A stretch of 64,000 nt of DNA from NCBI GenBank assembly GCA_002840685.1, contig PHBU01000007.1, positions 62,001 through 126,000 on the forward strand, in the 5' to 3' direction. Origin of the DNA: Chloroflexi bacterium HGW-Chloroflexi-6. Its GTDB lineage: Bacteria; Chloroflexota; Anaerolineae; Anaerolineales; Villigracilaceae. The position numbers were made by a program, and so were the translations under genes. Each line of letters starts with the position of its first letter. Position 1 is the stretch's first letter. Below the pieces are notes generated by a model. The model ran no database searches, was not told the DNA's origin, and saw only the letters and a list, made by a program, of their open reading frames with translations. Below are positions 1 to 64,000 of this stretch, piece by piece.

Positions 1-1053
1 CAAAGAGTGTTTTTTCTCATCCAGGTATTTCAGCGTTACATCCCGAAATTCGACTTCGCCGCGCAGCACGGACGGTTTGAGCGCATCTGCCGGGGTTTCG
101 ATCTCCGGGTCGGTATCGAGTACTTCGAGCACACGCTTGGCCCCGGCAGATGCTTCACCGGCGGCATTGACCAGCCAGGTCAGTTGTTGGGCGGGCGTCG
201 CCAGCATCAGCACATAGGCATTGAAAGCTACCAATTCGCCCACGCTCAATTCGCCGCTTAAAACCATGCCGCCCCCGAACCACAGGATCAAAATGGTGCA
301 CATCGTCACCAGAAAGTCGGTGGTTGGCATAACTTTGGCCCAGGTGCCAATGACTTTAATGCGGGCGTTGAAATAACCGCGGTTGGTTTCATCGAAGCGG
401 CTGATCTCGTGATTTTCGCGGGCAAAAGCGCGCACCACCTGCACCCCGCTCACGTTTTCCTGCAAGCGCGCCGAAAGTTCGCCGAGCATGTTGTCAACCT
501 GAAAAAACAGGGTCGTGATACGGTTGCCAAAATCAAAAGTCATCCAAACCATCGGGAATATCGGGATGATGGCGATCAGGGTCAATTGCCAGTTGGCGCT
601 GAACATGATCGCCAGTGCCCCGAACAGCAGGAAAAGCAATTGAATAATTTCAACCACCGAGCCGCCGATAAAATTCTGCACAGCGCGGGTGTCTTCAATA
701 CAGCGCGAGATGATCTGACCGGTCTGGGCATGGTCGTGATACGAAAACGATAAATGCTGGATGTGGTCATAAAGCTTGTTGCGGATATCGTAGCCAATGT
801 GGCTGCCGATCCACTCTGAGATGAAGCGCTGGAAGCCAGACAGGGCGGCGGTCAACAGTCCCAGCCCGAGCAGGATCAGCGCCGAGCGGATGATAACCTC
901 CAAATTTGAAGGCGCAAGCCCATCGTCAATGACCTGGCGGATGACGCGCGGCACGTACAGGCTCAGGCCGGTCAACGCCAGAAGGTTGAGCATCGAAAGG
1001 GTCAGTTGCAGCAGGTAGGGTTTGAGGACAAAACGCAGGCGGAAGAGGGACAT
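1..1053 (-). CDS. ABC exporter half-transporter, N-terminal part (cut by window edge)
   Basis: About 351 codons are visible, starting at an ATG at 1053 (MSLFRLRFVLKPYLLQ) and running off the left edge. The translation is a type IV (exporter) ABC transmembrane domain: several hydrophobic helices, a stretch reading GQIISRCIEDTRAVQNFIGG typical of the intracellular coupling region, then the beginning of the nucleotide-binding domain (EFRDVTLKYLDEKKH). Walker A and later motifs lie outside the window. It follows the MarR gene on the same strand with a 57-base gap, so the pair is probably an autoregulated efflux operon. The substrate cannot be told. No good ribosome-binding site is visible before the ATG. 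Confidence 0.9.
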   Translation of the reverse strand, partial: MSLFRLRFVLKPYLLQLTLSMLNLLALTGLSLYVPRVIRQVIDDGLAPSNLEVIIRSALILLGLGLLTAALSGFQRFISEWIGSHIGYDIRNKLYDHIQHLSFSYHDHAQTGQIISRCIEDTRAVQNFIGGSVVEIIQLLFLLFGALAIMFSANWQLTLIAIIPIFPMVWMTFDFGNRITTLFFQVDNMLGELSARLQENVSGVQVVRAFARENHEISRFDETNRGYFNARIKVIGTWAKVMPTTDFLVTMCTILILWFGGGMVLSGELSVGELVAFNAYVLMLATPAQQLTWLVNAAGEASAGAKRVLEVLDTDPEIETPADALKPSVLRGEVEFRDVTLKYLDEKKHSL

Positions 1054-1110
1054 AGTTTTTTTTGGAATGCAGAATTTAGAATGCAGGATGAAGAATGGAA
1101 AGCGGGAAAT

Positions 1111-1539
1111 TTAATCCTTGAGCGTTTTTTGAAGAAGTTCGAGCGCGTCGAGCACCTGGGTGCGGGCCGGGGGATCAAGCTGAGTGAATTTGGTTTCGAG
1201 CCAGGTGTTGGTTTCGGCATAAATGCTGTTCATGACCCGCGCGCCTTCCTCGGTCAGGGATAGCTGAATGTGGCGGCGGTCGTTGGTGTCGGTCAGGCGT
1301 GTCACGAAGCCGCGGTTGACCAGCCCATCGACCGCCTTGCTAACCGCGGGACGGCTGGTGCGGCTGTCTTCGGCGATCGTGCTGACAGAATCGAATCCGC
1401 GCCGGATGCGCCTCAGCACCTGGAACTGTTCAACGGTCAAGTTGAACTGCTCCGCAGCGGTGCGGCGGATCTGGGCGCGAGCCTGAAACCAGGCCGGGGG
1501 CACAACTTCCCAAAATTTATCGATCAGGGGATTTGACAT
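1111..1539 (-). CDS. MarR-family transcriptional regulator
   Basis: The 142-residue product has the length and layout of MarR winged-helix repressors: an N-terminal dimerisation helix, a central helix-turn-helix (STIAEDSRTSRPAVSKAVDG, about residues 54-73), the wing with FVTRLTDTNDRRHIQLSLTE, and C-terminal helices. MarR proteins bind short palindromes as dimers and are released by small ligands or oxidants. It is first in a leftward pair with an ABC exporter. A promoter and a large inverted repeat cover its own start codon, so autorepression is very likely. The ligand is unknown. Confidence 0.92.
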   Translation of the reverse strand: MSNPLIDKFWEVVPPAWFQARAQIRRTAAEQFNLTVEQFQVLRRIRRGFDSVSTIAEDSRTSRPAVSKAVDGLVNRGFVTRLTDTNDRRHIQLSLTEEGARVMNSIYAETNTWLETKFTQLDPPARTQVLDALELLQKTLKD

Positions 1540-1600
1540 AGTTAATCCATAGAATAGTTATAGTTGTTAACTATTCTATGGATTAACTATAAAAAGTCAA
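1538..1600 (-). promoter_or_regulatory. MarR promoter inside a 23-bp perfect inverted repeat operator
   Basis: Two 23-base arms, 1538-1560 and 1568-1590, are exact reverse complements separated by 7 bases. Each arm itself contains TTAAC/GTTAA-type half sites, so four half sites may be present. On the minus strand a -35 TTGACT (1595-1600) and a -10 TAGAAT (1573-1578) are spaced 16 bp apart; the -10 lies inside the right arm, and the left arm reaches into the MarR start codon (1537-1539). A repressor bound here would block both polymerase and early elongation. Confidence 0.85.
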
Positions 1601-1687
1601 GGTGTCATAATACCGGTATTTCGGGTGACTGGAACAGATTGCGCCAACAACCGGCATGTGTTCAAACCAGCGCCAAGACAGGCCGAG

Positions 1688-3943
1688 TTAACCGCCCGTC
1701 ACCTCAAGAAAAGCCATGCTCAAGTTTTGTGAACTGCCGCCGACCATCAATTCAAACTTGCCTGGTTCGACCACTTTTTGCATCGATTCGCCCCAAAACT
1801 GGAGCTGTTCGCGACCCACTTCAAACATCACCGTGCGGGTTTCTCCTGGCTGGAGCGTGATGCGCTGAAAGCCTTTGAGCAGCTTCACCGGGCGGGTGAC
1901 ACGCTCACTTAAAACATCGTGGATGTAAAGCTGTACAACTTCGTCGCCGGAGCGGCTGCCGGTATTGGTCACGTCCACCGCAAGTGTGGTGCTTTGATCG
2001 GCGGTTATCTTGTCCGCGCTTAAGCGCAGGTTGTTGTAGGCAAACGTGGTGTAGCTCAGCCCATGCCCGAACGCGAAAAGCGGCTCTTTGTTGCTGAACA
2101 GGTATCCGCGCCGCGCTGAAGGTTTGCGGTAATAATAGGCCGGGATCTGCCCAACCGAGCGCGGGAAGGTGATCGGCAGCCTGCCGCCGGGGTTGACATC
2201 CCCAAACAGCACATCGGCCACCGCCGGGCCGGTTGCCTGGCCGAGATACCAGCCCTCCAGAATTGCCGCAACGTGTTCGGCGGCAAAGTTGATGCTGGCC
2301 GGGCGTCCGTTGATCAGCAGCAAGATGACCGGTTTGCCGGTGGCGGCGACCGCTTGCAGCAGTTCCTCCTGCCTGCCGGGCAGGTCGAGGCTGTCGCGGT
2401 CGCCCAGGTGCTGCTCCGACCAACCTTCGCGGCAAGTCTGTTCGTTGTCGCCCAGCACCAGCAGAACCGCGTCCGCTTTGGCAGCGGTCGCCACGGCTTC
2501 GGCGATCAGCATCGCATCCCGGGCCGGGTCCGGGACGATGACTTCATCCAGATCCCACAGTTCGCCGGCTGTGCCGGGGGATAGGGTCAGGCCGCAGCCT
2601 TCGGCGTACAGGATTTCGACAGCGTTTCCGGCCTTTTTGCGGATGCCGCTCAGCACAGACTCCCCGCAGCCGGGGTCGCCGCTGTAACCGCCGAGTCGCA
2701 GCGCGTCGGCATTTGGCCCGATGACCGCCAGCGAGCGTAAGTTGGATTTATCGAGCGGCAGGAGATTCCCTTCATTCTTGAGCAGAACGATCGATTTGTG
2801 CGCCGCTTCGAGCGCCAGGGCTTTGTGTTCGGCGCAATTCGTGACAGCCACGGCTTTTTCTTCATCGACAAACGGATTCTCGAACAACCCCAACTGGAAC
2901 TTGACTTGCAGCAGTTTTGCCACGGCTGCATCCAGCTCTGCTTCGGGGATGCGCCCGGCCCGAACGGCGTGCTCCAGCTGCCGGAAACAGCTCCCCAGTT
3001 CAACTTCCACACCGCTTTTGAAGGCTAATTCGGCGGCATCGGCCTCATCAACGGCGACGGCGTGCAGGCGGTACAGATCATCCACCCCCCAGCCATCCGA
3101 GACGACCAGACCTTCGAAGCCCCATTCGCCGCACAGCAGGTCGCGTAAAAGCCAGGGATTGCTGTGCGAAGGGATGCCGTTGATCTCATTATAGGATGCC
3201 ATCACCGAGCCGATCTTGCCTTCCCGCACCGCCGCTTCAAACGGCGCAAATAATTCGTCGCGCAGGGTACGCTCAGCGTAATTGGCCGGGGCGCAGTTCG
3301 TGCCGCCTTCGGGCTGCCCATGCGCTGAGAAATGCTTGGCGGTCGCCAGCACTTTATCGGCCGCGCCGTTGAAGCATTCCCCCTGCAGGCCGCGCACGGC
3401 CGCCACACCCAACCGCGAGATGAGATAAGGGTCCTCGCCGTAGGTTTCCTCGGTCCGTCCCCAGCGCGGATCGCGGGCCACATCCAGCACCGGTGAGAGA
3501 GCGTATTGTGCCCCACGCGCGCGCATCTCTTTTGCGACAACCTGAAAGACACGTTCGTGCAGGTCAGTATCCCAGGCGCTTGCCAGCCCGATCGCCTGTG
3601 GGAAGCTGGTTGCCTCGTGCGCCATGTAGCCATGCAGGCCCTCGCCAAAGACCAGCGCCGGGATCCCGAGCCGGGTCTCATTGCGCAGAAAGGTTTGGAC
3701 GGCATTTAGAAAAGCCGCCGTTTGGCGTGTTTTGCGTATGCGATGGCGTGAACTGATGACCCCGATCCCGTTTGAAAGATGCTGACGGGCCAGATCCATC
3801 GAAAAATTAACATCGGGGGTTTCCAGCCCAAAATCACAGACAAGCTGGGCACACTTTTCGACAAGCGTCATCTGCGCGAGCAGGTCTGCGATGCGGGCTG
3901 CGATGGGTTGCGATGGGTCACGATAAATCGAAACTGGGTTCAT
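1688..3943 (-). CDS. Glycoside hydrolase family 3 beta-glucosidase
   Basis: The 751-residue protein hydrolyses terminal beta-linked glucose or xylose from oligosaccharides by a retaining mechanism. It has the GH3 N-terminal barrel with the nucleophile region LVVSDGWGVDDL (Asp in SDGW), the KHFSAHGQPEGG motif, the GH3 C-terminal alpha/beta sandwich, and a C-terminal fibronectin-III-like domain (TNTGSRSGDEVVQLYI). I start it at the ATG at 3943 (MNPVSIYRD), preceded by AGGTAA; a longer reading frame upstream adds residues with no family counterpart. No signal peptide is seen, so it is probably cytoplasmic and acts on imported oligosaccharides. It diverges from the glucan phosphorylase gene. Confidence 0.93.
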   Translation of the reverse strand: MNPVSIYRDPSQPIAARIADLLAQMTLVEKCAQLVCDFGLETPDVNFSMDLARQHLSNGIGVISSRHRIRKTRQTAAFLNAVQTFLRNETRLGIPALVFGEGLHGYMAHEATSFPQAIGLASAWDTDLHERVFQVVAKEMRARGAQYALSPVLDVARDPRWGRTEETYGEDPYLISRLGVAAVRGLQGECFNGAADKVLATAKHFSAHGQPEGGTNCAPANYAERTLRDELFAPFEAAVREGKIGSVMASYNEINGIPSHSNPWLLRDLLCGEWGFEGLVVSDGWGVDDLYRLHAVAVDEADAAELAFKSGVEVELGSCFRQLEHAVRAGRIPEAELDAAVAKLLQVKFQLGLFENPFVDEEKAVAVTNCAEHKALALEAAHKSIVLLKNEGNLLPLDKSNLRSLAVIGPNADALRLGGYSGDPGCGESVLSGIRKKAGNAVEILYAEGCGLTLSPGTAGELWDLDEVIVPDPARDAMLIAEAVATAAKADAVLLVLGDNEQTCREGWSEQHLGDRDSLDLPGRQEELLQAVAATGKPVILLLINGRPASINFAAEHVAAILEGWYLGQATGPAVADVLFGDVNPGGRLPITFPRSVGQIPAYYYRKPSARRGYLFSNKEPLFAFGHGLSYTTFAYNNLRLSADKITADQSTTLAVDVTNTGSRSGDEVVQLYIHDVLSERVTRPVKLLKGFQRITLQPGETRTVMFEVGREQLQFWGESMQKVVEPGKFELMVGGSSQNLSMAFLEVTGG

Positions 3944-4192
3944 GGGGTTACCTTTCATGCAGATGAGTTGAACAGTGTAGTCATTTTTTGCTAAAACGGC
4001 ACTTTGAATCTTAAGGTTAAATCGCAGATCTGCCAAGTCTCCGGGCTGATTGTGCAGGTATTGTTGGGGAACAACCCCTGTTTTTGCCAAATTTTCGGTA
4101 CTTGGTTTATTTTTTTTATTAACTCAATTTAAACATTGATTTTTTAGCTCTCATGGTAAGATTATCGCGCTATTTTCAAGGAAGGAAATAAG

Positions 4193-6352
4193 ATGAAATT
4201 TCACTCAAAAATTCCCAACCATTTTGACTTGCCACGCCGCATCAGCCGGCTGAGCGAAATGGCCTATAACCTGTGGTGGGTCTGGAATCCTGTCGCCCAG
4301 CGTTTGTTCAATCGTATCGATAATGCGCTCTGGGAACGTGTCAATCACAACCCGATCCTGTTCCTGCGCCAGATCGAGCGCAGCGTGCTAAACGCTGCTG
4401 CCCAAGACACCAACTATCTCGACCTGTACGACCGGGTCTTCAAAGATTTTGACGCTTATCTTAATCTTGAAGACACCTGGTATGCCAGTGAGCATGCCAA
4501 ACAGGGCCCACAGGGCATCGCTTACTTCTCAATGGAGTTTGGCCTGCACGAAACCCTGCCGATTTATTCGGGTGGCCTGGGTGTGCTGGCTGGCGATCAT
4601 CTCAAAGAAGCCTCGGACCTCGGCCTGCCGCTGGTGGGCGTGGGCTTGCTCTACACCGAAGGCTATTTTTCCCAGCACATTACCGAAGACGGCTGGCAGG
4701 AAGCCATCAACAATCCGCTCGACTTTGATGCCCTGCCGCTCTCGCCGGTTTTGCACGAGGATGGGACTCCCCTGACCTTCAGCGTGGACTTTCCTGATGG
4801 GCCGGCCACGGCCCGCATCTGGGAAGTGCGCATCGGCCGGACTCCCCTTTACCTGCTCGACACCAATATCGATGCCAACCCGCCGATGACGCGCCAGCTG
4901 ACGACCCGCCTGTACTGGTCCGACATCAATTTGCGCATCATGCAAGAAATCCTGCTCGGCATTGGCGGCGTTCGCGCCCTGCGCGCGCTCGGTTTCAACC
5001 CGACTGTCTGGCACATGAACGAAGGCCACGCCGCTTTCCTGACCCTTGAGCGCGCCCGCGAACAGGTTTTGCAGGGACAGCCTTTCGAGACTGCCCTGGC
5101 CGAAACCCGCAAGAATAACATTTTTACCACGCATACACCTGTCCCGGCTGGCAACGATGAGTTCCCGCTCTGGCTGGTCGATAAATATCTGTCGTCTTTC
5201 TGGCCAGAACTGGGCCTGACTCGCGATCAGTTTGTAGACCTGGCCCGCCATCAGCAGAACTGGGGCGAAACCTTCAGTGTCGGCGTGATGGCTTTACGCC
5301 ATTCCGCCCTGCACAACGCCGTATCGGAATTGCACGGCCATGTTTCGCGTCGCATCTGGCATCCGCTTTGGCCCGACCGCAACGTGGAAGATGTGCCGAT
5401 CACGTATGTCACCAACGGCGTCCACACCGGCACCTGGATGGCGCGCCGCATCCGTGTCTTGTACGAAAAATATTTTGGCCCCAATTGGTACGAACAGATC
5501 GACGACCTCGAAATGTGGGAAAAGATGGATGCCATCCCCAACCAGGAATTGTGGGCGGTGCGCAACCATCTCAAACGCAAATTGACCTTCTACATGCAGG
5601 AGCGCGCCCGCTTGCGCTGGATCAAGACCGGTATTCATCCAATTCAGGTTATTGCGGGCGGCGCCATGCTTGACCCGTATGTTCTGACGATCGGTTTTGC
5701 GCGTCGTTTTGCAACTTACAAGCGCGCCGGTTTGGCCTTGAGCCAGTTTGATCGTTTGCTTGAAATGATCAATCGCCCCAACCGCCCGGTTCAGATCATC
5801 TTTGCCGGAAAGTCGCATCCTGCTGACGAGCCCGGCAAAGCCTTGATCCAGGAAGTTTACCGCAAGGTCAAAAAGGCCGAGAACGGCGGACGTATCGTTT
5901 TCCTTGAAGACTACGACATCAACCTGGCGCGTTATCTGGTGCAGGGCGTTGATGTTTGGATGAATACTCCGCGCCGTCCGAACGAAGCCAGCGGCACGTC
6001 TGGTATGAAATCAGCCATTAACGGCGGCATGAACTTTTCCGTGCTGGACGGCTGGTGGCGTGAAGCCTTTAATGGCGACAACGGCTGGGCGATCGGCCGC
6101 GATGCTGATTTGGATGAGCAAGTTCAGGATGGTGCTGACGCTGAAAGCCTGTACACCACACTCGAAAAAGAGATCATCCCGCTCTATTACGAGAATCGTG
6201 ATGCCAATGATGTCCCCGTCAAGTGGGTGGAGCGCTCCAAAGAATCAATGCGCACCATTACGCCCCAATTCAGCACCCGGCGCATGGTCAAGGAATATAC
6301 TGAGAAATTGTACATCTCGTGTATGCCACAGCCTGCCAAAAGCAAAAAGTAA
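4193..6352 (+). CDS. glgP: Alpha-glucan (glycogen/maltodextrin) phosphorylase, short type
   Basis: The 719-residue GT35 enzyme releases glucose 1-phosphate from alpha-1,4-glucans using pyridoxal phosphate. Visible motifs are MEFGLHETLPIYSGGLGVLA, the HMNEGHAAF region, FTTHTPVPAGNDEF, and the PLP-lysine region EASGTSGMKSAINGG near the C-terminus. The N-terminal FDLPRRISRLSEMAYNLWW block and the length mark the short bacterial and archaeal type (TIGR02094-like) rather than the E. coli MalP type. GGAAGGAAATAAG before the ATG gives a good ribosome-binding site. A strong GC hairpin follows the stop. With the divergent GH3 gene it suggests alpha- and beta-glucan use. Confidence 0.95.
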   Translation: MKFHSKIPNHFDLPRRISRLSEMAYNLWWVWNPVAQRLFNRIDNALWERVNHNPILFLRQIERSVLNAAAQDTNYLDLYDRVFKDFDAYLNLEDTWYASEHAKQGPQGIAYFSMEFGLHETLPIYSGGLGVLAGDHLKEASDLGLPLVGVGLLYTEGYFSQHITEDGWQEAINNPLDFDALPLSPVLHEDGTPLTFSVDFPDGPATARIWEVRIGRTPLYLLDTNIDANPPMTRQLTTRLYWSDINLRIMQEILLGIGGVRALRALGFNPTVWHMNEGHAAFLTLERAREQVLQGQPFETALAETRKNNIFTTHTPVPAGNDEFPLWLVDKYLSSFWPELGLTRDQFVDLARHQQNWGETFSVGVMALRHSALHNAVSELHGHVSRRIWHPLWPDRNVEDVPITYVTNGVHTGTWMARRIRVLYEKYFGPNWYEQIDDLEMWEKMDAIPNQELWAVRNHLKRKLTFYMQERARLRWIKTGIHPIQVIAGGAMLDPYVLTIGFARRFATYKRAGLALSQFDRLLEMINRPNRPVQIIFAGKSHPADEPGKALIQEVYRKVKKAENGGRIVFLEDYDINLARYLVQGVDVWMNTPRRPNEASGTSGMKSAINGGMNFSVLDGWWREAFNGDNGWAIGRDADLDEQVQDGADAESLYTTLEKEIIPLYYENRDANDVPVKWVERSKESMRTITPQFSTRRMVKEYTEKLYISCMPQPAKSKK

Positions 6353-6360
6353 GATCACTC

Positions 6361-6386
6361 CGGGGCGCAGACAAAACTGCGCCCCG
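6361..6386 (+). terminator. Hairpin after glgP
   Basis: The arms CGGGGCGCAG (6361-6370) and CTGCGCCCCG (6377-6386) are perfectly complementary around a 6-base loop, followed by only a weak T-rich stretch. It begins 8 bases after the phosphorylase stop and probably terminates or stabilises that transcript. Confidence 0.7.
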
Positions 6387-6411
6387 TTGATTTAACCAAG
6401 TAGGAGCAAGA

Positions 6412-6942
6412 ATGTTTGAAGTTTTCCTTTCACCTGCCGCCTGGCTCGCGGCATTATCCATCTTTGGCCTGCGTGTCGTCGATATGAGTCTCGACACCCT
6501 GCGGATGTTGTTCGTTGTGCGCGGGCGCAAAGCGACCGCCTGGGTTTTGGGCTTTTTTCAGTCTGTTGTCTTTGTGATTGCCATTACATCAGTTTTGAGC
6601 AACCTCGACAATCCTTTGAACGTTATCGGCTATGCAGCCGGCTTTGCCACCGGGAATGTGATTGGTATGTTAATCGAAGAAAAGCTGGCCATCGGCCACA
6701 TCCACCTGCGCATCATCAGCCCGAGTTTGGGTGTGGCGCTTTCGCAGGTTCTGCGCGAGGCCGGCTATGGCGTTACCGAAATATCAGCGCGCGGCAAGGA
6801 TGGCATGGTCAGCATGTTGAGTGTTTCGGTTTTGCGCAAGGATGTCAACCGGGTCCAAAAAATCGTTTATGAAAAAGACCCGGAAGCTTTCGTGACTTCT
6901 GAAGATGTGCGCCCGTTGCGGCGCGGCTTCTGGAGGGCATAG
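6412..6942 (+). CDS. UPF0316 membrane protein (DUF5698-DUF2179)
   Basis: The 176-residue protein has about three hydrophobic helices in its first 95 residues (DUF5698-like, including LRVVDMSLDTLRMLFVVRGR) and a soluble C-terminal DUF2179 domain (about 98-170) with the GYGVTEISARGKDG pattern found in YitT and UPF0316 proteins. The family's biochemical role is unknown. TAGGAGCAAG precedes the ATG. The rhodanese gene begins 7 bases after its stop, so the two are probably cotranscribed. Confidence 0.85.
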   Translation: MFEVFLSPAAWLAALSIFGLRVVDMSLDTLRMLFVVRGRKATAWVLGFFQSVVFVIAITSVLSNLDNPLNVIGYAAGFATGNVIGMLIEEKLAIGHIHLRIISPSLGVALSQVLREAGYGVTEISARGKDGMVSMLSVSVLRKDVNRVQKIVYEKDPEAFVTSEDVRPLRRGFWRA

Positions 6943-6949
6943 CGATCAT

Positions 6950-7306
6950 ATGAATCCTGAAGATTACCCCGAGATCAGCTCTCAAGAACTGGCCGAGAAA
7001 CTGCAAAACAATCCCCACTTTACCTTGCTGGATGTGCGCGAGTTATGGGAGTTGGATCATGCCCAGATCCGCCACCCGCGTGTGAGCGTATTACCGATGA
7101 GTCAAATGGCGCGCGAACGCGAAGAGGCTTTCCCGCAAGAATTGCGCGACCTTGAAGCCGATATTGTTGTTATGTGTCATCATGGTGTGCGTTCGATGCA
7201 AGTCACCCAATGGATGCGCAGCCTGGGCTGGAAGAATGTTTTCAGCCTGGCCGGTGGTATCGACGCTTATGCAACCCAAATTGACCCGTCTGCGGGCTTT
7301 TACTAA
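6950..7306 (+). CDS. Rhodanese-domain sulfurtransferase
   Basis: The 118-residue single-domain rhodanese has the N-terminal LLDVRELWELDHAQI motif and the active-site loop MCHHGVRSMQV, in which the catalytic Cys begins a CHHGVRS loop. The family moves sulfane sulfur via a Cys persulfide; the acceptor cannot be predicted. The ATG at 6950 (MNPEDYPEISSQEL) fits the family start better than a longer reading beginning 45 bases upstream, which overlaps the previous gene. It converges with a glycosyltransferase gene 27 bases away. Confidence 0.9.
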   Translation: MNPEDYPEISSQELAEKLQNNPHFTLLDVRELWELDHAQIRHPRVSVLPMSQMAREREEAFPQELRDLEADIVVMCHHGVRSMQVTQWMRSLGWKNVFSLAGGIDAYATQIDPSAGFY

Positions 7307-7333
7307 AGGTTATCATATTGAGGGGAATTGGAG

Positions 7334-8077
7334 TTATGCCCGGCCAGATTTGCCCAGGCGGCGCAGGTCGCGGTAATTCCAGCGCACCTGCCAGACACGC
7401 AAAGCGGCCTCTGCCTGGATCCGTAGCGACATTTTAGACTTGCCCCAGCGCCGGTCGGCGAAATAGATCGGCACCTGGGCGAACTGGTATCCCAGGCAGT
7501 AGGCCATGTAGGCCATCTCAACCAGGAAGATATATCCGCTTGACTGGATGCGCTCGAGCGGCATCCCGCGCAAAGTCTCGACCCGCCAGATGCGGTAGCC
7601 GGTAGTCACATCACGCAGTTGAAAGCCGAGGATCGTGCGCGCATAGAAATTGCCAAATGCTGAGAGCGCTTTGCGCCAGAAAGGCCAGCGCTCATCGACG
7701 CTTCCTCCGGCTACATAGCGCGAACCAAGGGCAACATCGGCCCCGGATTGCAGGGAGGCTGTCATTTCCACCAAGCGGGCCGGATCGTGCGAAAAATCTG
7801 CATCCATCTGGACGATCGCTTCGGCGCCTTCGTCGATAACCTGGCGAATTCCGTCTAGGTAGGCGGTGCGCAGTCCCAATTTCCCGGGCCGGTGCAACAC
7901 CTTGATCCGCCCTGGATGGTCGCCGGCCAGTTTATCGGCGATTTGACCTGTGCCATCGGGGCTGTTGTCATCAACCACGAGCAGGTGTAAATCGAGCGGA
8001 AGCGCAAATAAAGCGGAGACCAGCCCAGGCAGGTTCTCCGCTTCATTGTAAGTTGGCAAAATAATCGTCGTGCGCAA
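7334..8077 (-). CDS. GT2 polyprenol-phosphate (dolichol-P) mannosyltransferase-like enzyme
   Basis: The 247-residue GT-A glycosyltransferase resembles DPM1/Ppm1 enzymes, which transfer a hexose from a nucleotide sugar to polyprenyl phosphate on the inner membrane face. It begins TTIILPTYNEAENLPGLV and contains the nucleotide-binding DDNSPDGTGQIA, the metal site QMDADFSHDP, and the conserved VTTGYRIWR region. There is no C-terminal membrane domain, as in the catalytic-only class. It starts with TTG at 8077; the stop of the upstream response-regulator gene overlaps the AGGAG ribosome-binding site, so translation is probably coupled. Confidence 0.88.
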   Translation of the reverse strand: MRTTIILPTYNEAENLPGLVSALFALPLDLHLLVVDDNSPDGTGQIADKLAGDHPGRIKVLHRPGKLGLRTAYLDGIRQVIDEGAEAIVQMDADFSHDPARLVEMTASLQSGADVALGSRYVAGGSVDERWPFWRKALSAFGNFYARTILGFQLRDVTTGYRIWRVETLRGMPLERIQSSGYIFLVEMAYMAYCLGYQFAQVPIYFADRRWGKSKMSLRIQAEAALRVWQVRWNYRDLRRLGKSGRA

Positions 8078-8084
8078 GTAACTC

Positions 8085-8942
8085 CTATTTGCAAGAGGCC
8101 AGCAACGCCTTTTTCAAATCTTCTACGCCAGTGAACTGTTTTCCAGAAAGCGCCAATGTTCCGATATGCACAGCAAGCCGGTTTTTGCGCGACATAACCT
8201 GGTCGCGATCTTTGATCGGGTAGAAATAGTCAAGCGACTGTTCAAGCCGGGTGCGGACACGTTCTTCCATGACAGGCAGTGAGCCCGGGTCCAGGGCGAG
8301 CACGAAATCGGTTCCAGACAGGTGTCCGATAAAATCCTCGGTTACGCCGGTTTCGCGCATGGCGTTTTGGAGCATGAGGCTGACAGCTCGCATCACATCG
8401 TCGGAGGCTACAAACCCGTAGTGGTCGCGGAAAATTTCCAGATTGTCCAGCGAAACAACCATAAGGCCGCCATTGCGACCCGAAGAGATGTATTGTGAAA
8501 GTTTTTCATCCACCAGTTCACCTTCAGGCAGGCTGGTGACGGGGTTGGTTAATGTGTCTTGCTGGGTGCGGCGCAATGAATTTCGCACACGCAAACGCAG
8601 TTCTTGAACATCGAACGGCTTGGTGATGTAATCATCCGCACCCAATTCCAGTCCGTGCAGGCGGTCAGAGCGATCGCGTTTTTCGGTCAGGAAAATGATC
8701 GGGATTGCGTTTGTTTTTCGGTCTGAACGCAGGCGGCGGGCAACTTCGTAACCGTCGATATCTGGTAACCGAATATCGAGGATAATTAAGTCTGGCCGGG
8801 CGGTCAGGGCGGCGCGAACACCATCTTCTCCCCAGTTGACGGTAAAAACCTCGTAGCCTTGCACGCGAAAATATGCATTGAGCATATCGGCAACGTCGAG
8901 GTCATCTTCAACGATCAGGATCTTGGATTTTTCTTCTGCCAC
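8085..8942 (-). CDS. Response regulator with degenerate GGDEF domain
   Basis: The 285-residue protein has a receiver domain at about residues 8-122, with the phosphoacceptor Asp in LIILDIRLPDIDG, acidic DD near the start and Lys in DYITKPFD. A GGDEF-like domain covers about 130-275. The catalytic GG(D/E)EF loop is replaced by SGTDF (GHLSGTDFVLAL), so diguanylate cyclase activity is unlikely; it may bind GTP or c-di-GMP or act as a protein-interaction module. No histidine kinase is adjacent. Upstream lie V4R and roadblock genes on the same strand, separated by a hairpin; downstream is the GT2 gene. Confidence 0.88.
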   Translation of the reverse strand: MAEEKSKILIVEDDLDVADMLNAYFRVQGYEVFTVNWGEDGVRAALTARPDLIILDIRLPDIDGYEVARRLRSDRKTNAIPIIFLTEKRDRSDRLHGLELGADDYITKPFDVQELRLRVRNSLRRTQQDTLTNPVTSLPEGELVDEKLSQYISSGRNGGLMVVSLDNLEIFRDHYGFVASDDVMRAVSLMLQNAMRETGVTEDFIGHLSGTDFVLALDPGSLPVMEERVRTRLEQSLDYFYPIKDRDQVMSRKNRLAVHIGTLALSGKQFTGVEDLKKALLASCK

Positions 8943-8986
8943 AGCGGCCTCACCAAAGGCGATATCGAAAATAGGATTTTATAGAT

Positions 8987-9014
8987 AAAAATGGCTCAAG
9001 GATGGGCCATTTTT
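8987..9014 (-). terminator. Hairpin between V4R gene and response regulator
   Basis: Nine-base arms AAAAATGGC (8987-8995) and GCCATTTTT (9006-9014) form a stem with T-rich sequence on either strand. In the leftward direction it follows the V4R stop and could end or attenuate transcription before the response-regulator gene. Confidence 0.65.
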
Positions 9015-9040
9015 ATTGTGTTTAATTGGTTTTGTAAGCG

Positions 9041-9676
9041 CTAAGCGATCGGCTCTTTTTGGATGATAAATTCGCAAACATCATCACCCAGTGCAATGCA
9101 TCGCGATTCGTTGACGCGAAATTCATTGCCGCCTGAAACCCATTTCAGGCCTTCCTGCAGCAGGCCCACCGCAATGAAGCAAGCGGGTTTGTCTACGCCC
9201 GAACGGCCCTGACAAACCGGGCACTTATGGATCGTATAAACGAACTCATTTTCTCGTTCTTCGACCGTGCTGTGTTGGTCCGAAACCTGGCTGAAAATTT
9301 TGGCCATGGCAGGGATGCCAATGCGCATTTTTGCCTGTAACGGTAGAACCTTGAAGGCCAGGTCGCCGGCGCCGGCCAGGGCGCCAAAGTTGCGCAGCGC
9401 ATCGGCAAACGTGGCGCGACCGGCGCGCAAGGCTAAGCCGCGTCCGCCGCGAGGGCCGTACATTTCTTCCAACGCAATATTGATGGAGGAAACATCTGCA
9501 AAATCGAATTGTTTTTCGAGATTATCGGGGGGGTAATCATCAATATATTCGTTCAGGCCTGCCAGGTTAAGAATAGCATTTAAACCATTCTTTCCCATGA
9601 CTTCCTCAAGGGCCTTGATTATGATCAGCCCAAACTTATTGGGGTAGTAAAGTCCTGCTTTTTCAATTGGGCTCAT
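9041..9676 (-). CDS. V4R (4-vinyl reductase) domain protein
   Basis: The 211-residue product ends in a V4R domain, a small ligand-binding alpha/beta module, seen in the C-terminal stretch with ESRCIALGDDVCEFIIQKEP and an upstream HKCPVCQGRSG. These Cys residues suggest metal or small-hydrophobe binding. The N-terminal half is a helical heme-NO-binding-like extension (IIIKALEEVMGKNGLNAIL). V4R proteins often serve as sensors beside response regulators and roadblock proteins, as here. It starts 13 bases after the roadblock stop, so they are cotranscribed. Confidence 0.85.
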   Translation of the reverse strand: MSPIEKAGLYYPNKFGLIIIKALEEVMGKNGLNAILNLAGLNEYIDDYPPDNLEKQFDFADVSSINIALEEMYGPRGGRGLALRAGRATFADALRNFGALAGAGDLAFKVLPLQAKMRIGIPAMAKIFSQVSDQHSTVEERENEFVYTIHKCPVCQGRSGVDKPACFIAVGLLQEGLKWVSGGNEFRVNESRCIALGDDVCEFIIQKEPIA

Positions 9677-9689
9677 AACAGTCTCCGCC

Positions 9690-10061
9690 TTAGATGAGTT
9701 TTTCCAGGTCTTCAGTAGCCCGGCGCATATCGAGGAAAATCAATCCCAACCGGGCCTGTTCGCGGGCAAGGGCGGTCAACACGGCTTCTTCACCTACAGA
9801 CACCAGAATAACAAAGCCTTTTTCGCCTTTGATATAGACCTGTTCGAGCGAACCACGTCCCAGTTCAGATGCAATTCGTTCACCGAGTGAAAGCATTGCA
9901 GCGGACATGGCCGAAACGCGGTCTTCTTCAACACCTTGAGGGAGAGCCGAGGCAATGATCAAACCATCTACGCTGACGATCGCCGATGCTTCAATGTCTG
10001 GGGAAGATGCTTGCAACTGTCGCAGCCTATCCACCATTTGTTGAGTACGAGACTTAGACAA
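9690..10061 (-). CDS. Roadblock/LC7 domain protein (MglB-like)
   Basis: The 123-residue protein is a single roadblock/LC7 domain: a helix (RLRQLQASSPDIEASAIVS), a strand with the DGLIIASALPQG hairpin, then SAAMLSLGERIASELG. Bacterial members regulate small Ras-like GTPases (for example MglB on MglA) or act as signalling scaffolds. No GTPase gene is adjacent. AGGAGGG precedes the ATG and a well-formed promoter lies upstream. It heads the leftward operon roadblock, V4R, response regulator, GT2. Confidence 0.9.
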   Translation of the reverse strand: MSKSRTQQMVDRLRQLQASSPDIEASAIVSVDGLIIASALPQGVEEDRVSAMSAAMLSLGERIASELGRGSLEQVYIKGEKGFVILVSVGEEAVLTALAREQARLGLIFLDMRRATEDLEKLI

Positions 10062-10127
10062 GACGACCCTCCTAACAAGAGTGTTTTCTTTTAAGAAGAA
10101 AATTACTTACACAAATCAATACCCGTT

Positions 10128-10156
10128 ACTTTAGCACAGCGACTAGGGTGTGTCAA
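10128..10156 (-). promoter_or_regulatory. Promoter of the roadblock operon
   Basis: On the minus strand, -35 TTGACA (10151-10156) and -10 TAAAGT (10128-10133) are 17 bp apart, giving a leader of about 60 bases before the ATG at 10061. Confidence 0.75.
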
Positions 10157-10199
10157 GTTGCAATGACTTTTTAATTATAGCATGATACTTACAAAGAGC

Positions 10200-10229
10200 T
10201 TACACTTTCAAAAAAAAGGCATGTATAAT
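10200..10229 (+). promoter_or_regulatory. Promoter of the L,D-transpeptidase gene
   Basis: A consensus -10 TATAAT (10224-10229) lies 18 bp downstream of TTACAC (10200-10205); the ATG follows 27 bases later. It is divergent from the roadblock promoter. Confidence 0.65.
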
Positions 10230-10256
10230 TCTTGGACCTTGATAATGGTATAAACT

Positions 10257-11423
10257 ATGAAAAAAATATCCTTTTTCTTGCTTGTTTTTAGCCTGTTTTT
10301 TAGCCTGCTGCCGGCCCAGCCTGCCATAGCCCAGAATTTTGCTGCAACTGAAGCGGATGATGGCGCGGTAGTCTGCGCTCCGGATGTTTATCTTTCAGAC
10401 CCCGGCAACTGCCTGCCCCTTGGCCCATCTCAAACCCTGACCGATCTGGCTCGCCAGGGATTCCCTTACCCGGCTCTGCCTTTTGCGGCCCTCAAGCGTG
10501 ACGATGCCCTCAGCCAGGTTCCCTTTCTTTACTACAAGATTACCGAATATACCACCAATACCTATTCCAGCCTGGATGGCGCCATCAATAAATCTGGTGC
10601 GCTGCGTCAGATCGGGCCGGGCGATTTGATTTACCTGACCTATATCGATGTGGACGAGAGCGACCGGGGCACGTATTTTCTCCTGCCTTCGGGCGAATGG
10701 ATGCCCGGGGACGGGACTCGCGTTTCGACCCCCGATCTCTTCCGGGGGCTTGAATTTCTCAGTACACCGCGTACGGCCTTTGGCTGGGCTGTTTTTGGTA
10801 CGGAGGTGCGTTCCAGCCCTGGTTATGCTTATAACATCCCGGTTGTGCGCACGCTCGCCAAGCACGAGGTGGTGCAGGTCTATAATGTCATCAATGTCGA
10901 GGGCGAAGAATGGGTATTGATCGGAGCGGATGAGTGGGTGCCGGGCAGCCAGGTGGGTGTGGTTTTTCCGAACACCGCTCCGCCGCCTGGCGTTACCAAT
11001 GGCCGCTGGATCGATGTTGACCTGGCAGAGCAAACCCTGACCGTTTACGAGAATTATCAGCTGGTTTTTGCCAGCCTGATCGCCACCGGCATGGAGCCTT
11101 ACTGGACGCGCCCGGGTTTGTTCCAGATTTACACAAAGAAAGAGACTGAAGATATGAGCGGCGCGTTTGAATCTGACCGCTCTGATTATTACTATCTCGA
11201 AAATGTGCCTTACACCATGTATTTTGACAAAGCGCGCGCCATTCATGGGGCTTACTGGCGTACTTCGTTGGGGTATGAGCAGTCGCATGGCTGTGTCAAT
11301 ATGTCGATCGGCGACGCGGCCTGGGTTTTCAACTGGGCCAGCGAAGGCGACTGGGTTTACGTTCATGACCGCACCGGCAATACACCAGATGATCCTGAGA
11401 TTTACGGTGACGGTGGCGCCTAA
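10257..11423 (+). CDS. Secreted L,D-transpeptidase (YkuD domain)
   Basis: The 388-residue protein starts with a signal peptide (MKKISFFLLVFSLFFSLLPA, cleavage probably after AIAQ). A central SH3-like region (about 170-245, VRTLAKHEVVQVYNVINVEG) precedes a C-terminal YkuD domain starting at WIDVDLAEQTLTVYE. The catalytic motif is present: HGAYW followed by SHGCVNMS, with the nucleophilic Cys in HGC. The family cross-links peptidoglycan or attaches proteins to it by 3-3 linkages; a substrate-bearing wall would be unusual for parts of this phylum and is worth noting. The end overlaps the convergent ABC gene by 4 bases. Confidence 0.92.
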   Translation: MKKISFFLLVFSLFFSLLPAQPAIAQNFAATEADDGAVVCAPDVYLSDPGNCLPLGPSQTLTDLARQGFPYPALPFAALKRDDALSQVPFLYYKITEYTTNTYSSLDGAINKSGALRQIGPGDLIYLTYIDVDESDRGTYFLLPSGEWMPGDGTRVSTPDLFRGLEFLSTPRTAFGWAVFGTEVRSSPGYAYNIPVVRTLAKHEVVQVYNVINVEGEEWVLIGADEWVPGSQVGVVFPNTAPPPGVTNGRWIDVDLAEQTLTVYENYQLVFASLIATGMEPYWTRPGLFQIYTKKETEDMSGAFESDRSDYYYLENVPYTMYFDKARAIHGAYWRTSLGYEQSHGCVNMSIGDAAWVFNWASEGDWVYVHDRTGNTPDDPEIYGDGGA

Positions 11424-13243
11424 ATTTTTGGGGCTACAACTTCTCTCATTTGTTCGACATACGCCAGGCTTTGATGCCTGAAATAAGTGTTATAGAGTTC
11501 GGCATAATGACCGCCTTGCGCAAGCAAGGCGTCATGATTCCCCTGCTCGATGATCGCGCCCTGTTTCATGACCACGATCCGATCGGCGGCTTTGACGGTT
11601 GAAAGGCGATGCGCGATTAGGATGCTGGTTGAATTTTGCAGGATGAGATTCAAAGCCTGCTGGATCTGCCACTCGGTAAAGGGGTCGATGCTGGCGGTGG
11701 CTTCGTCCAGGATGAAGATGGCCGGTTTTTGCACGAGGACTCTCATCAGCGCGACGAGTTGGCGCTGGCCCATACTTAATCGCGCGCCGCGCTCCCCGAC
11801 TTCTGTATCCAGACCATTGGGCAGGGTTTCCAACCATTCGCCGTCGCCGATACGGCGGGCCATTTCCGTTATTTCGGCCCGTCCGGTGCAATCGGGGCAG
11901 GCGTAGCGGATGTTTTCCTCGACCGTCCCGGAGAACAGGAAAGGCACTTGCGAGACGATTCCCAACTGGCGGCGGTATTGCTGAAGATCAAAAGTGCGGA
12001 TGTCTTGCCCGTCGATCAACAGCCCGCCCGATTGGAACTCGTAGAAACGGGCGATCAGCTTGGCGATCGACGATTTGCCAGCGCCGGTGTGACCCACCAG
12101 CGCCAGATTCTCTCCCGCAGCAATGCGCAGGTCAAACTGGGTCAGTATCGGCTCTTTATCGGTGTAACGGAAATGCAGGTTGTCGAAGTGGATCTCCCCT
12201 TTAAGCGGGGGCACGTCCCGTTTGTCTGTCTGGTGAACGTTTGGGTCGGCGTCGATCAGCGCGAAGGCGCGCTCAGCCGCCGACAGGCCGGATTGGATCT
12301 GCGCCCAAAAGGAGGTCAGGTTGAGCAGGGGAAACATGAAATAATCGAGCGAGTTGATAAACAAATACCATGCGCCGACGGTCACAATGCCCTGGGCGGC
12401 GCTCATCCCACCCGCATAAACCAACACGCCGACAAAAATGCCGCTGGTGGCGTTCAAGACCGGGAAAACCAGCGAGAGCACAAATCCGCGCCGGACGTTG
12501 ACGCGGTAGGCCTGCTGGTTGGCGAGGTCGAAGGTATCGAAGATACTGTTTTCCTGGCGGAAGTTTTTTGCGACCGCGATCCCGCTGACGGTTTCCTTGA
12601 TGGTGGCGTTGACATCGGCCATGGCCTGCATACCGCGTTTGGTGACGATGCGCGCCAGTTTGCGGAAGCCCATGGCAATTGCGAATACAACCGGCATGAA
12701 TGCCAGCATGATCAGGAAGAGCCGCCATTCTGTGTTGAACAGGACAACGCCCAAAATCACGGTCTGGACAAGCTGTGAACCGACATCGGTAATGATCACC
12801 ACCAGTTGGCCGAAATCGTTGGTATCGCTGGTGATGCGGCTGACGATGCGTCCGCTGGAGAATTGGTCGTAGAACGAAAGATCGTGCTCGGCCGCGGCGC
12901 GAAAGGCACGGGTGCGGATGTCGAGCACCACGTCACCCACCGCGCGGACGGTGAGGGCGCGGCGTAGCCAGTTCAGGCCCCAGTTCAGGAAGGCGATCAG
13001 GGTCATGCCGCCGCCGACCAGCAGGATGGCTTCGATGGTTGGGCGCTCGGCCAGCAAATCCATAATGGCGCTGACGATGACCGGCAGGGCGGCGCCCAAA
13101 CCGGCCATCAACAAGACCAGGGCCAGAATGGCCGCCATGCGCGCCTTTTGTGGGGCAAAAAAGCCCAACATGCGCCGCGCCAGATCGCTGTCTTTATACT
13201 GGCGGTCGTATTTTTCTTCGTTCAGTCCGGCAAAGAAACCCAT
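11420..13243 (-). CDS. ABC exporter half-transporter with non-canonical signature
   Basis: The 607-residue protein fuses a six-helix exporter domain (about 30-325) with a nucleotide-binding domain. It has Walker A GHTGAGKSS, Q-loop region IVSQVPFLFSG, the signature LSMGQ instead of LSGGQ, Walker B FILDEATASID with catalytic Glu, and the H-loop HRLSTV. Its NBD complements the half-transporter at 15100-16860, whose catalytic Glu is Asp: a canonical heterodimer arrangement with one degenerate ATP site. Both genes and the lipoprotein between them run the same way. GGAG lies 6 bases before the ATG. Confidence 0.93.
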   Translation of the reverse strand: MGFFAGLNEEKYDRQYKDSDLARRMLGFFAPQKARMAAILALVLLMAGLGAALPVIVSAIMDLLAERPTIEAILLVGGGMTLIAFLNWGLNWLRRALTVRAVGDVVLDIRTRAFRAAAEHDLSFYDQFSSGRIVSRITSDTNDFGQLVVIITDVGSQLVQTVILGVVLFNTEWRLFLIMLAFMPVVFAIAMGFRKLARIVTKRGMQAMADVNATIKETVSGIAVAKNFRQENSIFDTFDLANQQAYRVNVRRGFVLSLVFPVLNATSGIFVGVLVYAGGMSAAQGIVTVGAWYLFINSLDYFMFPLLNLTSFWAQIQSGLSAAERAFALIDADPNVHQTDKRDVPPLKGEIHFDNLHFRYTDKEPILTQFDLRIAAGENLALVGHTGAGKSSIAKLIARFYEFQSGGLLIDGQDIRTFDLQQYRRQLGIVSQVPFLFSGTVEENIRYACPDCTGRAEITEMARRIGDGEWLETLPNGLDTEVGERGARLSMGQRQLVALMRVLVQKPAIFILDEATASIDPFTEWQIQQALNLILQNSTSILIAHRLSTVKAADRIVVMKQGAIIEQGNHDALLAQGGHYAELYNTYFRHQSLAYVEQMREVVAPKI

Positions 13244-13270
13244 AATTCTCCAGGCATAAAGATCATACTG

Positions 13271-13314
13271 AGAGTTGCTGAGTGAATGAGTTTTTCAATT
13301 CACCCAGCAACTCT
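13271..13314. terminator. Stem-loop between lipoprotein and ABC genes
   Basis: The arms AGAGTTGCTG (13271-13280) and CAGCAACTCT (13305-13314) plus an inner GTGAAT/ATTCAC pair form a long stem. The following T-run is on the plus strand, opposite to the genes, so it may be an attenuator, an mRNA-stabilising hairpin, or an antisense terminator. Confidence 0.5.
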
Positions 13315-13323
13315 TTTGCTCAT

Positions 13324-15033
13324 TTACTCAGAATCACTGACATCATACTGGTCATCGGGCTCGCCATCGCCATCCAGATCTACATCGATGTACAGGCCTT
13401 CGGGGGTGGCATCTGTCCACTCAGCATAGTTGACATAGATGGTTGCACCTGCCTGGAGCATGATGCCTTCGGCATAGAATTCTTCTTCATCATCGTCTGT
13501 GAAGCGCTCGATATAGAGCGCAAAATCACCTTCGTTGGTGAGTTTTTCGGTGCCGATCAGCAGGTCGCCGGCTTTTGTATCGAGTGAAACATAAATTTCA
13601 CCGCCGCCTTGCATATCCATGCCCTGGACTTCGAAGTAATAGTCTGCGCCAGCCTGATCTTCAATTGAGACCACAATAAACGGTGATTCGTCCTGGTCGG
13701 TATCGTAGATGATCATCTGGTCATTGGGCAGGAAGGTTACCGTATCGACCTGACCCGGCTCGAGGATGATCTCTTCGACGCCGATGCTGAAGCCGGGGCC
13801 GATCAAGACCAGGTCGGTTTCAGATTCTGCATCCAACGCATTGCCATCGATGGTGACGGTCACATTGATCCCATCCGGGATGGAGTAGATCGGGTCGGGA
13901 GCTTCCATACTGGCGCCCATGCGGTATGCGTTATAGCTTGCGCCAGGGATTTCGTTGACAATTTTATTATCCACATAACCCAGGCGGTTGCCCTCGTCAT
14001 CGGTGATCAGGATGTGGCCTTTGCCATCCAGGAATATCTGGTTGTAAGCCTGGGCCGGGGCGGCCAGTTTTGCGCCAGACAGGGAACTGTTGCCTTCTTC
14101 ACAGAATGGGCATTGCTGTTCGCCAAGCCGGGAGGAGGTGGGTGTCAGATCAAGGGTCTGGGTGTCGGCGTTGCCGGTGTAAAGCTCCGATTCGACATCC
14201 GGGTTGGTTGCGGCTTCATAAGCCCAGGAATTGTCGCGGCTGTCGATCAGCAGTTCGCGCACCTGGCCGGGGTAGTTGTTGTCGTAAACCAAAACGGTGT
14301 AAAGGCCATCTTCAACATCTTTGACGCCAAAGGGGGTGATGGCGTGGCCGCCGCTGAAATCTTCCTTGTAAATGCCAATGGTATAGGTCTCGCCGTTGGC
14401 ATCCATTTCCTGGATGGTTTCCATGATTTCCATCGGTGTGCCGCGGATAACGCTCTCGGCGGTCGGGGCGGTGGCCTGGGTGGCCCACCAATAGGCAATT
14501 TCACGCTGCAAGGTTTCGTCGTTGATGTCGAGATCGCCGGCCACGCTTCCGCCGAATTGGTCAGGAGTGATCTGCCCGGCATACATCATCAGGCTGAGCA
14601 CAGCCATGCCTTCGCAGTGTCCGCCAGCCATGGCATCGTTGATCTGTTCCATCCACTGTTTTGCCGGGGGAGTCAGGGTGCATTGATCGTCTTTCAGACG
14701 CGAACAAACCTGGTCGCCAAACATGCGGCGCATTTCATCGGCGGTCAGGTTGGTGACTTGAATGTCATCACCGTAATTCTCGAAACTAAATCCGTTCTGG
14801 TCGGGGCGAAAACCGAGATCGTAGATCACCGTTCCGGGGCGTTCTGATGGGATGTCTTCGGCAGGTGGGACTGCATCTTCGCTGGCCGGCTCTTGATAGT
14901 CTTCTTCTTCATAACTTTCTTCGGCTACGGGTTCTTCTTCATACACTTCTTCATCTTCCAGAACGTCACAGGAAGCAACAAAAAAGCTGATCAGTACCAG
15001 CAGGGTCAGCAGGATGTGAAACTGTTTTTTCAT
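13324..15033 (-). CDS. Lipoprotein with putative papain-like Cys/His/Asp site
   Basis: The 569-residue protein starts with a lipoprotein signal (FFVASC, lipid Cys at residue 22) followed by a very acidic Glu/Tyr-rich linker (about 24-60). I do not recognise a named family. The region 135-255 has GGHCEGMAV (Cys140), FSGGHAITPFGV (His230) and VLVYDNNYPG (Asp251), the order and spacing of C39/papain-like cysteine peptidases. The C-terminus is beta-rich and ends with an Asp-rich DVDLDGDGEPDDQYD stretch like a calcium-binding dockerin or thrombospondin repeat. It lies between two ABC half-transporters, suggesting a role in handling an exported peptide; this is inference. Confidence 0.7.
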   Translation of the reverse strand: MKKQFHILLTLLVLISFFVASCDVLEDEEVYEEEPVAEESYEEEDYQEPASEDAVPPAEDIPSERPGTVIYDLGFRPDQNGFSFENYGDDIQVTNLTADEMRRMFGDQVCSRLKDDQCTLTPPAKQWMEQINDAMAGGHCEGMAVLSLMMYAGQITPDQFGGSVAGDLDINDETLQREIAYWWATQATAPTAESVIRGTPMEIMETIQEMDANGETYTIGIYKEDFSGGHAITPFGVKDVEDGLYTVLVYDNNYPGQVRELLIDSRDNSWAYEAATNPDVESELYTGNADTQTLDLTPTSSRLGEQQCPFCEEGNSSLSGAKLAAPAQAYNQIFLDGKGHILITDDEGNRLGYVDNKIVNEIPGASYNAYRMGASMEAPDPIYSIPDGINVTVTIDGNALDAESETDLVLIGPGFSIGVEEIILEPGQVDTVTFLPNDQMIIYDTDQDESPFIVVSIEDQAGADYYFEVQGMDMQGGGEIYVSLDTKAGDLLIGTEKLTNEGDFALYIERFTDDDEEEFYAEGIMLQAGATIYVNYAEWTDATPEGLYIDVDLDGDGEPDDQYDVSDSE

Positions 15034-15099
15034 TATTTCTCCTCGTAAAAGTTGTTTCTAAAGTTAGTCGCTATTTTACTCAAGAAGGGTTGCGAAGCT

Positions 15100-16860
15100 C
15101 TATTCTTGAAAAATGCGTGAATAAGCATCGGAGGTTTGCATCAGTTCATCGTGTGTGCCCATTGCCGCGATGCGGCCTTTGCGCAGAACGAGGATCAGGT
15201 CGGCCCAGCGGATCTGGCTCAGGCGGTGGGTGATGATGAAGGTGGTGCGCCCTTTTGCAGCAGCCGAGATGGCGCGCTGGATCAGATCTTCAGTAGCAGA
15301 GTCGATGGCGCTGGTCGAATCGTCGAGAATCAGGATGTGCGGGTCGGTCAGGAAGGCGCGCCCGAGAGCCAGGCGCTGGCGCTGCCCGCCTGAAAGGGTG
15401 ACACCGCGTTCGCCAATAACGGTCTGGTAGCTCTTCTCGAAAGTCTCGATGAATTCATGCGCCTGGGCGGCCTTGGCGGCTGATTCAACTTCATCTTGCG
15501 TTGCGCCCGGTTTGCCAAAGGCTAGGTTATCGCTGATGGAGCGCGAGAAAAGGAAGATGTCCTGCTCGATCATCGAGATCTGTGAGCGCAGCGAGGCCAG
15601 GTTCCATTCGCGTACATCGATCCCATCCACCAGCACCTGGCCCGATGTAACATCATAGGTGCGGTTGAGCAGCCTGACGAGCGAAGTCTTGCCCGCCCCG
15701 GTCTGTCCGACAACGGCTACCGTTTGACCAGGTTTGACTTTGAAGGAGATGTTTTCAAGAACCACAGAGCCATCAGGGTAGGCAAAGTTGATATTTTTGA
15801 ACTCGATCTCGCCTTTCATCTCGCCTGTATGACCGGCCGTGTTCTGGTCGAGGTCGGTTTTGCGGTTAAGCAGCTCGAGAATGCGGCGCGCGCTGGCCAG
15901 CCCCATCGAAACCTGGGTGTAGGCCCAGGTCGAGGTAAAAGTCGGGAAGTCGAGCATGCGCAACAGACCAAAATAGGCGATGACCTGCCCGGTGTTGAGC
16001 AACCCTTCTCGGAACAGGAACAAGGCGTGGGTCAGTCCGCCGGCGATGGCGATCCCGTACAAAAGAAAGGCAATAAATCTGGCTTCGGTATCGCCCTGTG
16101 TGATGAAGGCGTCCCGCACTCTTTTTGCATTTACAACGAAACGCTCGACCTCGGCGTTTTCCTGCGCTGCGCCTTTGACCGTCTCGACCCCGTCGAGGGA
16201 TTCCGATAAATGGCTGTTCATGTTGCCAAACGCAGCCCGGACTTCATCTGAGATCGGCTGCAGGTTTTGGAGATAGCGGGCCAGGGACGCAAAATAAGCG
16301 ATCGCGAATAGAACCGGTGTGATGAGCAGGGCCGGATGGTAACGCGGCGCAGCCAGGATCGGCATGACGAGAAAGAAGAATGAGCCGATCACCAGGTTCA
16401 TGCCGGGGTTGAACATCAGGTTGATCTCACGCACATCATTGGTGGCGCGCGCCATCGTGTCGCCGACCGGTTGCAGGCTGTGGAAGGTCATGCTTTTTCC
16501 AAGCAGCGAGATGTATAACTCGTCGCGGATCTCGGCTTCCAGCCGCTGCCCGAGCAGTTCCGCACCGAAGTTGCGCCCCAACTGCAGCACGCCGCGAACG
16601 ACCTGGGTGCCGCCGATCAACAGTGCCAGCGGGAGCAGTACACTGACATCGGGCAGGGGCTGGAGCATGGCGTTGAAGGCATCCCCGACCAGCACCGGAA
16701 CCATGGCGGCCAGGGCGGCATTCCCAAAAGCGCCGAGGAAGACCATTAAAATGATCCAGTTGTGACGGGTGACGTGCGAAAATACCCAACGAATGGCGCT
16801 GGTGCGAACAAACGCGGGACGTTTGATGGTGAATTCGGCAGGGGAGGTAAGTAGGCTCAT
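15100..16860 (-). CDS. ABC exporter half-transporter with degenerate Walker B
   Basis: The 586-residue protein has an exporter membrane domain (about 30-320) and an NBD with Walker A GQTGAGKTS, a canonical LSGGQRQRLALGRAF signature, and H-loop HRLSQI. Walker B reads LILDDSTSAID, so the catalytic Glu is Asp. This is the hallmark of the degenerate half in heterodimeric exporters such as BmrCD or TM287/288. The partner is probably the 607-residue half-transporter two genes downstream. A perfect 18-bp palindrome 14 bases upstream of the ATG is a probable operator. Confidence 0.93.
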   Translation of the reverse strand: MSLLTSPAEFTIKRPAFVRTSAIRWVFSHVTRHNWIILMVFLGAFGNAALAAMVPVLVGDAFNAMLQPLPDVSVLLPLALLIGGTQVVRGVLQLGRNFGAELLGQRLEAEIRDELYISLLGKSMTFHSLQPVGDTMARATNDVREINLMFNPGMNLVIGSFFFLVMPILAAPRYHPALLITPVLFAIAYFASLARYLQNLQPISDEVRAAFGNMNSHLSESLDGVETVKGAAQENAEVERFVVNAKRVRDAFITQGDTEARFIAFLLYGIAIAGGLTHALFLFREGLLNTGQVIAYFGLLRMLDFPTFTSTWAYTQVSMGLASARRILELLNRKTDLDQNTAGHTGEMKGEIEFKNINFAYPDGSVVLENISFKVKPGQTVAVVGQTGAGKTSLVRLLNRTYDVTSGQVLVDGIDVREWNLASLRSQISMIEQDIFLFSRSISDNLAFGKPGATQDEVESAAKAAQAHEFIETFEKSYQTVIGERGVTLSGGQRQRLALGRAFLTDPHILILDDSTSAIDSATEDLIQRAISAAAKGRTTFIITHRLSQIRWADLILVLRKGRIAAMGTHDELMQTSDAYSRIFQE

Positions 16861-16874
16861 ACTGGTTCCATTCG

Positions 16875-16892
16875 ATTAGACAGGTGTCTAAT
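16875..16892. promoter_or_regulatory. TetR-like operator palindrome
   Basis: ATTAGACA and TGTCTAAT flank a 2-base centre, giving a perfect 18-bp palindrome just upstream of the ABC gene starting at 16860. TTAGACA-type palindromes of this size are typical of TetR-family multidrug-export regulators. No TetR gene is present in the window, so the regulator would act in trans. Confidence 0.65.
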
Positions 16893-16971
16893 TTACCATA
16901 AAACCACCAAAAACTTACCTACAATGTCAGACTTGCATTCGGCGAAAAAAAAACATTGAACCAACCGGTGA

Positions 16972-17000
16972 TTGACCTGCGCATTTTTTCCTCTTACAAT
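16972..17000 (+). promoter_or_regulatory. Promoter of the lysine aminomutase gene
   Basis: -35 TTGACC (16972-16977) and -10 TACAAT (16995-17000) are 17 bp apart. Transcription should start near 17007, leaving an untranslated leader of about 150 bases before the kamA start. Confidence 0.75.
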
Positions 17001-17006
17001 ATTTCT

Positions 17007-17090
17007 ATGTCTTGTCCGTGCAAACCATTCCCGCGTTTTCAACCCCATACCTGCGGATTTTTCCGGCCAGACCACGACCCTCCGCTTTGA
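17007..17090 (+). CDS. Possible 27-codon leader ORF before kamA
   Basis: An ATG lies 6 bases after the -10 box, so a transcript from that promoter would begin at or beside it and could be translated without a leader. The peptide starts MSCPCKPFPRF, is rich in Cys and Pro, and ends 68 bases before kamA. There is no homology evidence; it may be chance. Confidence 0.2.
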   Translation: MSCPCKPFPRFQPHTCGFFRPDHDPPL

Positions 17091-17158
17091 GAACCGTCTG
17101 TCCACTTATTCGTATCCTGTTTCCTTACCCTTATACCGACAAAACGGAGAAAATCCCC

Positions 17159-18484
17159 ATGCCTGAAAAGTTTGTTTCGAAACGCGCGCCCATTTACAAA
17201 GATGTTCCCGATGAAAAGTGGAACGATTGGCGCTGGCAATTGAGCAACCGCCTGAACAGTGTTGAAGATATTGAAAAGATTCTGCCCTTGAGCGATAGCG
17301 AGCGCAAAGCCTTGCAAACCCAGGGCATTTTCCGGGTGGATGTCACCCCTTACTTTATCTCGTTGATCGACCCGAACGATCTTGAAGACCCGGTCCGCCT
17401 GCAGATCATTCCGCGCGCCGAGGAAATGCAGTCTTTCACCGCCATGATGGAAGATTCGCTGGCCGAAGACCGCCACTCTCCCGTGCCGGGGCTAGTCCAC
17501 CGTTACCCGGACCGGGTGCTGATGCTGGTCACGACCCAGTGCGCCTCCTACTGCCGCTACTGCACCCGCTCGCGCATCGTCGGCGACCCTGGCCAGACTT
17601 TCAAGCGCGAAGAATTCGAAATGCAGATCGATTACCTGAAACGCACTCCCCAGGTGCGCGATGTGCTGCTTTCGGGCGGCGACCCGCTGGTGCTGGCTCC
17701 GAAAATCCTCGAAGAGCTGCTCAGCCGCCTACGCGAGATCCCGCATATCGAGATCATCCGCATCGGGTCGCGTGTGCCGGTCTTCATGCCGATGCGCATC
17801 ACGCAGGAACTGTGCGATATGCTTGAAAAATATCACCCGCTGTGGATGAACATCCACGTCAACCACCCGAATGAGATCTCTGCTGAGTTGGAAGCGGCTA
17901 CCGACCGCCTGACCCGCGCCGGGATCCAGTTAGGAAATCAGTCGGTGCTGCTGGCGGGTGTCAACGACAACGTTCATATCCAACGTGACCTGGTGCATAA
18001 ACTGGTGCGCATCCGCGTTCGCCCGTACTACCTGTACCAGTGCGACCTGGTCGAAGGGGCAGGCCACTTCCGTACCCCGGTTTCCAAAGGCATCGAGATT
18101 ATGGAAGGTTTGCGCGGACATACCTCCGGTTACGCTGTGCCGCAGTACATCGTCGATGCACCCGGCGGCGGCGGCAAGATCCCACTGATGCCCAATTACC
18201 TGATGAGCATGTCTGACCACAAGATCATTTTGCGCAACTTCGAAGGCTTCATCACCACTTACGAGGAGCCGACCGATTACACCCCGGCCAGGGCGGCCAA
18301 ATACAAAGGGCTCAAGCGGCCTGAACCGGGCCAAATGGGGCTTACCGCTCTTCTTGACGGGGAAGATCTGTTCATCAAGCCCGAAGGCTTCGAACAAACC
18401 CATGGCCGCGACGGGATCCAGCATCGGTTGAAAGATGAAAATAAGTGGAAACCGCTCGGTATCGGCTCTGGCGAAACTGATTAA
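17159..18484 (+). CDS. kamA: Lysine 2,3-aminomutase (radical SAM, PLP)
   Basis: The 441-residue enzyme interconverts L-lysine and L-beta-lysine, the first step of anaerobic lysine fermentation and also used for compatible-solute synthesis. The radical-SAM cluster motif is C128-x3-C132-x2-C135 (CASYCRYC). The PLP-binding Lys is in the C-terminal PGGGGKIPLMPNY motif. GGAG lies 9 bases before the ATG at 17159 (MPEKFVSKRAPIYKDV); longer in-frame extensions upstream look non-coding. No other lysine-fermentation genes (kamDE, kdd, kce) are adjacent, so the pathway role is open. A terminator hairpin follows. Confidence 0.93.
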   Translation: MPEKFVSKRAPIYKDVPDEKWNDWRWQLSNRLNSVEDIEKILPLSDSERKALQTQGIFRVDVTPYFISLIDPNDLEDPVRLQIIPRAEEMQSFTAMMEDSLAEDRHSPVPGLVHRYPDRVLMLVTTQCASYCRYCTRSRIVGDPGQTFKREEFEMQIDYLKRTPQVRDVLLSGGDPLVLAPKILEELLSRLREIPHIEIIRIGSRVPVFMPMRITQELCDMLEKYHPLWMNIHVNHPNEISAELEAATDRLTRAGIQLGNQSVLLAGVNDNVHIQRDLVHKLVRIRVRPYYLYQCDLVEGAGHFRTPVSKGIEIMEGLRGHTSGYAVPQYIVDAPGGGGKIPLMPNYLMSMSDHKIILRNFEGFITTYEEPTDYTPARAAKYKGLKRPEPGQMGLTALLDGEDLFIKPEGFEQTHGRDGIQHRLKDENKWKPLGIGSGETD

Positions 18485-18505
18485 ACGCCTGATTTGACAA
18501 GGCAG

Positions 18506-18556
18506 AACGCATACGGTTTCCGAATTAGGACTGATATCGGATTCCGTATGCGTTTT
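18506..18556 (+). terminator. Terminator after kamA
   Basis: AACGCATACGG (18506-18516) pairs with CCGTATGCGTT (18544-18554), with further pairing inside, followed by a short T-run. Confidence 0.75.
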
Positions 18557-18613
18557 GATTGTGTATAATGGGATGCGTAAGAGTGTTACCATAAACAAGG
18601 AGAAAACAAAAAA

Positions 18614-19153
18614 ATGAAAATTTCCCGTTACTTTCCACTCGTTATTGTTGGCATCCTGCTCCTGACCATGTTCGGAGCAATGGCGCCTTCAACCCAGGTT
18701 GCGGCGATTTCTGATGACGCGGTTTCAGCCAGCCTGGTTGCAGAAGGCGATGCGATCGTCGCATCTGAATCGCCTTATGTTTTCCTTGCTGACCTGCCCG
18801 GCTTGAGCGTGGCTGCCACGAAAGAATATGCCTGCTCCGTGGTTTCCCAAAGCCCCAAAGATTGGGCCAAGATGAAGTCTCGCCAGGATTTTGATATGCG
18901 TTGGACGGTGCGGAACACCGGCAGCAAAACGTGGACAACCAATGGCACCGACTATAAATATATTCGGGGTGCACAGTTGCACACCAAGGGCAGTGCCTTC
19001 GATATGCCCAAGAATGTAGCATCTGAAGGCAAGATCGCGCTGTATGTCGATATGATGGCGCCGAAAAACAAAGGAACCTATGTTAGCTATTGGGGGCTGG
19101 CCAACGGCTCCTCCCATTTCTGCCAGTTTTACCTGATCATCACAGTAAAGTAA
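18614..19153 (+). CDS. Secreted NBR1-type Ig-like domain protein (copy 1)
   Basis: The 179-residue protein has a signal peptide (PLVIVGILLLTMFGAMA) and, from about residue 75, one Ig-like domain of the NBR1 central-domain type: FDMRWTVRNTGSKTWTTNGT, the RGAQLHTKG strand, and the final PKNKGTYVSYWGLANG and FCQFYLIITV. It has no lipobox and no Thr/Pro linker, unlike the three paralogues that follow. The fold is common in Anaerolineae surface proteins; its ligand is unknown. GGAG before the ATG is clear. A strong terminator separates it from copy 2. Confidence 0.8.
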   Translation: MKISRYFPLVIVGILLLTMFGAMAPSTQVAAISDDAVSASLVAEGDAIVASESPYVFLADLPGLSVAATKEYACSVVSQSPKDWAKMKSRQDFDMRWTVRNTGSKTWTTNGTDYKYIRGAQLHTKGSAFDMPKNVASEGKIALYVDMMAPKNKGTYVSYWGLANGSSHFCQFYLIITVK

Positions 19154-19162
19154 TTGCATTAA

Positions 19163-19199
19163 GCGGGGAAGGCTGTTTGGTCTGCCTTCCCCGCTTTTT
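19163..19199 (+). terminator. Intrinsic terminator after NBR1 copy 1
   Basis: Perfect 11-base arms GCGGGGAAGGC (19163-19173) and GCCTTCCCCGC (19184-19194) are followed by a run of T, a textbook Rho-independent terminator. Confidence 0.92.
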
Positions 19200-19201
19200 A
19201 A

Positions 19202-19876
19202 ATGATTGTTATGAACAACTTCTTGCGCCTGTCTTGTGTGCTAACAATTCTTCTGGTTACTTCGGCCTGTGTTCTGGCGGGTAACCCGGATGTAGACTCG
19301 CAGGCTGTTATTGAAACGATGGTGGCTGCAACGGTCCAGTCGTTACCTTCAGTGACCAGCGCGCCCACTTCCACTGAAACCTTTGAACCAACCCTCACGC
19401 AACCCACTCCGACCGAAATCTCAACTGAAACGCCCCTGCCTACCATTCCACCCTTGCCGACCCTGACCCCGCTGCCGACCGATACGGTTATGCCGACTGC
19501 AAAACCTGCCGGTGGCCCTGAAATTGGCAAAACGCAGGGTGATGCGAAATTTTCCTGTGTCGTTCTTTCCCGTATTCCTTCGGGGTTGACCGAGGCCAGC
19601 GCAGGGCAGGATATTCCGGTTGCCTGGCGCATAAAAAATGTGGGCGATCGCGATTTTGAAAAAGAAAATATCGATTATGGCTATATTTCAGGCCAAAAAA
19701 TGGCGATTGGCGGAACTCGCTTCGATCTTGAAACAACCATTCCGTCAGGACAGGCGGGAGATATTATCATCACATTCGAAGCGCCTGATAAAGCCGGAAC
19801 CTATAACACCACCTGGGCTTTGTTTCGAGGCAGCACACCATTTTGTGAATTTTCCTTCAGCCTTGTCGTAAAATAA
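19202..19876 (+). CDS. NBR1-Ig lipoprotein (copy 2)
   Basis: The 224-residue lipoprotein (LLVTSAC lipobox) has a conserved block after the lipid Cys, ETMVAATVQSLPSV, a Thr/Pro-rich linker (about 55-105), and an NBR1-type Ig domain (about 120-224: IPVAWRIKNVGDRDF through AGTYNTTWALFRGS and FCEFSFSLVV). It starts within a few bases of the preceding terminator with no clear Shine-Dalgarno; the ATG at 19211 (MNNFLRL) is an alternative start. The promoter is not obvious. Confidence 0.78.
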   Translation: MIVMNNFLRLSCVLTILLVTSACVLAGNPDVDSQAVIETMVAATVQSLPSVTSAPTSTETFEPTLTQPTPTEISTETPLPTIPPLPTLTPLPTDTVMPTAKPAGGPEIGKTQGDAKFSCVVLSRIPSGLTEASAGQDIPVAWRIKNVGDRDFEKENIDYGYISGQKMAIGGTRFDLETTIPSGQAGDIIITFEAPDKAGTYNTTWALFRGSTPFCEFSFSLVVK

Positions 19877-19897
19877 AAACAGGAGGCGTTACCCCTG

Positions 19898-20557
19898 ATG
19901 TCATCAGCAACCCGTAATTTCATAAAGACCGGCTCGTTGATTTTTCTGTTGATCGTAACTGCTTGTGCTCCGGCAGCGACTCCTGCTCCTGAGGGCATGC
20001 TTGAGACGATCGTTGCTGCGACCGTACAGGCGTTGCCAACCATTACACCTTTGCCAACAGGCACAGAAACCCCGCGTCCAACTCGTTTGCCCCCAACGCC
20101 AATCTTTACGCCCACGCCGGGCGTATCTGTAACGCCTTTCCCGACTTTTACTCTTACACCCACACTGACTGAAACCCCGACAGAAGTAGGTGTTGCTGCC
20201 CGGCAGGGCGTTTACCAGGGCAGCGGCAATTATGCTTGCATGGTTATGAACCAAAAGCCTACCAATTGGAGCAAATTCGAGCCAGGAACCCTTATCTATG
20301 CCACCTGGACGGTTAAGAATGTCGGCGCGAAAGAATGGGGCAAGGGAGACCTGGATGTTGTTTACCAAAGTGGCACAAAAACTTATGAATATGGCCCGAA
20401 ACAGGAACTGTCCATCACTGTCAAGCCTGGAGAGACGCGCGATATTGTTATTGTAGTGCGTGCTCCGTCATCAGGTGGAGACTATCTGACAACGTATGGG
20501 TTGGAACGAGGCGACAACCTTTTTTGCCAGTTAATTATGGGAATATCTGTGCGATAA
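19898..20557 (+). CDS. NBR1-Ig lipoprotein (copy 3)
   Basis: The 219-residue lipoprotein (LLIVTAC lipobox) repeats the layout of copy 2: the ETIVAATVQALPTI block, a Thr/Pro linker with TPTP repeats (about 45-95), and an NBR1 Ig domain (LIYATWTVKNVGAKEWGKGD to GDYLTTYGLERGDN, FCQLIMGISV). AGGAGG lies upstream of the ATG. It sits 21 bases after copy 2 and 10 before copy 4, so copies 2-4 are one operon. Confidence 0.8.
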   Translation: MSSATRNFIKTGSLIFLLIVTACAPAATPAPEGMLETIVAATVQALPTITPLPTGTETPRPTRLPPTPIFTPTPGVSVTPFPTFTLTPTLTETPTEVGVAARQGVYQGSGNYACMVMNQKPTNWSKFEPGTLIYATWTVKNVGAKEWGKGDLDVVYQSGTKTYEYGPKQELSITVKPGETRDIVIVVRAPSSGGDYLTTYGLERGDNLFCQLIMGISVR

Positions 20558-20567
20558 GGAGCATAAC

Positions 20568-21263
20568 TTGGTGATAATTCGACGTTTTGGACTTATTTGC
20601 ACGTTATTATTTATTTTGATTGGCGGTTGCGCGCCATCACCTGATCAATCAGGGGAAAGCCCTCAGGATATGGTTGCCACCATTGCGGCGGCCACTATCG
20701 CGGCCTTGCCTTCCAATACTCCCCAGCCAACCTGGACTGCTTCTCCATCGCCGACTCGCGCTCGCAATACACCGACAGAGCTGCCATCCAATACCCCTGC
20801 CCCTACAATTCAAATGATGGCTTCTCCAACATCCATCTTTGAGTTGCCAGGTCCTGGCACACCGCTTTCAGGTACAGCCAGAATCCCGTTGGTTTTATGG
20901 ACGCCAACGCCTGAACCATTCAAATGTGATCTGAACAAAACAGAGCCTGAACCTTATACTGTTTTTAAGCCTGGCTACCATTTTCGCACAGAATGGCGGG
21001 TGTGGAATCGCGGGGCGGTGATTTGGAAGTGGGATGGTGTAATCTTTTATTTTGTTGGCGGAGATAAACTCTTCAATGATCCGGATCGAGCCAAAGGGGC
21101 AAAGCTTGCCTATAATGTTTATCCTCAAGACAAAATCCTGCTGTCTGTTGCGATGACTTCCCCGAAGGAAGCGGGAACTTATTCATCGACCTGGGGCTTG
21201 CGCCGCGAAAATAGGGATACGCCTTTTTGTACATTTGACATGGTGATTCGGGTTGAGCGATAG
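20568..21263 (+). CDS. NBR1-Ig lipoprotein (copy 4)
   Basis: The 231-residue lipoprotein (LIGGC lipobox) has the related block MVATIAAATIAALPSN, a Ser/Thr/Pro linker and an NBR1 Ig domain (FRTEWRVWNRGAVIWKWDGV to AGTYSSTWGLRREN and FCTFDMVIRV). It has no ATG start: TTG at 20568 and GTG at 20571 are both possible after AAGGAG at 20556-20561, and GTG has the better spacing. It is the most diverged of the four copies. Confidence 0.78.
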   Translation: MVIIRRFGLICTLLFILIGGCAPSPDQSGESPQDMVATIAAATIAALPSNTPQPTWTASPSPTRARNTPTELPSNTPAPTIQMMASPTSIFELPGPGTPLSGTARIPLVLWTPTPEPFKCDLNKTEPEPYTVFKPGYHFRTEWRVWNRGAVIWKWDGVIFYFVGGDKLFNDPDRAKGAKLAYNVYPQDKILLSVAMTSPKEAGTYSSTWGLRRENRDTPFCTFDMVIRVER

Positions 21264-21293
21264 TTGTTGTGATGATTTTATGGAGATGAATTT

Positions 21294-22382
21294 ATGGCAA
21301 AGAAAACTGTCGGTTATGTTGAATTAGAATGGGCCTGCCCAAACTGCGGCGGCAAGAACCCCGGAACAAGCAAAACCTGCAAGGCATGTGGCGCTCCCCA
21401 ACCTGAAAATGTGCAGTTCGAACAGGCTCAGGGAGCGGCCCTTCTCGAAGATGAAGCCAAAATTGCCGCTGCCAAAAAAGGCGCGGATATTCACTGTCCA
21501 TACTGTGGGACGCGCAACCTTGGCGATGCGACCGCCTGCATCCAGTGCGGCGGCGATCTGGTCGAGGGAACGCGCCGTGCTTCGGGGCGGGTGGTTGGGG
21601 CGTTTTCGGCGCAGGCCGGGCCGCTCGCGCCAGTTAAATGTCCCAGTTGCGGGGCCGAAAACCCGGGCGTAAATAAAACCTGCTCGGCCTGTGGCGCCAA
21701 CCTTAAAGCGGATGCCGTTTCGGCTGCTTCAACGGCGACCCAGGCTGATGGTAGCAAGCCGGGCGCGCAGAAAAAACTGTGGCTGCTGATCCCGCTTGTC
21801 GCGTTTCTCCTGCTTTGCTGTGGTGTTGCGGCAGCCCTGCTTTTCCGCACCAGCGAGGCGAAGGGGGTTGTGCAAGAAGTGGCCTGGGAGCGCTCGATCG
21901 TTGTCCAGGAAATCGGGGATGTAACCCGCGAGGCCTGGCGCGACGAGTTGCCCGAGGGCGCCCAGCCGCTATCCTGTTCTGAAGAATTACGCAGCACCGA
22001 GAATGAACCGGTTTCAGGCTCGAAGGAAGTTTGTGGCACACCGTATTCGGTGGATACCGGTTCTGGCGTTGCCGAAGTGGTTCAGGATTGTGTTTATGAA
22101 GTCTACGATGACTACTGCAAATATTCCGCCCGCGACTGGATGGATGTGGAACCGGCTGTTGCCCAAGGGACGGATTTTGAGCCTTACTGGCCGCAGGTGC
22201 AGACATCGGAGGAGCGGCGCGAGGGCGGGCGCAGTGAAGAGTACCGGATCTTTTTTGAGACCGATGATGGCATTAAGGAATTTACAACTACGGACGAGAA
22301 CCTGTTCCTGCAATTACAACCTGGCACAGAGTGGACGCTCGAATTTAATGTTTTTGGGGCGATCGTTTCAGTTAGCCGTTAA
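21294..22382 (+). CDS. Triple zinc-ribbon membrane protein
   Basis: The 362-residue protein has three zinc ribbons: CPNCGGKNPGTSKTCKACG (about 15-33), CPYCGTRNLGDATACIQCG (about 64-82) and CPSCGAENPGVNKTCSACG (about 117-135). A single transmembrane helix follows (LLIPLVAFLLLCCGVAAALL, about 163-185), then an extracytoplasmic domain of about 170 residues with four Cys that could form disulfides. The role is unknown; cytoplasmic ribbons with an outside domain suggest a sensor or scaffold. GGAG and the 30-base gap suggest it may follow the NBR1 operon. Confidence 0.8.
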   Translation: MAKKTVGYVELEWACPNCGGKNPGTSKTCKACGAPQPENVQFEQAQGAALLEDEAKIAAAKKGADIHCPYCGTRNLGDATACIQCGGDLVEGTRRASGRVVGAFSAQAGPLAPVKCPSCGAENPGVNKTCSACGANLKADAVSAASTATQADGSKPGAQKKLWLLIPLVAFLLLCCGVAAALLFRTSEAKGVVQEVAWERSIVVQEIGDVTREAWRDELPEGAQPLSCSEELRSTENEPVSGSKEVCGTPYSVDTGSGVAEVVQDCVYEVYDDYCKYSARDWMDVEPAVAQGTDFEPYWPQVQTSEERREGGRSEEYRIFFETDDGIKEFTTTDENLFLQLQPGTEWTLEFNVFGAIVSVSR

Positions 22383-22400
22383 GCAACAAGGAGGTTTTCC

Positions 22401-23366
22401 ATGCATTACCGACGCTTGGGTCATTCGGGTTTGAAAGTCAGCGAGATCGCGCTTGGCTCATGGGTGACGTTTGGAAGCCAGGTGGATGAAGATGTTGCTT
22501 CGGATTTGCTCCATTCTGCTTACGAGGCAGGGATTAATTTCTTCGACAATGCTGATATGTACGCGGACGGCCGTTCTGAAGAAGTGATGGGGGCGGCCAT
22601 CAAAGATCTGCCGCGCCAGGCGCTGGTGCTGTCTTCGAAGGTTTTCTGGCCGACCATGCCCGGCCCCAACGGACGCGGACTTTCGCGCAAACATATTACC
22701 GAATCGATCCATGCTTCGTTGAAACGCATGGATACCGATTACCTGGATTTGTACTTCTGCCATCGTTTTGACCCGGATACCCCGGTGGACGAGGTGGTTT
22801 ACACGATGGATACCTTGATCCGCCAGGGCAAGATTTTGTATTGGGGCACTTCTGAGTGGCGCGCCTGGCAGATTAATGAAGCCGTCAATCTTGCGCGCAT
22901 CCATCATCTTGCGCCGCCGACCATGGAGCAACCCCAGTACAACATGTTCCACCGCCGCCGGGTTGAGATGGAGCTTTCTCCGATTTGCCGAGAGCATGGG
23001 ATCGGCCTGACCACCTGGAGTCCGCTGTATTATGGGATTTTGAGCGGCAAATACAACGACGGCATTCCTGAAGGTTCGCGCGCTTCGCTGGACAGCATGG
23101 CCTGGATCCGCGATCGCATCACCCCGGAGCGCGTGGCGATCGTGCGCGAGTTGAGCCAGGTGGCCGATGATCTGCATGTCAGCATGGCGCAACTTGCGCT
23201 GGCCTGGCTTTTGCGCCGCAAGGAAGTCAGCAGTGTTATTACCGGTGCGACCAATATTCGCCAGTTGCAGGATAATCTTGATTCAGCCGAAGCGGTCGAA
23301 AAGCTGTCAGACGATGTGCTTGAAAAGATTGAGCAGATTCTGGGCAATTACCCGGACGAGGATTGA
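22401..23366 (+). CDS. Aldo/keto reductase (Kv-beta-like)
   Basis: The 321-residue NADPH-dependent TIM-barrel oxidoreductase shows the catalytic tetrad in FFDNADMYADG (Asp, Tyr), LSSKVFW (Lys) and YFCHRFD (His), and the coenzyme-binding TGATNIRQLQDNL near the C-terminus. The sequence is closest in style to voltage-gated potassium channel beta-subunit and YghZ-type reductases acting on small aldehydes. AAGGAGG precedes the ATG. It is 18 bases after the zinc-ribbon gene. Confidence 0.92.
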   Translation: MHYRRLGHSGLKVSEIALGSWVTFGSQVDEDVASDLLHSAYEAGINFFDNADMYADGRSEEVMGAAIKDLPRQALVLSSKVFWPTMPGPNGRGLSRKHITESIHASLKRMDTDYLDLYFCHRFDPDTPVDEVVYTMDTLIRQGKILYWGTSEWRAWQINEAVNLARIHHLAPPTMEQPQYNMFHRRRVEMELSPICREHGIGLTTWSPLYYGILSGKYNDGIPEGSRASLDSMAWIRDRITPERVAIVRELSQVADDLHVSMAQLALAWLLRRKEVSSVITGATNIRQLQDNLDSAEAVEKLSDDVLEKIEQILGNYPDED

Positions 23367-23378
23367 TTTTTTTAGTTT

Positions 23379-23431
23379 GACTTAAACAAAAACAAGGTCG
23401 GTGCAAAACCGGCCTTGTTTTTGTTTAAGTC
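23379..23431. terminator. Bidirectional terminator, 23-bp stem
   Basis: Positions 23379-23401 pair with 23409-23431 with one G-T wobble and a 7-base loop. A/T-rich outer stems give T-runs on both strands, serving the converging reductase and small membrane protein genes. Confidence 0.9.
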
Positions 23432-23442
23432 AAGATTTAGAT

Positions 23443-23736
23443 TTAAGCCGAGGGCGGAATAACTTCATTGTTGACCGGCATGGCCGAGCCTGGCTTCTTG
23501 CGCAGAGCGAAGAACCCAACTCCGATAGGAATGGCGATGAAGATCACAGAAACACACAGGAGGCCGATCGCCAGCGGCATGGCCATCGGTTCAAGCGATT
23601 CCACACCATTGACCGTGGTGGTAATGGGTGTTCCTGAGACGCCGATCACACCCCATACACAGGATGTAAGGGCCAGACAGCCGCAACACAGAGCGGTGAC
23701 GACGGTGATAACAATTGCAACAGTTCGATTTTCCAT
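23443..23736 (-). CDS. Small two-helix membrane protein
   Basis: The 97-residue protein is unrecognised. It has two hydrophobic segments (VAIVITVVTALCCGCLALTS at about 6-25 and PLAIGLLCVSVIFIAIPIGV at about 54-74), a short outside loop and a basic RKK after the second helix. GGAGGAATAT before the ATG makes it a credible gene. Confidence 0.65.
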   Translation of the reverse strand: MENRTVAIVITVVTALCCGCLALTSCVWGVIGVSGTPITTTVNGVESLEPMAMPLAIGLLCVSVIFIAIPIGVGFFALRKKPGSAMPVNNEVIPPSA

Positions 23737-23774
23737 ATATTCCTCCAGTTGGGTTTATTTATCAGTGTACAACA

Positions 23775-23820
23775 AAAAACAGCCAGATGTACATCCATTT
23801 TGAGATTTCCGGCTGTTTTT
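23775..23820 (-). terminator. Terminator after sugar dehydrogenase gene
   Basis: AAAAACAGCC (23775-23784) pairs with GGCTGTTTTT (23811-23820). Read leftward it ends in a T-run and follows the dehydrogenase stop at 23928 by about 110 bases. Confidence 0.6.
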
Positions 23821-23927
23821 ATCAAGTTTTTTGGAAAACTATGAGACAGGTGGAATATCCTCGCCAAAATAGGCAGGGAAAGCCTGCTGACTTTGAACAT
23901 TGCCAGGGTCATGCAACTCTGACAATG

Positions 23928-25211
23928 TTATTTCGACTCAAGCCTGTAAATCGCGCCACCGTAATCGGCCAGGTAGAGTTCGCCAGCTTCATCCAGACCG
24001 AAGGCGCTGATGCCGAAATTGGTTTTGAAAAGCAGGCTGTTGCTGAACCCATCGCTGGTTTTGAGCAGCCCCCAGATATTGCCGGAGCAGAAATCGCCGT
24101 ACAGGTAGACGCCCTGCCAGGCCGGGAGCGCCCCTCCGCGGTAGATTTGGCCGCCGGTAACGGAACAGCCGTCTCCGTGAGAATATTCGGCGACCGGCAA
24201 AACCAGCGTCGCGGCGTCGTAGAGTGTGCCGCTGTAATCGTAACTGGCTTCCATCAGATTCCAGCCGAAGTTCAGCCCGGCGGGCGAACCCGCCGCCGCA
24301 AAGTTCACTTCCTCCCACTGGTTTTGGCCGACATCGGCGATGTAGAGATCGCCGGTGAAACGGTCAAAGGCGATTTTCCAGGGGTTGCGCAGGCCGTAGG
24401 CCCAAATTTCGGCCTCGCCGCCGCTCGCCGCGAAGGGGTTATCGGCCGGGATGGCGTAGGGCTGGCCGCCGTCCACATCGAAGCGCAGGATCTTGCCGAG
24501 CAGGGTGTTCAGCGATTGACCGGCCCCCTGCGGGTCGCCGGCCGAGCCGCCGTCACCCATTCCTGCGTATAGATAGCCGTCTGGCCCAAAGGCCAGCGAT
24601 CCGCCATTGTGATTGCCGTAAGGCTGGTTGATGCGGATCAACTCCAGGCGGCTGGCCGGGTCGGCCAGGTTGGGATCGGCCGCTGAAACGCTGAAACGCG
24701 CGATGCGCGTATTGCCGTCCTTGTCGGTGTAGTTGACGAAGAAAAAGCCGGTTTCAGCGTAGTTGGGGTGAAAGGCGATTCCCAGCAGGCCGCGCTCGGA
24801 GGCATCCGAGCCGACAAGATTGACGATGTCGAGATAGGGTGCCGGAAGCAGCTGTCCGTTTTGGATGATGCGGACCCGCCCGGGCTGTTCGAGCACGAAG
24901 ACGCGCCCTGACCCGTCGCCGGGGGCGTTGATGTCGGTCGGTTTTTCCAACCCGCTGGCGATTTCGCGCCAGGTGACGCTGGCCGGGTCGGGCAGGCTTT
25001 GGGCAACCGGGACGGCTGTCGCCGCCGCCAGGGTGGTTTCTTCGGCGGTCGGGGTCGATTCTTCAAGGGCAGGGGCTTCAGTGGCTGCCGGGACGATCGT
25101 CCGCAGCGTGGGGGCCGGGATGACGGGTTCCTGCTGCGGCGCAGCGGGAGTGCAGGCAGTGAGCAGCGTGGCAAATACCAGTAAAACGGCGAACAGGCGC
25201 CGGGTTGTCAT
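23928..25211 (-). CDS. PQQ-type glucose/sorbosone dehydrogenase lipoprotein
   Basis: The 427-residue lipoprotein (LLTACTPAAPQQ) has a low-complexity linker to about residue 70 and then a six-bladed beta-propeller of the soluble aldose dehydrogenase (Asd/YliI) family. Motifs are RVFVLEQPGRVRII, GLLGIAFHPNYAETGFFFVN, the catalytic-His region HNGGSLAFGPDGYLYAGMGD, and NPWKIAFDRFTGDLYIADVG. The family oxidises sugars using pyrroloquinoline quinone. No PQQ synthesis genes are in the window, so the cofactor may be scavenged. Confidence 0.9.
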   Translation of the reverse strand: MTTRRLFAVLLVFATLLTACTPAAPQQEPVIPAPTLRTIVPAATEAPALEESTPTAEETTLAAATAVPVAQSLPDPASVTWREIASGLEKPTDINAPGDGSGRVFVLEQPGRVRIIQNGQLLPAPYLDIVNLVGSDASERGLLGIAFHPNYAETGFFFVNYTDKDGNTRIARFSVSAADPNLADPASRLELIRINQPYGNHNGGSLAFGPDGYLYAGMGDGGSAGDPQGAGQSLNTLLGKILRFDVDGGQPYAIPADNPFAASGGEAEIWAYGLRNPWKIAFDRFTGDLYIADVGQNQWEEVNFAAAGSPAGLNFGWNLMEASYDYSGTLYDAATLVLPVAEYSHGDGCSVTGGQIYRGGALPAWQGVYLYGDFCSGNIWGLLKTSDGFSNSLLFKTNFGISAFGLDEAGELYLADYGGAIYRLESK

Positions 25212-25244
25212 GTTGCTTTCTCCTTATGCCGGAATATTCCGGCG

Positions 25245-25619
25245 TTATTCCTGAATGTCTGTGGCTTCGCCGTCGATCACTTCGGCGGGCGGCTGGCCTT
25301 GTTTGGCATCTTCCACGATCGTATTGTTGTTGGTCATCTCGCGCACATGTTCCTGGATGACATCGGTTGGGCAGAGTTCGATAAAGAAATAAGAACCCAA
25401 CCATAAGATGCCCATATCATCGAGGGCCGAAATGCCGGGGATGCCCATGATGGCGTCGATGGGTGAGATGAGGTAAATCAGCGCGCCAACGGGCAGCAAT
25501 TTCACCAGTGGGCTGACGCGCCGGTCGGCCATCAGCCGCCAGATGAGTTTGACGCGAAAGGTAAGTTCTTCGAGCGCATTGTTCTGGCTCGGGATGATGC
25601 TGCGTGGTTTATTATCCAT
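25245..25619 (-). CDS. DUF1232 (YkvA-like) membrane protein
   Basis: The 124-residue protein has the DUF1232 core LLPVGALIYLISPIDAIMG and ALDDMGILWLGSYFFIE, two short hydrophobic segments that probably insert in the membrane; the biochemical role is unknown. I choose the ATG at 25619 (MDNKPRS) because GGAGGA sits directly before it; an in-frame TTG upstream would consume that site as codons. Confidence 0.85.
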   Translation of the reverse strand: MDNKPRSIIPSQNNALEELTFRVKLIWRLMADRRVSPLVKLLPVGALIYLISPIDAIMGIPGISALDDMGILWLGSYFFIELCPTDVIQEHVREMTNNNTIVEDAKQGQPPAEVIDGEATDIQE

Positions 25620-25728
25620 GTGTTCCTCCAATTGATAAGTTTATTATAAGGGATAAGGACAGGCCGGCAACTGGGAAGGATGTGCTATTTGTTTTACGAA
25701 GTTATGACATTTTTGTTGCGCCCCCGGC

Positions 25729-25757
25729 TTGACTTGCATCAACAGTTAGATGATAAT
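25729..25757 (+). promoter_or_regulatory. Promoter giving a probably leaderless MFS mRNA
   Basis: -35 TTGACT (25729-25734) and -10 GATAAT (25752-25757) have 17-bp spacing. The ATG at 25765 lies 7 bases after the -10, where transcription should start, and no Shine-Dalgarno is present. Confidence 0.7.
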
Positions 25758-25764
25758 CTAATAT

Positions 25765-27018
25765 ATGGCAAAAAGCATCTTATCCACTTATTGGGCGCGT
25801 ATCAGCGCTTTTCATCCGAATGCCCGGCTTTACCTGGTCAGCGCAGTTCTGACCGGCGCCGCGTTTGGTGTCTACCGCTTGCTGTTCAATTTTTATGTTT
25901 TGAGCATGGGTTTCGACGAGGGCCTGCTCGGCCAGTTGATCACGATCACCAGCATGGCGGCCCTCGTGACGGCCCTGCCGATGGGCTACCTGGCCGATAT
26001 GCTGGGGCGCAAAAATTCGCTCCTGCTGGGCGGCGCGGTGGTCGCTGCGGGGGTTGGGGCCATGCTCCTGTGGCCCTCCGTGATCATGTTTTATGCCATG
26101 AACATCCTGATGGGCATGGCGCAGGGTTTGCAGACGGTGACCATGGCGCCTTTCCTGCTCGAAAATTCGGGCGAGGAAGAGCGCACTTACCTGTTCAGCC
26201 TGAGTTCGGGCATGCAAATGGCGGCGGCCTTTGTGGGCAATTCGATCGGCGGTTACCTGCCCGGCTGGATCGCCTCGCAGCAGGGTGTTGCGGCCACCAG
26301 CAGCGTTGCCTATTCGGGCGCGCTGGGCATCATCAGCGTGATTGCCATGCTCGGATTACTGCCGCTCTTTTGGCTGCGCACTCCCGTGTTAAAAAAATCG
26401 GAACGCGCCTTATTTGCGCCCTTTGCTTATGCCCGCCAGCACCCGGTGACCCTGACCAAGCTGATCGCACCCATGCTGGTGACATCTATTGGCGCGGGCC
26501 TGTTTATGCCCTTCATGAACGTTTTTTTTCGGGTTGTTCACCAGCAGCCAGACCCGGTCATCGGCAACGTGCTGGCCTGGGGCGCGCTGGCGATGGGCAT
26601 CGGCCTGATGATCGCGCCGCCGCTCGCTGACCGGCTCGGCAAGGCTGAACTGGTGGTGATCACCCAGGGCATCTCGATCCCCTTCCTGATCATGCTCGGT
26701 TACTCGCCCTGGTTCTGGATGAGCGCCCTGGGGCATTATGTGCGCCTGTCGCTGATGAACATGAGCGGCCCGATCTACACCACCTTTGTCATGGAACATG
26801 TCGAGCCCGATTCGCGCGCAACCGTCGCCAGCCTGGTCAGCATGGCCAACAGTTTTGGCTGGGCTTTCAGCCCTTCGATCAGCGGCTATTTGCAAGTCCA
26901 CTATGGATTTGCCCCGGTCTTTGCGCTGGTGGTTGTGTTATATTCGCTCTCAGTTTTCATGTATTGGAAATTTTTCTGGAAAGTGACGCCGGTGCGGGTT
27001 GTGCCGCAATCGGCCTGA
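25765..27018 (+). CDS. MFS transporter
   Basis: The 417-residue protein has about 12 hydrophobic helices and the MFS motif A after helix 2 (GYLADMLGRKNSLLLGG), with a second-half equivalent APPLADRLGKAELV. It carries no recognisable substrate signature; it looks like drug or metabolite efflux families. Translation probably begins at the first base of the mRNA. The pseudouridine synthase gene follows by 8 bases. Confidence 0.88.
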   Translation: MAKSILSTYWARISAFHPNARLYLVSAVLTGAAFGVYRLLFNFYVLSMGFDEGLLGQLITITSMAALVTALPMGYLADMLGRKNSLLLGGAVVAAGVGAMLLWPSVIMFYAMNILMGMAQGLQTVTMAPFLLENSGEEERTYLFSLSSGMQMAAAFVGNSIGGYLPGWIASQQGVAATSSVAYSGALGIISVIAMLGLLPLFWLRTPVLKKSERALFAPFAYARQHPVTLTKLIAPMLVTSIGAGLFMPFMNVFFRVVHQQPDPVIGNVLAWGALAMGIGLMIAPPLADRLGKAELVVITQGISIPFLIMLGYSPWFWMSALGHYVRLSLMNMSGPIYTTFVMEHVEPDSRATVASLVSMANSFGWAFSPSISGYLQVHYGFAPVFALVVVLYSLSVFMYWKFFWKVTPVRVVPQSA

Positions 27019-27026
27019 GAGTTTAT

Positions 27027-27686
27027 ATGAACATTTTGTACGAAGATTCTGCCCTGCTGGTTGTCGATAAGCCCGCCGGAATGCCCGTTCTGCCCGACGG
27101 CTGGGATGCGGACGCCCCGTATCTTGTCAAGCTGCTCGAGGAGCAGTTCGCCAAGCTATGGGTGGTGCACCGCCTGGACAAGGTCACCTCCGGGGTGATG
27201 GTTTTCGCCCGGACGGCTGATGTGCACCGGGTGCTGAACCGCCAGTTCGAACGCCATGAAACTGAAAAGGTTTATCACGCCCTGGTCAATGGCGAACCCG
27301 TCTGGTCTGAACACACTGCCAGGCATAAACTGCGCGTCAACGTAGGGCACAGCCACAGGACCGTGGTCGATCACGCCAAAGGCAAACCCACCGAAACGGC
27401 GTTCAAGGTTATCCAACGCTTTGACGGCTACGGGTTGCTCGAGTGCCACCCTGCAACGGGCAAAACGCACCAGATCCGGGTCCATGCTTATGCGTTGGGC
27501 TATCCCCTGGTGGGCGATATCCTGTACAGCGCCCCGCCGACTGACCTGATCGCTCGTCCGGCCCTGCACGCGCTCAGCCTGACCATCACCCACCCTGAAA
27601 TCAACGAGCGCGTGACCTTTACTGCGCCATATGCACCCGATTTCAAAAAGGCCTTGAAGAAACTGGAGCCGAAAGCCCTTGGGTAA
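27027..27686 (+). CDS. RluA-family pseudouridine synthase
   Basis: The 219-residue enzyme isomerises uridine to pseudouridine in rRNA or tRNA. The catalytic Asp is in VVHRLDKVTSGVMVFAR; ILYEDSALLVVDKPAGMPV and HPATGKTHQIRVHAYALGYP are also typical. There is no S4 domain, so it resembles the RluA or TruC type more than RluD. Start at 27027 (MNILYED) matches the family N-terminus; upstream in-frame codons overlap the MFS gene. Confidence 0.92.
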   Translation: MNILYEDSALLVVDKPAGMPVLPDGWDADAPYLVKLLEEQFAKLWVVHRLDKVTSGVMVFARTADVHRVLNRQFERHETEKVYHALVNGEPVWSEHTARHKLRVNVGHSHRTVVDHAKGKPTETAFKVIQRFDGYGLLECHPATGKTHQIRVHAYALGYPLVGDILYSAPPTDLIARPALHALSLTITHPEINERVTFTAPYAPDFKKALKKLEPKALG

Positions 27687-27728
27687 CACCCTGCGGGCCT
27701 GACTTTCAACTCAAGCATCGGAACGACA

Positions 27729-28415
27729 ATGAAAGTCCACATTACCGAAACTGAAGAAAATGTCGAGTATCGCGTATTGGCGCACGAGTCTGTCAGCGAT
27801 GAAATCCTGACAGGCATGTTTTATGCGCTTAAAGATGGCGTTTGGTTGAAGGGCTACCCCAAAAAGGCGCTCATGTTCGAGCAAGACCCGGCGCTGATGG
27901 AGAAGAACTACAACGTTTATGTTGTGGATGAGTTGCACCAGGAAAGACGCAGCCTGGCCGACCTGGATGCAGCCCTGGAGTGGCTGTGCGCGGAATTCGA
28001 ACGGCGCAGTGTGCGCTGGTGGCTGGTCGGGAGCGCGGCGCTCTATGCGCGCGGTCTCGCGCTCAAGCCGCACGACATCGATGTCATGACCTACAAGACC
28101 GAGATTGAGAAAATCCGCGAGATGGTTGCGCCATATACCGTCGAGCCGTTCCACCATGTTAATGGTTGGGTGGTCAAGGGCTTCGGGGTGGTCAATTATC
28201 GCTATCGCATCGACTTTGCCTTCGAACCTGAAGAGTGGGTCGACGGTCAGGGCCCGGTCGATTTTGGCCCGTATGCCCAGGCGCATGTTGAACCGATCGT
28301 CTGGCAGGGTCATGAAATTCTCGTCCCGCCAATCGAATTGCAGATTGCGCCGAATGAGGCCCGCGGGCGGCACGACCGCGTGAAATTGATCCGCGAGTAT
28401 TTGGGGAAGGATTAA
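27729..28415 (+). CDS. Nucleotidyltransferase-fold protein
   Basis: The 228-residue protein is not a named family to me. The central part (about 85-180) shows the minimal nucleotidyltransferase signature WWLVGSAALYARGLALKPHDIDV, a GS motif followed by DxD, as in kanamycin-nucleotidyltransferase-like and AbiEii-like folds. The N-terminal 80 residues are predicted alpha/beta with no motif. No cognate antitoxin lies beside it, so a toxin role is not supported; it may modify a small molecule or RNA. Confidence 0.6.
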   Translation: MKVHITETEENVEYRVLAHESVSDEILTGMFYALKDGVWLKGYPKKALMFEQDPALMEKNYNVYVVDELHQERRSLADLDAALEWLCAEFERRSVRWWLVGSAALYARGLALKPHDIDVMTYKTEIEKIREMVAPYTVEPFHHVNGWVVKGFGVVNYRYRIDFAFEPEEWVDGQGPVDFGPYAQAHVEPIVWQGHEILVPPIELQIAPNEARGRHDRVKLIREYLGKD

Positions 28416-28426
28416 TACTGCGCGTT

Positions 28427-28515
28427 TGTCATTTCGAGCCGCTCAGCGGCGAGAAATCTTATACTGCCTCGCAGGGATTTCTCAGTCGCCGCAGCGCGGC
28501 TTCTTCGAAATGACA
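28427..28515. repeat. Dispersed intergenic palindromic element
   Basis: TGTCATTTCGA (28427-28437) and TCGAAATGACA (28505-28515) are perfect terminal inverted repeats around internal GCCGCTCAGCGGCG and GCCGCAGCGCGGC stems. This is the layout of short non-coding palindromic repeats that are common between genes in this phylum. Only one copy is seen here. Confidence 0.75.
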
Positions 28516-28537
28516 AGCTGAATTGAGGTACATCAAT

Positions 28538-28565
28538 AAAAAAAACCGCCCGAAATGGGCGGTTT
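28538..28565 (-). terminator. Terminator after DUF1015 gene
   Basis: AAACCGCCC (28543-28551) pairs with GGGCGGTTT (28557-28565). Read leftward the stem ends in eight T residues. Confidence 0.9.
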
Positions 28566-28590
28566 CTGTTTACTGGATGCTGCTCACTGC

Positions 28591-29910
28591 CTACTGTATC
28601 TTGCGCGCTTCCATGTAGAAGCGTTTCTCGCGAGCCTCGCCCATTGAGAAGGTTTTGCGCGGCAGGGCCCCATCGAGAATGACGGTCTTGAACAGCTCGC
28701 CTTTTTGCATGCCGGGCACATAGATGCCAACGTTGCCGGGCTGCTGGCCGAGGCGCACGGTCACATCCTGGCCGTGAACGTAGTCGATTTTTTCCGCATT
28801 GCCAGCTTTCAGGAAGGGGTCAACAAAAGTCTGGATGGTCCCCACCGACAGGTTGGTGCTCGGGTTGGCAATAGCGACCACGCCGAAGCCTTTTCCGCCG
28901 CCGACGAAGCCCATCAACTGCCGGGTTGGGTCGCCCGCGTTGACGCGCCGGGCCATTTCTTCAGCGTTTTCGACCGGGGTGTAGGAGTAATCTGCGCCAA
29001 AAGCGGATTCGAGGGCAGCATAGATGTCGGTCTTCAGGCCGAACAGCACGCGGTGGATCGGCTCAAACTCCAACCCTTCATCGTGGACATTTTCCAGTTC
29101 GATCAGCGCATAGCGCGCCGGGTGATGCATGCCGACTTCAGGTTTCATCCGTTCCCAGACGGCTTTGGCGGTGGCGAGCGAGTGGTTGCCGTCACCCATG
29201 GCAAACAACAAAACCGGTTTGTCGCTGCCAACCCCATATTTGGCGGCGAAGACTTCCGGTTTGGCCAGCCCGCGCAGGGCTTCGATCACGCCCGCTTCAA
29301 GGGCTGAGTCGTTGACCGCGTAGCCGACCAGGTGGCCGCTGTCGAGCATCAGATCAATATCGTAGAGTTTTTCCAGCTTGCCGCTGGCCGCGCCGACCGG
29401 TTCAATGACCGTCTTGTGCGGGTCGTCGATCAGCACCAGGATGTGGGGCAGTTCGAGCGGCGCACCGGTGCGGATTTTCATACGCGGCGGCAGGCGATCG
29501 ACGATTGTGCCTTCGGTGGCGCGAATCAGGCTGGTCGAGCCTTTGGTGTAATCGTAGTGTTCCAGGTCGAGGCACATCACCAGTCCCTTGCGGGTTTTTC
29601 CGGCGGCGGTGCGCTCGACGTAGATCAGGCCTTCGCGCGGTTCGAGAATGCCCGCGTCGAGATATTCGCGCATCGTCTTCTGGATCGATTGGATGTGTTC
29701 CGCTTCGCCTGGTTTTTCGAGATAGATCTCGGGCAGGGTGATGTGGAAGGTGGACGGCGCATCGCCGATGATCGCTTCGACCTGTTCCCAATATTCGGGC
29801 TGGGATGTGAACTGGTCGACTGCGATGACTGCCCACTTGTGCAGATCGACATCCTTTTTGGGCAGGAGTACTTCGGGGATCAGAATACCGATATCTTCAA
29901 AAATTTTCAT
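28591..29910 (-). CDS. DUF1015 family protein
   Basis: The 439-residue protein belongs to the DUF1015 family of unknown function, which is often next to serine-synthesis genes, as here. Visible family blocks are VLLPKKDVDLHKWAVIAVDQ near the N-terminus, LLFAMGDGNHSLATAKAVWE (about 235-255), and the DPFLKAGNAEKIDYVHGQD region. The GDGNHS block may be a metal or nucleotide site, but no reaction is established. AGGTGA precedes the ATG. It lies 50 bases downstream of serA, with a palindromic repeat between. Confidence 0.88.
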   Translation of the reverse strand: MKIFEDIGILIPEVLLPKKDVDLHKWAVIAVDQFTSQPEYWEQVEAIIGDAPSTFHITLPEIYLEKPGEAEHIQSIQKTMREYLDAGILEPREGLIYVERTAAGKTRKGLVMCLDLEHYDYTKGSTSLIRATEGTIVDRLPPRMKIRTGAPLELPHILVLIDDPHKTVIEPVGAASGKLEKLYDIDLMLDSGHLVGYAVNDSALEAGVIEALRGLAKPEVFAAKYGVGSDKPVLLFAMGDGNHSLATAKAVWERMKPEVGMHHPARYALIELENVHDEGLEFEPIHRVLFGLKTDIYAALESAFGADYSYTPVENAEEMARRVNAGDPTRQLMGFVGGGKGFGVVAIANPSTNLSVGTIQTFVDPFLKAGNAEKIDYVHGQDVTVRLGQQPGNVGIYVPGMQKGELFKTVILDGALPRKTFSMGEAREKRFYMEARKIQ

Positions 29911-29930
29911 TGGTCACCTGTTAAATTGGC

Positions 29931-29954
29931 AGGGGCACAGCATGCTGTGCCCCT
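29931..29954. repeat. 24-bp perfect palindrome between serA and DUF1015
   Basis: AGGGGCACAGCA is followed directly by its exact complement TGCTGTGCCCCT. It looks like a REP-type dispersed element rather than a terminator because no T-run follows. Confidence 0.75.
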
Positions 29955-29960
29955 ACGGGA

Positions 29961-30860
29961 TTATTTCTTGGCAAAATCGATCACAATTTGAGCCACTTCC
30001 GCGCCGACGCGGCCCTGGCCTTCTTTGGTGGCGGCGCCGATATGCGGGGAGCCGATAACGTTATCCAGTTTGAGCAGCTTCCAGTCGGTGGGCGGTTCCT
30101 CGACGAAGACATCCAGCGCGGCCGCGGCGACTTTGCCGCTGGTCAGGGCTTCATACAGAGCGTCTTCGTTGATGATGCCGCCGCGGGCGCAGTTGATGAT
30201 GCGCACGCCGTCTTTCATCTTGGCGAACTGTTCCGCGCCGATCATATTGGCGGATTCTTTTGTTTTGGGCAGGTGCAGGCTGATGTAATCGGCCTGGGCG
30301 AGCAGTTCATCGAGCGAAACCAGCTTGGCTTCGGCCAATTCTTTGACGAAGGGATCGTAGGCAACCACGGTCATGCCCAGGGCGGCAGCCCGGCGGGCAG
30401 TGGCTTTGCCGATGTTGCCGACGCCGATCAGGCCGAGAGTCTTGCCGCCAATTTCATCGCCGTTGAAGGCTTTCTTTTCCCATTTTTCAGCTTTCATGGT
30501 TTCAGAGGCCTTGTAAAGCGAGCGCGCCATCATGAACATGTAGCCGATCGCCAGTTCGGCCACAGAGTCGGACGAAGCCAGCGGGGTATTTTTGACGGTG
30601 ACACCCTTGCCGCGCGCATATTCCACGTCGATGGTGTCCAGGCCGACGCCGCCGCGCACGATCAGTTTCAGGTTGGGGCAAACGTCGATCAACGGCTGGC
30701 GGATCTTGGTGCGGGAACGCACCACAGCAACATCATAAGCGGGCAGGGTGGTCATCAGGTCTTCGGGCGTGATCTCGAAGTTGGTATCCACCGTTAGTCC
30801 GGCAGCGCGCATCTCTTCGATGCATTCTTTTTCGGTTTTGTCGCAAACTAAGACCTTCAT
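29961..30860 (-). CDS. serA: D-3-phosphoglycerate dehydrogenase, short form
   Basis: The 299-residue NAD-dependent enzyme oxidises 3-phosphoglycerate to 3-phosphohydroxypyruvate, the first step of serine synthesis. It has the Rossmann motif GLIGVGNIGKATARRAAALG, catalytic Arg in INCARGGIINE, a Glu in the VEEPP block, and catalytic His in GSPHIGAATKEGQGR. It lacks ACT and other regulatory domains, so feedback inhibition by serine is unlikely. AGGAG lies before the ATG. It is divergent from serC. Confidence 0.92.
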   Translation of the reverse strand: MKVLVCDKTEKECIEEMRAAGLTVDTNFEITPEDLMTTLPAYDVAVVRSRTKIRQPLIDVCPNLKLIVRGGVGLDTIDVEYARGKGVTVKNTPLASSDSVAELAIGYMFMMARSLYKASETMKAEKWEKKAFNGDEIGGKTLGLIGVGNIGKATARRAAALGMTVVAYDPFVKELAEAKLVSLDELLAQADYISLHLPKTKESANMIGAEQFAKMKDGVRIINCARGGIINEDALYEALTSGKVAAAALDVFVEEPPTDWKLLKLDNVIGSPHIGAATKEGQGRVGAEVAQIVIDFAKK

Positions 30861-30903
30861 GATTTTCTCCTGGTTGGGAATTGAATAGGCTTACTTAAGG
30901 ATA

Positions 30904-30932
30904 GAGCCAGCCCCGGGCAAGCCGGCTGGCTC
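30904..30932. other. Stem-loop in the serA-serC divergent region
   Basis: GAGCCAGCC (30904-30912) and GGCTGGCTC (30924-30932) form a perfect 9-bp stem 44 bases upstream of the serA start. It may be a leader hairpin or another REP-type element. Confidence 0.4.
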
Positions 30933-31126
30933 ATGATGGCAGGGATAATATTCTTTTTCACAAAAACCATTCTAACAATCCCAAATGGCTTTGTCAACGG
31001 ACAACTATCAGCCGATAAACATGCCAAAAGTACTTGGCGATTGTTCCGGCTGGCGGCTATAATGGAAGGGAAATAAATTATTTTGTACCCGCCATTTTTG
31101 GTTTTTCATCCCACAGGAGAGATAAA

Positions 31127-32221
31127 ATGTCTGAAACCCTAAAACGCGCCCACAATTTCAACGCCGGCCCGGCGGGCCTGCCGTTGGAAGTCATGCAGCA
31201 AGCCCAGGCCGAACTGCTGGATTATAAAGGCACGGGCATGTCTGTCATTGAAATGAGCCATCGCTCGAAGGAATTCGAAGCGATGATCAATGAAGCAGAG
31301 GCCGATATGCGCGAACTGCTCAACATCCCCGCCAATTACAAGGTGATGTTTATGCAGGGTGGAGCCAGCTTGCAGTTCTCGATGATCCCGATGAACTTTC
31401 GCGCGGCTGGCGCTTCGGCAGATTACATCGTGACTGGCGCCTGGAGCAAGAAGGCTGTGCAGGAAGCTCAAAAACTGGGGGCGGTTCATGTTTCTGCGGA
31501 TATGAAAGCCAGCAACTACGCCACCGTTCCTGAAAGCCTCGATCTTGACCCCAAAGCCGCTTACCTGTACTACTGCTCCAATGAGACCATTCACGGTGTG
31601 GAATTTTTCAAGGAACCCGTCCCCCCCGCGGGCGTGGAACTGATCTGCGACACCTCCTCCGATTTTATGAGCCGTCCGGTCGATGTCAGCAAGTATGCCT
31701 ACCTGTATGCTGGCGCGCAGAAGAATGTCGGCCCCGCCGGTGTGGTGATCGGCATCCTGCGTGAAGACATGCTCGAACGCGTTCCCGAAAACATGCCTGT
31801 CATGCTCGATTACAAGGTTCAGGCCACTGAAAAATCGCTTTACAACACGCCGCCCTGCTTCTCGATCTATATGGTCGGCCTGGTGATGAAGTGGATCAAA
31901 AAAATGGGCGGCTTGGCTGGTATCGAAGCCCGAAACATGGCCAAGTCTGAATTGCTCTACAAGACCATCGACGCCAGCGGCGGCTTCTACAAGGGACATG
32001 CCCAGGCGGCGAGCCGCTCGCGCATGAACGTCACCTTCCGCCTGCCCAACGAAGAATTGGAAGACACCTTCGCCAAGGAAGCCAAGAAGTTGAACATGAT
32101 CGGCCTCAAGGGCCACCGCTCGGTCGGCGGACTACGCGCCTCGATCTACAATGCCGTCGAACTCTCGGACATCGAATTCCTGGTTCAGTTTATGAAAGAA
32201 TTCCAGACCAAGAACGGCTGA
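31127..32221 (+). CDS. serC: Phosphoserine aminotransferase
   Basis: The 364-residue PLP enzyme converts phosphohydroxypyruvate and glutamate to phosphoserine and 2-oxoglutarate. It begins with the family signature NFNAGPAGLPLEVMQQAQ, has SVIEMSHRSKEF, the PLP-Lys in LYAGAQKNVGPAG, and ends in GLKGHRSVGGLRASIYNA. AGGAGAG precedes the ATG at 31127; a longer in-frame extension is not family-like. A phosphoserine phosphatase (serB) is not seen in the window. Confidence 0.95.
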   Translation: MSETLKRAHNFNAGPAGLPLEVMQQAQAELLDYKGTGMSVIEMSHRSKEFEAMINEAEADMRELLNIPANYKVMFMQGGASLQFSMIPMNFRAAGASADYIVTGAWSKKAVQEAQKLGAVHVSADMKASNYATVPESLDLDPKAAYLYYCSNETIHGVEFFKEPVPPAGVELICDTSSDFMSRPVDVSKYAYLYAGAQKNVGPAGVVIGILREDMLERVPENMPVMLDYKVQATEKSLYNTPPCFSIYMVGLVMKWIKKMGGLAGIEARNMAKSELLYKTIDASGGFYKGHAQAASRSRMNVTFRLPNEELEDTFAKEAKKLNMIGLKGHRSVGGLRASIYNAVELSDIEFLVQFMKEFQTKNG

Positions 32222-32245
32222 TCTACAAAATTGTTCTCCATCAAA

Positions 32246-32277
32246 GAAGGTTGCCCAACAGGCAGCCTTCTTTTTTT
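32246..32277 (+). terminator. Intrinsic terminator after serC
   Basis: GAAGGTTGCC (32246-32255) pairs with GGCAGCCTTC (32261-32270) around a 5-base loop, followed by seven T. Confidence 0.9.
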
Positions 32278-32317
32278 ATCTTTCATCTTTGCACTTTCAT
32301 CCTTTATAATCCCTGTC

Positions 32318-32725
32318 ATGAGCGATGATCTTGAATTCTTCTTCCCCGAACTTTCTGAAGACGGTGCAAATGTTCCCCTCCCGCCTGCCGAAATGCGCTT
32401 TCTCGAACTGCGCGCTGAACCCGTGATCGATGATGGCCCACTGCGCGTGCGTGTCTACGTCGAGGTGACTCCTTTTCAGAAGCGGCCCTTTATCGAAGTT
32501 GTTCTGGCCGGCCAAAAGGGACAGGAAATTGCCACGGCCAGTGTCATCGAGCCGTTGCAGCGCAAGAATGTTTTTACGATGCACATTCGCGGCGGGCAGC
32601 AGCGCGGAAAATTTTCGCTCCACGCGCGTATGTATTACCCCTCCAACACAGACAACCCGACCGACCGGGAAAACCTGACTACGATCGAATCTGATCAGGC
32701 CAAGTCGGAGTTTGTTGTAGAGTAA
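32318..32725 (+). CDS. Conserved hypothetical, beta-rich
   Basis: The 135-residue protein (MSDDLEFFFPELSEDG start) is unrecognised. From about residue 28 it reads like a single beta-sandwich (LRVRVYVEVTPFQKRPFIEV, RGKFSLHARMYYP). No signal peptide or membrane segment. I start it at 32318, since upstream in-frame codons run through the serC terminator. Its stop overlaps the next ATG (TAATG), so it is translationally coupled to the M23 lipoprotein. Confidence 0.65.
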   Translation: MSDDLEFFFPELSEDGANVPLPPAEMRFLELRAEPVIDDGPLRVRVYVEVTPFQKRPFIEVVLAGQKGQEIATASVIEPLQRKNVFTMHIRGGQQRGKFSLHARMYYPSNTDNPTDRENLTTIESDQAKSEFVVE

Positions 32726-33546
32726 TGCAAAGCCTGTTTTCCCGGCGAGCAGCCTGCGGGGGGATTGTGCTCCTTTTCCTGCTCGCATCCTGCCAACCGG
32801 CTCCGGCAACGCCGCCAGCCACATTGACGGTTGAACCGCCGTCCCTGCCGCTTGCACCCCCATCCCAAACCCCTGACACCTCGCACCTAACCCCTGACAC
32901 CTTGCAGTCGACCCCTGATACCTCGCACCTGATACCTGACACCATTTATCTTTGTTCCCCCCTGGCCGTTCAGCCGTTGGAAACGATTGCCGAGATCATC
33001 ACCCAGCCTTTCCTGGCCCCGCGTCAACTGGATGATGGCACTTACAAAGACGATGCTCACCATGGCCTGGATCTGGGCTACTACACCCGCGACGGGGAGC
33101 TCTTTACCGGCACCCCTGTCCTTTCTGCTGCCAACGGGCGGGTTGCCGCTCTGATCTTCGACCGGCCTCCTTATGGGAATGCCGTCATCGTTGAAACGCC
33201 TTTCGAGCAGATCCCGGTCCATCTGGTCAGCGCCGAAAAAATCCCGGTGGGCAGTTCGCTTTACATCCTGTATGCTCATTTGCAAAACCTGCAAACCCTC
33301 AGCCTGGGACAAAAAATAACCTGCGGCGACTCGTTGGCCGAAACCGGCCTGACCGGGTTCACCGGCGGTCCGCACCTGCACTTTGAGACCCGCTGGGGCC
33401 CAGCCGGGCAGATTTTTGACTCAATGGCCTATTATCACGTTGAGACAACCGAAGAGGAACGCGCCAATTATGTTCTCTGGCGCATGAGCGGTACCTTTCG
33501 GCTATTCGATCCAATGATTTTGTTATCCCCGCCAACCGAAAACTAG
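32725..33546 (+). CDS. M23-family (LytM) lipoprotein with repeat-derived linker
   Basis: The 273-residue lipoprotein (LLFLLASCQPAP) has a linker (about 35-75) built of near-identical PDTSHL-type units, followed by a LytM-like domain. HHGLDLG holds the first zinc His and Asp; GGPHLHFETR holds the HxH motif. Both metal motifs are therefore present, so peptidoglycan endopeptidase activity is plausible. A second M23 lipoprotein lies two genes downstream. Confidence 0.85.
   Translation: MQSLFSRRAACGGIVLLFLLASCQPAPATPPATLTVEPPSLPLAPPSQTPDTSHLTPDTLQSTPDTSHLIPDTIYLCSPLAVQPLETIAEIITQPFLAPRQLDDGTYKDDAHHGLDLGYYTRDGELFTGTPVLSAANGRVAALIFDRPPYGNAVIVETPFEQIPVHLVSAEKIPVGSSLYILYAHLQNLQTLSLGQKITCGDSLAETGLTGFTGGPHLHFETRWGPAGQIFDSMAYYHVETTEEERANYVLWRMSGTFRLFDPMILLSPPTEN
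32871..32943 (+). repeat. In-frame tandem repeat in the M23 lipoprotein linker
   Basis: About five imperfect copies of an 18-base CCTGACACC-type unit encode the PDTSHL-like repeats. Copies vary between ACCCCTGACACCT and ATACCTGACACC. The unit is simple-sequence-like and is probably prone to copy-number change. Confidence 0.75.
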
Positions 33547-33601
33547 GGTATATAATGCCATGAACTGATAACAGTTGGGAATACAGATCAAAGCCCACAC
33601 G

Positions 33602-35482
33602 ATGAATATTAAAAAACGCTCTCTCCTTATTTTCTTAATAATACTTGCTTCAGCGGCCCTTGCCTGGCTATATTGGGGCAACGGGATCATGCTTTTGGCA
33701 CCCAACAACCTGACGCCTGTCCTGAGCGAAGTCGAAGGGAGCGCAGCCGAAGGGAGCGGAGCGGCTGACGATTCATCCTCGACGCCCGAAACGGTTATTC
33801 TGGAGACAGCCACCCCGGCTCCGCCGACCCTGACCCCAACCCGCACCCCTTTGCCTCCTGATGCCGTTTCAACCTTTTTCCTGGCGCTCAATGAGAACGG
33901 CTACAGCCGTTTGTACGCCTATGCTCCCGGCATACTCGTTGCGACCCGTCTGACCAACGGCCCCTGGAACGACAACTCCCCGGCCCTTAGCCCGGACGGC
34001 CGTACCCTGGCCTTTGCCTCTGACCGCAACGAATACTGGGATATTTACCTGCTTGACCTCACCAGCGGACAGGTCAGCCGCCTGACTGATACCCCGGCCT
34101 ACGATTCATCCCCGCGCTGGTCGCCGGACAGCCAGTGGATCATTTTCGACTCCTATATCGACGACGATCTCGATATTGTCATCGCTTCGACGGTCAACAT
34201 TGGTGAGACCATTCGCCTGACGGACGACCCTGCCTCCGATCAGCGCCCTTCCTGGTCGCCCAGCGGACGCCAGATTGCTTTTGCCTCCGACCGCTCCGGT
34301 GATTTTGAGATTTGGATCGCCAACCTCGACACTCCCGGCGAAAACCGTTACCAGAATATCAGCCAGAGCCCCAACAGCCATGAAACCAACCCTGTCTGGT
34401 CGCCAGACGGGGGGTTGCTGGCCTGGGAATCGGCCAGCCTGGTCGAACCGCCCACCGTTCAAGTCTGGGATTCTGCCCATCCGCAGGCCCTGTCCCGGCC
34501 GATTGGCCCCGGCAGCTTGCCGGCCTGGAACCAATTTGGCGACCAGATCGCCGCCGCCATCCGTGAACCAAATCAGGATTACCTCCTGGCCTACACCCTC
34601 GATGGGTTCACCAGCCAGCCGCCTGTTTCCATCCAGCCGGTCAATGGGATCGCCTGGCGCAGCCTGCCGATCGCCAGCCTGCCGGTTACTTTCCAGGGCA
34701 GTGCAAACCTGACCCCCACCGCGCTCTTCAGCACGCCGATCCCCTCCGAAAATCGCGCCACCCTGCTGTCCCTGGGAGATGTTTCTGCCCCGCAACCCTT
34801 TTTGCACCAGAGCGTGATCGATTCTTTTAACGCTTTGCGCCGGCGCGCCATCCTTGAAACCGGTTGGGATGTGCTTGCCAACCTCGAGAATGCCCACACA
34901 CCGCTGACCGCCTCCCTCGACCCCGGGCGTGGCGATTCGTGGCTCTACACCGGGCGCGCCTTTGGCATCAATCCCCTGTCACTCAACGCCGGCTGGATGT
35001 ATACCGTCCGAGAAGACTACAACGGCCAGACCTACTGGCGTATTTACCTGCGTCCGCAAGCCCAGGATGGTTCGCTGGGCGAACCCCTGCGTGTTCATCC
35101 CTGGGACCTGAATGCCCGTTACAGCCTCAACCCGACCGCCTACGAGCAGGGCGGCCAGCTCTCTCTGAGTGTCCCGGCCGGTTACTGGGTCGATTTCACC
35201 CGCCTGACGCGCGCCTATGGCTGGCAGCGCTACCCTGCTCAAACCAACTGGCGCACCTACTTTAAGGGCGCGCTCTTCAACGAATTCGCCATTCCTGGCG
35301 GCCTGTCGTGGCGCGAAGCGATGCTCGAACTTTACCCGCCCGACATCCTGATCACCCCGACCGTCGTCATCCCGCCCACGCGCACCCTGACCCCGACTCC
35401 GACCGGCTATCGTTACAAAACACCCACCCCCACGCCCTCTTTCACCCCCACCATGCGCCCAACCTTCACGCCTGAGCCATGA
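33602..35482 (+). CDS. Membrane-anchored TolB-like beta-propeller protein
   Basis: The 626-residue protein starts with a signal-anchor helix (SLLIFLIILASAALAWLYWG), a Ser/Thr/Pro linker, and a PD40/WD40-like propeller with units such as ALSPDGRTLAFASDRNEYWD, RWSPDSQWIIFDSY, SWSPSGRQIAFASDRSGDFE and VWSPDGGLLAWES (about 120-330). A second domain of unknown type (about 380-570) precedes a Thr/Pro C-terminal tail. It is not TolB proper, as no tol-pal genes are present. The linker contains an inserted dispersed repeat. The ATG at 33602 starts directly before the hydrophobic helix. Confidence 0.78.
   Translation: MNIKKRSLLIFLIILASAALAWLYWGNGIMLLAPNNLTPVLSEVEGSAAEGSGAADDSSSTPETVILETATPAPPTLTPTRTPLPPDAVSTFFLALNENGYSRLYAYAPGILVATRLTNGPWNDNSPALSPDGRTLAFASDRNEYWDIYLLDLTSGQVSRLTDTPAYDSSPRWSPDSQWIIFDSYIDDDLDIVIASTVNIGETIRLTDDPASDQRPSWSPSGRQIAFASDRSGDFEIWIANLDTPGENRYQNISQSPNSHETNPVWSPDGGLLAWESASLVEPPTVQVWDSAHPQALSRPIGPGSLPAWNQFGDQIAAAIREPNQDYLLAYTLDGFTSQPPVSIQPVNGIAWRSLPIASLPVTFQGSANLTPTALFSTPIPSENRATLLSLGDVSAPQPFLHQSVIDSFNALRRRAILETGWDVLANLENAHTPLTASLDPGRGDSWLYTGRAFGINPLSLNAGWMYTVREDYNGQTYWRIYLRPQAQDGSLGEPLRVHPWDLNARYSLNPTAYEQGGQLSLSVPAGYWVDFTRLTRAYGWQRYPAQTNWRTYFKGALFNEFAIPGGLSWREAMLELYPPDILITPTVVIPPTRTLTPTPTGYRYKTPTPTPSFTPTMRPTFTPEP
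33709..33762 (+). repeat. Dispersed repeat inserted in frame in a coding region
   Basis: The segment encoding LTPVLSEVEGSAAEG reads CCTGTCCTGAGCGAAGTCGA followed by a duplicated AGGGAGCG unit. The opposite strand encodes STSLRTG. From experience these peptides recur at unrelated places in Chloroflexota proteins, so this is probably a copy of an intergenic repeat family that landed in the linker without breaking the frame. Confidence 0.65.
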
Positions 35483-36648
35483 CAAATTTATTTTCTTCAC
35501 ACGCTGGGCACAGCCTGCAACGGAAGGGGCTTGCATTTCTATCCGTTTTGTTGGCGCTGCTCTCTGCCTGCAGCCTGCCTGCCGGCCCCGCAGCGGATGC
35601 GACCTCCGTCGTTTTTCAGCCCGAATCGGACTCACCGCAGCTTGCTCCCGTTTTATCGGCTACCCCCCAACCGACGCCGCTCTGCCCAAACCTCGATTGT
35701 CTCGTTGTTACTCCGGCTCCCGCCCCGGCCGAGCCGCTGCGCTTCGACCTGCCGACCCCCGGCGCTGAACCGATTTCCGCCTGGCGTCCGCCGCTGTACT
35801 CCGTACCCTGGGCCCTGAATTTTTTTGACCATTTCTATTTCACCCGCCCGATCGCCGCGGACGAGGTCAACTGGCCGCTTGCCAATTACCGCTATGGCGG
35901 CGTATTTTTCGAGGATATCACCCATACCGGCGTCGATATCCCCGCTCAGCCCGGCACCTCCGTGCTGGCCGCCGGACCGGGAAATGTGATTTGGGCGGGC
36001 TGGGGTTTGTTCAGTGGCGACCCCAAAAATGAACAGGATGCCTATGGCCAGGCAGTCGCCATCCGTCACGATTTTGGTTATAACGGTGAGACTCTCTATA
36101 CCATCTATGCTCACATGCGCCAGGTGGATGTGGCGATTGGCCAATGGGTTGAGGCCGGTCAATACCTTGGCGAAGTGGGCGATACCGGCTACACCACCGG
36201 CCCCCACTTGCACTTCGAAGTCCGCATCGGTCAGAATTCTTACTTCCAGACCCGCAACCCCGAGTTGTGGATCGCTCCGCCGCAGGGCTGGGGTGTGTTG
36301 ACCGGGCGTGTGATGGATACCAATCGCGAGCTGTTCAAGAGAAAATCGATCCTGATTGAATCTCTGCAAACCGGCCGCCAGTGGACGGTCATCACCTACG
36401 GGCCGGATTCCATCCGCCCGGACCCGTATTACAATGAAAACTTTGTTATCAGCGACCTGCCTGCCGGGCGTTACAATGTTTATGTTGTTTTCGATGGTAA
36501 GAGTCGCCGTCAGGAACTGGAAATCCGCCCCGGTCAGGTCACTTTTTTCACTTTTCGCGGCGAATACGGCTACAGTCTCGATCCGCCGCCCGCCCCTGGC
36601 ATGGAACAAATCTTCACTCCCACGCCAACCCCAACTCCAAAAAAGTAA
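35479..36648 (+). CDS. M23-family (LytM) lipoprotein
   Basis: The 389-residue lipoprotein (LLALLSACSLPAG) has a linker to about residue 100 and a LytM domain with HTGVDIPAQPGTSVLAAGPG (first His and Asp), the IYAHM motif, and GPHLHFEVRIG (HxH), so all zinc and catalytic His are kept. A C-terminal beta-sandwich (about 275-365, carboxypeptidase-regulatory-like) and a short Thr/Pro tail follow. Its ATG overlaps the previous stop (ATGA), which suggests translational coupling with the propeller gene. Confidence 0.88.
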   Translation: MTNLFSSHAGHSLQRKGLAFLSVLLALLSACSLPAGPAADATSVVFQPESDSPQLAPVLSATPQPTPLCPNLDCLVVTPAPAPAEPLRFDLPTPGAEPISAWRPPLYSVPWALNFFDHFYFTRPIAADEVNWPLANYRYGGVFFEDITHTGVDIPAQPGTSVLAAGPGNVIWAGWGLFSGDPKNEQDAYGQAVAIRHDFGYNGETLYTIYAHMRQVDVAIGQWVEAGQYLGEVGDTGYTTGPHLHFEVRIGQNSYFQTRNPELWIAPPQGWGVLTGRVMDTNRELFKRKSILIESLQTGRQWTVITYGPDSIRPDPYYNENFVISDLPAGRYNVYVVFDGKSRRQELEIRPGQVTFFTFRGEYGYSLDPPPAPGMEQIFTPTPTPTPKK

Positions 36649-36731
36649 CCATCCGCAGGTATAATCACTCGGCGCGGGATGCTCTCCCGGCCTTGCTGCC
36701 ATAAAAATCCCAAAATAGGAATCAAATCCCC

Positions 36732-36974
36732 ATGGACGAAATCATCCAAAAACTTGCTGCTTACATTGCCAAAGAAGTTCTCAGACAGCCCAACCGGGTC
36801 ATCTCTGCCGATGAAAAACTGATCTCGAATGGCCTGGTTGATTCATTCAGCCTGGTCGATCTGGGATTGTTCATCGAAGACACCTTTGGTGTGCGCATCG
36901 AAGATACGGAATTGAACGCAGATACCTTCGACAGTCTCGAACAACTGGCCGCGCTGATTCAGTCGCGGCAGTAG
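36732..36974 (+). CDS. Acyl carrier protein
   Basis: The 80-residue protein has the four-helix ACP pattern and the phosphopantetheine attachment Ser in NGLVDSFSLVDL (about residue 39). It is not the fatty-acid-synthesis AcpP (no DSLD motif) but a dedicated carrier. It is followed by an AlgX/AlgJ-like gene and an acyl-AMP ligase that could load it, so it probably carries an acyl group for a dedicated modification pathway. Confidence 0.88.
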   Translation: MDEIIQKLAAYIAKEVLRQPNRVISADEKLISNGLVDSFSLVDLGLFIEDTFGVRIEDTELNADTFDSLEQLAALIQSRQ

Positions 36975-37078
36975 CGCTTCGCTGAAAAAGTTAGCAATAG
37001 AATCTATGCTTGAGTTATTTTTTGATTCTCTTACAGCTGAGTGCACGTGATGATGGGTATATTGGATTGGTTCGAAAT

Positions 37079-38122
37079 ATGGATGAACAAAGCAAAAGAA
37101 GGAACTACCATCATTTTTTTATTTGGTTTGTGATATTTGCCTTCTTCTGGATGATGTCCAATAGTATCGCTTATGGCCTTGCTGAATTTGATAATAACTT
37201 TCATAAGAGAAAGTATCTTATCGAAAATTTCAACCATTTAAAATTAAAAATAGGAGATCGAGTTTTTTCACAAGTATTAATTGGTCAGGATGGTTGGATG
37301 GAGTACACTGGGGGAAGTAGCTTGGATGATTTCCAAAATTCATGCCCAATCACTGATGAATCTGTTCATCAAATAGCTCGAAATATCCAACTTTGTACAG
37401 AAAATGCTCAAAAACAAGGCCGAATATTTCTTGTTTTAGTCGCGCCCAATAAGGCTAGCATCTATCCAGATAAACTACCGTCTGAGATTCGATCTCTTGC
37501 AGATAAATCCAGATTGGAAAAAATAGGTGATTATTTAGAACAAAATAATTTGCCAAAGATAATTAATCCAACATCGGCTTTAAAACTAGCCCGGGAAGAT
37601 TATCAAGTTTATTTTCAGACAGATACTCATTGGAATAGTATTGGGGCTTATGTTGCTTACACCGAAATTATTAAGACAGTCTCGCAGTATTATCCTGAAA
37701 TTAAAGCTTTTCCCATAAAAAAATTTGGGTTTAAGCGAGGAGACCCTATTGCAAGGGATTTAGCGGATCTAATTCAGGCAAAATATATTGTCGAGGCAGA
37801 TTTAGTGCCAGTTTTTCAAGACGCATTTGCTTATGATATAACCTTGCCCGATCCTTTTGGATTTAGGGGTTTTTCATCGATCAGCGATAAAAGTGCCCCA
37901 TCACTATTGATGTTCGGTGATTCTTTTGGTTTTACGTATCTTAATGATTTCCTAAAAATGCATTTTAGCCGCTCGTTTTATTTTCATAGAGATTCTTCTT
38001 CCAAATATCTGAACAATCAAATCTTCAATCAATTTGATCCGGATATTATTATTTATCAGGTTGTTGAACGAAACCTGCAAATACTCGAGTCTGACCTAAT
38101 AAACTGTGCACAAAATAAATAA
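37079..38122 (+). CDS. AlgX/AlgJ-like SGNH-fold membrane protein
   Basis: The 347-residue protein has one N-terminal membrane helix (FFIWFVIFAFFWMMSNSIAY) and then an extracytoplasmic SGNH-type domain with the AlgX/AlgJ catalytic signatures TDTHWNSIGAY (Asp-His) and MFGDSFGF (nucleophile Ser). Relatives O-acetylate exopolysaccharides such as alginate. Start at 37079 (MDEQSKRR) precedes the basic-hydrophobic anchor. The gene is much more AT-rich than both neighbours, which suggests transfer. Its stop overlaps the next ATG (TAATG). Confidence 0.8.
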   Translation: MDEQSKRRNYHHFFIWFVIFAFFWMMSNSIAYGLAEFDNNFHKRKYLIENFNHLKLKIGDRVFSQVLIGQDGWMEYTGGSSLDDFQNSCPITDESVHQIARNIQLCTENAQKQGRIFLVLVAPNKASIYPDKLPSEIRSLADKSRLEKIGDYLEQNNLPKIINPTSALKLAREDYQVYFQTDTHWNSIGAYVAYTEIIKTVSQYYPEIKAFPIKKFGFKRGDPIARDLADLIQAKYIVEADLVPVFQDAFAYDITLPDPFGFRGFSSISDKSAPSLLMFGDSFGFTYLNDFLKMHFSRSFYFHRDSSSKYLNNQIFNQFDPDIIIYQVVERNLQILESDLINCAQNK

Positions 38123-39813
38123 TGCAAAAAACCATCATGCCAACTCTACCTCACCTGATCCAGCATAATCTGCACTCCAGCCCTGAAAAGACTGCCATCG
38201 TCCTCCAGCATGCCGGGCAGGATGATATTTCCCTCTCATATCGCGATCTGGTCAGCGGTTCTTATCGCTATGCCCGCGCCTACCAGCGCGCAGGCATTGA
38301 GCCTGGTGAAGTGGTCATTCTGATTTTGCAGCATGGCGCGGACCTGGTCTTTTCGTTCTGGGGCGCGATCTTATACGGCGCGATCCCCTCGATCATGCCT
38401 TTTCTGACCGAGAAACTTTCCCCGGAGCGCTACCGCGCTGATCTTTCGGCCCTGCTTTCGGTCACACAACCGGCGGCCATTGTCTCCACCCCCGAATTCG
38501 AGCCGGAAGTGCGGGCTGCGCTCTCGCCCAACGGGTCGGTGCGGACTGTCTTGCTGACCAGCCAGCTCGGCGCAGACGAAGCCCCGGATTTTGACCAGCT
38601 TCCCAGCCTGACGCGCAACCCTGAAGAGATCGTCCTGCTCCAGCACTCATCCGGCACGACCGGCCTGCAAAAGGGAGTCGCGCTCTCGCACCGCGCCGTG
38701 CTCAATCAGCTGGCGGCATACCGCCAGTCGATCGATTTGCGCGAAACGGATGTGGTTGTCTCCTGGCTGCCGCTTTATCACGACATGGGGCTAATTGCCG
38801 GGTTCCTGATGCCTGTCCTGAGCGCCAATACACTGGTGCTGATGTCGCCTTTTGATTGGGTGCGCGCGCCGTACAAGCTGATGCAATCGATCAGTAAATA
38901 TCATGGCACTCTGGCCTGGCTGCCGAATTTTTCTTATAACTTTTGCGCCCAGAAGATTCGCGAGCGGGATATGACGGGTGTGGATTTGTCCGGTTTGCGC
39001 GTGCTGACCAATTGTTCCGAGCCGGTCAAGTGGGAGAGTCACCAGGCGTTTTATGAAAAGTTCAAAACCTACGGCCTGCGCGAGGAAACCTTGAATTGCA
39101 GTTACGCCATGGCTGAGAATGTCTTTGGTGTCACCCAGACCCCGCCTGGCACGCTGCCAAAGGTGGACGAGATCGACCGCGAAGCGTATATCAATCAGCG
39201 GGTGGCTCGTGAGCCGTTGGCGGGGAAAGCCGTTCTGAAGATGATGTCGTCGGGACGGGCTTTGCCCAACACCCGCATCCGCATCCTTGACGAAAAAGGA
39301 AAAAACCTGCCCGACCGGGTGATCGGCGAGATCGCCCTGCAAAGCGATTGCATGTTGACCGCTTATTACAACCGGCCCGATGCCACTGAAAAGGCTCTGC
39401 GCGACGGCTGGTACCTGACCGGCGATTATGGCTATAGCCTGGACGGTGAGATTTTCGTCTCGGGGCGCAAGAAGGATATGATCATCGTTGGCGGCAAGAA
39501 CGTTTACCCGCAAGATCTCGAGTCGCTGGCTTACGAAGTGCCGGGGATCCACGCCGGGCGGGCGGTGGCCTTTGGCATCGAAGATGAAAAAGCCGGAACC
39601 GAGGAAGTGGTCATCGTGGCCGAGGTCGATTCTGATGATGAGATGGAGCGCCAGCACATTGCCGATGCCCTGCGGCGGCATGTCAGTCAGAATTCGGCGA
39701 TCGCCCTGCGCCACGTCCACCTGGTTGGGCCGAAATGGATTGTGAAAACGTCCAGCGGCAAAACGGCCCGCTCGGCCAACCGTGAGAAATTTTTGCAAGA
39801 GCTAACCGCGTAG
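38122..39813 (+). CDS. Fatty acyl-AMP ligase-like adenylating enzyme
   Basis: The 563-residue ANL-superfamily enzyme activates a carboxylate as acyl-AMP and passes it to CoA or a carrier protein. Motifs: P-loop HSSGTTGLQKGVALSHRA, SWLPLYHDMGLIAGFLMP (the FAAL-type motif), the core YLTGDYGY and GRKKDMIIVGGKNVYPQDLE, and the C-terminal Lys region VKTSSGKTARS. With the ACP two genes upstream it probably loads a fatty or short acyl chain on that carrier. Confidence 0.9.
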   Translation: MQKTIMPTLPHLIQHNLHSSPEKTAIVLQHAGQDDISLSYRDLVSGSYRYARAYQRAGIEPGEVVILILQHGADLVFSFWGAILYGAIPSIMPFLTEKLSPERYRADLSALLSVTQPAAIVSTPEFEPEVRAALSPNGSVRTVLLTSQLGADEAPDFDQLPSLTRNPEEIVLLQHSSGTTGLQKGVALSHRAVLNQLAAYRQSIDLRETDVVVSWLPLYHDMGLIAGFLMPVLSANTLVLMSPFDWVRAPYKLMQSISKYHGTLAWLPNFSYNFCAQKIRERDMTGVDLSGLRVLTNCSEPVKWESHQAFYEKFKTYGLREETLNCSYAMAENVFGVTQTPPGTLPKVDEIDREAYINQRVAREPLAGKAVLKMMSSGRALPNTRIRILDEKGKNLPDRVIGEIALQSDCMLTAYYNRPDATEKALRDGWYLTGDYGYSLDGEIFVSGRKKDMIIVGGKNVYPQDLESLAYEVPGIHAGRAVAFGIEDEKAGTEEVVIVAEVDSDDEMERQHIADALRRHVSQNSAIALRHVHLVGPKWIVKTSSGKTARSANREKFLQELTA

Positions 39814-39814
39814 T

Positions 39815-39868
39815 GCGGATTGCCAATCCGCCTGTACTCAAGAAATCGCGCGGGATAGCATCCCGCGC
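39815..39868. repeat. Two tandem REP-like palindromes
   Basis: GCGGATTG-C-CAATCCGC (39815-39831) and GCGCGGGA-TAGCA-TCCCGCGC (39848-39868) are perfect hairpins 16 bases apart, filling the gap between the ligase stop and the thioesterase start. A related imperfect GCGGGATGCTCTCCCGGC lies near 36675. Confidence 0.7.
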
Positions 39869-39883
39869 CACCGATCAAAAACT

Positions 39884-40303
39884 ATGCCCACATCCCCTAT
39901 TTACACCAAAACCATCATCATTCCACCTAACGCCATTGACGAGAATGGACATGTCAACAACGTTGTCTACGTTCAGTGGATGCAGGATATTGCCGTGGAG
40001 CATTACGCCACGGCGGGCGGCGTGACCGCCCAGGGCGAGAATGCCACCTGGGTGGTGCGCGAGCATAAGGTCGAATATTTGCGGCCAGCTTTTGCCGGGC
40101 AGGAAGTCGAGATCCGCACCTGGGTCGAGGATGCGCGCCGGGTGCGTTCGCTCAGAAAGTATGAATTCGTCAGAACGGCAGATGCCAGCTTGCTGGTGCG
40201 CGGCGAAACCGACTGGGTCTTTGTCGATACCATTACGGGCCGGCCGCTGCCGATCCCTGATGCGGTGATCGAACTGCTATCCCCTCGCAAACGGCTATCA
40301 TAG
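39884..40303 (+). CDS. Hotdog-fold acyl-CoA thioesterase (4HBT/YbgC type)
   Basis: The 139-residue protein has the 4HBT active-site block AIDENGHVNNVVYVQWMQDI (catalytic Asp at the start) and the VEYLRPAFAGQEVEIRTWV strand typical of FadM/YbgC enzymes. It hydrolyses acyl-CoA or acyl-ACP thioesters. It is likely functionally tied to the preceding ligase and ACP. A 13-bp bidirectional terminator separates it from the convergent rimO. Confidence 0.88.
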   Translation: MPTSPIYTKTIIIPPNAIDENGHVNNVVYVQWMQDIAVEHYATAGGVTAQGENATWVVREHKVEYLRPAFAGQEVEIRTWVEDARRVRSLRKYEFVRTADASLLVRGETDWVFVDTITGRPLPIPDAVIELLSPRKRLS

Positions 40304-40307
40304 ATAG

Positions 40308-40350
40308 AAAATCGCCGTGTCTGGCTTTAACTGCCAAACACGGCGATTTT
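40308..40350. terminator. Bidirectional terminator between thioesterase and rimO
   Basis: AAAATCGCCGTGT (40308-40320) pairs with ACACGGCGATTTT (40338-40350), giving T-runs in both directions. Confidence 0.9.
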
Positions 40351-40366
40351 TTGTTTGTCGTAGATC

Positions 40367-41722
40367 CTACAAGATTTTCAACCCGGCGGGGACACCGGTC
40401 AGATCGTAGGCCATTGCCCCGGTGACGCGGATCGGCACGATCTCGCCAACCGGCAATTCGCCCTCGACCAGCACCATCCCGTCGATTTCGGGCGCGTCGC
40501 GGTAGGAACGCCCGATCGAGATGCCGTCGTTGTAGCCTTCGACCAGCACATCCAGGGTTTTGCCAACATACGATTGATTGATTTGCAGAGAGATACCCTG
40601 TTGCAGTTCCATCAGCTGGTTCCAGCGTTGCTCCTTGACCTCGGCAGGCACCGGGTCGCCGAGCGGCTCGGAAGTTGTCCCCGGCTCGAAGGAGAATTTG
40701 AAGGTCCCGACCCGGTCGAAGCGGGTCTGCTCGACAAAATCGTACAGCGCCTGGTACTCTTCGTCCGTTTCGCCGGGATAGCCGACGATAAACGTGGTGC
40801 GGATGGCCAGTCGCTGGGGTTTGTCGTTGAAAGCGGTGCGCATCTTGTCGAGAGTCTTGTGAACCCACTCGATGTTGGACGGGCGTTTCATGCGGTAGAG
40901 TGTCTTGGGGTCGGCGTGCTGTAAGGGGATATCCAGATAGGGCAAAACCTGCTTGCGGCTGGCCATGACCTCGATCAAACGGTCGGTGACGTAGCCGGGA
41001 TAAGCGTACATGACCCGGATCCAGTCCATATCCGGCACAGAATCAGTCAATTGTTCGAGCAGCACGGCCAGCCCGTCTTTTAAGCCCAGGTCGTGGCCGT
41101 AGTCGGTGGTGTCCTGCGCGATCAGGATCAGTTCGCGCACGCCATTATCGCGCAGCACTTTGGCTTCGTGGATGATACTCTCGATCGGGCGGCTGACCGC
41201 TGTGCCTTTGATGAGCGGGATGGCGCAAAAAGCGCACGGGCGGCGGCAGCCATCGGCCACTTTCAGGTAGGCGCTTGTCCCGGCGACCGAGACGCGCAGC
41301 GTGTCGCCTTCGTCGCGGCCAACCGTCGGGGCTTCGGGCAGGTGGTAGAGCGTGCCAGGGTGCGGAGTCTGGCGCAGCTGCTTGACGACCTGCACAATGT
41401 CCATCCAGCGCCGGGTGCCGAGCACACCGTCGATGCCGGGGACTTTCTGGGCCACTTCCACGCCGTAGCGCTGGGTCAGGCATCCGGCGGCGATCAAAAG
41501 CTGGTCACGGCGTTTGCCGCGCGCCAGCTCACGCAAGACCTGGAAGGATTCTTCCTTGGCCGGGCCGATGAACCCGCAGGTGTTGACGATCAGAACGCTG
41601 GCCTGGGATGCTTTTTCGACGCTTTTATAGCCGTCGTGGCTGAGTAATTGCGCCATTGAGTCAGAATCTACGGTATTTTTGGCGCATCCGAGTGAGACAA
41701 GGTGAAAGGTTTTACGATTCAT
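40367..41722 (-). CDS. rimO: Ribosomal protein S12 methylthiotransferase
   Basis: The 451-residue enzyme methylthiolates the conserved Asp of ribosomal protein S12. It has the N-terminal UPF0004 domain with cluster Cys in SLGCAKN and VNTCGFI, the radical-SAM motif CRRPCAFC, a TFIVGYPGET block, and a C-terminal TRAM domain ending in VRVTGAMAYDLTG. Its start lies 1 base beyond the RodZ-like stop, so the two are cotranscribed. Confidence 0.94.
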   Translation of the reverse strand: MNRKTFHLVSLGCAKNTVDSDSMAQLLSHDGYKSVEKASQASVLIVNTCGFIGPAKEESFQVLRELARGKRRDQLLIAAGCLTQRYGVEVAQKVPGIDGVLGTRRWMDIVQVVKQLRQTPHPGTLYHLPEAPTVGRDEGDTLRVSVAGTSAYLKVADGCRRPCAFCAIPLIKGTAVSRPIESIIHEAKVLRDNGVRELILIAQDTTDYGHDLGLKDGLAVLLEQLTDSVPDMDWIRVMYAYPGYVTDRLIEVMASRKQVLPYLDIPLQHADPKTLYRMKRPSNIEWVHKTLDKMRTAFNDKPQRLAIRTTFIVGYPGETDEEYQALYDFVEQTRFDRVGTFKFSFEPGTTSEPLGDPVPAEVKEQRWNQLMELQQGISLQINQSYVGKTLDVLVEGYNDGISIGRSYRDAPEIDGMVLVEGELPVGEIVPIRVTGAMAYDLTGVPAGLKIL

Positions 41723-41723
41723 T

Positions 41724-43049
41724 TTAGGGGGATTCCGTTAAAGTAGGGATACTGGTAATGGTCGGCGTGGCGCTGGGTTGGAAGCGCGGCGTATTGGATG
41801 GAGTCGGGCTGACGGTTGGCGTGGGGGTCTGGATGCCGTCCAGGGTGTAGATGCGATTGACCACTTCGCCGGGGTTGCCCAGCAGGCCAAAATCGAACTG
41901 ATTGTAAATGACCTGAACTGCGCCGCCATTTCCGGTCAGGATTTCGATGCGTTCCTGTCCATCGAAAACCAGGGCCGCGCCGGGAGCGATCCGCGCATCC
42001 AGTTTGACTTCACCATCCACAATCACGCGCACGAAGACACGCTCACGCACCAGGACGGTGATTTGCAAGATCGAACCGGGCGGAAGATCCGTTGCATCAA
42101 TTGCCAGGGTGGCTTCTTCTTCAAGCGCCGGCAGGGGCGTTCCCAGTTCTTCTACGCTCGTCGGCAGGCTTTCGGGGGTTTCTGTTATTTCGGCCTGCGG
42201 GCTGGCAAGCAGCACGTCAGAAATGGAGGGCGCCTGCGCTTCTTCTTCGGCTTCCTGTGAAGAGATGATGCGGAGCGCGCCCCAGAATACCAGCGCGGTG
42301 ATGCTGACGATCATCAGCGTTCCAAAGGCCAGGTCGGGGCTGAGCAGCCGCCGTATCCACAGCGGCCAGATCCAACGGCGGCGCTGACTTTGAATTGGGA
42401 TGACCTGGCGCTCGGCGCGGCGGGCTTGCAGGCCTTCGGCAAAACGCAGCAGCATCGCATCCCCGTTCATATCCAGAAAGTTGGCGTAGGTGTTCAACAA
42501 TCCGCGCGCCTGGACGGGGGAGGGCAGGCTCTCGAAGTCACCCTGCTCGATGATCAGCAGGTTGGCCTGGCGCACGCGCGTATGCCGCTCAATTTCTTCC
42601 AGGGTCAGGCCGAGCAGTTCCCGGCGTTGGCGAAGCGATAAACCCAATTGGCGAAAGATCAAATCTGACGGATGGGGCTCACTGATTTGATCCGTCTCGC
42701 TGGCGAACTCGCTGGTTTCTGTTTCGGGCAGTTTGATGGGTTCTGGTTGTGGTTCCGGCTCTGGTTCGGGTTCTGGCTGTGGGGCAGGCTCAGGTTCGGT
42801 TGCCGCTTGGGGAACTTGTGACTCGCCTGCCTGGACGGGGTTTAGGAGCGTGGCTACATCCAGCCCCAAAAACTCGGCATAGGCGCGCAAAAAACCGCGC
42901 GCCTGCACGGCAGATGGCATGCTCGAAAGATCGTCCGACTCCATGGCTTCGATGTAATAACTGCGAATCCTGGTAGCCTGCACAACCTGCGGAATGCTTA
43001 GTTTGCGGGCTTCACGCGCCGCGCGGAGTTTTTTGCCAAATGTGGACAT
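41724..43049 (-). CDS. RodZ-like membrane protein with two HTH domains
   Basis: The 441-residue protein has two related Cro/RodZ-type HTH domains: residues 3-70 (LRAAREARKLSIPQVVQATR) and about 130-195 (LRQRRELLGLTLEEIERHTR), joined by a Glu/Pro-rich linker with EPEPEP repeats. A single transmembrane helix (AFGTLMIVSITALVFWGALR) precedes a C-terminal DUF4115-like beta domain and a Thr/Pro tail. Single-HTH RodZ binds MreB in rod-shape control; the duplicated HTH here is unusual. Confidence 0.85.
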   Translation of the reverse strand: MSTFGKKLRAAREARKLSIPQVVQATRIRSYYIEAMESDDLSSMPSAVQARGFLRAYAEFLGLDVATLLNPVQAGESQVPQAATEPEPAPQPEPEPEPEPQPEPIKLPETETSEFASETDQISEPHPSDLIFRQLGLSLRQRRELLGLTLEEIERHTRVRQANLLIIEQGDFESLPSPVQARGLLNTYANFLDMNGDAMLLRFAEGLQARRAERQVIPIQSQRRRWIWPLWIRRLLSPDLAFGTLMIVSITALVFWGALRIISSQEAEEEAQAPSISDVLLASPQAEITETPESLPTSVEELGTPLPALEEEATLAIDATDLPPGSILQITVLVRERVFVRVIVDGEVKLDARIAPGAALVFDGQERIEILTGNGGAVQVIYNQFDFGLLGNPGEVVNRIYTLDGIQTPTPTVSPTPSNTPRFQPSATPTITSIPTLTESP

Positions 43050-43064
43050 AAATGCTTAAAAAAA

Positions 43065-43106
43065 CATCACCGATGCCCCCTGTTTTGCCGGGTTGTATCG
43101 GTGATG
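43065..43106 (-). terminator. Terminator after rplI
   Basis: CATCACCGAT (43065-43074) pairs with ATCGGTGATG (43097-43106). Read leftward the stem ends in a T-run, just before the RodZ-like start. Confidence 0.85.
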
Positions 43107-43126
43107 TGGCACTGACTGGGGAAGGG

Positions 43127-43687
43127 TTAGCCCTCTGCGGGGGCTTCTTCGGTCGGGGCTTCTTCAACTGGAGCAGCTTCCACCGGGGCAGCTTCTTTCT
43201 TGCTTTCAACGGCGGGAGCAGCTTCTTCGAGCGGGTTGGCTTCGCCTTCGCGATAAGCGATCACTGGAATGGTGGGGATCATGTCCACCGTCAGGCGGAT
43301 CGAGGCGGTGTGTTCGCCCAGTTCGCGCACCGATTGCAGATCGATTTGCTGGCGTTTGATTTCGATACCGGTTTTGGCCTTGATGGCATCGGCAACATCC
43401 TGGCTGGTGATCGAACCGTATAACTTGCCGGTTTCACCTGCTTTGACAGCAAAAGCCAGCTTGACGCCTTTCAAGACTTCGGCAACTGCGCTCATTTCGT
43501 GGTTGAGGGCGGCGCGACGCTTGGTTGCATCCTGTCGAATTCGATCCGACTGGCGCAGGGCGCCGGCGGTGGCGAGCAAAGCCATTCCCTGCGGGAGCAG
43601 GAAGTTGCGGCCATAACCATCGGCAACCTTTTTAATGTCACCGGCGCGGCCAAGCTTGTAAACATCTTTGATCAAAAGTACTTTCAT
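43127..43687 (-). CDS. rplI: Ribosomal protein L9 with acidic C-terminal extension
   Basis: The 186-residue protein opens with the L9 signature KVLLIKDVYKLGRAGDIKKV and GYGRNFLLPQGMALLAT, then a central helix and the C-terminal rRNA-binding domain (KLYGSITSQDVADAIKAKTG). It is about 35 residues longer than usual because of an Ala/Glu/Pro-rich tail (EAAPVEAAPVEEAPTEEAPA). I start it at 43687 (MKVLLIKD) as in the family; an in-frame ATG 21 bases upstream is possible. Confidence 0.93.
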   Translation of the reverse strand: MKVLLIKDVYKLGRAGDIKKVADGYGRNFLLPQGMALLATAGALRQSDRIRQDATKRRAALNHEMSAVAEVLKGVKLAFAVKAGETGKLYGSITSQDVADAIKAKTGIEIKRQQIDLQSVRELGEHTASIRLTVDMIPTIPVIAYREGEANPLEEAAPAVESKKEAAPVEAAPVEEAPTEEAPAEG

Positions 43688-43874
43688 TTTTTTTTCTAGC
43701 CCTTTCATGGCAAAAAAAATTAGAGCGAAGGGTACAACGCTCTTGGGGTTGTGATTTTACCAAAGGGTTCGCGGCCCGTCAATCACGGGTTTTGCGGCCC
43801 GACCATTCACCCATGTTTTTGTAATTGAAAACCAGTCAGTTTTTGGTACACTTATTATATACATGGAGAAAAAA

Positions 43875-44270
43875 ATGGACGAGCGCAGAAAATTCCCCCG
43901 TAAGTACTTAATGGTTTACTCACGAGTCTTTGATCGTGAGAGTGGCAAAGTTCTTGGCTATCTCTCTGATATGAACCTGTCGGGTGCGATGATCATTAGC
44001 GACGACCCCATGGTTGAAGGCGTCGTTCTTTCATTGCGATTTGACCTGCCCGATCCGCCGCTTTTTTCCACCGATCGCCTGAACCTGCCAGCTCGTGTTG
44101 CCTGGTGCCAGCCTGATATCGACCCGGCCTTCTATAACATTGGCTTTCAGTTTGGCACCGTCACCGCCGAGCAGGCCAAGATCATTGGAGAAATGATCGA
44201 AGCTTATGAATTCCGGCGCGACATTCCCCTCTACCCGCCCTCTCCCAACTCTTTGATGGATGATTTCTAA
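43875..44270 (+). CDS. PilZ domain c-di-GMP-binding protein
   Basis: The 131-residue single PilZ domain has both ligand motifs: RRKFPR (RxxxR) at the N-terminus and the D/NxSxxG block DMNLSGAMI. It should bind c-di-GMP. The ATG at 43875 is preferred because GGAG lies 6 bases upstream; an ATG at 43863 would read through that site. The next ATG overlaps its 3' end by 11 bases, so it is coupled to the phosphatase gene. Confidence 0.88.
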   Translation: MDERRKFPRKYLMVYSRVFDRESGKVLGYLSDMNLSGAMIISDDPMVEGVVLSLRFDLPDPPLFSTDRLNLPARVAWCQPDIDPAFYNIGFQFGTVTAEQAKIIGEMIEAYEFRRDIPLYPPSPNSLMDDF

Positions 44271-44811
44271 GCCGCTGCTGCAACTTGCCCGACCCATTTT
44301 AGAATCCTACTGGGTTGTCCCTGGCCGGATTCTGGCGGGGGAATATCCAGCCACATCGTATAGCCCCGAACGCGCCCGTCAACGCATCGCCGCCTTGTTG
44401 CAAGACGGCTTCGACAGTTTCGTCGACCTGACCAGCCCTGCCGAAATTGTCTCTTATGAGCCGCTTCTTCAACAGGAATCCGCCGAACATGCTCTGCAAG
44501 CGCATTACCAGCGCTTCCCGATTGGCGATTATGGTTTGCCCAGCCCCGAACAAATGCAGGCCATCCTTGACTATCTTGACCAGGCCTACCGGCAAGGGCG
44601 CAAAACTTATCTGCATTGCCAGGGCGGCATAGGCCGTACCGGTACAGTCGTTGGCTGTTATCTCGTCCGGCAGGGTTTGAGCGGCCAGCAGGCCCTCGAC
44701 CAATTGGCCGAATGGTGGCGCGGTGTGCCAAAATCGGCTCATTACCCACATTCTCCCGAAACCCACGAACAAGAAAATTTTGTGCGCAACTGGCGCGCGC
44801 ACGGCGTATAA
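44260..44811 (+). CDS. Dual-specificity/tyrosine-type protein phosphatase
   Basis: The 183-residue protein has the CX5R signature HCQGGIGRTGTV with nucleophilic Cys and phosphate-binding Arg, and an upstream FVDLTSPAEI stretch that holds the general-acid region. It belongs to the DSP/cyclin-phosphatase-like group. The substrate is unknown. It overlaps the PilZ gene and is followed by a methyltransferase gene after 7 bases. Confidence 0.88.
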   Translation: MISKPLLQLARPILESYWVVPGRILAGEYPATSYSPERARQRIAALLQDGFDSFVDLTSPAEIVSYEPLLQQESAEHALQAHYQRFPIGDYGLPSPEQMQAILDYLDQAYRQGRKTYLHCQGGIGRTGTVVGCYLVRQGLSGQQALDQLAEWWRGVPKSAHYPHSPETHEQENFVRNWRAHGV

Positions 44812-44818
44812 TCGAGCC

Positions 44819-45553
44819 ATGAACTGGCATGCCCGTTACCAACAACAAGCCCGCTGGACTGAAAACACGCGGGATTATTTATTTAAACGCGCCGGCTTGA
44901 ACGCTGCCAAACGGGTTTTGGAAGTAGGCTGCGGTACCGGCGCGTTATGGGAGCATTTTTCGTTGCCCGCCGGCGCATCGGCTCACGGCCTCGACCTGAG
45001 CCTCGATTCCGTTGCGCAGGCGCGCCACAACGCCTCGGACTTGTCTGCCGTCAACGGCTTAGGCGAGTTTTTGCCGTATCCCGATGGCTGTTTCAACCTT
45101 GTGTTTTGCCACTACCTGTTGCTCTGGGCGCAAAAACCAGAGCAGATCCTGCGCGAAATGGCGCGAGTTACCCGCCCTGGCGGTGCGGTGCTGGCCCTGG
45201 CCGAACCCGACCACGCCGCTCGTATCGATCATCCGGCCGGGCTGCAAACTCTGGGGCGCTGGCAGGTCGAAGCGCTTGCCGCCCAGGGAGTCAACCCATA
45301 CATGGGGCGACAACTGGCCGGGGCCTTCGCTGATGCGGGCATCCGGCTGGTCGAAAACGGGGTTATCGGCGGCGGGTGGAGCGCTCCGACCGTCGACGAA
45401 ACGGATATGGAATGGGCTGTGCTCGAAGACGATTTGGCGGGCCGCGTCCAGGCCCGGGATATCCAAAAAATGAAAATGCTTGACCGGCAAGCCCGCTTGA
45501 GCGGGGAACGGGTGCTTTTTGTGCCGACATTCTATGCCTGGGGGCGGGTTTGA
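44819..45553 (+). CDS. SAM-dependent methyltransferase (class I)
   Basis: The 244-residue protein has the motif I VLEVGCGTGALWEHF, motif II-like acidic LDLSLDS, and FCHYLLLWAQKPEQILREMA with the following TRPGGAVLALAEP block, as in UbiE/Methyltransf_11 proteins. Substrate unknown. The ATG at 44819 (MNWHARYQQQ) starts the recognisable domain; the frame is open further upstream inside the phosphatase gene. Confidence 0.87.
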   Translation: MNWHARYQQQARWTENTRDYLFKRAGLNAAKRVLEVGCGTGALWEHFSLPAGASAHGLDLSLDSVAQARHNASDLSAVNGLGEFLPYPDGCFNLVFCHYLLLWAQKPEQILREMARVTRPGGAVLALAEPDHAARIDHPAGLQTLGRWQVEALAAQGVNPYMGRQLAGAFADAGIRLVENGVIGGGWSAPTVDETDMEWAVLEDDLAGRVQARDIQKMKMLDRQARLSGERVLFVPTFYAWGRV

Positions 45554-45594
45554 GAGTGGATGCGGTATAATCGTCGCATCATTTGGAGGCAGTT

Positions 45595-46197
45595 TTGGAA
45601 GAATTTACCACAGAGACATCTATCCCCGCCCCGGAAACCGAGCTTGAACCCCAAAAAGAAGACCGGACGGGCTGGTATCAACTTTTATACGATATTTTAG
45701 AAACAGTTCTTCTTTCGGCGGCGCTTTTTCTGGTGATCAATGCTCTGACAGCCCGGGTGCGGGTGGATGGCTATAGTATGTTGCCCACCCTCGAAGATGG
45801 GAATTTTGTACTGGTCAATCGGTTGGCGTATCGCTTCGGCGAACCGCAGCGTGGTGATATCATCGTTTTTCATTTCGATTTGACTCACCAGGATCTGATC
45901 AAACGCGTGGTTGGCCTGCCCGGCGACGAGGTGCGTGTCGAGAACGGTCTCGTTTATGTCAATGGGGTTGGATTGTCTGAAACGTACATTGCCGCAGTGC
46001 CCAATTACACTGGTACCTGGCTTGTTCCTTCGGGTAATCTTTTTGTATTGGGTGATAACCGTAACGATTCATCAGACTCACATTCGTGGGGTATGTTGCC
46101 CTTTGATAAAGTGGTTGGCAAGGCTGTATTGGTATACTGGCCGTTTGAACGTTGGACGATGTTGGATCATGTTGATTTGATTAAGGCGAGCCAATGA
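45595..46197 (+). CDS. lepB: Signal peptidase I
   Basis: The 200-residue membrane protease cleaves signal peptides from exported proteins. After a cytoplasmic N-terminus it has one membrane helix (LETVLLSAALFLVINALTAR), the catalytic Ser in GYSMLPTLEDGN, the catalytic Lys in DLIKRVVGLPGD, and the GDNRNDSSDSHSWG box. No ATG fits: GGAGG at 45585-45589 points to the TTG at 45595, rather than the TTG at 45583 that would contain it. The deoC start overlaps its stop. Confidence 0.92.
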   Translation: MEEFTTETSIPAPETELEPQKEDRTGWYQLLYDILETVLLSAALFLVINALTARVRVDGYSMLPTLEDGNFVLVNRLAYRFGEPQRGDIIVFHFDLTHQDLIKRVVGLPGDEVRVENGLVYVNGVGLSETYIAAVPNYTGTWLVPSGNLFVLGDNRNDSSDSHSWGMLPFDKVVGKAVLVYWPFERWTMLDHVDLIKASQ

Positions 46198-46940
46198 TTG
46201 ACTTACAAGATATTCTTGCTCAAACGGATGCTTTTTTGCAGGAATTGCCCCCTGCTCCTCCGGCGCTGGTTTTGCCTGCCGGGGCCGCGTTGGCCGGTTG
46301 GATCGATCATACTGCCTTGAAAGCCGAAACGACCGCCCAGCAGGTCATGAAGTTGTGCCAGGAAGCGCGTCAGCATAACTTTGCAACGGTTTGCGTTAAC
46401 CCTGGTTATGTTCCGCTGGCGGCAGGCGTTTTGCGCGGCAGCGGGGTGGGGGTATGCTCGGTAATCTCTTTCCCGTTAGGGGCGCACTTGCCCTCGTTTA
46501 AGGCGGTCGAGGCCGGTATGGCTATCGAGGCGGGCGCAACCGAGATCGATATGGTGGTCAATATTGGTGCACTCAAAGCAGATGCGCTTGAACTGGTGTA
46601 CGAGGATGTAAAAGCTGTGGTTGATGCCAGCCATGCCCATGATGTGCATGTTAAGGTTATTCTTGAGATGTGTTACCTGGATCAACGCCAGAAAATTGCC
46701 GGATGTTTGATCTCGAAGGCCGCCGGGGCCGATTTCGTCAAGACTTCGACCGGTTTTGGCCCATCAGGCGCAACTGTGGAAGATGTTGCCCTGATGCGGC
46801 GCGTGGTTGGGCCGCATGTAGGCGTCAAGGCTGCCGGGGGCATTCGCACCCTGGCCGATGCGCTGGCCATGATCCGGGCCGGGGCCAACCGCCTGGGCGC
46901 CAGTGCGGGCATTTCCATTTTGCAGGAGGCTGCCCAATGA
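46194..46940 (+). CDS. deoC: Deoxyribose-phosphate aldolase
   Basis: The 248-residue class I aldolase cleaves 2-deoxyribose 5-phosphate to glyceraldehyde 3-phosphate and acetaldehyde in nucleoside catabolism. It shows IDHTALKAETT, FATVCVNPGYVPLA, EIDMVVNIGALKA, and the Schiff-base Lys in ADFVKTSTGFGPSGAT. Its ATG overlaps the lepB stop (ATGA). The last bases overlap the zinc-finger gene start. Confidence 0.95.
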   Translation: MIDLQDILAQTDAFLQELPPAPPALVLPAGAALAGWIDHTALKAETTAQQVMKLCQEARQHNFATVCVNPGYVPLAAGVLRGSGVGVCSVISFPLGAHLPSFKAVEAGMAIEAGATEIDMVVNIGALKADALELVYEDVKAVVDASHAHDVHVKVILEMCYLDQRQKIAGCLISKAAGADFVKTSTGFGPSGATVEDVALMRRVVGPHVGVKAAGGIRTLADALAMIRAGANRLGASAGISILQEAAQ

Positions 46941-47236
46941 GCGAAGAACCCCAGGGCGTTCGCCCCCCTTCTTTTACTTGTAACCACTGCCAGGCCGGGG
47001 TAATGAATTTGGAGTTTATTACCTACTTCACCTGGCTGGATGAAGAGCTTGTGACTGTGCCAAACTTCCCTGCCTGGGTTTGCGATGTGTGCGGCAAGCG
47101 TGAGTACGATGGCCGGGCAGTCAATTGGCTTTCGACGCTGCTCAGTCCGAATGCCGGGCATGCCATCCGCCGACCGCGCGCGCTTCGTCCCCGACCTCGC
47201 CGCCGCACCGACCACCTTGCGCCGCCTTCCGAATAG
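46937..47236 (+). CDS. YgiT-type zinc-finger protein
   Basis: The 99-residue protein has two CxxC pairs, CNHCQAG and CDVCGKREYDG, separated by about 40 residues with the YgiT/MqsA-like pattern VTVPNFPAWVCDVCG. The C-terminal tail is Arg/Pro-rich. There is no HTH domain and no toxin partner, so it is not an MqsA antitoxin. AGGAGG precedes the ATG, which overlaps the deoC stop. Confidence 0.82.
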   Translation: MSEEPQGVRPPSFTCNHCQAGVMNLEFITYFTWLDEELVTVPNFPAWVCDVCGKREYDGRAVNWLSTLLSPNAGHAIRRPRALRPRPRRRTDHLAPPSE

Positions 47237-47245
47237 TGAGTTGCC

Positions 47246-47791
47246 ATGAACATGGATACGCAGACCGGCACCAACCGCTTCGTCAATGCTGATTTTTTTA
47301 CGCCGAGCTATCGCATCGTGGGTAAAATTTCCGTACCATCGACAGGTTTGATGGGCTTGTTGAATGATCCGCATAACTCGTTTGCGGAAATTCACGATGC
47401 GCGCCTGGCGCGCCTGCCCATGCCGACCAAGCTGGTGGATCACTACCAGTCAGTGCGTGTGGTCAAATCGCAATTATTTGCGGTCTGCCTGGCGCGGCGC
47501 GAGGATCTTGGTCCGCAGGCGATAACACGCGGCGGCTATGTGCGCGTGTCAGAATTTCCGATTCGGGTTACAACATCGATTTATGATCTGGCAGGGATTA
47601 TCGAGTGGTCTGGCCGCTTTGATTTTTCAGTGATTATGTCTGAAGGAACGCGCGAATTTGTGCCAATGTACGATGCCTTGCTGACGGCGATCTTGATCCC
47701 GGCCTTGAAGGTCGATAGCCCGGCGATTTTGTTCAACCGCAAACATATCGATTTACTGGCGCTCAAAAGCCATCATGTTGACGAGCCATGA
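47246..47791 (+). CDS. Conserved hypothetical protein
   Basis: The 181-residue protein is unrecognised. It is soluble with alternating beta strands (YRIVGKISVPSTGLMGLLND, YVRVSEFPIRVTTSIYDLAG, PAILFNRKHIDLLAL) and no signal peptide. The gap of 9 bases to the zinc-finger gene suggests the same operon. The tRNA-Glu promoter begins 26 bases after its stop. Confidence 0.65.
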   Translation: MNMDTQTGTNRFVNADFFTPSYRIVGKISVPSTGLMGLLNDPHNSFAEIHDARLARLPMPTKLVDHYQSVRVVKSQLFAVCLARREDLGPQAITRGGYVRVSEFPIRVTTSIYDLAGIIEWSGRFDFSVIMSEGTREFVPMYDALLTAILIPALKVDSPAILFNRKHIDLLALKSHHVDEP

Positions 47792-47817
47792 GTTTTGAAA
47801 ATTAGTCTTAAAAATGC

Positions 47818-47846
47818 TTGACCGATGCAAAAGTGGGTGATAGAAT
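47818..47846 (+). promoter_or_regulatory. Promoter of tRNA-Glu
   Basis: -35 TTGACC (47818-47823) and -10 TAGAAT (47841-47846) have 17-bp spacing; transcription would start about 15 bases before the mature tRNA. Confidence 0.8.
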
Positions 47847-47870
47847 ACAGCCCGCTCGACAAAAAGGAAT

Positions 47871-47946
47871 GCCCCCATCGTCTAGTGGACTAGGACGCAG
47901 CCCTTTCAAGGCTACGACCGGGGTTCGAATCCCCGTGGGGGCACCA
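47871..47946 (+). tRNA. tRNA-Glu (anticodon UUC)
   Basis: The 76-base gene folds as a cloverleaf: acceptor GCCCCCA pairs with TGGGGGC, the anticodon loop is CTTTCAA with anticodon TTC, the T-arm reads CGGGGTTCGAATCCCCG, and the encoded 3' end is ACCA. It has its own promoter and terminator. The integrated element begins just beyond it, and tRNA 3' ends are common integration targets. Confidence 0.97.
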
Positions 47947-47955
47947 ACATAGATC

Positions 47956-48000
47956 CATCTCGAACCACATCGAATAGAAGTGGGTTCGAGATGTTTTCTT
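47956..48000 (+). terminator. Terminator after tRNA-Glu
   Basis: CATCTCGAACC (47956-47966) pairs perfectly with GGTTCGAGATG (47983-47993), followed by TTTTCTTTT. The start codon of the next gene lies inside the right arm (47991). Confidence 0.85.
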
Positions 48001-48221
48001 TTAATAAACAAAATTCCCCTCAGGTTTTAAACAACTTCATATCGGTTGAGACTGCTGTTGCGTACAGTGGTTACAGCCCACAATATCTTAGGCGTCTTCT
48101 CCGTAATTCCAAATTAGATGCCCTAAAGGTTGGCCAGGTATGGCTCATCAATAAAGATGGGCTTGATGCTTATTTGGCTGCAGTTTCTGCTACAACCGAT
48201 CATCGTTTTGGTCCTAAGTAA
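47991..48221 (+). CDS. Excisionase-family HTH DNA-binding protein
   Basis: The 76-residue protein is a MerR/excisionase-type helix-turn-helix: ISVETAVAYSGYSPQYLRRL then LDALKVGQVWLINKDGLDAY. Such proteins accompany recombinases and set the direction of excision. Its ATG sits in the tRNA terminator hairpin and has no good ribosome-binding site. The recombinase starts 25 bases downstream. Confidence 0.78.
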   Translation: MFSFNKQNSPQVLNNFISVETAVAYSGYSPQYLRRLLRNSKLDALKVGQVWLINKDGLDAYLAAVSATTDHRFGPK

Positions 48222-48246
48222 GAATTTTAACAATACGGAGCAGAAC

Positions 48247-49761
48247 ATGATTGGAAAAGTTACATCAAGCAAAGGCCTGGATCCACGGGATATGCCACCA
48301 GGTACTCTCGTTATTATTTATGTTCGCAATTCTCCAGGGGATAACCAGACAATTGAGAGCCAGGAATCAGCGCTGGTGAACCTGTGTCATGAGCGCGGAT
48401 GGAAAATTGTTCGAATTTTTAGAGATAGGTGGGAGTCCGGAAAAACAACAAACCGCGAGGGTTTCGAATATCTGGCCTATGTTACACGTCAGAAACCCCG
48501 AATAGCTCAGATGTTGATCATTTGGGACTTTTCGCGTTTTGGGCGGAATCAAGACACGCAAATGTTTTATAGCGCAGAGATGCGTTTGAATGGCTGGTTG
48601 ATTTATTCGTATCGGGACGATGTTCCTTCTGGTTCTATGGGGCGGATATTTGAAGCGCTTATAGCGTGGAAAAATGAGCAGTTTCTAGTTGATCTTCGAT
48701 TGAACACAATTCGAGGCCTCGCGTTTATAGCAGAACGTGGTTGCTTGCCTGTCGGTTTGGTTTGTAAAGGATATAGGGAAACTATCATTTCCCTCGGCAG
48801 TGTAGCTAGAGATGGTTCTGAGCGAATGGGGCGCAGGCCGGAAGTGGACCCGGATGTTGCGCCTCTGGTAGTGAGGGCCTTTGAAATGAAGGCTTTGGGT
48901 GCTCCTCAGAATGCAATAGCAAAAGCTACAGGATTATATAGTTCTAAATCCGGGTCATGGAATCATTTTTTCTCCAACCGTGCCTATGTAGGAGAATATG
49001 AGTTTCATGGGGAGATATTTACTAATGTTTATCCTGCCTTAATCTCACGAGAACTTTTTAAAACCGTTCAAGAAAAGATAATGCCAAAAGCAACCATTTT
49101 GCGGGCTCGAAAACTACATCCTCGGCGCCGAGGCTCTAGCTTTTTTTTGGCCAGCCAGTCGGTATGCAAATATTGCAACCATCCTATGGAAGGTAAAAGC
49201 GTGCATGGGCACCGTTATTATGTTTGTTCGTTACATAACGAAAAAAGTGAACACTGTCCGGATTCTGAGCTATTACCTGCTGATGACGCTGAACATGAAA
49301 TTCTGAGGGTGCTTCTGGAACATATTGTACAGAAATCGTATTTAAATGATTTACTGCAGTGGACAAACTCATTTCTCAACTCTGGGTTGGATGAAATCTC
49401 CCTCCAATTAAGGGCCCTGGAGGATGAGTTCGTCACTGCTCAGAAACGGGCTAGGAAGATGGCGGTCGCATTTGGGAGTATGGACCAGCCTAGTAAATAT
49501 GCAGAGCAAACTCTGCGCGATGCTGAAGCTCTGGCAAATCAGTTGGAGTCTCAAATTTTTGATTTGCATCAACAGATTTCGAAAAACCGGATTGAATTAT
49601 CACCCGCCCAGATAGAGCCGCTGTCAACTAATTTTGTTGCGATGATCAATCATGGTGAGTATTTTGACCTTCGTGAAGTTATTGAACAATTATGTTCTCG
49701 GATCGTTATATCTAGCAATGAGATTGTTGTTGAAGTTCACTTTCCTGTCGGGGCAATCTAA
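48247..49761 (+). CDS. Large serine recombinase
   Basis: The 504-residue protein catalyses site-specific integration or excision through a Ser-DNA intermediate. The resolvase domain opens VIIYVRNSPGDNQTIESQES, with the probable catalytic Ser29 (the usual form is YxRVS) and later the WDFSRFGRN motif. A recombinase domain (about 190-290), a zinc ribbon (CKYCNHP ... CSLHNEKSEHC) and a coiled coil follow, the layout of phage and ICE large serine integrases. GGAG precedes the ATG at 48247. The TnpB-like gene starts 3 bases after its stop. Confidence 0.92.
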   Translation: MIGKVTSSKGLDPRDMPPGTLVIIYVRNSPGDNQTIESQESALVNLCHERGWKIVRIFRDRWESGKTTNREGFEYLAYVTRQKPRIAQMLIIWDFSRFGRNQDTQMFYSAEMRLNGWLIYSYRDDVPSGSMGRIFEALIAWKNEQFLVDLRLNTIRGLAFIAERGCLPVGLVCKGYRETIISLGSVARDGSERMGRRPEVDPDVAPLVVRAFEMKALGAPQNAIAKATGLYSSKSGSWNHFFSNRAYVGEYEFHGEIFTNVYPALISRELFKTVQEKIMPKATILRARKLHPRRRGSSFFLASQSVCKYCNHPMEGKSVHGHRYYVCSLHNEKSEHCPDSELLPADDAEHEILRVLLEHIVQKSYLNDLLQWTNSFLNSGLDEISLQLRALEDEFVTAQKRARKMAVAFGSMDQPSKYAEQTLRDAEALANQLESQIFDLHQQISKNRIELSPAQIEPLSTNFVAMINHGEYFDLREVIEQLCSRIVISSNEIVVEVHFPVGAI

Positions 49762-49764
49762 ATT

Positions 49765-51279
49765 ATGAATTTCATTGTTACTTCTATACGGTTAGAGATA
49801 GATAATATCTCTTCGGAGCAGGATTTGCTCATCCACGAACGATTAATGCGCCCACAACAATCCGCCATGCGTATTGCATATAACCGGTTGCAAAATAAGT
49901 GGACAGAGCGTGAAATCTGGGGGGACTTGCGAGATAAATTTCCTTTCCTCACCGGGCGAAATGTTAATGATGCCATCACACAAGCCAAGGGAATTCTCGC
50001 CTCGCAGTTCGAATTGCTCCCAGTAGATACAGAAAAAACGAAACGGGCGCTGGGTAAATCTAAAAACGCGCAGATAACTAACAAATCTCGGCCCCTACAT
50101 AAGAGAGTGAAATCCCTATACTTGAAGGTAAATCAGCTACAGGAACATCAGGCTAATGGAACAGTTCCTCCCGTTATTTTCGGTGGGCAACATGCTTGGA
50201 AAGATGTTGTACGCCGATTGTCGAGCGCGAGAGCACAGTGGCGGCATCGCCGTAGCAATCAATTTATTAGTCGGGGAGCCAAAAACAATCGCGGGAATGC
50301 GCACTGCCGGCTGGTGATCACCCAAGATAGTGAGCTCGAATTACACATCCGGGTTCCTGACAAAATCAAGAAAAAGAAATCGAAACAAACCACATCGGCA
50401 ATTTGGTTGCAGTTCCCAATTAGCTACTCGAAACAGTTCGACACCCAATTACGTGACTTGGCAACACTGGGTGCAATCGGACAGGTTTCGTACACCGTGC
50501 GCGTTATCAGAATATCGCATCAAACGTATCGGGCTTTTATCACCTGTGATGAATTTGTTGAACATCGAGAATTTTCGACATTTGAAGCAATGCCAAATTG
50601 GGTCACAACTGCTTGCGGCATTGATCTGAACCTTGATCACATCGCCATTTGTATCACGGATCGCAATGGGCAGTTTAGGCGGTGGAATACAATCACGTAC
50701 CCCAATCTGGGTGAACTTCCCCGCCCCAAATCCAAATGGATGATCGGTAATATTGCGCGTGATGCAGTCGATTGGGTAAAAAGCCACAATGCCGAAGCAA
50801 TCGTGCTAGAGGATCTGAGCATTCGTCGCTCTTCTCAATCATCCCGGACCAATCGTCGCACGGTCCCATTTGCATATCGACAACTAGCTCAGGCCATCAC
50901 GCGCCGCGCATTGCGTGATGGCCTGGCAGTAAAAACCATTAATCCAGCATACACATCCTGGATTGGTCGGGTGAAATTTGCTCCTATGTACGGGATCAGT
51001 GTACACGTTGCAGCCGCTTATGTGATTGGCCGACGTGGATTTGGCTTGGATGAACGCCTGCCCCAAAAACTGATCAATAGATTTCCCAAAATTATCGAAA
51101 TTATCGATTATCTTGCCTATTCACCAGATATCGATACTGAGAAATTGCAGGAATGGCGTAACAGGCTCATGGATTGGAAAAAACATACTCCCAACGCTGG
51201 GCGACCATGGCTTTTGTGGGCAACCTTGCATGGGATTAAAAGAATTTCAAGCGAAGCCAGGAGCATCATCCTCGGATGA
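49765..51279 (+). CDS. TnpB-family RuvC-fold protein with altered active site
   Basis: The 504-residue protein is related to IS605-type TnpB, the RNA-guided nuclease ancestral to Cas12. RuvC-I is present in CGIDLNLDHIAICITD (Asp287) and RuvC-II in AEAIVLEDLSIRR (Glu349). In the RuvC-III region, NPAYTSWIGRVKFAPMYG ISVHVAAAYVIGRR, the four-Cys zinc ribbon is absent and His414 occupies the place of the usual Asp. I recall this SVH-x-AAA form as a distinct TnpB-related subfamily; whether it cleaves DNA is unclear. It is coupled to a serine recombinase and followed by a structured RNA-like stretch, so RNA-guided binding is a fair inference. Confidence 0.75.
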   Translation: MNFIVTSIRLEIDNISSEQDLLIHERLMRPQQSAMRIAYNRLQNKWTEREIWGDLRDKFPFLTGRNVNDAITQAKGILASQFELLPVDTEKTKRALGKSKNAQITNKSRPLHKRVKSLYLKVNQLQEHQANGTVPPVIFGGQHAWKDVVRRLSSARAQWRHRRSNQFISRGAKNNRGNAHCRLVITQDSELELHIRVPDKIKKKKSKQTTSAIWLQFPISYSKQFDTQLRDLATLGAIGQVSYTVRVIRISHQTYRAFITCDEFVEHREFSTFEAMPNWVTTACGIDLNLDHIAICITDRNGQFRRWNTITYPNLGELPRPKSKWMIGNIARDAVDWVKSHNAEAIVLEDLSIRRSSQSSRTNRRTVPFAYRQLAQAITRRALRDGLAVKTINPAYTSWIGRVKFAPMYGISVHVAAAYVIGRRGFGLDERLPQKLINRFPKIIEIIDYLAYSPDIDTEKLQEWRNRLMDWKKHTPNAGRPWLLWATLHGIKRISSEARSIILG

Positions 51280-51440
51280 AGTACCTACGGAAGGAACCAC
51301 CTGCTCTGTTAGCTTCGTAGCGCGGGTAACACCCGACCCGGTGCCGCGCCTGACAGCAGGTCAGGACACATTGCATCGGGATGGCAGTTGAGACGCTGTC
51401 CGCTAAACCGCTCGTCAAGGCGGGCGGTTGTACTGCGCAA
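51280..51440 (+). ncRNA. Candidate structured guide-type RNA (omega-RNA-like)
   Basis: The 240-base gap after the TnpB-like gene begins with a GC-rich stretch without a convincing reading frame but full of paired segments: GCGCGG (51320-51325) with CCGCGC (51344-51349), CCTGAC (51349-51354) with GTCAGG (51360-51365), and AACCGC (51406-51411) with GCGGTT (51424-51429). TnpB omega-RNAs lie at this same position, downstream of or overlapping the gene's 3' end. Boundaries are approximate and transcription is inferred. Confidence 0.6.
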
Positions 51441-51444
51441 AAAT

Positions 51445-51490
51445 TTAGCGTATGTATCGATAGACCTTCATAGGTCGATACATACGCTAA
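51445..51490. promoter_or_regulatory. 16-bp perfect inverted repeat before the ParB-domain gene
   Basis: TTAGCGTATGTATCGA (51445-51460) and TCGATACATACGCTAA (51475-51490) are exact complements around a 14-base centre that itself can pair ACCT with AGGT. It lies between the RNA-like stretch and the ribosome-binding site at 51512. Possible roles: a ParB/parS-like site, an operator, a recombination site, or the 3' hairpin of the RNA. No T-run follows. Confidence 0.65.
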
Positions 51491-51522
51491 TCTCGATAAC
51501 ATTTTCTTCATGGAGGTTAGTT

Positions 51523-53220
51523 GTGTCTTTATTTATTGTAATGGACAATATTCCTGTATCCAAGGTTGTTTACAACAAAAAAACATCATTGTTTTCCTTC
51601 TCACCACGTCAAAAGATTGACACTAATCTGGTTGAAAACCTTAAAGCCAGCATCGGTGAGTTAGGTTTCTGGACCCCTGTGATATTAAATGCACAATATG
51701 AGGGCATTGCGGGAAATCACCGTTTTTTAGCATACCTTGAACACGCCAAGGAGACAGGGATTCCAGAACACCACCTGACCATCCCAGCAATCGTTATTGA
51801 TTGCGATGAAGCCACTGCTGTTAGTGTCGCGCTTGCCGAAAACGAGGTGCGTGAAGATCTATTGCTCTTCGAAACCTTGCGCAGCCTGATGTTGGTTTCT
51901 CGCAAAAAACCGCAGGTATCCCAAAAGGTTTTTCGCACCGATAGAGAAACTCTTTTCCAATTGAATTTTTGGCAGCAGGAAATCAACAAAACTCCAGAGT
52001 TATTTCAAGTACGTCATCCGCTACAAAAACTACTTAACCGTGAATGGCTGGAACTACTCAGCAACCGCCTGGCTAATTACCCAGTATTGCACGAAAAATT
52101 TTTGGAGCAATTGCGCCATCCCACATGGGTACAGGCACGCTCACTCGCTGACTTTGATCGAGAAATCAGCCAGGCATTGATGGAGTACGGCATCCAATTC
52201 CAGCAAGGCGAAACCTGGAATCCCCAACCAACGGACAAGTGCCTTAACAATGCTGCCACTATGGAATCACTCCTCCAACATTTCCAGGCTGTCCCTACAG
52301 AGAACCCGGTCCCGGGAAATACGCTCGGTTTGTGCCCCCTGCTCCTGCTCCAGCCCACTTACCTGAAACAAGGCGCTGAGGGGTCCACGCAAGCCATCTT
52401 TATCCTTGATCGCCTCGATGCATTTTGTGTTGATCCAAAAGTTGCGAAAAAAACGAGCTGCTTCAGCAACCTTGAGCGGGAATGTGCAGAACAAACAGTG
52501 AATAAACTCATTAGTGAAGGCGTTCATGCCATTTTGCCGGAAAGGCTGATCGAGAAAATGCGCGCAGATGAATTTAGCTGGGCATGTCCAATCTTAAACG
52601 GCGATGCCTGCACACCACAAACTTGCCTGCACCGCGGAGCTGAAGTTCCCGCCTATGCTCTGGTAGTACATCCTAACGGTGAGCATACGATGATCTGCCT
52701 GCACGCGGAATGCGGTACCGAGGCGCAGACGGTTTTGATCGATTTGGAAGCTGAATCGGCAAAATTGGAGCAGCAGCGCCAGCTAAACGCATTGAATGAA
52801 CTTCGTCGTGCTACAGTGGAACACACCCTGCTGGCATCTGAAGATCAAAATATCCAGTTGGATGCTCCAGGATTCATGGAAAAACTCGAGTCGATTTTGA
52901 CCCCCCACTGGGACCTTACTACCATGGAGCACATAGTAATTGGCTGGCAGGCTGCCACACGCCAGTTGATCGCAAACCAACTTGGCCTTACGGATCTGAA
53001 TTCCCCGGAAGTGATCCAAAAAATGAGCGCCGATTATGGCGCTCTGACAACCAATATTACACTTGAGAACACATCGCAACTATTTGGTTTGTTGCATGAG
53101 CGCTACTGCACCACATCAGAAGCCCGCCAGCGTTGGTTGGCGTGTGTGATTGCAGTGCGCGCATGGCGTGATGAAACGAATAACATTGAACGCATATCTG
53201 CAGCACAGGCCGCCATATAA
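51523..53220 (+). CDS. ParB-like nuclease-domain protein
   Basis: The 565-residue protein begins with a ParB/Sulfiredoxin-like domain (about 20-120): IGELGFWTPVILNAQYEGIA, the GNHRFLAYLEHA motif corresponding to the ParB nucleotide-binding GxxR box, then AENEVREDL. The remaining 440 residues are unrecognised, with two Cys clusters (CPILNGDACTPQTC and CLHAECG) that could bind zinc, and a helical C-terminus. GGAGG at 51512-51516 points to the GTG at 51523; an ATG at 51541 is the alternative. No ParA is nearby, so plasmid-like partition is not supported; regulation or DNA targeting within the element is possible. Confidence 0.75.
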   Translation: MSLFIVMDNIPVSKVVYNKKTSLFSFSPRQKIDTNLVENLKASIGELGFWTPVILNAQYEGIAGNHRFLAYLEHAKETGIPEHHLTIPAIVIDCDEATAVSVALAENEVREDLLLFETLRSLMLVSRKKPQVSQKVFRTDRETLFQLNFWQQEINKTPELFQVRHPLQKLLNREWLELLSNRLANYPVLHEKFLEQLRHPTWVQARSLADFDREISQALMEYGIQFQQGETWNPQPTDKCLNNAATMESLLQHFQAVPTENPVPGNTLGLCPLLLLQPTYLKQGAEGSTQAIFILDRLDAFCVDPKVAKKTSCFSNLERECAEQTVNKLISEGVHAILPERLIEKMRADEFSWACPILNGDACTPQTCLHRGAEVPAYALVVHPNGEHTMICLHAECGTEAQTVLIDLEAESAKLEQQRQLNALNELRRATVEHTLLASEDQNIQLDAPGFMEKLESILTPHWDLTTMEHIVIGWQAATRQLIANQLGLTDLNSPEVIQKMSADYGALTTNITLENTSQLFGLLHERYCTTSEARQRWLACVIAVRAWRDETNNIERISAAQAAI

Positions 53221-53349
53221 CATTAAGCTATTTACCTGTTATCAGAGATGAATGGTTGCTTTGGTTTGGTACATATATTGGCCGCCCTGGTGATCTTTAT
53301 TTGATAAAACTTATAATGCGGTCATATTAGGCACTTATTGATCTTCTGC

Positions 53350-53571
53350 TTACTTATGCAAGGAAGTTGGGTTTGCTTCTATCACTTTAACGATGATCCG
53401 TGCTAGGATGTGGCCCAATGCTTCCCATGTAGATTCCATGGTCTTAAATTGAGAATCTGAAGCGGTAACGAGCACGATAGGGGGACATTCCAGGGGTTTA
53501 CCGCGTACCATAATATGGATTTCCCCAAGATAGTGAACAGTGTAGCATAATTTATTCCTTGCTATATGCAT
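53350..53571 (-). CDS. Possible small hypothetical gene
   Basis: A 73-codon reading frame starts MHIARNKLCYTVHYLGEI; it has no ribosome-binding site and no recognisable domain. It is the only frame of any length in the 575-base gap 53221-53795, which otherwise holds a rightward promoter and an inverted repeat. It may be chance. Confidence 0.25.
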   Translation of the reverse strand: MHIARNKLCYTVHYLGEIHIMVRGKPLECPPIVLVTASDSQFKTMESTWEALGHILARIIVKVIEANPTSLHK

Positions 53572-53578
53572 TAGTCCG

Positions 53579-53607
53579 TTGACACTGAACTAGTAGCACT
53601 GTAAGAT
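53579..53607 (+). promoter_or_regulatory. Promoter upstream of the XRE regulator
   Basis: -35 TTGACA (53579-53584) and -10 TAAGAT (53602-53607) are spaced 17 bp. Transcription would start near 53614 and run through the inverted repeat at 53650 toward the XRE gene. Confidence 0.6.
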
Positions 53608-53649
53608 AGTAGCAGAAATCACCGCCTGGATGGTGATGTAATTAACAAT

Positions 53650-53680
53650 GGCAGTAAATTGCGACCAACAATTTACTGCC
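53650..53680. promoter_or_regulatory. 12-bp perfect inverted repeat, probable operator
   Basis: GGCAGTAAATTG (53650-53661) and CAATTTACTGCC (53669-53680) are exact complements with a 7-base spacer. Its place between the promoter and the XRE gene suggests autoregulation; a recombination site is an alternative. Confidence 0.6.
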
Positions 53681-53795
53681 CATGGCATACGCACTTTGGC
53701 ATATACACTCAAGTATATATAGTGTAAGCATTCTCTTGATACTTGTCAAGTGGGTTTCGTGTGCCTTTACCTATTTTGCTGCATCGGAGAATGTT

Positions 53796-53999
53796 ATGAT
53801 CAAAGTCAAAGTGCCAGAACTGTTAAAAGCGCGGGGCATGAATGCCACTGACCTGATGCGCCATGGAAATATTGCTTACGCTACTGCGCTCAGACTCTCC
53901 AAAGGACAAGGCACATCGATCTCATATGATGTGTTGGAGAATTTGTGCAAGCTATTCAATGTAAACGTGAAGGATATTTTGGAGTATTGCGAAGAATAA
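53796..53999 (+). CDS. Small XRE-family regulator, possible restriction controller
   Basis: The 67-residue protein is a single Cro/C1-type HTH: VPELLKARGMNATDLMRHGN, YATALRLSKGQGTSIS, and LCKLFNVNVKDILEY. Its size fits controller (C) proteins of restriction systems or phage-like regulators. GGAGA precedes the ATG at 53796 (MIKVKVPELL). It is 131 bases upstream of hsdR, and the inverted repeat upstream is a candidate binding site. Confidence 0.82.
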   Translation: MIKVKVPELLKARGMNATDLMRHGNIAYATALRLSKGQGTSISYDVLENLCKLFNVNVKDILEYCEE

Positions 54000-54130
54000 T
54001 CAAAAGAGGCAATAAAATTAAAAATTTCAGTATATACTAGCTGGTGCGTGTGCACTTTTCTGTTATTTTGCGTTTGTGTATCCCAATGCTCTAAACCCGG
54101 TTATCTCTTTATATTTTGCGGGAATTACCA

Positions 54131-57121
54131 ATGACCGAACAACAAATCGAACAAAATCTAATCACGAAATTAGAAGAGCTCAAATACACCCACCGCCCGG
54201 ACATTCATGACCGCGCCGCGCTGGAGCGAAATTTCCGCGAGAAGTTTGAGACGTTGAACCGCGTGCATCTCACCGATAACGAGTTCAAACGATTAAAGGA
54301 TGAAATTGTTACGGCGGATGTGTATGCAGCCTCGCGTACCCTGCGCGAGCGCAATACCTTTGACCGCGAGGATGGCACGCCACTACACTATACGTTGGTC
54401 AATATCAAAGATTGGTGCAAGAACACCTTCGAGGTGGTCAATCAGTTACGCATCAATACCGAAAACAGCCATCACCGCTACGATGTGATTTTGCTCATTA
54501 ACGGCGTGCCGGTGGTGCAAATCGAGTTGAAGACGCTGGGCATCAGTCCGCGACGCGCTATGCAGCAAATCGTGGATTACAAGAACGATCCCGGAAACGG
54601 TTACACCCATTCGCTTTTATGCTTCATGCAATTGTTCATTGTCAGCAACCGTACTGATACGCTGTACTTTGCCAATAACAACAATTCGCATTTTAGTTTC
54701 AATGCCGATGAGCGCTTTTTGCCGTTTTACCGTTTCGCAAGTGAAGATAATAAAAAAATCACCCAACTGGATAATTTTGCAGAAACGTTTTTGGCGAAAT
54801 GTACTCTTGGAGAAATGATCAGCCGGTATATGGTGTTGGTTGCCAGCGAGCAAAAACTGCTGGTGATGCGGCCCTACCAAATCTATGCGGTCAAAGCCAT
54901 TGTGGAGTGTATTCACCAGAACAGCGGAAACGGTTATATCTGGCATACCACTGGCAGCGGTAAAACGCTGACTTCGTTCAAAGCCTCCACACTACTAAAA
55001 GACAATCCCGACATTGAAAAATGCCTGTTTGTGGTGGACCGAAAAGACCTCGACCGCCAGACGCGCGAGGAATTCAACCGATTCCAAGAAGGCTGCGTAG
55101 AGGAAAATACTAACACGGCGACTCTGGTGCGGCGGCTCCTTTCGGACGATTATGCCAATAAGGTGATTGTTACTACAATCCAGAAACTTGGTTTAGCGCT
55201 TGACGAAAACAATAAGCGTAACTCTAAGGAAAAAAACAAGCCCAATTACAAGGAACAGCTTAAGCCCCTGAGCGATAAACGTATCGTTTTCATCTTCGAT
55301 GAATGTCACCGCTCACAGTTTGGCGATAATCACAAGGCGATCAAGGAATTTTTCCCCAAAGCCCAGTTGTTTGGTTTTACCGGTACGCCTATCTTTAAGG
55401 AAAATGCGACCTACACCCAAATCGAGGGGACGCAGGCTTCCTACAAAACAACCGAAGACCTCTTCCAGAAGCAACTGCACGCCTATACCATTACGAACGC
55501 CATCGAAGATGATACTGTTTTGCGGTTCCATGTGGCTTACTTCAAGCCGCTAGGCGAGCATATTCCGCAGCCTGGCGAAGCGCTGACCAAGCAAGCCGTG
55601 ATCGAAGCCATTTTAGAGAAGCACGATTCCGCTACCGCCGGGAGGAAATTCAACGCATTGCTGGCGACCTCTTCCATCAACGATGCGATTGAATATTACG
55701 GATTTTTCAAAAACATCCAGGCAAAAAAGCAGGCGAAGGATGAATCCTTCCAGAAACTGAATATTGCCTGTGTATTTTCACCTCCCGCTGAAGGTGATAA
55801 CAAACAGGATGTGCAACAGATTCAGGAAGATTTGCCACAGGAACGAGTCGACATCAAGGTGGAGCCCGAGAAAAAGAAAGCCGCGCTGAAATCCATCATT
55901 GCGGACTATAACGCCGCGTATGGCACAAATCACAACATCAACGAATTCGACCAGTACTATCAGGATGTGCAAAAGCGCATCAAAGATCAGCAGTATCCCA
56001 ACCGCGACTTGCCCCATGCCCAAAAAGCGGACTTGGTGATTGTGGTGGATATGCTCCTGACGGGCTTTGACTCCAAATACTTGAACACGCTGTATGTGGA
56101 TAAAAATCTCAAACATCATGGCTTGATTCAGGCGTTTTCGCGCACGAACCGCGTCTTGAACGATTCCAAGCCGTATGGTAATGTGCTGGATTTTCGCCAA
56201 CAGGGCGGCGCGGTGGACGAAGCGATTGGACTCTTCTCTGGCGAGTTCAAAGAGAAAGCCAAAGAAATCTGGCTGGTGGATGCCGCGCCAGTGGTGATTG
56301 ACAGGCTGAAAGACGCGGTCAATAAATTAGATTTATTCATGCGGTCAGCAGGGTTGAAATTCGCGCCGGAGGATGTCCCCAACTTGAAGGGCGACGCCGC
56401 ACGGGTTAACTTCATTGAGCGCTTCAAGGATGTGCAGCGCTTCAAAACGCAACTGGAGCAATACACCGACCTGACCGAAGAACATAAGGCAGTTATTACG
56501 CAGGTGCTGCCCGAAGAGCAATTGCAATCCTTTCGCGCGGCGTATTTGGAAACCGCGCAACGCCTGAAAGAGAAGCAAGATAAAGAGCAACAGAATCAGG
56601 ATGTGCAGCAACTCGATTTTGAATTTGTGTTGTTTGCCTCCGCCGTGATTGATTATGACTACATCATGAAACTCATTGCTCGTTATACCGAAGGCAGGCC
56701 AGGCAAACAGGCCATGACCCGCGAGCAGTTGATCGGGCTGATCGCCTCCGATGCCAAATTCATGGACGAGCGCGAACACATCACCGCCTACATTGACACG
56801 CTGGAAGTGGGCAAGGCGCGCAGTGAGCAGGAGATTCGAGCAGGCTACGAAGCCTTCAAAGCCGAGCAGAACGCCCGCGAACTGAGTAGGATCGCGGAGA
56901 AGCACGGAGTAGACGCTGCCACCCTGAGCGCCTTTGTGGATGAAACCATCCAACGCATGATTTTCGATGGCGATCAATTAAGTGACCTGTTTGCCGCATT
57001 GGAACTGGGCTGGAAAGAACGCGCCGGACGCGAAAGTGACCTGATGAGCGACCTGATACCGCTCTTGAAGAAACTGGCGGTCGGGCGCGAGATTTCGGGA
57101 TTGAGGGCGTATGAGCAATAA
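54131..57121 (+). CDS. hsdR: Type I restriction endonuclease subunit R
   Basis: The 996-residue subunit has an N-terminal PD-(D/E)xK nuclease domain (Asp118 in RYDVILLI; Glu132-x-Lys134 in IELKTLG), a superfamily 2 translocase with Walker A TTGSGKT (273-279), the DECH box (FIFDECHRSQFGDN) and motif VI (QAFSRTNRV), and a helical C-terminus that contacts the methylase core. All key residues are present, so it should be active. The start is ATG at 54131 (MTEQQIEQN). The hsdS ATG overlaps its 3' end. Confidence 0.95.
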   Translation: MTEQQIEQNLITKLEELKYTHRPDIHDRAALERNFREKFETLNRVHLTDNEFKRLKDEIVTADVYAASRTLRERNTFDREDGTPLHYTLVNIKDWCKNTFEVVNQLRINTENSHHRYDVILLINGVPVVQIELKTLGISPRRAMQQIVDYKNDPGNGYTHSLLCFMQLFIVSNRTDTLYFANNNNSHFSFNADERFLPFYRFASEDNKKITQLDNFAETFLAKCTLGEMISRYMVLVASEQKLLVMRPYQIYAVKAIVECIHQNSGNGYIWHTTGSGKTLTSFKASTLLKDNPDIEKCLFVVDRKDLDRQTREEFNRFQEGCVEENTNTATLVRRLLSDDYANKVIVTTIQKLGLALDENNKRNSKEKNKPNYKEQLKPLSDKRIVFIFDECHRSQFGDNHKAIKEFFPKAQLFGFTGTPIFKENATYTQIEGTQASYKTTEDLFQKQLHAYTITNAIEDDTVLRFHVAYFKPLGEHIPQPGEALTKQAVIEAILEKHDSATAGRKFNALLATSSINDAIEYYGFFKNIQAKKQAKDESFQKLNIACVFSPPAEGDNKQDVQQIQEDLPQERVDIKVEPEKKKAALKSIIADYNAAYGTNHNINEFDQYYQDVQKRIKDQQYPNRDLPHAQKADLVIVVDMLLTGFDSKYLNTLYVDKNLKHHGLIQAFSRTNRVLNDSKPYGNVLDFRQQGGAVDEAIGLFSGEFKEKAKEIWLVDAAPVVIDRLKDAVNKLDLFMRSAGLKFAPEDVPNLKGDAARVNFIERFKDVQRFKTQLEQYTDLTEEHKAVITQVLPEEQLQSFRAAYLETAQRLKEKQDKEQQNQDVQQLDFEFVLFASAVIDYDYIMKLIARYTEGRPGKQAMTREQLIGLIASDAKFMDEREHITAYIDTLEVGKARSEQEIRAGYEAFKAEQNARELSRIAEKHGVDAATLSAFVDETIQRMIFDGDQLSDLFAALELGWKERAGRESDLMSDLIPLLKKLAVGREISGLRAYEQ

Positions 57122-58373
57122 GAAAACAGAAGGCGCACTCACGCCCAAGTTGCGATTCCCAGAATTTCAAGACGATTGGGAACAATATTTTGGCAACCGG
57201 TTATTTAACCTAATTAATAACAAAGACCATGACTCTAGTCTACCTGTTTTAGCAATAACACAGGAACATGGAGCGATTCCACGCGATTTAATCGATTATC
57301 AAGTGTCTGTGACTGACAAGAGCATTGAAAGTTATAAAGTTGTTGAAGTAGGCGACTTTATTATTAGCCTTAGATCGTTTCAAGGCGGTATTGAGTATTC
57401 GAGATATAGAGGGATATGCAGCCCAGCCTATATTATTCTTCGCAAGAATACAGATGTTTCTGAGGCATACTTCAAATATTTTTTCAAGACCGAGAGATTT
57501 ATTCAGCAACTCCAAAAGAATTTGGAAGGGTTGCGCGATGGAAAGATGGTCAGTTACCAGCAATTTTCAGAATTGCTATTACCCATGCCTTCCAAAGCCG
57601 AACAACAAAAAATCGCGGACTGCCTGACCTCGATCGATGAGTTGATTGCGGCAGAACGCGCACAACTTGACGCGCTCAAAGCCTATAAAAAAGGGCTGCT
57701 GCAAAATCTCTTCCCTGCCGAAGGCGAGTCCCTGCCCAGGTTGCGCTTCCCTGAGTTTCAGGATGCGGGGGCCTGGGAAATTCTCCCAATTGGAGTAAAA
57801 GTTGATTTACTAACAGGCTATCCGTTTGATGGTCTGGATATTTCTGAAAACCCTACAGGAATTAGATTACTTAGGGGAATAAATGTAACAGAAGGTCTAA
57901 TTCGTCACAGCAAAGAAATTGACAGATATTATCCAGAAAGCCCGGATAAACTTGAAAAATATCGAATTCAAAAGAATGATTTAGTTATCGGGATGGATGG
58001 TTCAAAAGTTGGAAGGAATGCAGCAATCATTTCTGAATCCGATGGAGGGTCATTGCTTGTACAGCGTGTAGCACGATTAAGGTCTAACAGTGTTTCAACT
58101 ATTCGATTTATATTTCAACAAGTCAACTCGAGTAAGTTTCATACCTATGTAGACAGAATCAATACTAGTTCTGGAATTCCTCATATTAGCAGCAAACAAA
58201 TTAATGACTTCCAAATCTGTTTTCCATCTCTCGATGAACAACAAAAAATTGCCGAGTTCCTTACTTCCATCGATGAGCAAATCGCCGCGCAAAGTCAGCG
58301 GCTAGCGGCGCTCCATGTCCACAAGAAAGGGCTGCTTCAAGGGCTGTTTCCATCTGCTGGGGAGGTGAAGTAA
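57111..58373 (+). CDS. hsdS: Type I restriction specificity subunit S
   Basis: The 420-residue protein has two target-recognition domains, each opening with a related block (KLRFPEFQDDW and LRFPEFQDAGAW) and ending in a related spacer helix (EQQKIADCLTSIDELIAAE and EQQKIAEFLTSIDEQIAAQ). This internal repeat gives the pseudo-twofold symmetry of HsdS and recognition of a split DNA sequence. The two recognition segments are clearly more AT-rich than the spacers, which points to exchange by recombination. Confidence 0.93.
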   Translation: MSNKKTEGALTPKLRFPEFQDDWEQYFGNRLFNLINNKDHDSSLPVLAITQEHGAIPRDLIDYQVSVTDKSIESYKVVEVGDFIISLRSFQGGIEYSRYRGICSPAYIILRKNTDVSEAYFKYFFKTERFIQQLQKNLEGLRDGKMVSYQQFSELLLPMPSKAEQQKIADCLTSIDELIAAERAQLDALKAYKKGLLQNLFPAEGESLPRLRFPEFQDAGAWEILPIGVKVDLLTGYPFDGLDISENPTGIRLLRGINVTEGLIRHSKEIDRYYPESPDKLEKYRIQKNDLVIGMDGSKVGRNAAIISESDGGSLLVQRVARLRSNSVSTIRFIFQQVNSSKFHTYVDRINTSSGIPHISSKQINDFQICFPSLDEQQKIAEFLTSIDEQIAAQSQRLAALHVHKKGLLQGLFPSAGEVK

Positions 58374-59473
58374 TGCCGAACGAACATCTTCAATCAATCG
58401 CAGGCGTCGCCCATACCATCAAGGATTTAGACAAAAAACTTATTCTGATCTATGGCTTCAACGGAGTGGGCAAAACGCAACTATCCGTTGCTTTCAAGGA
58501 TGTAACGAAAGACCCAAATAACGGAAATCATACGGGTGTTTATTACAACGCATACAGCGAAGATCTGTTTTCTTGGGACAACGACGAAGAAAATGACGGT
58601 CAAAATATCCGCCTGATGATAAAACGAAGCACACTCAATCAATATCACTCATTACTCGACAAAGATAGCCTTCGCCAAAAATTATCCCTTTACAAGCCGA
58701 AATATGATTTTGCCTTGAAGTTTTACGATGATGTCGCGCTTGGCATTGAATCGGTTCAATTTTTTATGAATACCGAGGATGACACGGCAGCCGCCCCCAC
58801 TGAATTCATAAAGGTTTCTCGTGGAGAAGAACGGATTTTTATCTGGTGCTTTTTCCTGGCGTTGTTTGAAGTGGAAGGCTGGACAAGTGAACGATCAGGT
58901 CACTTTTTTATTGACGACCCAGTTTCGAGTCTGGACGATCATAATATTTTTGTTACAGCGGCTTCTTTGATAAATTTGATTGATAACCATTTCAAAGACA
59001 GGAAGATTGTTATTACCACCCACCATATCGGTCTTTTTGCTATTCTTGCAGATTGGTTGGGAAAAGGCGAGAAGGCTGATTCTTATAAAAAAAGCACTCA
59101 GTTGCACATCCTAAAGCGTGAGGGAAATACCGTAAGTCTCTTAAGCCCTGCAAAGGATGTTTTTTTGTATCATTTGGAACTTCTACAAACATTAAAGACT
59201 GCAATTGATAACCAAGAACTCTACGCATACCACTTTGCTTTATTAAGGCAAGTCCTCGAAAATATCAGTTCTTTTCTGGGCGTGGGACGGGTTTCTTTTG
59301 TACTTGAGCAGATAGGCATCACCGATCCAGACGAAGTTAATCAAATTCTCAATACGCTTTCACATAAGACGGTCTTTCGTTACGAAGCCAAAGAATTGGT
59401 TGAAGATAACGTAAGGCTATTCAATCAAATTTTCAGCGCTCTAATGAGCAAATATAACTTTGTAATTCATTAG
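58373..59473 (+). CDS. PrrC-like ABC-type ATPase, candidate anticodon nuclease
   Basis: The 366-residue protein has an ABC/SMC-type ATPase: Walker A GFNGVGKT (28-35), signature-like VSRGEERIFIW (148-158), Walker B FFIDDPVSSLD (178-188), and switch His in ITTHH (217-218). The C-terminal third contains Arg292-x3-Glu296 (LLRQVLEN) and His331 (LSHKTVF). PrrC, the anticodon nuclease kept silent by a type I RM complex, uses Arg320-x3-Glu324 and His356. Location inside the hsd operon, start overlapping the hsdS stop, and size (PrrC about 396) all fit. The match is by motif only; a non-nuclease ATPase remains possible. Confidence 0.65.
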   Translation: MPNEHLQSIAGVAHTIKDLDKKLILIYGFNGVGKTQLSVAFKDVTKDPNNGNHTGVYYNAYSEDLFSWDNDEENDGQNIRLMIKRSTLNQYHSLLDKDSLRQKLSLYKPKYDFALKFYDDVALGIESVQFFMNTEDDTAAAPTEFIKVSRGEERIFIWCFFLALFEVEGWTSERSGHFFIDDPVSSLDDHNIFVTAASLINLIDNHFKDRKIVITTHHIGLFAILADWLGKGEKADSYKKSTQLHILKREGNTVSLLSPAKDVFLYHLELLQTLKTAIDNQELYAYHFALLRQVLENISSFLGVGRVSFVLEQIGITDPDEVNQILNTLSHKTVFRYEAKELVEDNVRLFNQIFSALMSKYNFVIH

Positions 59474-59480
59474 GATTACT

Positions 59481-61190
59481 ATGACCAACGAACAACAAAA
59501 AGAATTAGGTAAAACCCTGTGGAGCATCGCCGATCAACTGCGCGGCGCGATGAACGCGGACGACTTCCGCGATTACATGCTCTCCTTTCTCTTTCTGCGT
59601 TATTTATCCGATCACTACGAAAGCGCCGCCAAACGCGAATTAGGGAAAGACTACCCGACTGAAAGCGAGATCGTAGCCGCCAAGGCACAAATCACCGCGC
59701 AAAGAGCGCAAGCGTCCGCGCCGCAGAAGGCAAAAGCGAAACAAACCGTAGACGCCCCGGAAGAGCCAACGGAACCCATTGTCACCGCGCTGCAACTTTG
59801 GTATGAGCGCAACCCGAATGACATTGTCCAATTTGAAAAGCAAATGCGCCGCAAGGTTCATTATGTTATCGAACCGCCCTATCTGTGGGGTAGCATCACC
59901 AATATGGCGCGCACGCAAAATGGCGAATTACTGCGTACGCTGGAAAAAGGTTTCAAGTACATCGAAAATCAATCCTTTGAAAGCACCTTCCAGGGGCTGT
60001 TCTCAGAAATCAACCTTAACTCTGAAAAACTCGGCAAAACCTACACAGATCGTAACGCCAAACTCTGCACCATCATTACCAAAATCGCAGCTGGTCTGGC
60101 AGATTTCTCCACCGATAGCGACACCCTCGGCGACGCCTATGAATACCTGATCGGGCAGTTTGCGGCAGGGTCAGGCAAAAAAGCAGGCGAGTTCTACACT
60201 CCCCAGCAAATTTCCGACATCCTGTCGGGCATTGTCATTCTGGACAGCCAGGACCCAAGCACGGGCCCCAAAAAGCGGCTCAACAGCGTCATGGATTTTG
60301 CCTGCGGCTCCGGCTCGCTCCTGCTCAACGTCCGCAACCGGCTCGGCAACAATGGCATTGGCAAAATCTACGGGCAGGAAAAGAACATCACCACCTACAA
60401 CCTGGCGCGCATGAACATGCTCCTGCACGGCGTTAAAGATTCAGAGTTCGAGATTTTCCACGGCGATACCCTGCTCAACGAATGGGAAATGTTGCGCGAA
60501 CTTAACCCCGCAAAACAAATGCGCTTCGACGCGGTGGTTGCCAATCCTCCGTTTAGTTACCGCTGGGAACCAACCGACGCCCTGGGCGAAGACATCCGCT
60601 TCAAAAATTACGGCCTCGCCCCCAAATCCGCCGCCGATTTTGCCTTTCTGCTACATGGCTTTCACTTCCTCGCGCAGGAAGGCACGATGGCAATCATCCT
60701 GCCGCATGGCGTCTTATTTCGCGGCGGCGCGGAAGAACGCATCCGCAAAAAACTCTTGAAAGACGGCCATATTGATACCATCATCGGCTTACCCGCCAAT
60801 CTGTTCTATTCCACTGGCATCCCCGTCTGCATTTTGGTACTCAAAAAATGCAAAAAATTCGACGACGTGTTATTCATCAACGCCAGCGAACACTTTGAGA
60901 AAGACAAACGTCAAAACCGCCTGACGCCCGACCACATCAAAAAGATTCTCGATACCTATCAATTCCGCACGGAAGAAGTCCGCTATTCCGTGCGCGTGTC
61001 AATGGAAGAAATCGAAAAGAATAACTACAACCTGAATATTTCCCGCTATGTCAGCACATCGACAGAAGAAGATGAAATAGACCTGGCTGCCGTGCATCAA
61101 GAACTGCAAACGCTACAAGGCAAAATCAAATCTGCTAAAGAAAAGCATAATGCCTTCCTGAAAGAGCTTGGTTTGCCGCCTTTGCCTTGA
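59481..61190 (+). CDS. hsdM: Type I restriction methylase subunit M
   Basis: The 569-residue N6-adenine methyltransferase has an N-terminal helical domain (TLWSIADQLRGAMNADDFRD), AdoMet motif I (VMDFACGSGSLLLNV), catalytic motif IV NPPF, and a C-terminal coiled tail that contacts HsdS. The N-terminal domain has an Ala/Lys-rich insertion at about residues 75-95. It starts 7 bases after the PrrC-like stop, so order R-S-ATPase-M is a single operon. Confidence 0.95.
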   Translation: MTNEQQKELGKTLWSIADQLRGAMNADDFRDYMLSFLFLRYLSDHYESAAKRELGKDYPTESEIVAAKAQITAQRAQASAPQKAKAKQTVDAPEEPTEPIVTALQLWYERNPNDIVQFEKQMRRKVHYVIEPPYLWGSITNMARTQNGELLRTLEKGFKYIENQSFESTFQGLFSEINLNSEKLGKTYTDRNAKLCTIITKIAAGLADFSTDSDTLGDAYEYLIGQFAAGSGKKAGEFYTPQQISDILSGIVILDSQDPSTGPKKRLNSVMDFACGSGSLLLNVRNRLGNNGIGKIYGQEKNITTYNLARMNMLLHGVKDSEFEIFHGDTLLNEWEMLRELNPAKQMRFDAVVANPPFSYRWEPTDALGEDIRFKNYGLAPKSAADFAFLLHGFHFLAQEGTMAIILPHGVLFRGGAEERIRKKLLKDGHIDTIIGLPANLFYSTGIPVCILVLKKCKKFDDVLFINASEHFEKDKRQNRLTPDHIKKILDTYQFRTEEVRYSVRVSMEEIEKNNYNLNISRYVSTSTEEDEIDLAAVHQELQTLQGKIKSAKEKHNAFLKELGLPPLP

Positions 61191-61215
61191 TCGTTGTCTG
61201 TAGATCATAGTGCCA

Positions 61216-64000
61216 TTAAAGCCACTTGGCTGCTTTATGTGCTGGAAGATATCGCCCATCGGGTAAGTAAATGTGGTTATCTGGCATAACGCGGATGTTG
61301 TAATTCAAGCAGAGCCGATACATCAGGTTTTTGTACACCATTCCATGGATGAGCAGCTCTGGCAAAAAAGCTGGCTGAACTAACCGGGGCCAATTTGGTC
61401 CGGTTTTTTTTATGACAGGAGCGACAAAACTTGGGTCGCCAATTTCCAATAGTTCATGGATCAGGGTAGAGCCCGGCCTAGTGGAAAATTCTTCAAACTT
61501 GGTCAGCAAACTTATTAAATAGGTTCGGTCAAATTCTCCGGGATTCTCTTTTGAAAACTGTCCCAAAACATGCATTGCCGCAGACTTAACATCAATAGAT
61601 GACGAAGTCTCAAATAGAAGCTTTACTTTTTCAATATGGTGGCGCTTTAGCAGGCCTGGGGGCAATAGCCAGAATGAATAAAGTGCCATCTGCTGGGTGG
61701 ATTCTTCAACGTCAGATGTTAATTCCAGTAGTTTTTCAGTGATCTGGACATTTTTACATGCTGAAAACCGATCCATGTGTTCAATTGCGCTAATTGCAGC
61801 ATCGCGAACCCACGGTACTTCATCCGATGCTAGTTTGACCAAACCCGGCAGGGCGTCTGCCGATCCAATAGAAGCTAAAGCGCGTGCAGCATTTTCCCGA
61901 ACATCTGGCACAGGGTGGGTCAAAGCCGTTATAAGCAATTGCTCTGCTTCTGGATTTTTGATGTCGGCAATAGCACTGTGTACTTTTGTAACATCTAATG
62001 CCAAATCATTTTGGGATGCAAGTCTGATCAAAATTTCCAAGCATGAAGGTTTCCCGCAAAGAGTCAGTGCCTGGCAATATTCGGGCCACCACATTTCACT
62101 TTGTGATTCACCATTCAGGATTTGTTTTCCATACTTTAGCAATATATCAGTTGCAGGTTTATTCCCAATTCGTCCCAAACTAATGAATGCGTATTGATGG
62201 CCCGGACAATTGCTCTCAATGGATTGGGCAAGTAAATTAACAGAATCTACATCTGCAATATTGCCTAGCGCCTCGGCAAATGTTCCCACCCATAGCTTTT
62301 GATTAATCGCATATTCCAAATCATTCCTTACCGTAGGAGCGATTTCAGGCAATTGGAAAAGGGATAGGCCCTCTGTTGCGAACTCTCTTATCTGATAATT
62401 TTCATTTTGGAGCATCTTTACCAGAAAGGGAACTACATCCCAGCGTCTCATGTGAGATAGCACAAAGGCAGCATACTCTTGTATGCTTGCTGATGAACTG
62501 TCGTTATAGATTGCCCAGATTCGGCGCGGTATATCTGCTGCCGTACTTCTGCATAATTTTTCAAGCGCAACTGTTCTAAGCGTACTCATTTCTGGTTCTT
62601 TATTCTGGATTGTTAACAAGCCATTTGTTCCAAACAGCAAACGGATCCAATGCTCTGTATCGAGCAGTCCAACATCTTTGGCCAAAGATTGTAATGCGCT
62701 AAAACGCAAAGATGGGTTTATTTCATTGCCATCGGCAATTTCCCATAGAATATTACTGGCCTGTTGATGTTCCACCTGTCCCAAAACCCTGATGATGTGA
62801 TGAATAGTATCCTCGTTGCGGTGGGGGGCTTGTGTGTCGTGGGTGGAGTCCTGACTACGCAACGAGTGCAAGAGCTCTTGAAGTATCTCCGTTGCTTTTT
62901 TACCCCCAATCTTTGCAATTGTATTCAAAATAACCAGATCCAACTCAGGGTTGAAAACAGCATGGCGGAGGATAGGTAAAGCATCTGGATTGGTTATCTG
63001 TCCGAATATTTTCTCAAAACTTTCTTTGGATTTTTTGCGCTCAACCAATAGAGTATCTATCGATTCGCTATTGCCAATTCTAGCCAAGGCATACAGGGCA
63101 TGAGGGCGTAATGTTTGATCAGTCAAAAGTGATTTTAGATGAGCAACCGCATCTGGCGAAGTACTATTTTCTAAAGCATCAATACATTTGATTTGAATAT
63201 TCCGGTGCGCTAATGTATCGTTTGCGATCGTGATTAAAGCCCTGGTAACTCCTTCACCTTTCTTGATGCCAAGAACGCTCAATATTGCGGAGGCTTTTCT
63301 TTCATCAGTGGCTGCTGATCTCAGCTCAGCAATAAGCCTTTCCTGTAGTGTGGATGAATCCCAGTGTGAAAGGATTCTTTGAACGCGTACCAATAATTGA
63401 TATTCTTGCGGATAAACTAGCCAGTCTATGAGTTTATTTTGAACGTTTGAAACAACATCGAATTTATCTAAAATAGCGTGATCACCTTTGGCCAACAAAG
63501 CGAGAACATCCCCTGCCAATAAAAAGTTTAAGTCAAGCACGTCAGCTTGTTCAGTCTCGCAAATTATTTCTAGCATCGCTACTAATTTCGGGTAGGATTT
63601 TTCATGGGCGAGTTTTGACGCCATGCACCGAATTAAATCCGAACAGGCGGGGCTATTTTTCCAATCACGTATTTTCGATAACCACTCTGTTTCTTGTAAT
63701 AGGGCTTCTGCTGCTAGTGCAGCTTGAAATATTGGATGAACGAATTCTTTATGTCCAGTTGTTGGATTTGTCCGAAAGATTCCCCCAGTAGAGATGTGAT
63801 CAAAGATTTTTCTTTCACCCAACCCATAATTCTTTGCTATCCATTTGGCAATATCTGTGGCGCTAAATTCCCATTTTGCTGGGAACTCGGAGCCAATCGT
63901 GTAATTTGAGAGCGCCATATCCGATAATGCCACTCGCACAAAGCTTCTTTCTGCGTCAGATGTAATATCCTTTTTGAGCAAATGATTAATAGCAAGGTTG
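61216..64000 (-). CDS. HEAT-repeat protein, C-terminal part of a probable NACHT/STAND protein
   Basis: At least 927 residues are visible and the frame is still open at the window edge, so the N-terminus is missing. The first 100 visible residues (DISTGGIFRTN-type winged helix, KEFVHPIFQAALAAEALL) resemble the winged-helix and post-NACHT segment of STAND NTPases. About 20 HEAT repeats follow, for example HPVPDVRENAARALASIGSA and EVPWVRDAAISAIEHM. In bNACHT defence proteins such repeats sense phage molecules and an N-terminal effector kills the cell. The nucleotide-binding and effector domains lie outside the window, so the assignment is inference. Confidence 0.6.
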   Translation of the reverse strand, partial: NLAINHLLKKDITSDAERSFVRVALSDMALSNYTIGSEFPAKWEFSATDIAKWIAKNYGLGERKIFDHISTGGIFRTNPTTGHKEFVHPIFQAALAAEALLQETEWLSKIRDWKNSPACSDLIRCMASKLAHEKSYPKLVAMLEIICETEQADVLDLNFLLAGDVLALLAKGDHAILDKFDVVSNVQNKLIDWLVYPQEYQLLVRVQRILSHWDSSTLQERLIAELRSAATDERKASAILSVLGIKKGEGVTRALITIANDTLAHRNIQIKCIDALENSTSPDAVAHLKSLLTDQTLRPHALYALARIGNSESIDTLLVERKKSKESFEKIFGQITNPDALPILRHAVFNPELDLVILNTIAKIGGKKATEILQELLHSLRSQDSTHDTQAPHRNEDTIHHIIRVLGQVEHQQASNILWEIADGNEINPSLRFSALQSLAKDVGLLDTEHWIRLLFGTNGLLTIQNKEPEMSTLRTVALEKLCRSTAADIPRRIWAIYNDSSSASIQEYAAFVLSHMRRWDVVPFLVKMLQNENYQIREFATEGLSLFQLPEIAPTVRNDLEYAINQKLWVGTFAEALGNIADVDSVNLLAQSIESNCPGHQYAFISLGRIGNKPATDILLKYGKQILNGESQSEMWWPEYCQALTLCGKPSCLEILIRLASQNDLALDVTKVHSAIADIKNPEAEQLLITALTHPVPDVRENAARALASIGSADALPGLVKLASDEVPWVRDAAISAIEHMDRFSACKNVQITEKLLELTSDVEESTQQMALYSFWLLPPGLLKRHHIEKVKLLFETSSSIDVKSAAMHVLGQFSKENPGEFDRTYLISLLTKFEEFSTRPGSTLIHELLEIGDPSFVAPVIKKTGPNWPRLVQPAFLPELLIHGMVYKNLMYRLCLNYNIRVMPDNHIYLPDGRYLPAHKAAKWL

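Follow-up and report, generated by a model that had tools for sequence, protein, structure and literature searches.

A tnpB-omega-RNA cassette, probably captured by the integration module of a tRNA-Glu genomic island

In the window, by which the whole analysed stretch of 64,000 nucleotides is meant, an IS607-type tnpB-omega-RNA cassette has rather probably been captured in the operon of the integration module, consisting of an HTH/excisionase gene and a large serine recombinase (LSR) gene, of a tRNA-Glu island approximately 29 kb in length. This reading is carried by the anatomy of the locus, the ends of the island, the clade of the TnpB, its D-E-H residues and the homology of the omega-RNA. 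All parts are located on the plus strand, directly past tRNA-Glu (UUC; 47871-47946, plus strand; ARAGORN, Rfam RF00005), the integration site of the island. A small HTH_17/excisionase-family protein of 76 aa (47991-48221; Pfam HTH_17, E 3e-7; TIGR01764, E 1e-7) is followed by the LSR of 504 aa (48247-49761), the presumed island integrase, and by a TnpB, also of 504 aa (49765-51279; NF040570, E 7e-17; TIGR01766, E 3e-12), the gene for which starts 3 nt past the LSR stop codon. Thereafter come a structured RNA, an inverted repeat and a gene for a ParB_N-domain protein (51523-53220; PF02195, E 5e-7). These parts, their common strand and the 3-nt spacing had been listed in an earlier note, and all are present. 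Described there as a compact unit, the set from HTH to ParB is the tRNA-proximal (left) end of the island, not a free-standing unit.

The island is approximately 29.3 kb long, and its far end was located by a repeat search instead of an empty-site search. The 3' end of tRNA-Glu, the attL core CCGTGGGGGCAC (47933-47944, plus strand), recurs as a 12-bp direct repeat at window coordinates 77244-77255 (L075:13244-13255; contig C9:139244-139255), and is followed there by a tRNA terminator resembling that of the relatives. Since chance alone would produce such a 12-mer repeat about once in the searched stretch, the right end was accepted because of the place of the 12-mer and the terminator behind the repeat. 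No counterpart of the gene next to the closest relative was found in the genome itself, so that no empty site could be obtained in this way. Both features of a tRNA-linked genomic island, a direct repeat of the tRNA 3' end and displaced downstream sequence, are present, in agreement with the tRNA-linked element proposed earlier. The cargo includes a type I restriction system with a PrrC-like gene, and a second LSR is located within the island (L075:1583-3292).

The recombinase adjoining the TnpB carries Resolvase, Recombinase and Zn_ribbon_recom (zinc ribbon) domains, which at 504 aa fits the LSR class (about 450-700 aa). The HTH is a separate ORF and not the N-terminal part of the recombinase; the upstream partner of tnpB is accordingly the LSR and not a small IS607 TnpA. 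Among 29 LSR relatives, 12 have their C-terminal end at a tRNA, and none has a TnpB neighbour. Across all searches made, the pairing of LSR with TnpB was a single case, that of the window. Upstream of tnpB in the 100 members of the clade tree, an IS607 TnpA was found in 45 and no such gene in 54, with an LSR only in the window, which bears out the rarity of an LSR next to TnpB, a set unfamiliar to the earlier note.

Relatives of the TnpB were recovered by a profile scan; back-translated single sequences of TnpB, LSR and ParB, used as queries, yielded no relatives. The clade alignment places the protein in a zinc-finger-less, IS607-associated clade: the CxxC zinc finger between RuvC II and III, which is found in ordinary TnpBs of the same phylum, occurs in 0 of 109 clade loci, the window's included, in agreement with the altered TnpB noticed earlier. 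In the same alignment, position D287 is Asp in 108 of 109 members, E349 is Glu in all 109, and position 414 is His or Asp in all 109 (His in 84, including H414 here). The third RuvC residue is therefore His, compared with Asp in the D-E-D triad of TnpB nucleases, while D287 and E349 are kept. The AF2 model (pLDDT 87.8) displays a TnpB/Cas12 fold over residues 3-430, and among solved structures Cas12f (9i8y, Z 18.0) matched better than ISDra2 TnpB (8exa, Z 14.4). The RuvC domain of the model (281-429) aligns to residues 1-158 of T. thermophilus RuvC; by equal offset in this structural alignment, D287 falls on RuvC D7 and H414 on the catalytic H143. The clade can be described as a compact zinc-finger-less nuclease with His in the RuvC site, and the TnpB here is probably active as a nuclease, with a fixed guide. 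In the tree it pairs with an IS607-linked Nitrospirota copy, a placement that carries a long-branch warning. A TldR, that is, a nuclease-dead TnpB, was rejected because the triad residues of the clade are kept, and a CRISPR effector for want of an array at the locus, although one Thermus phage relative has an annotated CRISPR just downstream.

The structured RNA lies 3' of tnpB, with its scaffold at 51322-51474 on the plus strand, the 3' end (about 51474) being placed by offset to relatives. Its fold has a z of -3.66, and 0 of 200 shuffles were equally stable. When the 64 kb were searched (cmsearch) with R1, a covariance model built from the RNAs of the relatives, in which 17 of 35 base pairs covary, the best match was full-length, at 51322-51456 (19.6 bits, E 0.001). 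The second-best match (47899-47979, E 0.1) falls on the tRNA and was disregarded. In clade members further removed, R1 did not detect the RNA, and Rfam at gathering score holds no family for the RNA at 51322-51474. By the covariance model, the RNA-like stretch pointed out earlier is an omega-RNA homologous to those of the relatives. The putative guide (51475-51494, plus strand) starts with TCGATACATACGCTAATC; its start was set by offset from the AACCAGG end of the relatives, across a divergent 3' end. What had been read as a 16-bp palindrome does exist as a repeat, but is an inverted repeat at 51446-51489, its two arms of 15 bp (51446-51460 and 51475-51489) being separated by 14 nt. It forms a hairpin in the predicted fold: the left arm is the scaffold tail and the right arm of this perfect repeat is the putative guide, and the two would pair. 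A genome search with the left arm found no further copy, bar one site with 3 mismatches. The putative guide had no match above 10 nt in attB, attP or the island, did not recur in its own genome when up to 3 mismatches were allowed, and had a single 3-mismatch site among 20 relatives, in another species; 3-mismatch sites of putative guides in the own genome and the 20 relatives occurred at chance level.

The standard ends of the clade are GGAGG then AACAG... on the left and AACCAGG on the right. At the window locus, AACCAGG is absent in 44-56 kb and the two left-end-like matches are both at chance level. The absence of both standard ends fits capture and not a fresh insertion, and a plain nested IS607 copy was rejected on the same grounds. 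Elsewhere, relatives in the TnpB clade insert in host genes between a GGAGG Shine-Dalgarno sequence and the start codon, a habit for which no published description was found; this insertion anatomy suggests the Shine-Dalgarno sequence as a likely recognition motif. It is also one reason to consider that the cassette is a mere IS607-type remnant between the LSR and ParB genes, having lost TnpA and its ends and having no present role in the island, since insertions of the clade typically lie immediately before gene starts and the ParB start follows here. About half of the clade consists of stand-alone copies without TnpA, and the window TnpB sits on a long branch. We regard such a remnant as somewhat unlikely, because the reading frame is intact and the catalytic residues and RNA fold are kept despite approximately 30% identity to relatives, and because the 3-nt spacing from the LSR and the lack of a left end resemble a maintained operon, not decay.

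A further reading, which we judge unlikely, takes the inverted repeat as a terminator or processing hairpin or as a ParB operator, leaving an omega-RNA with no usable guide. A stable hairpin does stand directly 5' of the ParB gene, but no T-run follows in the plus orientation, terminator calling was negative, and the left arm has no further copy in the genome bar the one 3-mismatch site.

In IS605/IS607 elements the guide is read from the flank of the element, and TnpB is thought to aid transposon persistence by cutting the vacated site, the guide being rewritten at every jump. Under capture, the reading that we favour, the LSR would integrate and excise the island at the 3' end of tRNA-Glu, although its orientation away from the tRNA and the second LSR inside the island speak against it as integrator. 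TnpB and LSR would be made from one transcript, and TnpB, presumably still a nuclease, would bind the omega-RNA cut from the 3' side of that transcript. The guide, approximately 3.5 kb from the left end of the island and 26 kb from the right, would be fixed within the island instead of being read off the flank, and TnpB would therefore no longer home with the element. If active, it would cut a single fixed target, most plausibly in a rival element or in a copy of the donor locus that has since been lost.

It is quite unlikely, in our estimate, that this fixed-guide TnpB has gone on to become the RNA-guided effector of the island, in defence against a competing element or in regulation, the inverted repeat keeping the guide sequestered until it is required. 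The decoupling of the guide from the island ends, its place opposite the scaffold tail in a perfect repeat, and the restriction system with its PrrC-like gene would suit such a role; the lack of a target in the own genome, the lone 3-mismatch site, a guide position dependent on an offset and the single example argue against it. The same low probability applies to the fuller proposal of a single operon that joins the LSR with an active zinc-finger-less TnpB turned to a new use: with its guide fixed inside the island and hairpinned by its own scaffold, the nuclease would cut a set target such as a rival element instead of homing with the transposon.

The ParB-domain gene (GTG start at 51523 with GGAGG 6 nt upstream; alternative ATG at 51541) is merely the next gene and no conserved partner of LSR and TnpB. 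Searches of 300 Chloroflexota genomes, viral contigs and plasmids gave only domain-level relatives and none of full length, and such a gene accompanies 0 of 96 TnpB loci. Of the ParABS features, the ParB_N domain is present, no ParA-like gene was noted among the neighbours, and the inverted repeat, as candidate operator, is single-copy. The same gene order recurs nowhere searched, the outcome that the earlier note had itself named as refuting its proposal. That proposal, in which RNA-guided binding by TnpB steers or protects integration by the LSR at tRNA-Glu and the ParB-domain protein serves as a cofactor, draws on adjacency and shared strand only and is highly improbable, given a guide region inside the island with no match of at least 10 nt to attB or attP, tRNA-linked LSR relatives that manage without TnpB, and a ParB gene common to no other locus.

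Compared with IS607-family elements (serine TnpA, TnpB and reRNA/omega-RNA; PMC10711439, PMC6188088), the locus shares the IS607-associated TnpB clade, a serine recombinase gene immediately preceding tnpB and an omega-RNA 3' of it, but has an LSR and a separate HTH gene in place of a small TnpA with N-terminal HTH, lacks the clade ends and carries its guide internal to a 29-kb island. To the ISDra2 TnpB nuclease (PMC8612924; PDB 8exa) it is similar in the fold over residues 3-430, the RuvC I and II motifs and the 3' omega-RNA, and different in the missing CxxC zinc finger, the His at the third RuvC position and the closer structural match to Cas12f. As in other tRNA-linked Chloroflexota LSRs (e.g. 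L026 at tRNA-Arg, L036 at tRNA-Val and L052 at tRNA-Glu), the LSR adjoins the 3' end of a tRNA, whereas those relatives read towards the tRNA and have no TnpB. With TldR regulators (PMC13418256) the locus has in common a TnpB untied from transposition and possibly a fixed guide, although the catalytic residues are kept here. A TnpB that shares an operon with a large integrase, and whose guide would no longer be rewritable, is a test case for nucleases that leave transposons for other jobs, for which Cas12 and TldR are the precedents.

The genes listed in the earlier note, which had their order, strand and coordinates right, make up the left-hand end of a genomic island. The tRNA-Glu gene ends at 47946 and is followed by an excisionase-type HTH protein of 76 aa (start 47991), a large serine recombinase (LSR) of 504 aa (48247-49761) and, starting 3 nt past its end, a TnpB-family protein of 504 aa (49765-51279, + strand). 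A structured stretch lies 3' of tnpB (fold z = -3.66), an inverted repeat with 15-bp arms occupies 51446-51460 and 51475-51489, and after it comes a ParB_N-domain gene, for which a GTG start at 51523, with GGAGG ahead of it, was chosen. In comparisons with other genomes of the family, similarity stops directly past the 3' end of the tRNA. The tRNA's final 12 bases (CCGTGGGGGCAC, 47933-47944) are present again in the same genome at 77244-77255 in window numbering, a match of which about one chance occurrence is expected in the stretch searched. This copy precedes a hairpin terminator (ATCCCGCTC..GAGCGGGATTTTTT) near-identical to that after the same tRNA in the comparison locus L018, beyond which genes resemble ordinary chromosomal ones. 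The end was therefore assigned from the place of the repeat and the terminator behind it, not from the 12-mer alone, giving an island of about 29.3 kb. Its cargo includes a type I restriction-modification operon (hsdR, hsdS, PrrC-like, hsdM; 54131-61190) and a second LSR (65583-67292 in window numbering, or L075:1583-3292 in the own-genome locus continuing past the window), which has no more than weak similarity to the first (24% identity, E 0.045). At the genome's other tRNA-Glu (CUC; L081, contig C3:79520), a small excisionase-type HTH gene also comes next, which suggests a second island.

Alignment of the window LSR with its relatives extends to the C-terminus. Among 29 loci sampled from LSR relatives in the phylum, 12, as counted from the locus table, carry a tRNA no further than about 400 nt from the aligned C-terminus of the LSR; tRNA use is thus common in this recombinase family and does not need TnpB. 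Chloroflexota LSRs in which the C-terminal end reaches or overlaps a tRNA gene (L026, L034-L037, L041, L042, L049-L053) are a tRNA-linked group. The LSRs of the tRNA-linked relatives read towards the tRNA, whereas the window LSR reads away from it, and because of this difference we can only infer that it is the island's integrase.

The closest database relative of the window TnpB has about 33% identity; relatives are distant yet numerous, with at least 355 related stretches in one species-level genome collection, and occur on plasmids and phages, in viral contigs and in a few Chloroflexota. Among 100 tree members, an IS607-type small serine recombinase lies directly upstream in 45 and is missing there in 54; only the window has an LSR. 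The window TnpB groups with an IS607-linked Nitrospirota copy (L082; support 95, subject to a long-branch warning). Elsewhere in the clade, the member in Thermus phage Lalka27b (L014:3296-5375) is directly followed by an annotated CRISPR repeat region and may be an early Cas12-like effector. Two further members (L009:399-4682 and L010:3454-6389, the latter directly behind IscB) lie near an IscB gene, placing two kinds of RNA-guided nuclease gene side by side. Since its TnpB clusters closely with Desulfofundulus sequences, the L009 record (NZ_CP061967.1, 'Klebsiella pneumoniae' plasmid unnamed2) is possibly a contaminant and not a true Klebsiella plasmid.

Across 109 aligned ORFs, D287 is conserved in 108 and E349 in all, while position 414 is His in 84 and Asp in 25; the CxxC zinc finger carried by ordinary TnpBs of the same phylum occurs in none. 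The RuvC domain (281-429) of the predicted structure (pLDDT 87.8) can be aligned to residues 1-158 of T. thermophilus RuvC, with D287 on D7 and H414 on H143 at equal offset; D7 and H143 are catalytic residues of RuvC. Cas12f is the top whole-protein structure match (Z 18.0), with Cas12k and ISDra2 TnpB among further matches. The reading as an inactivated TnpB was rejected on the conserved triad positions and the RuvC alignment. We read the clade as putative nucleases whose His-type RuvC site is intact.

In Bacillus and Peptoclostridium relatives, a conserved RNA lies 3' of tnpB, with compensatory changes in 17 of 35 predicted pairs; it ends in AACCAGG, past which the copies diverge. A covariance model made from 15 RNAs of this type found its top match in the 64 kb at 51322-51456, over the whole model length (19.6 bits, E 0.001), and also matches L082 at the expected place. 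This match is direct evidence for the stretch being an omega-RNA. Applying the 16 nt between model end and AACCAGG in the clade locus L083, the scaffold would end near 51474 (..CCTTCATAGG), and the putative guide would be TCGATACATACGCTAATC. The right arm of the inverted repeat makes up its first 15 nt, and the guide could thereby base-pair with the tail of its own scaffold. Neither attB nor attP has a match of at least 10 nt to the guide region, and no second site for the putative guide occurs in its own genome. RNA-guided steering to the tRNA, as the earlier note proposed, thus has no support from the attachment sites, and tRNA use is frequent where TnpB is lacking. Its ParB cofactor fares no better: only the N-terminal ParB part of the 559-aa protein is common to other proteins, the gene stands beside no other TnpB in the clade loci examined, and it is treated as a neighbour only.

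Elsewhere in the clade, the start codon of an ORF of at least 60 codons lies 4-12 nt past the AACCAGG end in 38 of 61 elements (random positions, 10%). GG[AG]GG stands directly ahead of the left-end motif in 42 of 57 (shuffles, 4.7), an excess to be read as an upper estimate, the motif having been picked after viewing examples. Together these place the elements between a host gene's Shine-Dalgarno sequence and its start codon, and the clade TAM is likely the Shine-Dalgarno sequence itself. Example loci, IS607-type or stand-alone, fall within L082-L161 (e.g. L083, L085, L094, L096, L098). No description of such insertion was found in the literature search. Crossover at GG dinucleotides is known for IS607 elements, and ISXfa1 TnpB reads a GGG motif (PMC10711439); the insertion thus sharpens a preference already known.

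Neither clade end, GGAGG followed by an AACAG-type sequence on the left or AACCAGG on the right, is found at the window locus. Given these absences and the 3-nt spacing to an LSR alignable up to its C-terminus, the simplest account is capture of a tnpB-omegaRNA cassette into an LSR operon. With the guide inside the island, integration would no longer rewrite it. A literature search on LSRs together with TnpB, in a collection with few subscription journals, turned up reviews and IS607 papers whose titles and abstracts show no such pairing; it may be new. In comparison with known IS607-type arrangements, where a small serine recombinase accompanies tnpB, the recombinase here is an LSR and, unlike in the homing described for IS605 and IS607 elements (PMC8612924, PMC10711439), the target of the window TnpB would be fixed, if the nuclease is active.
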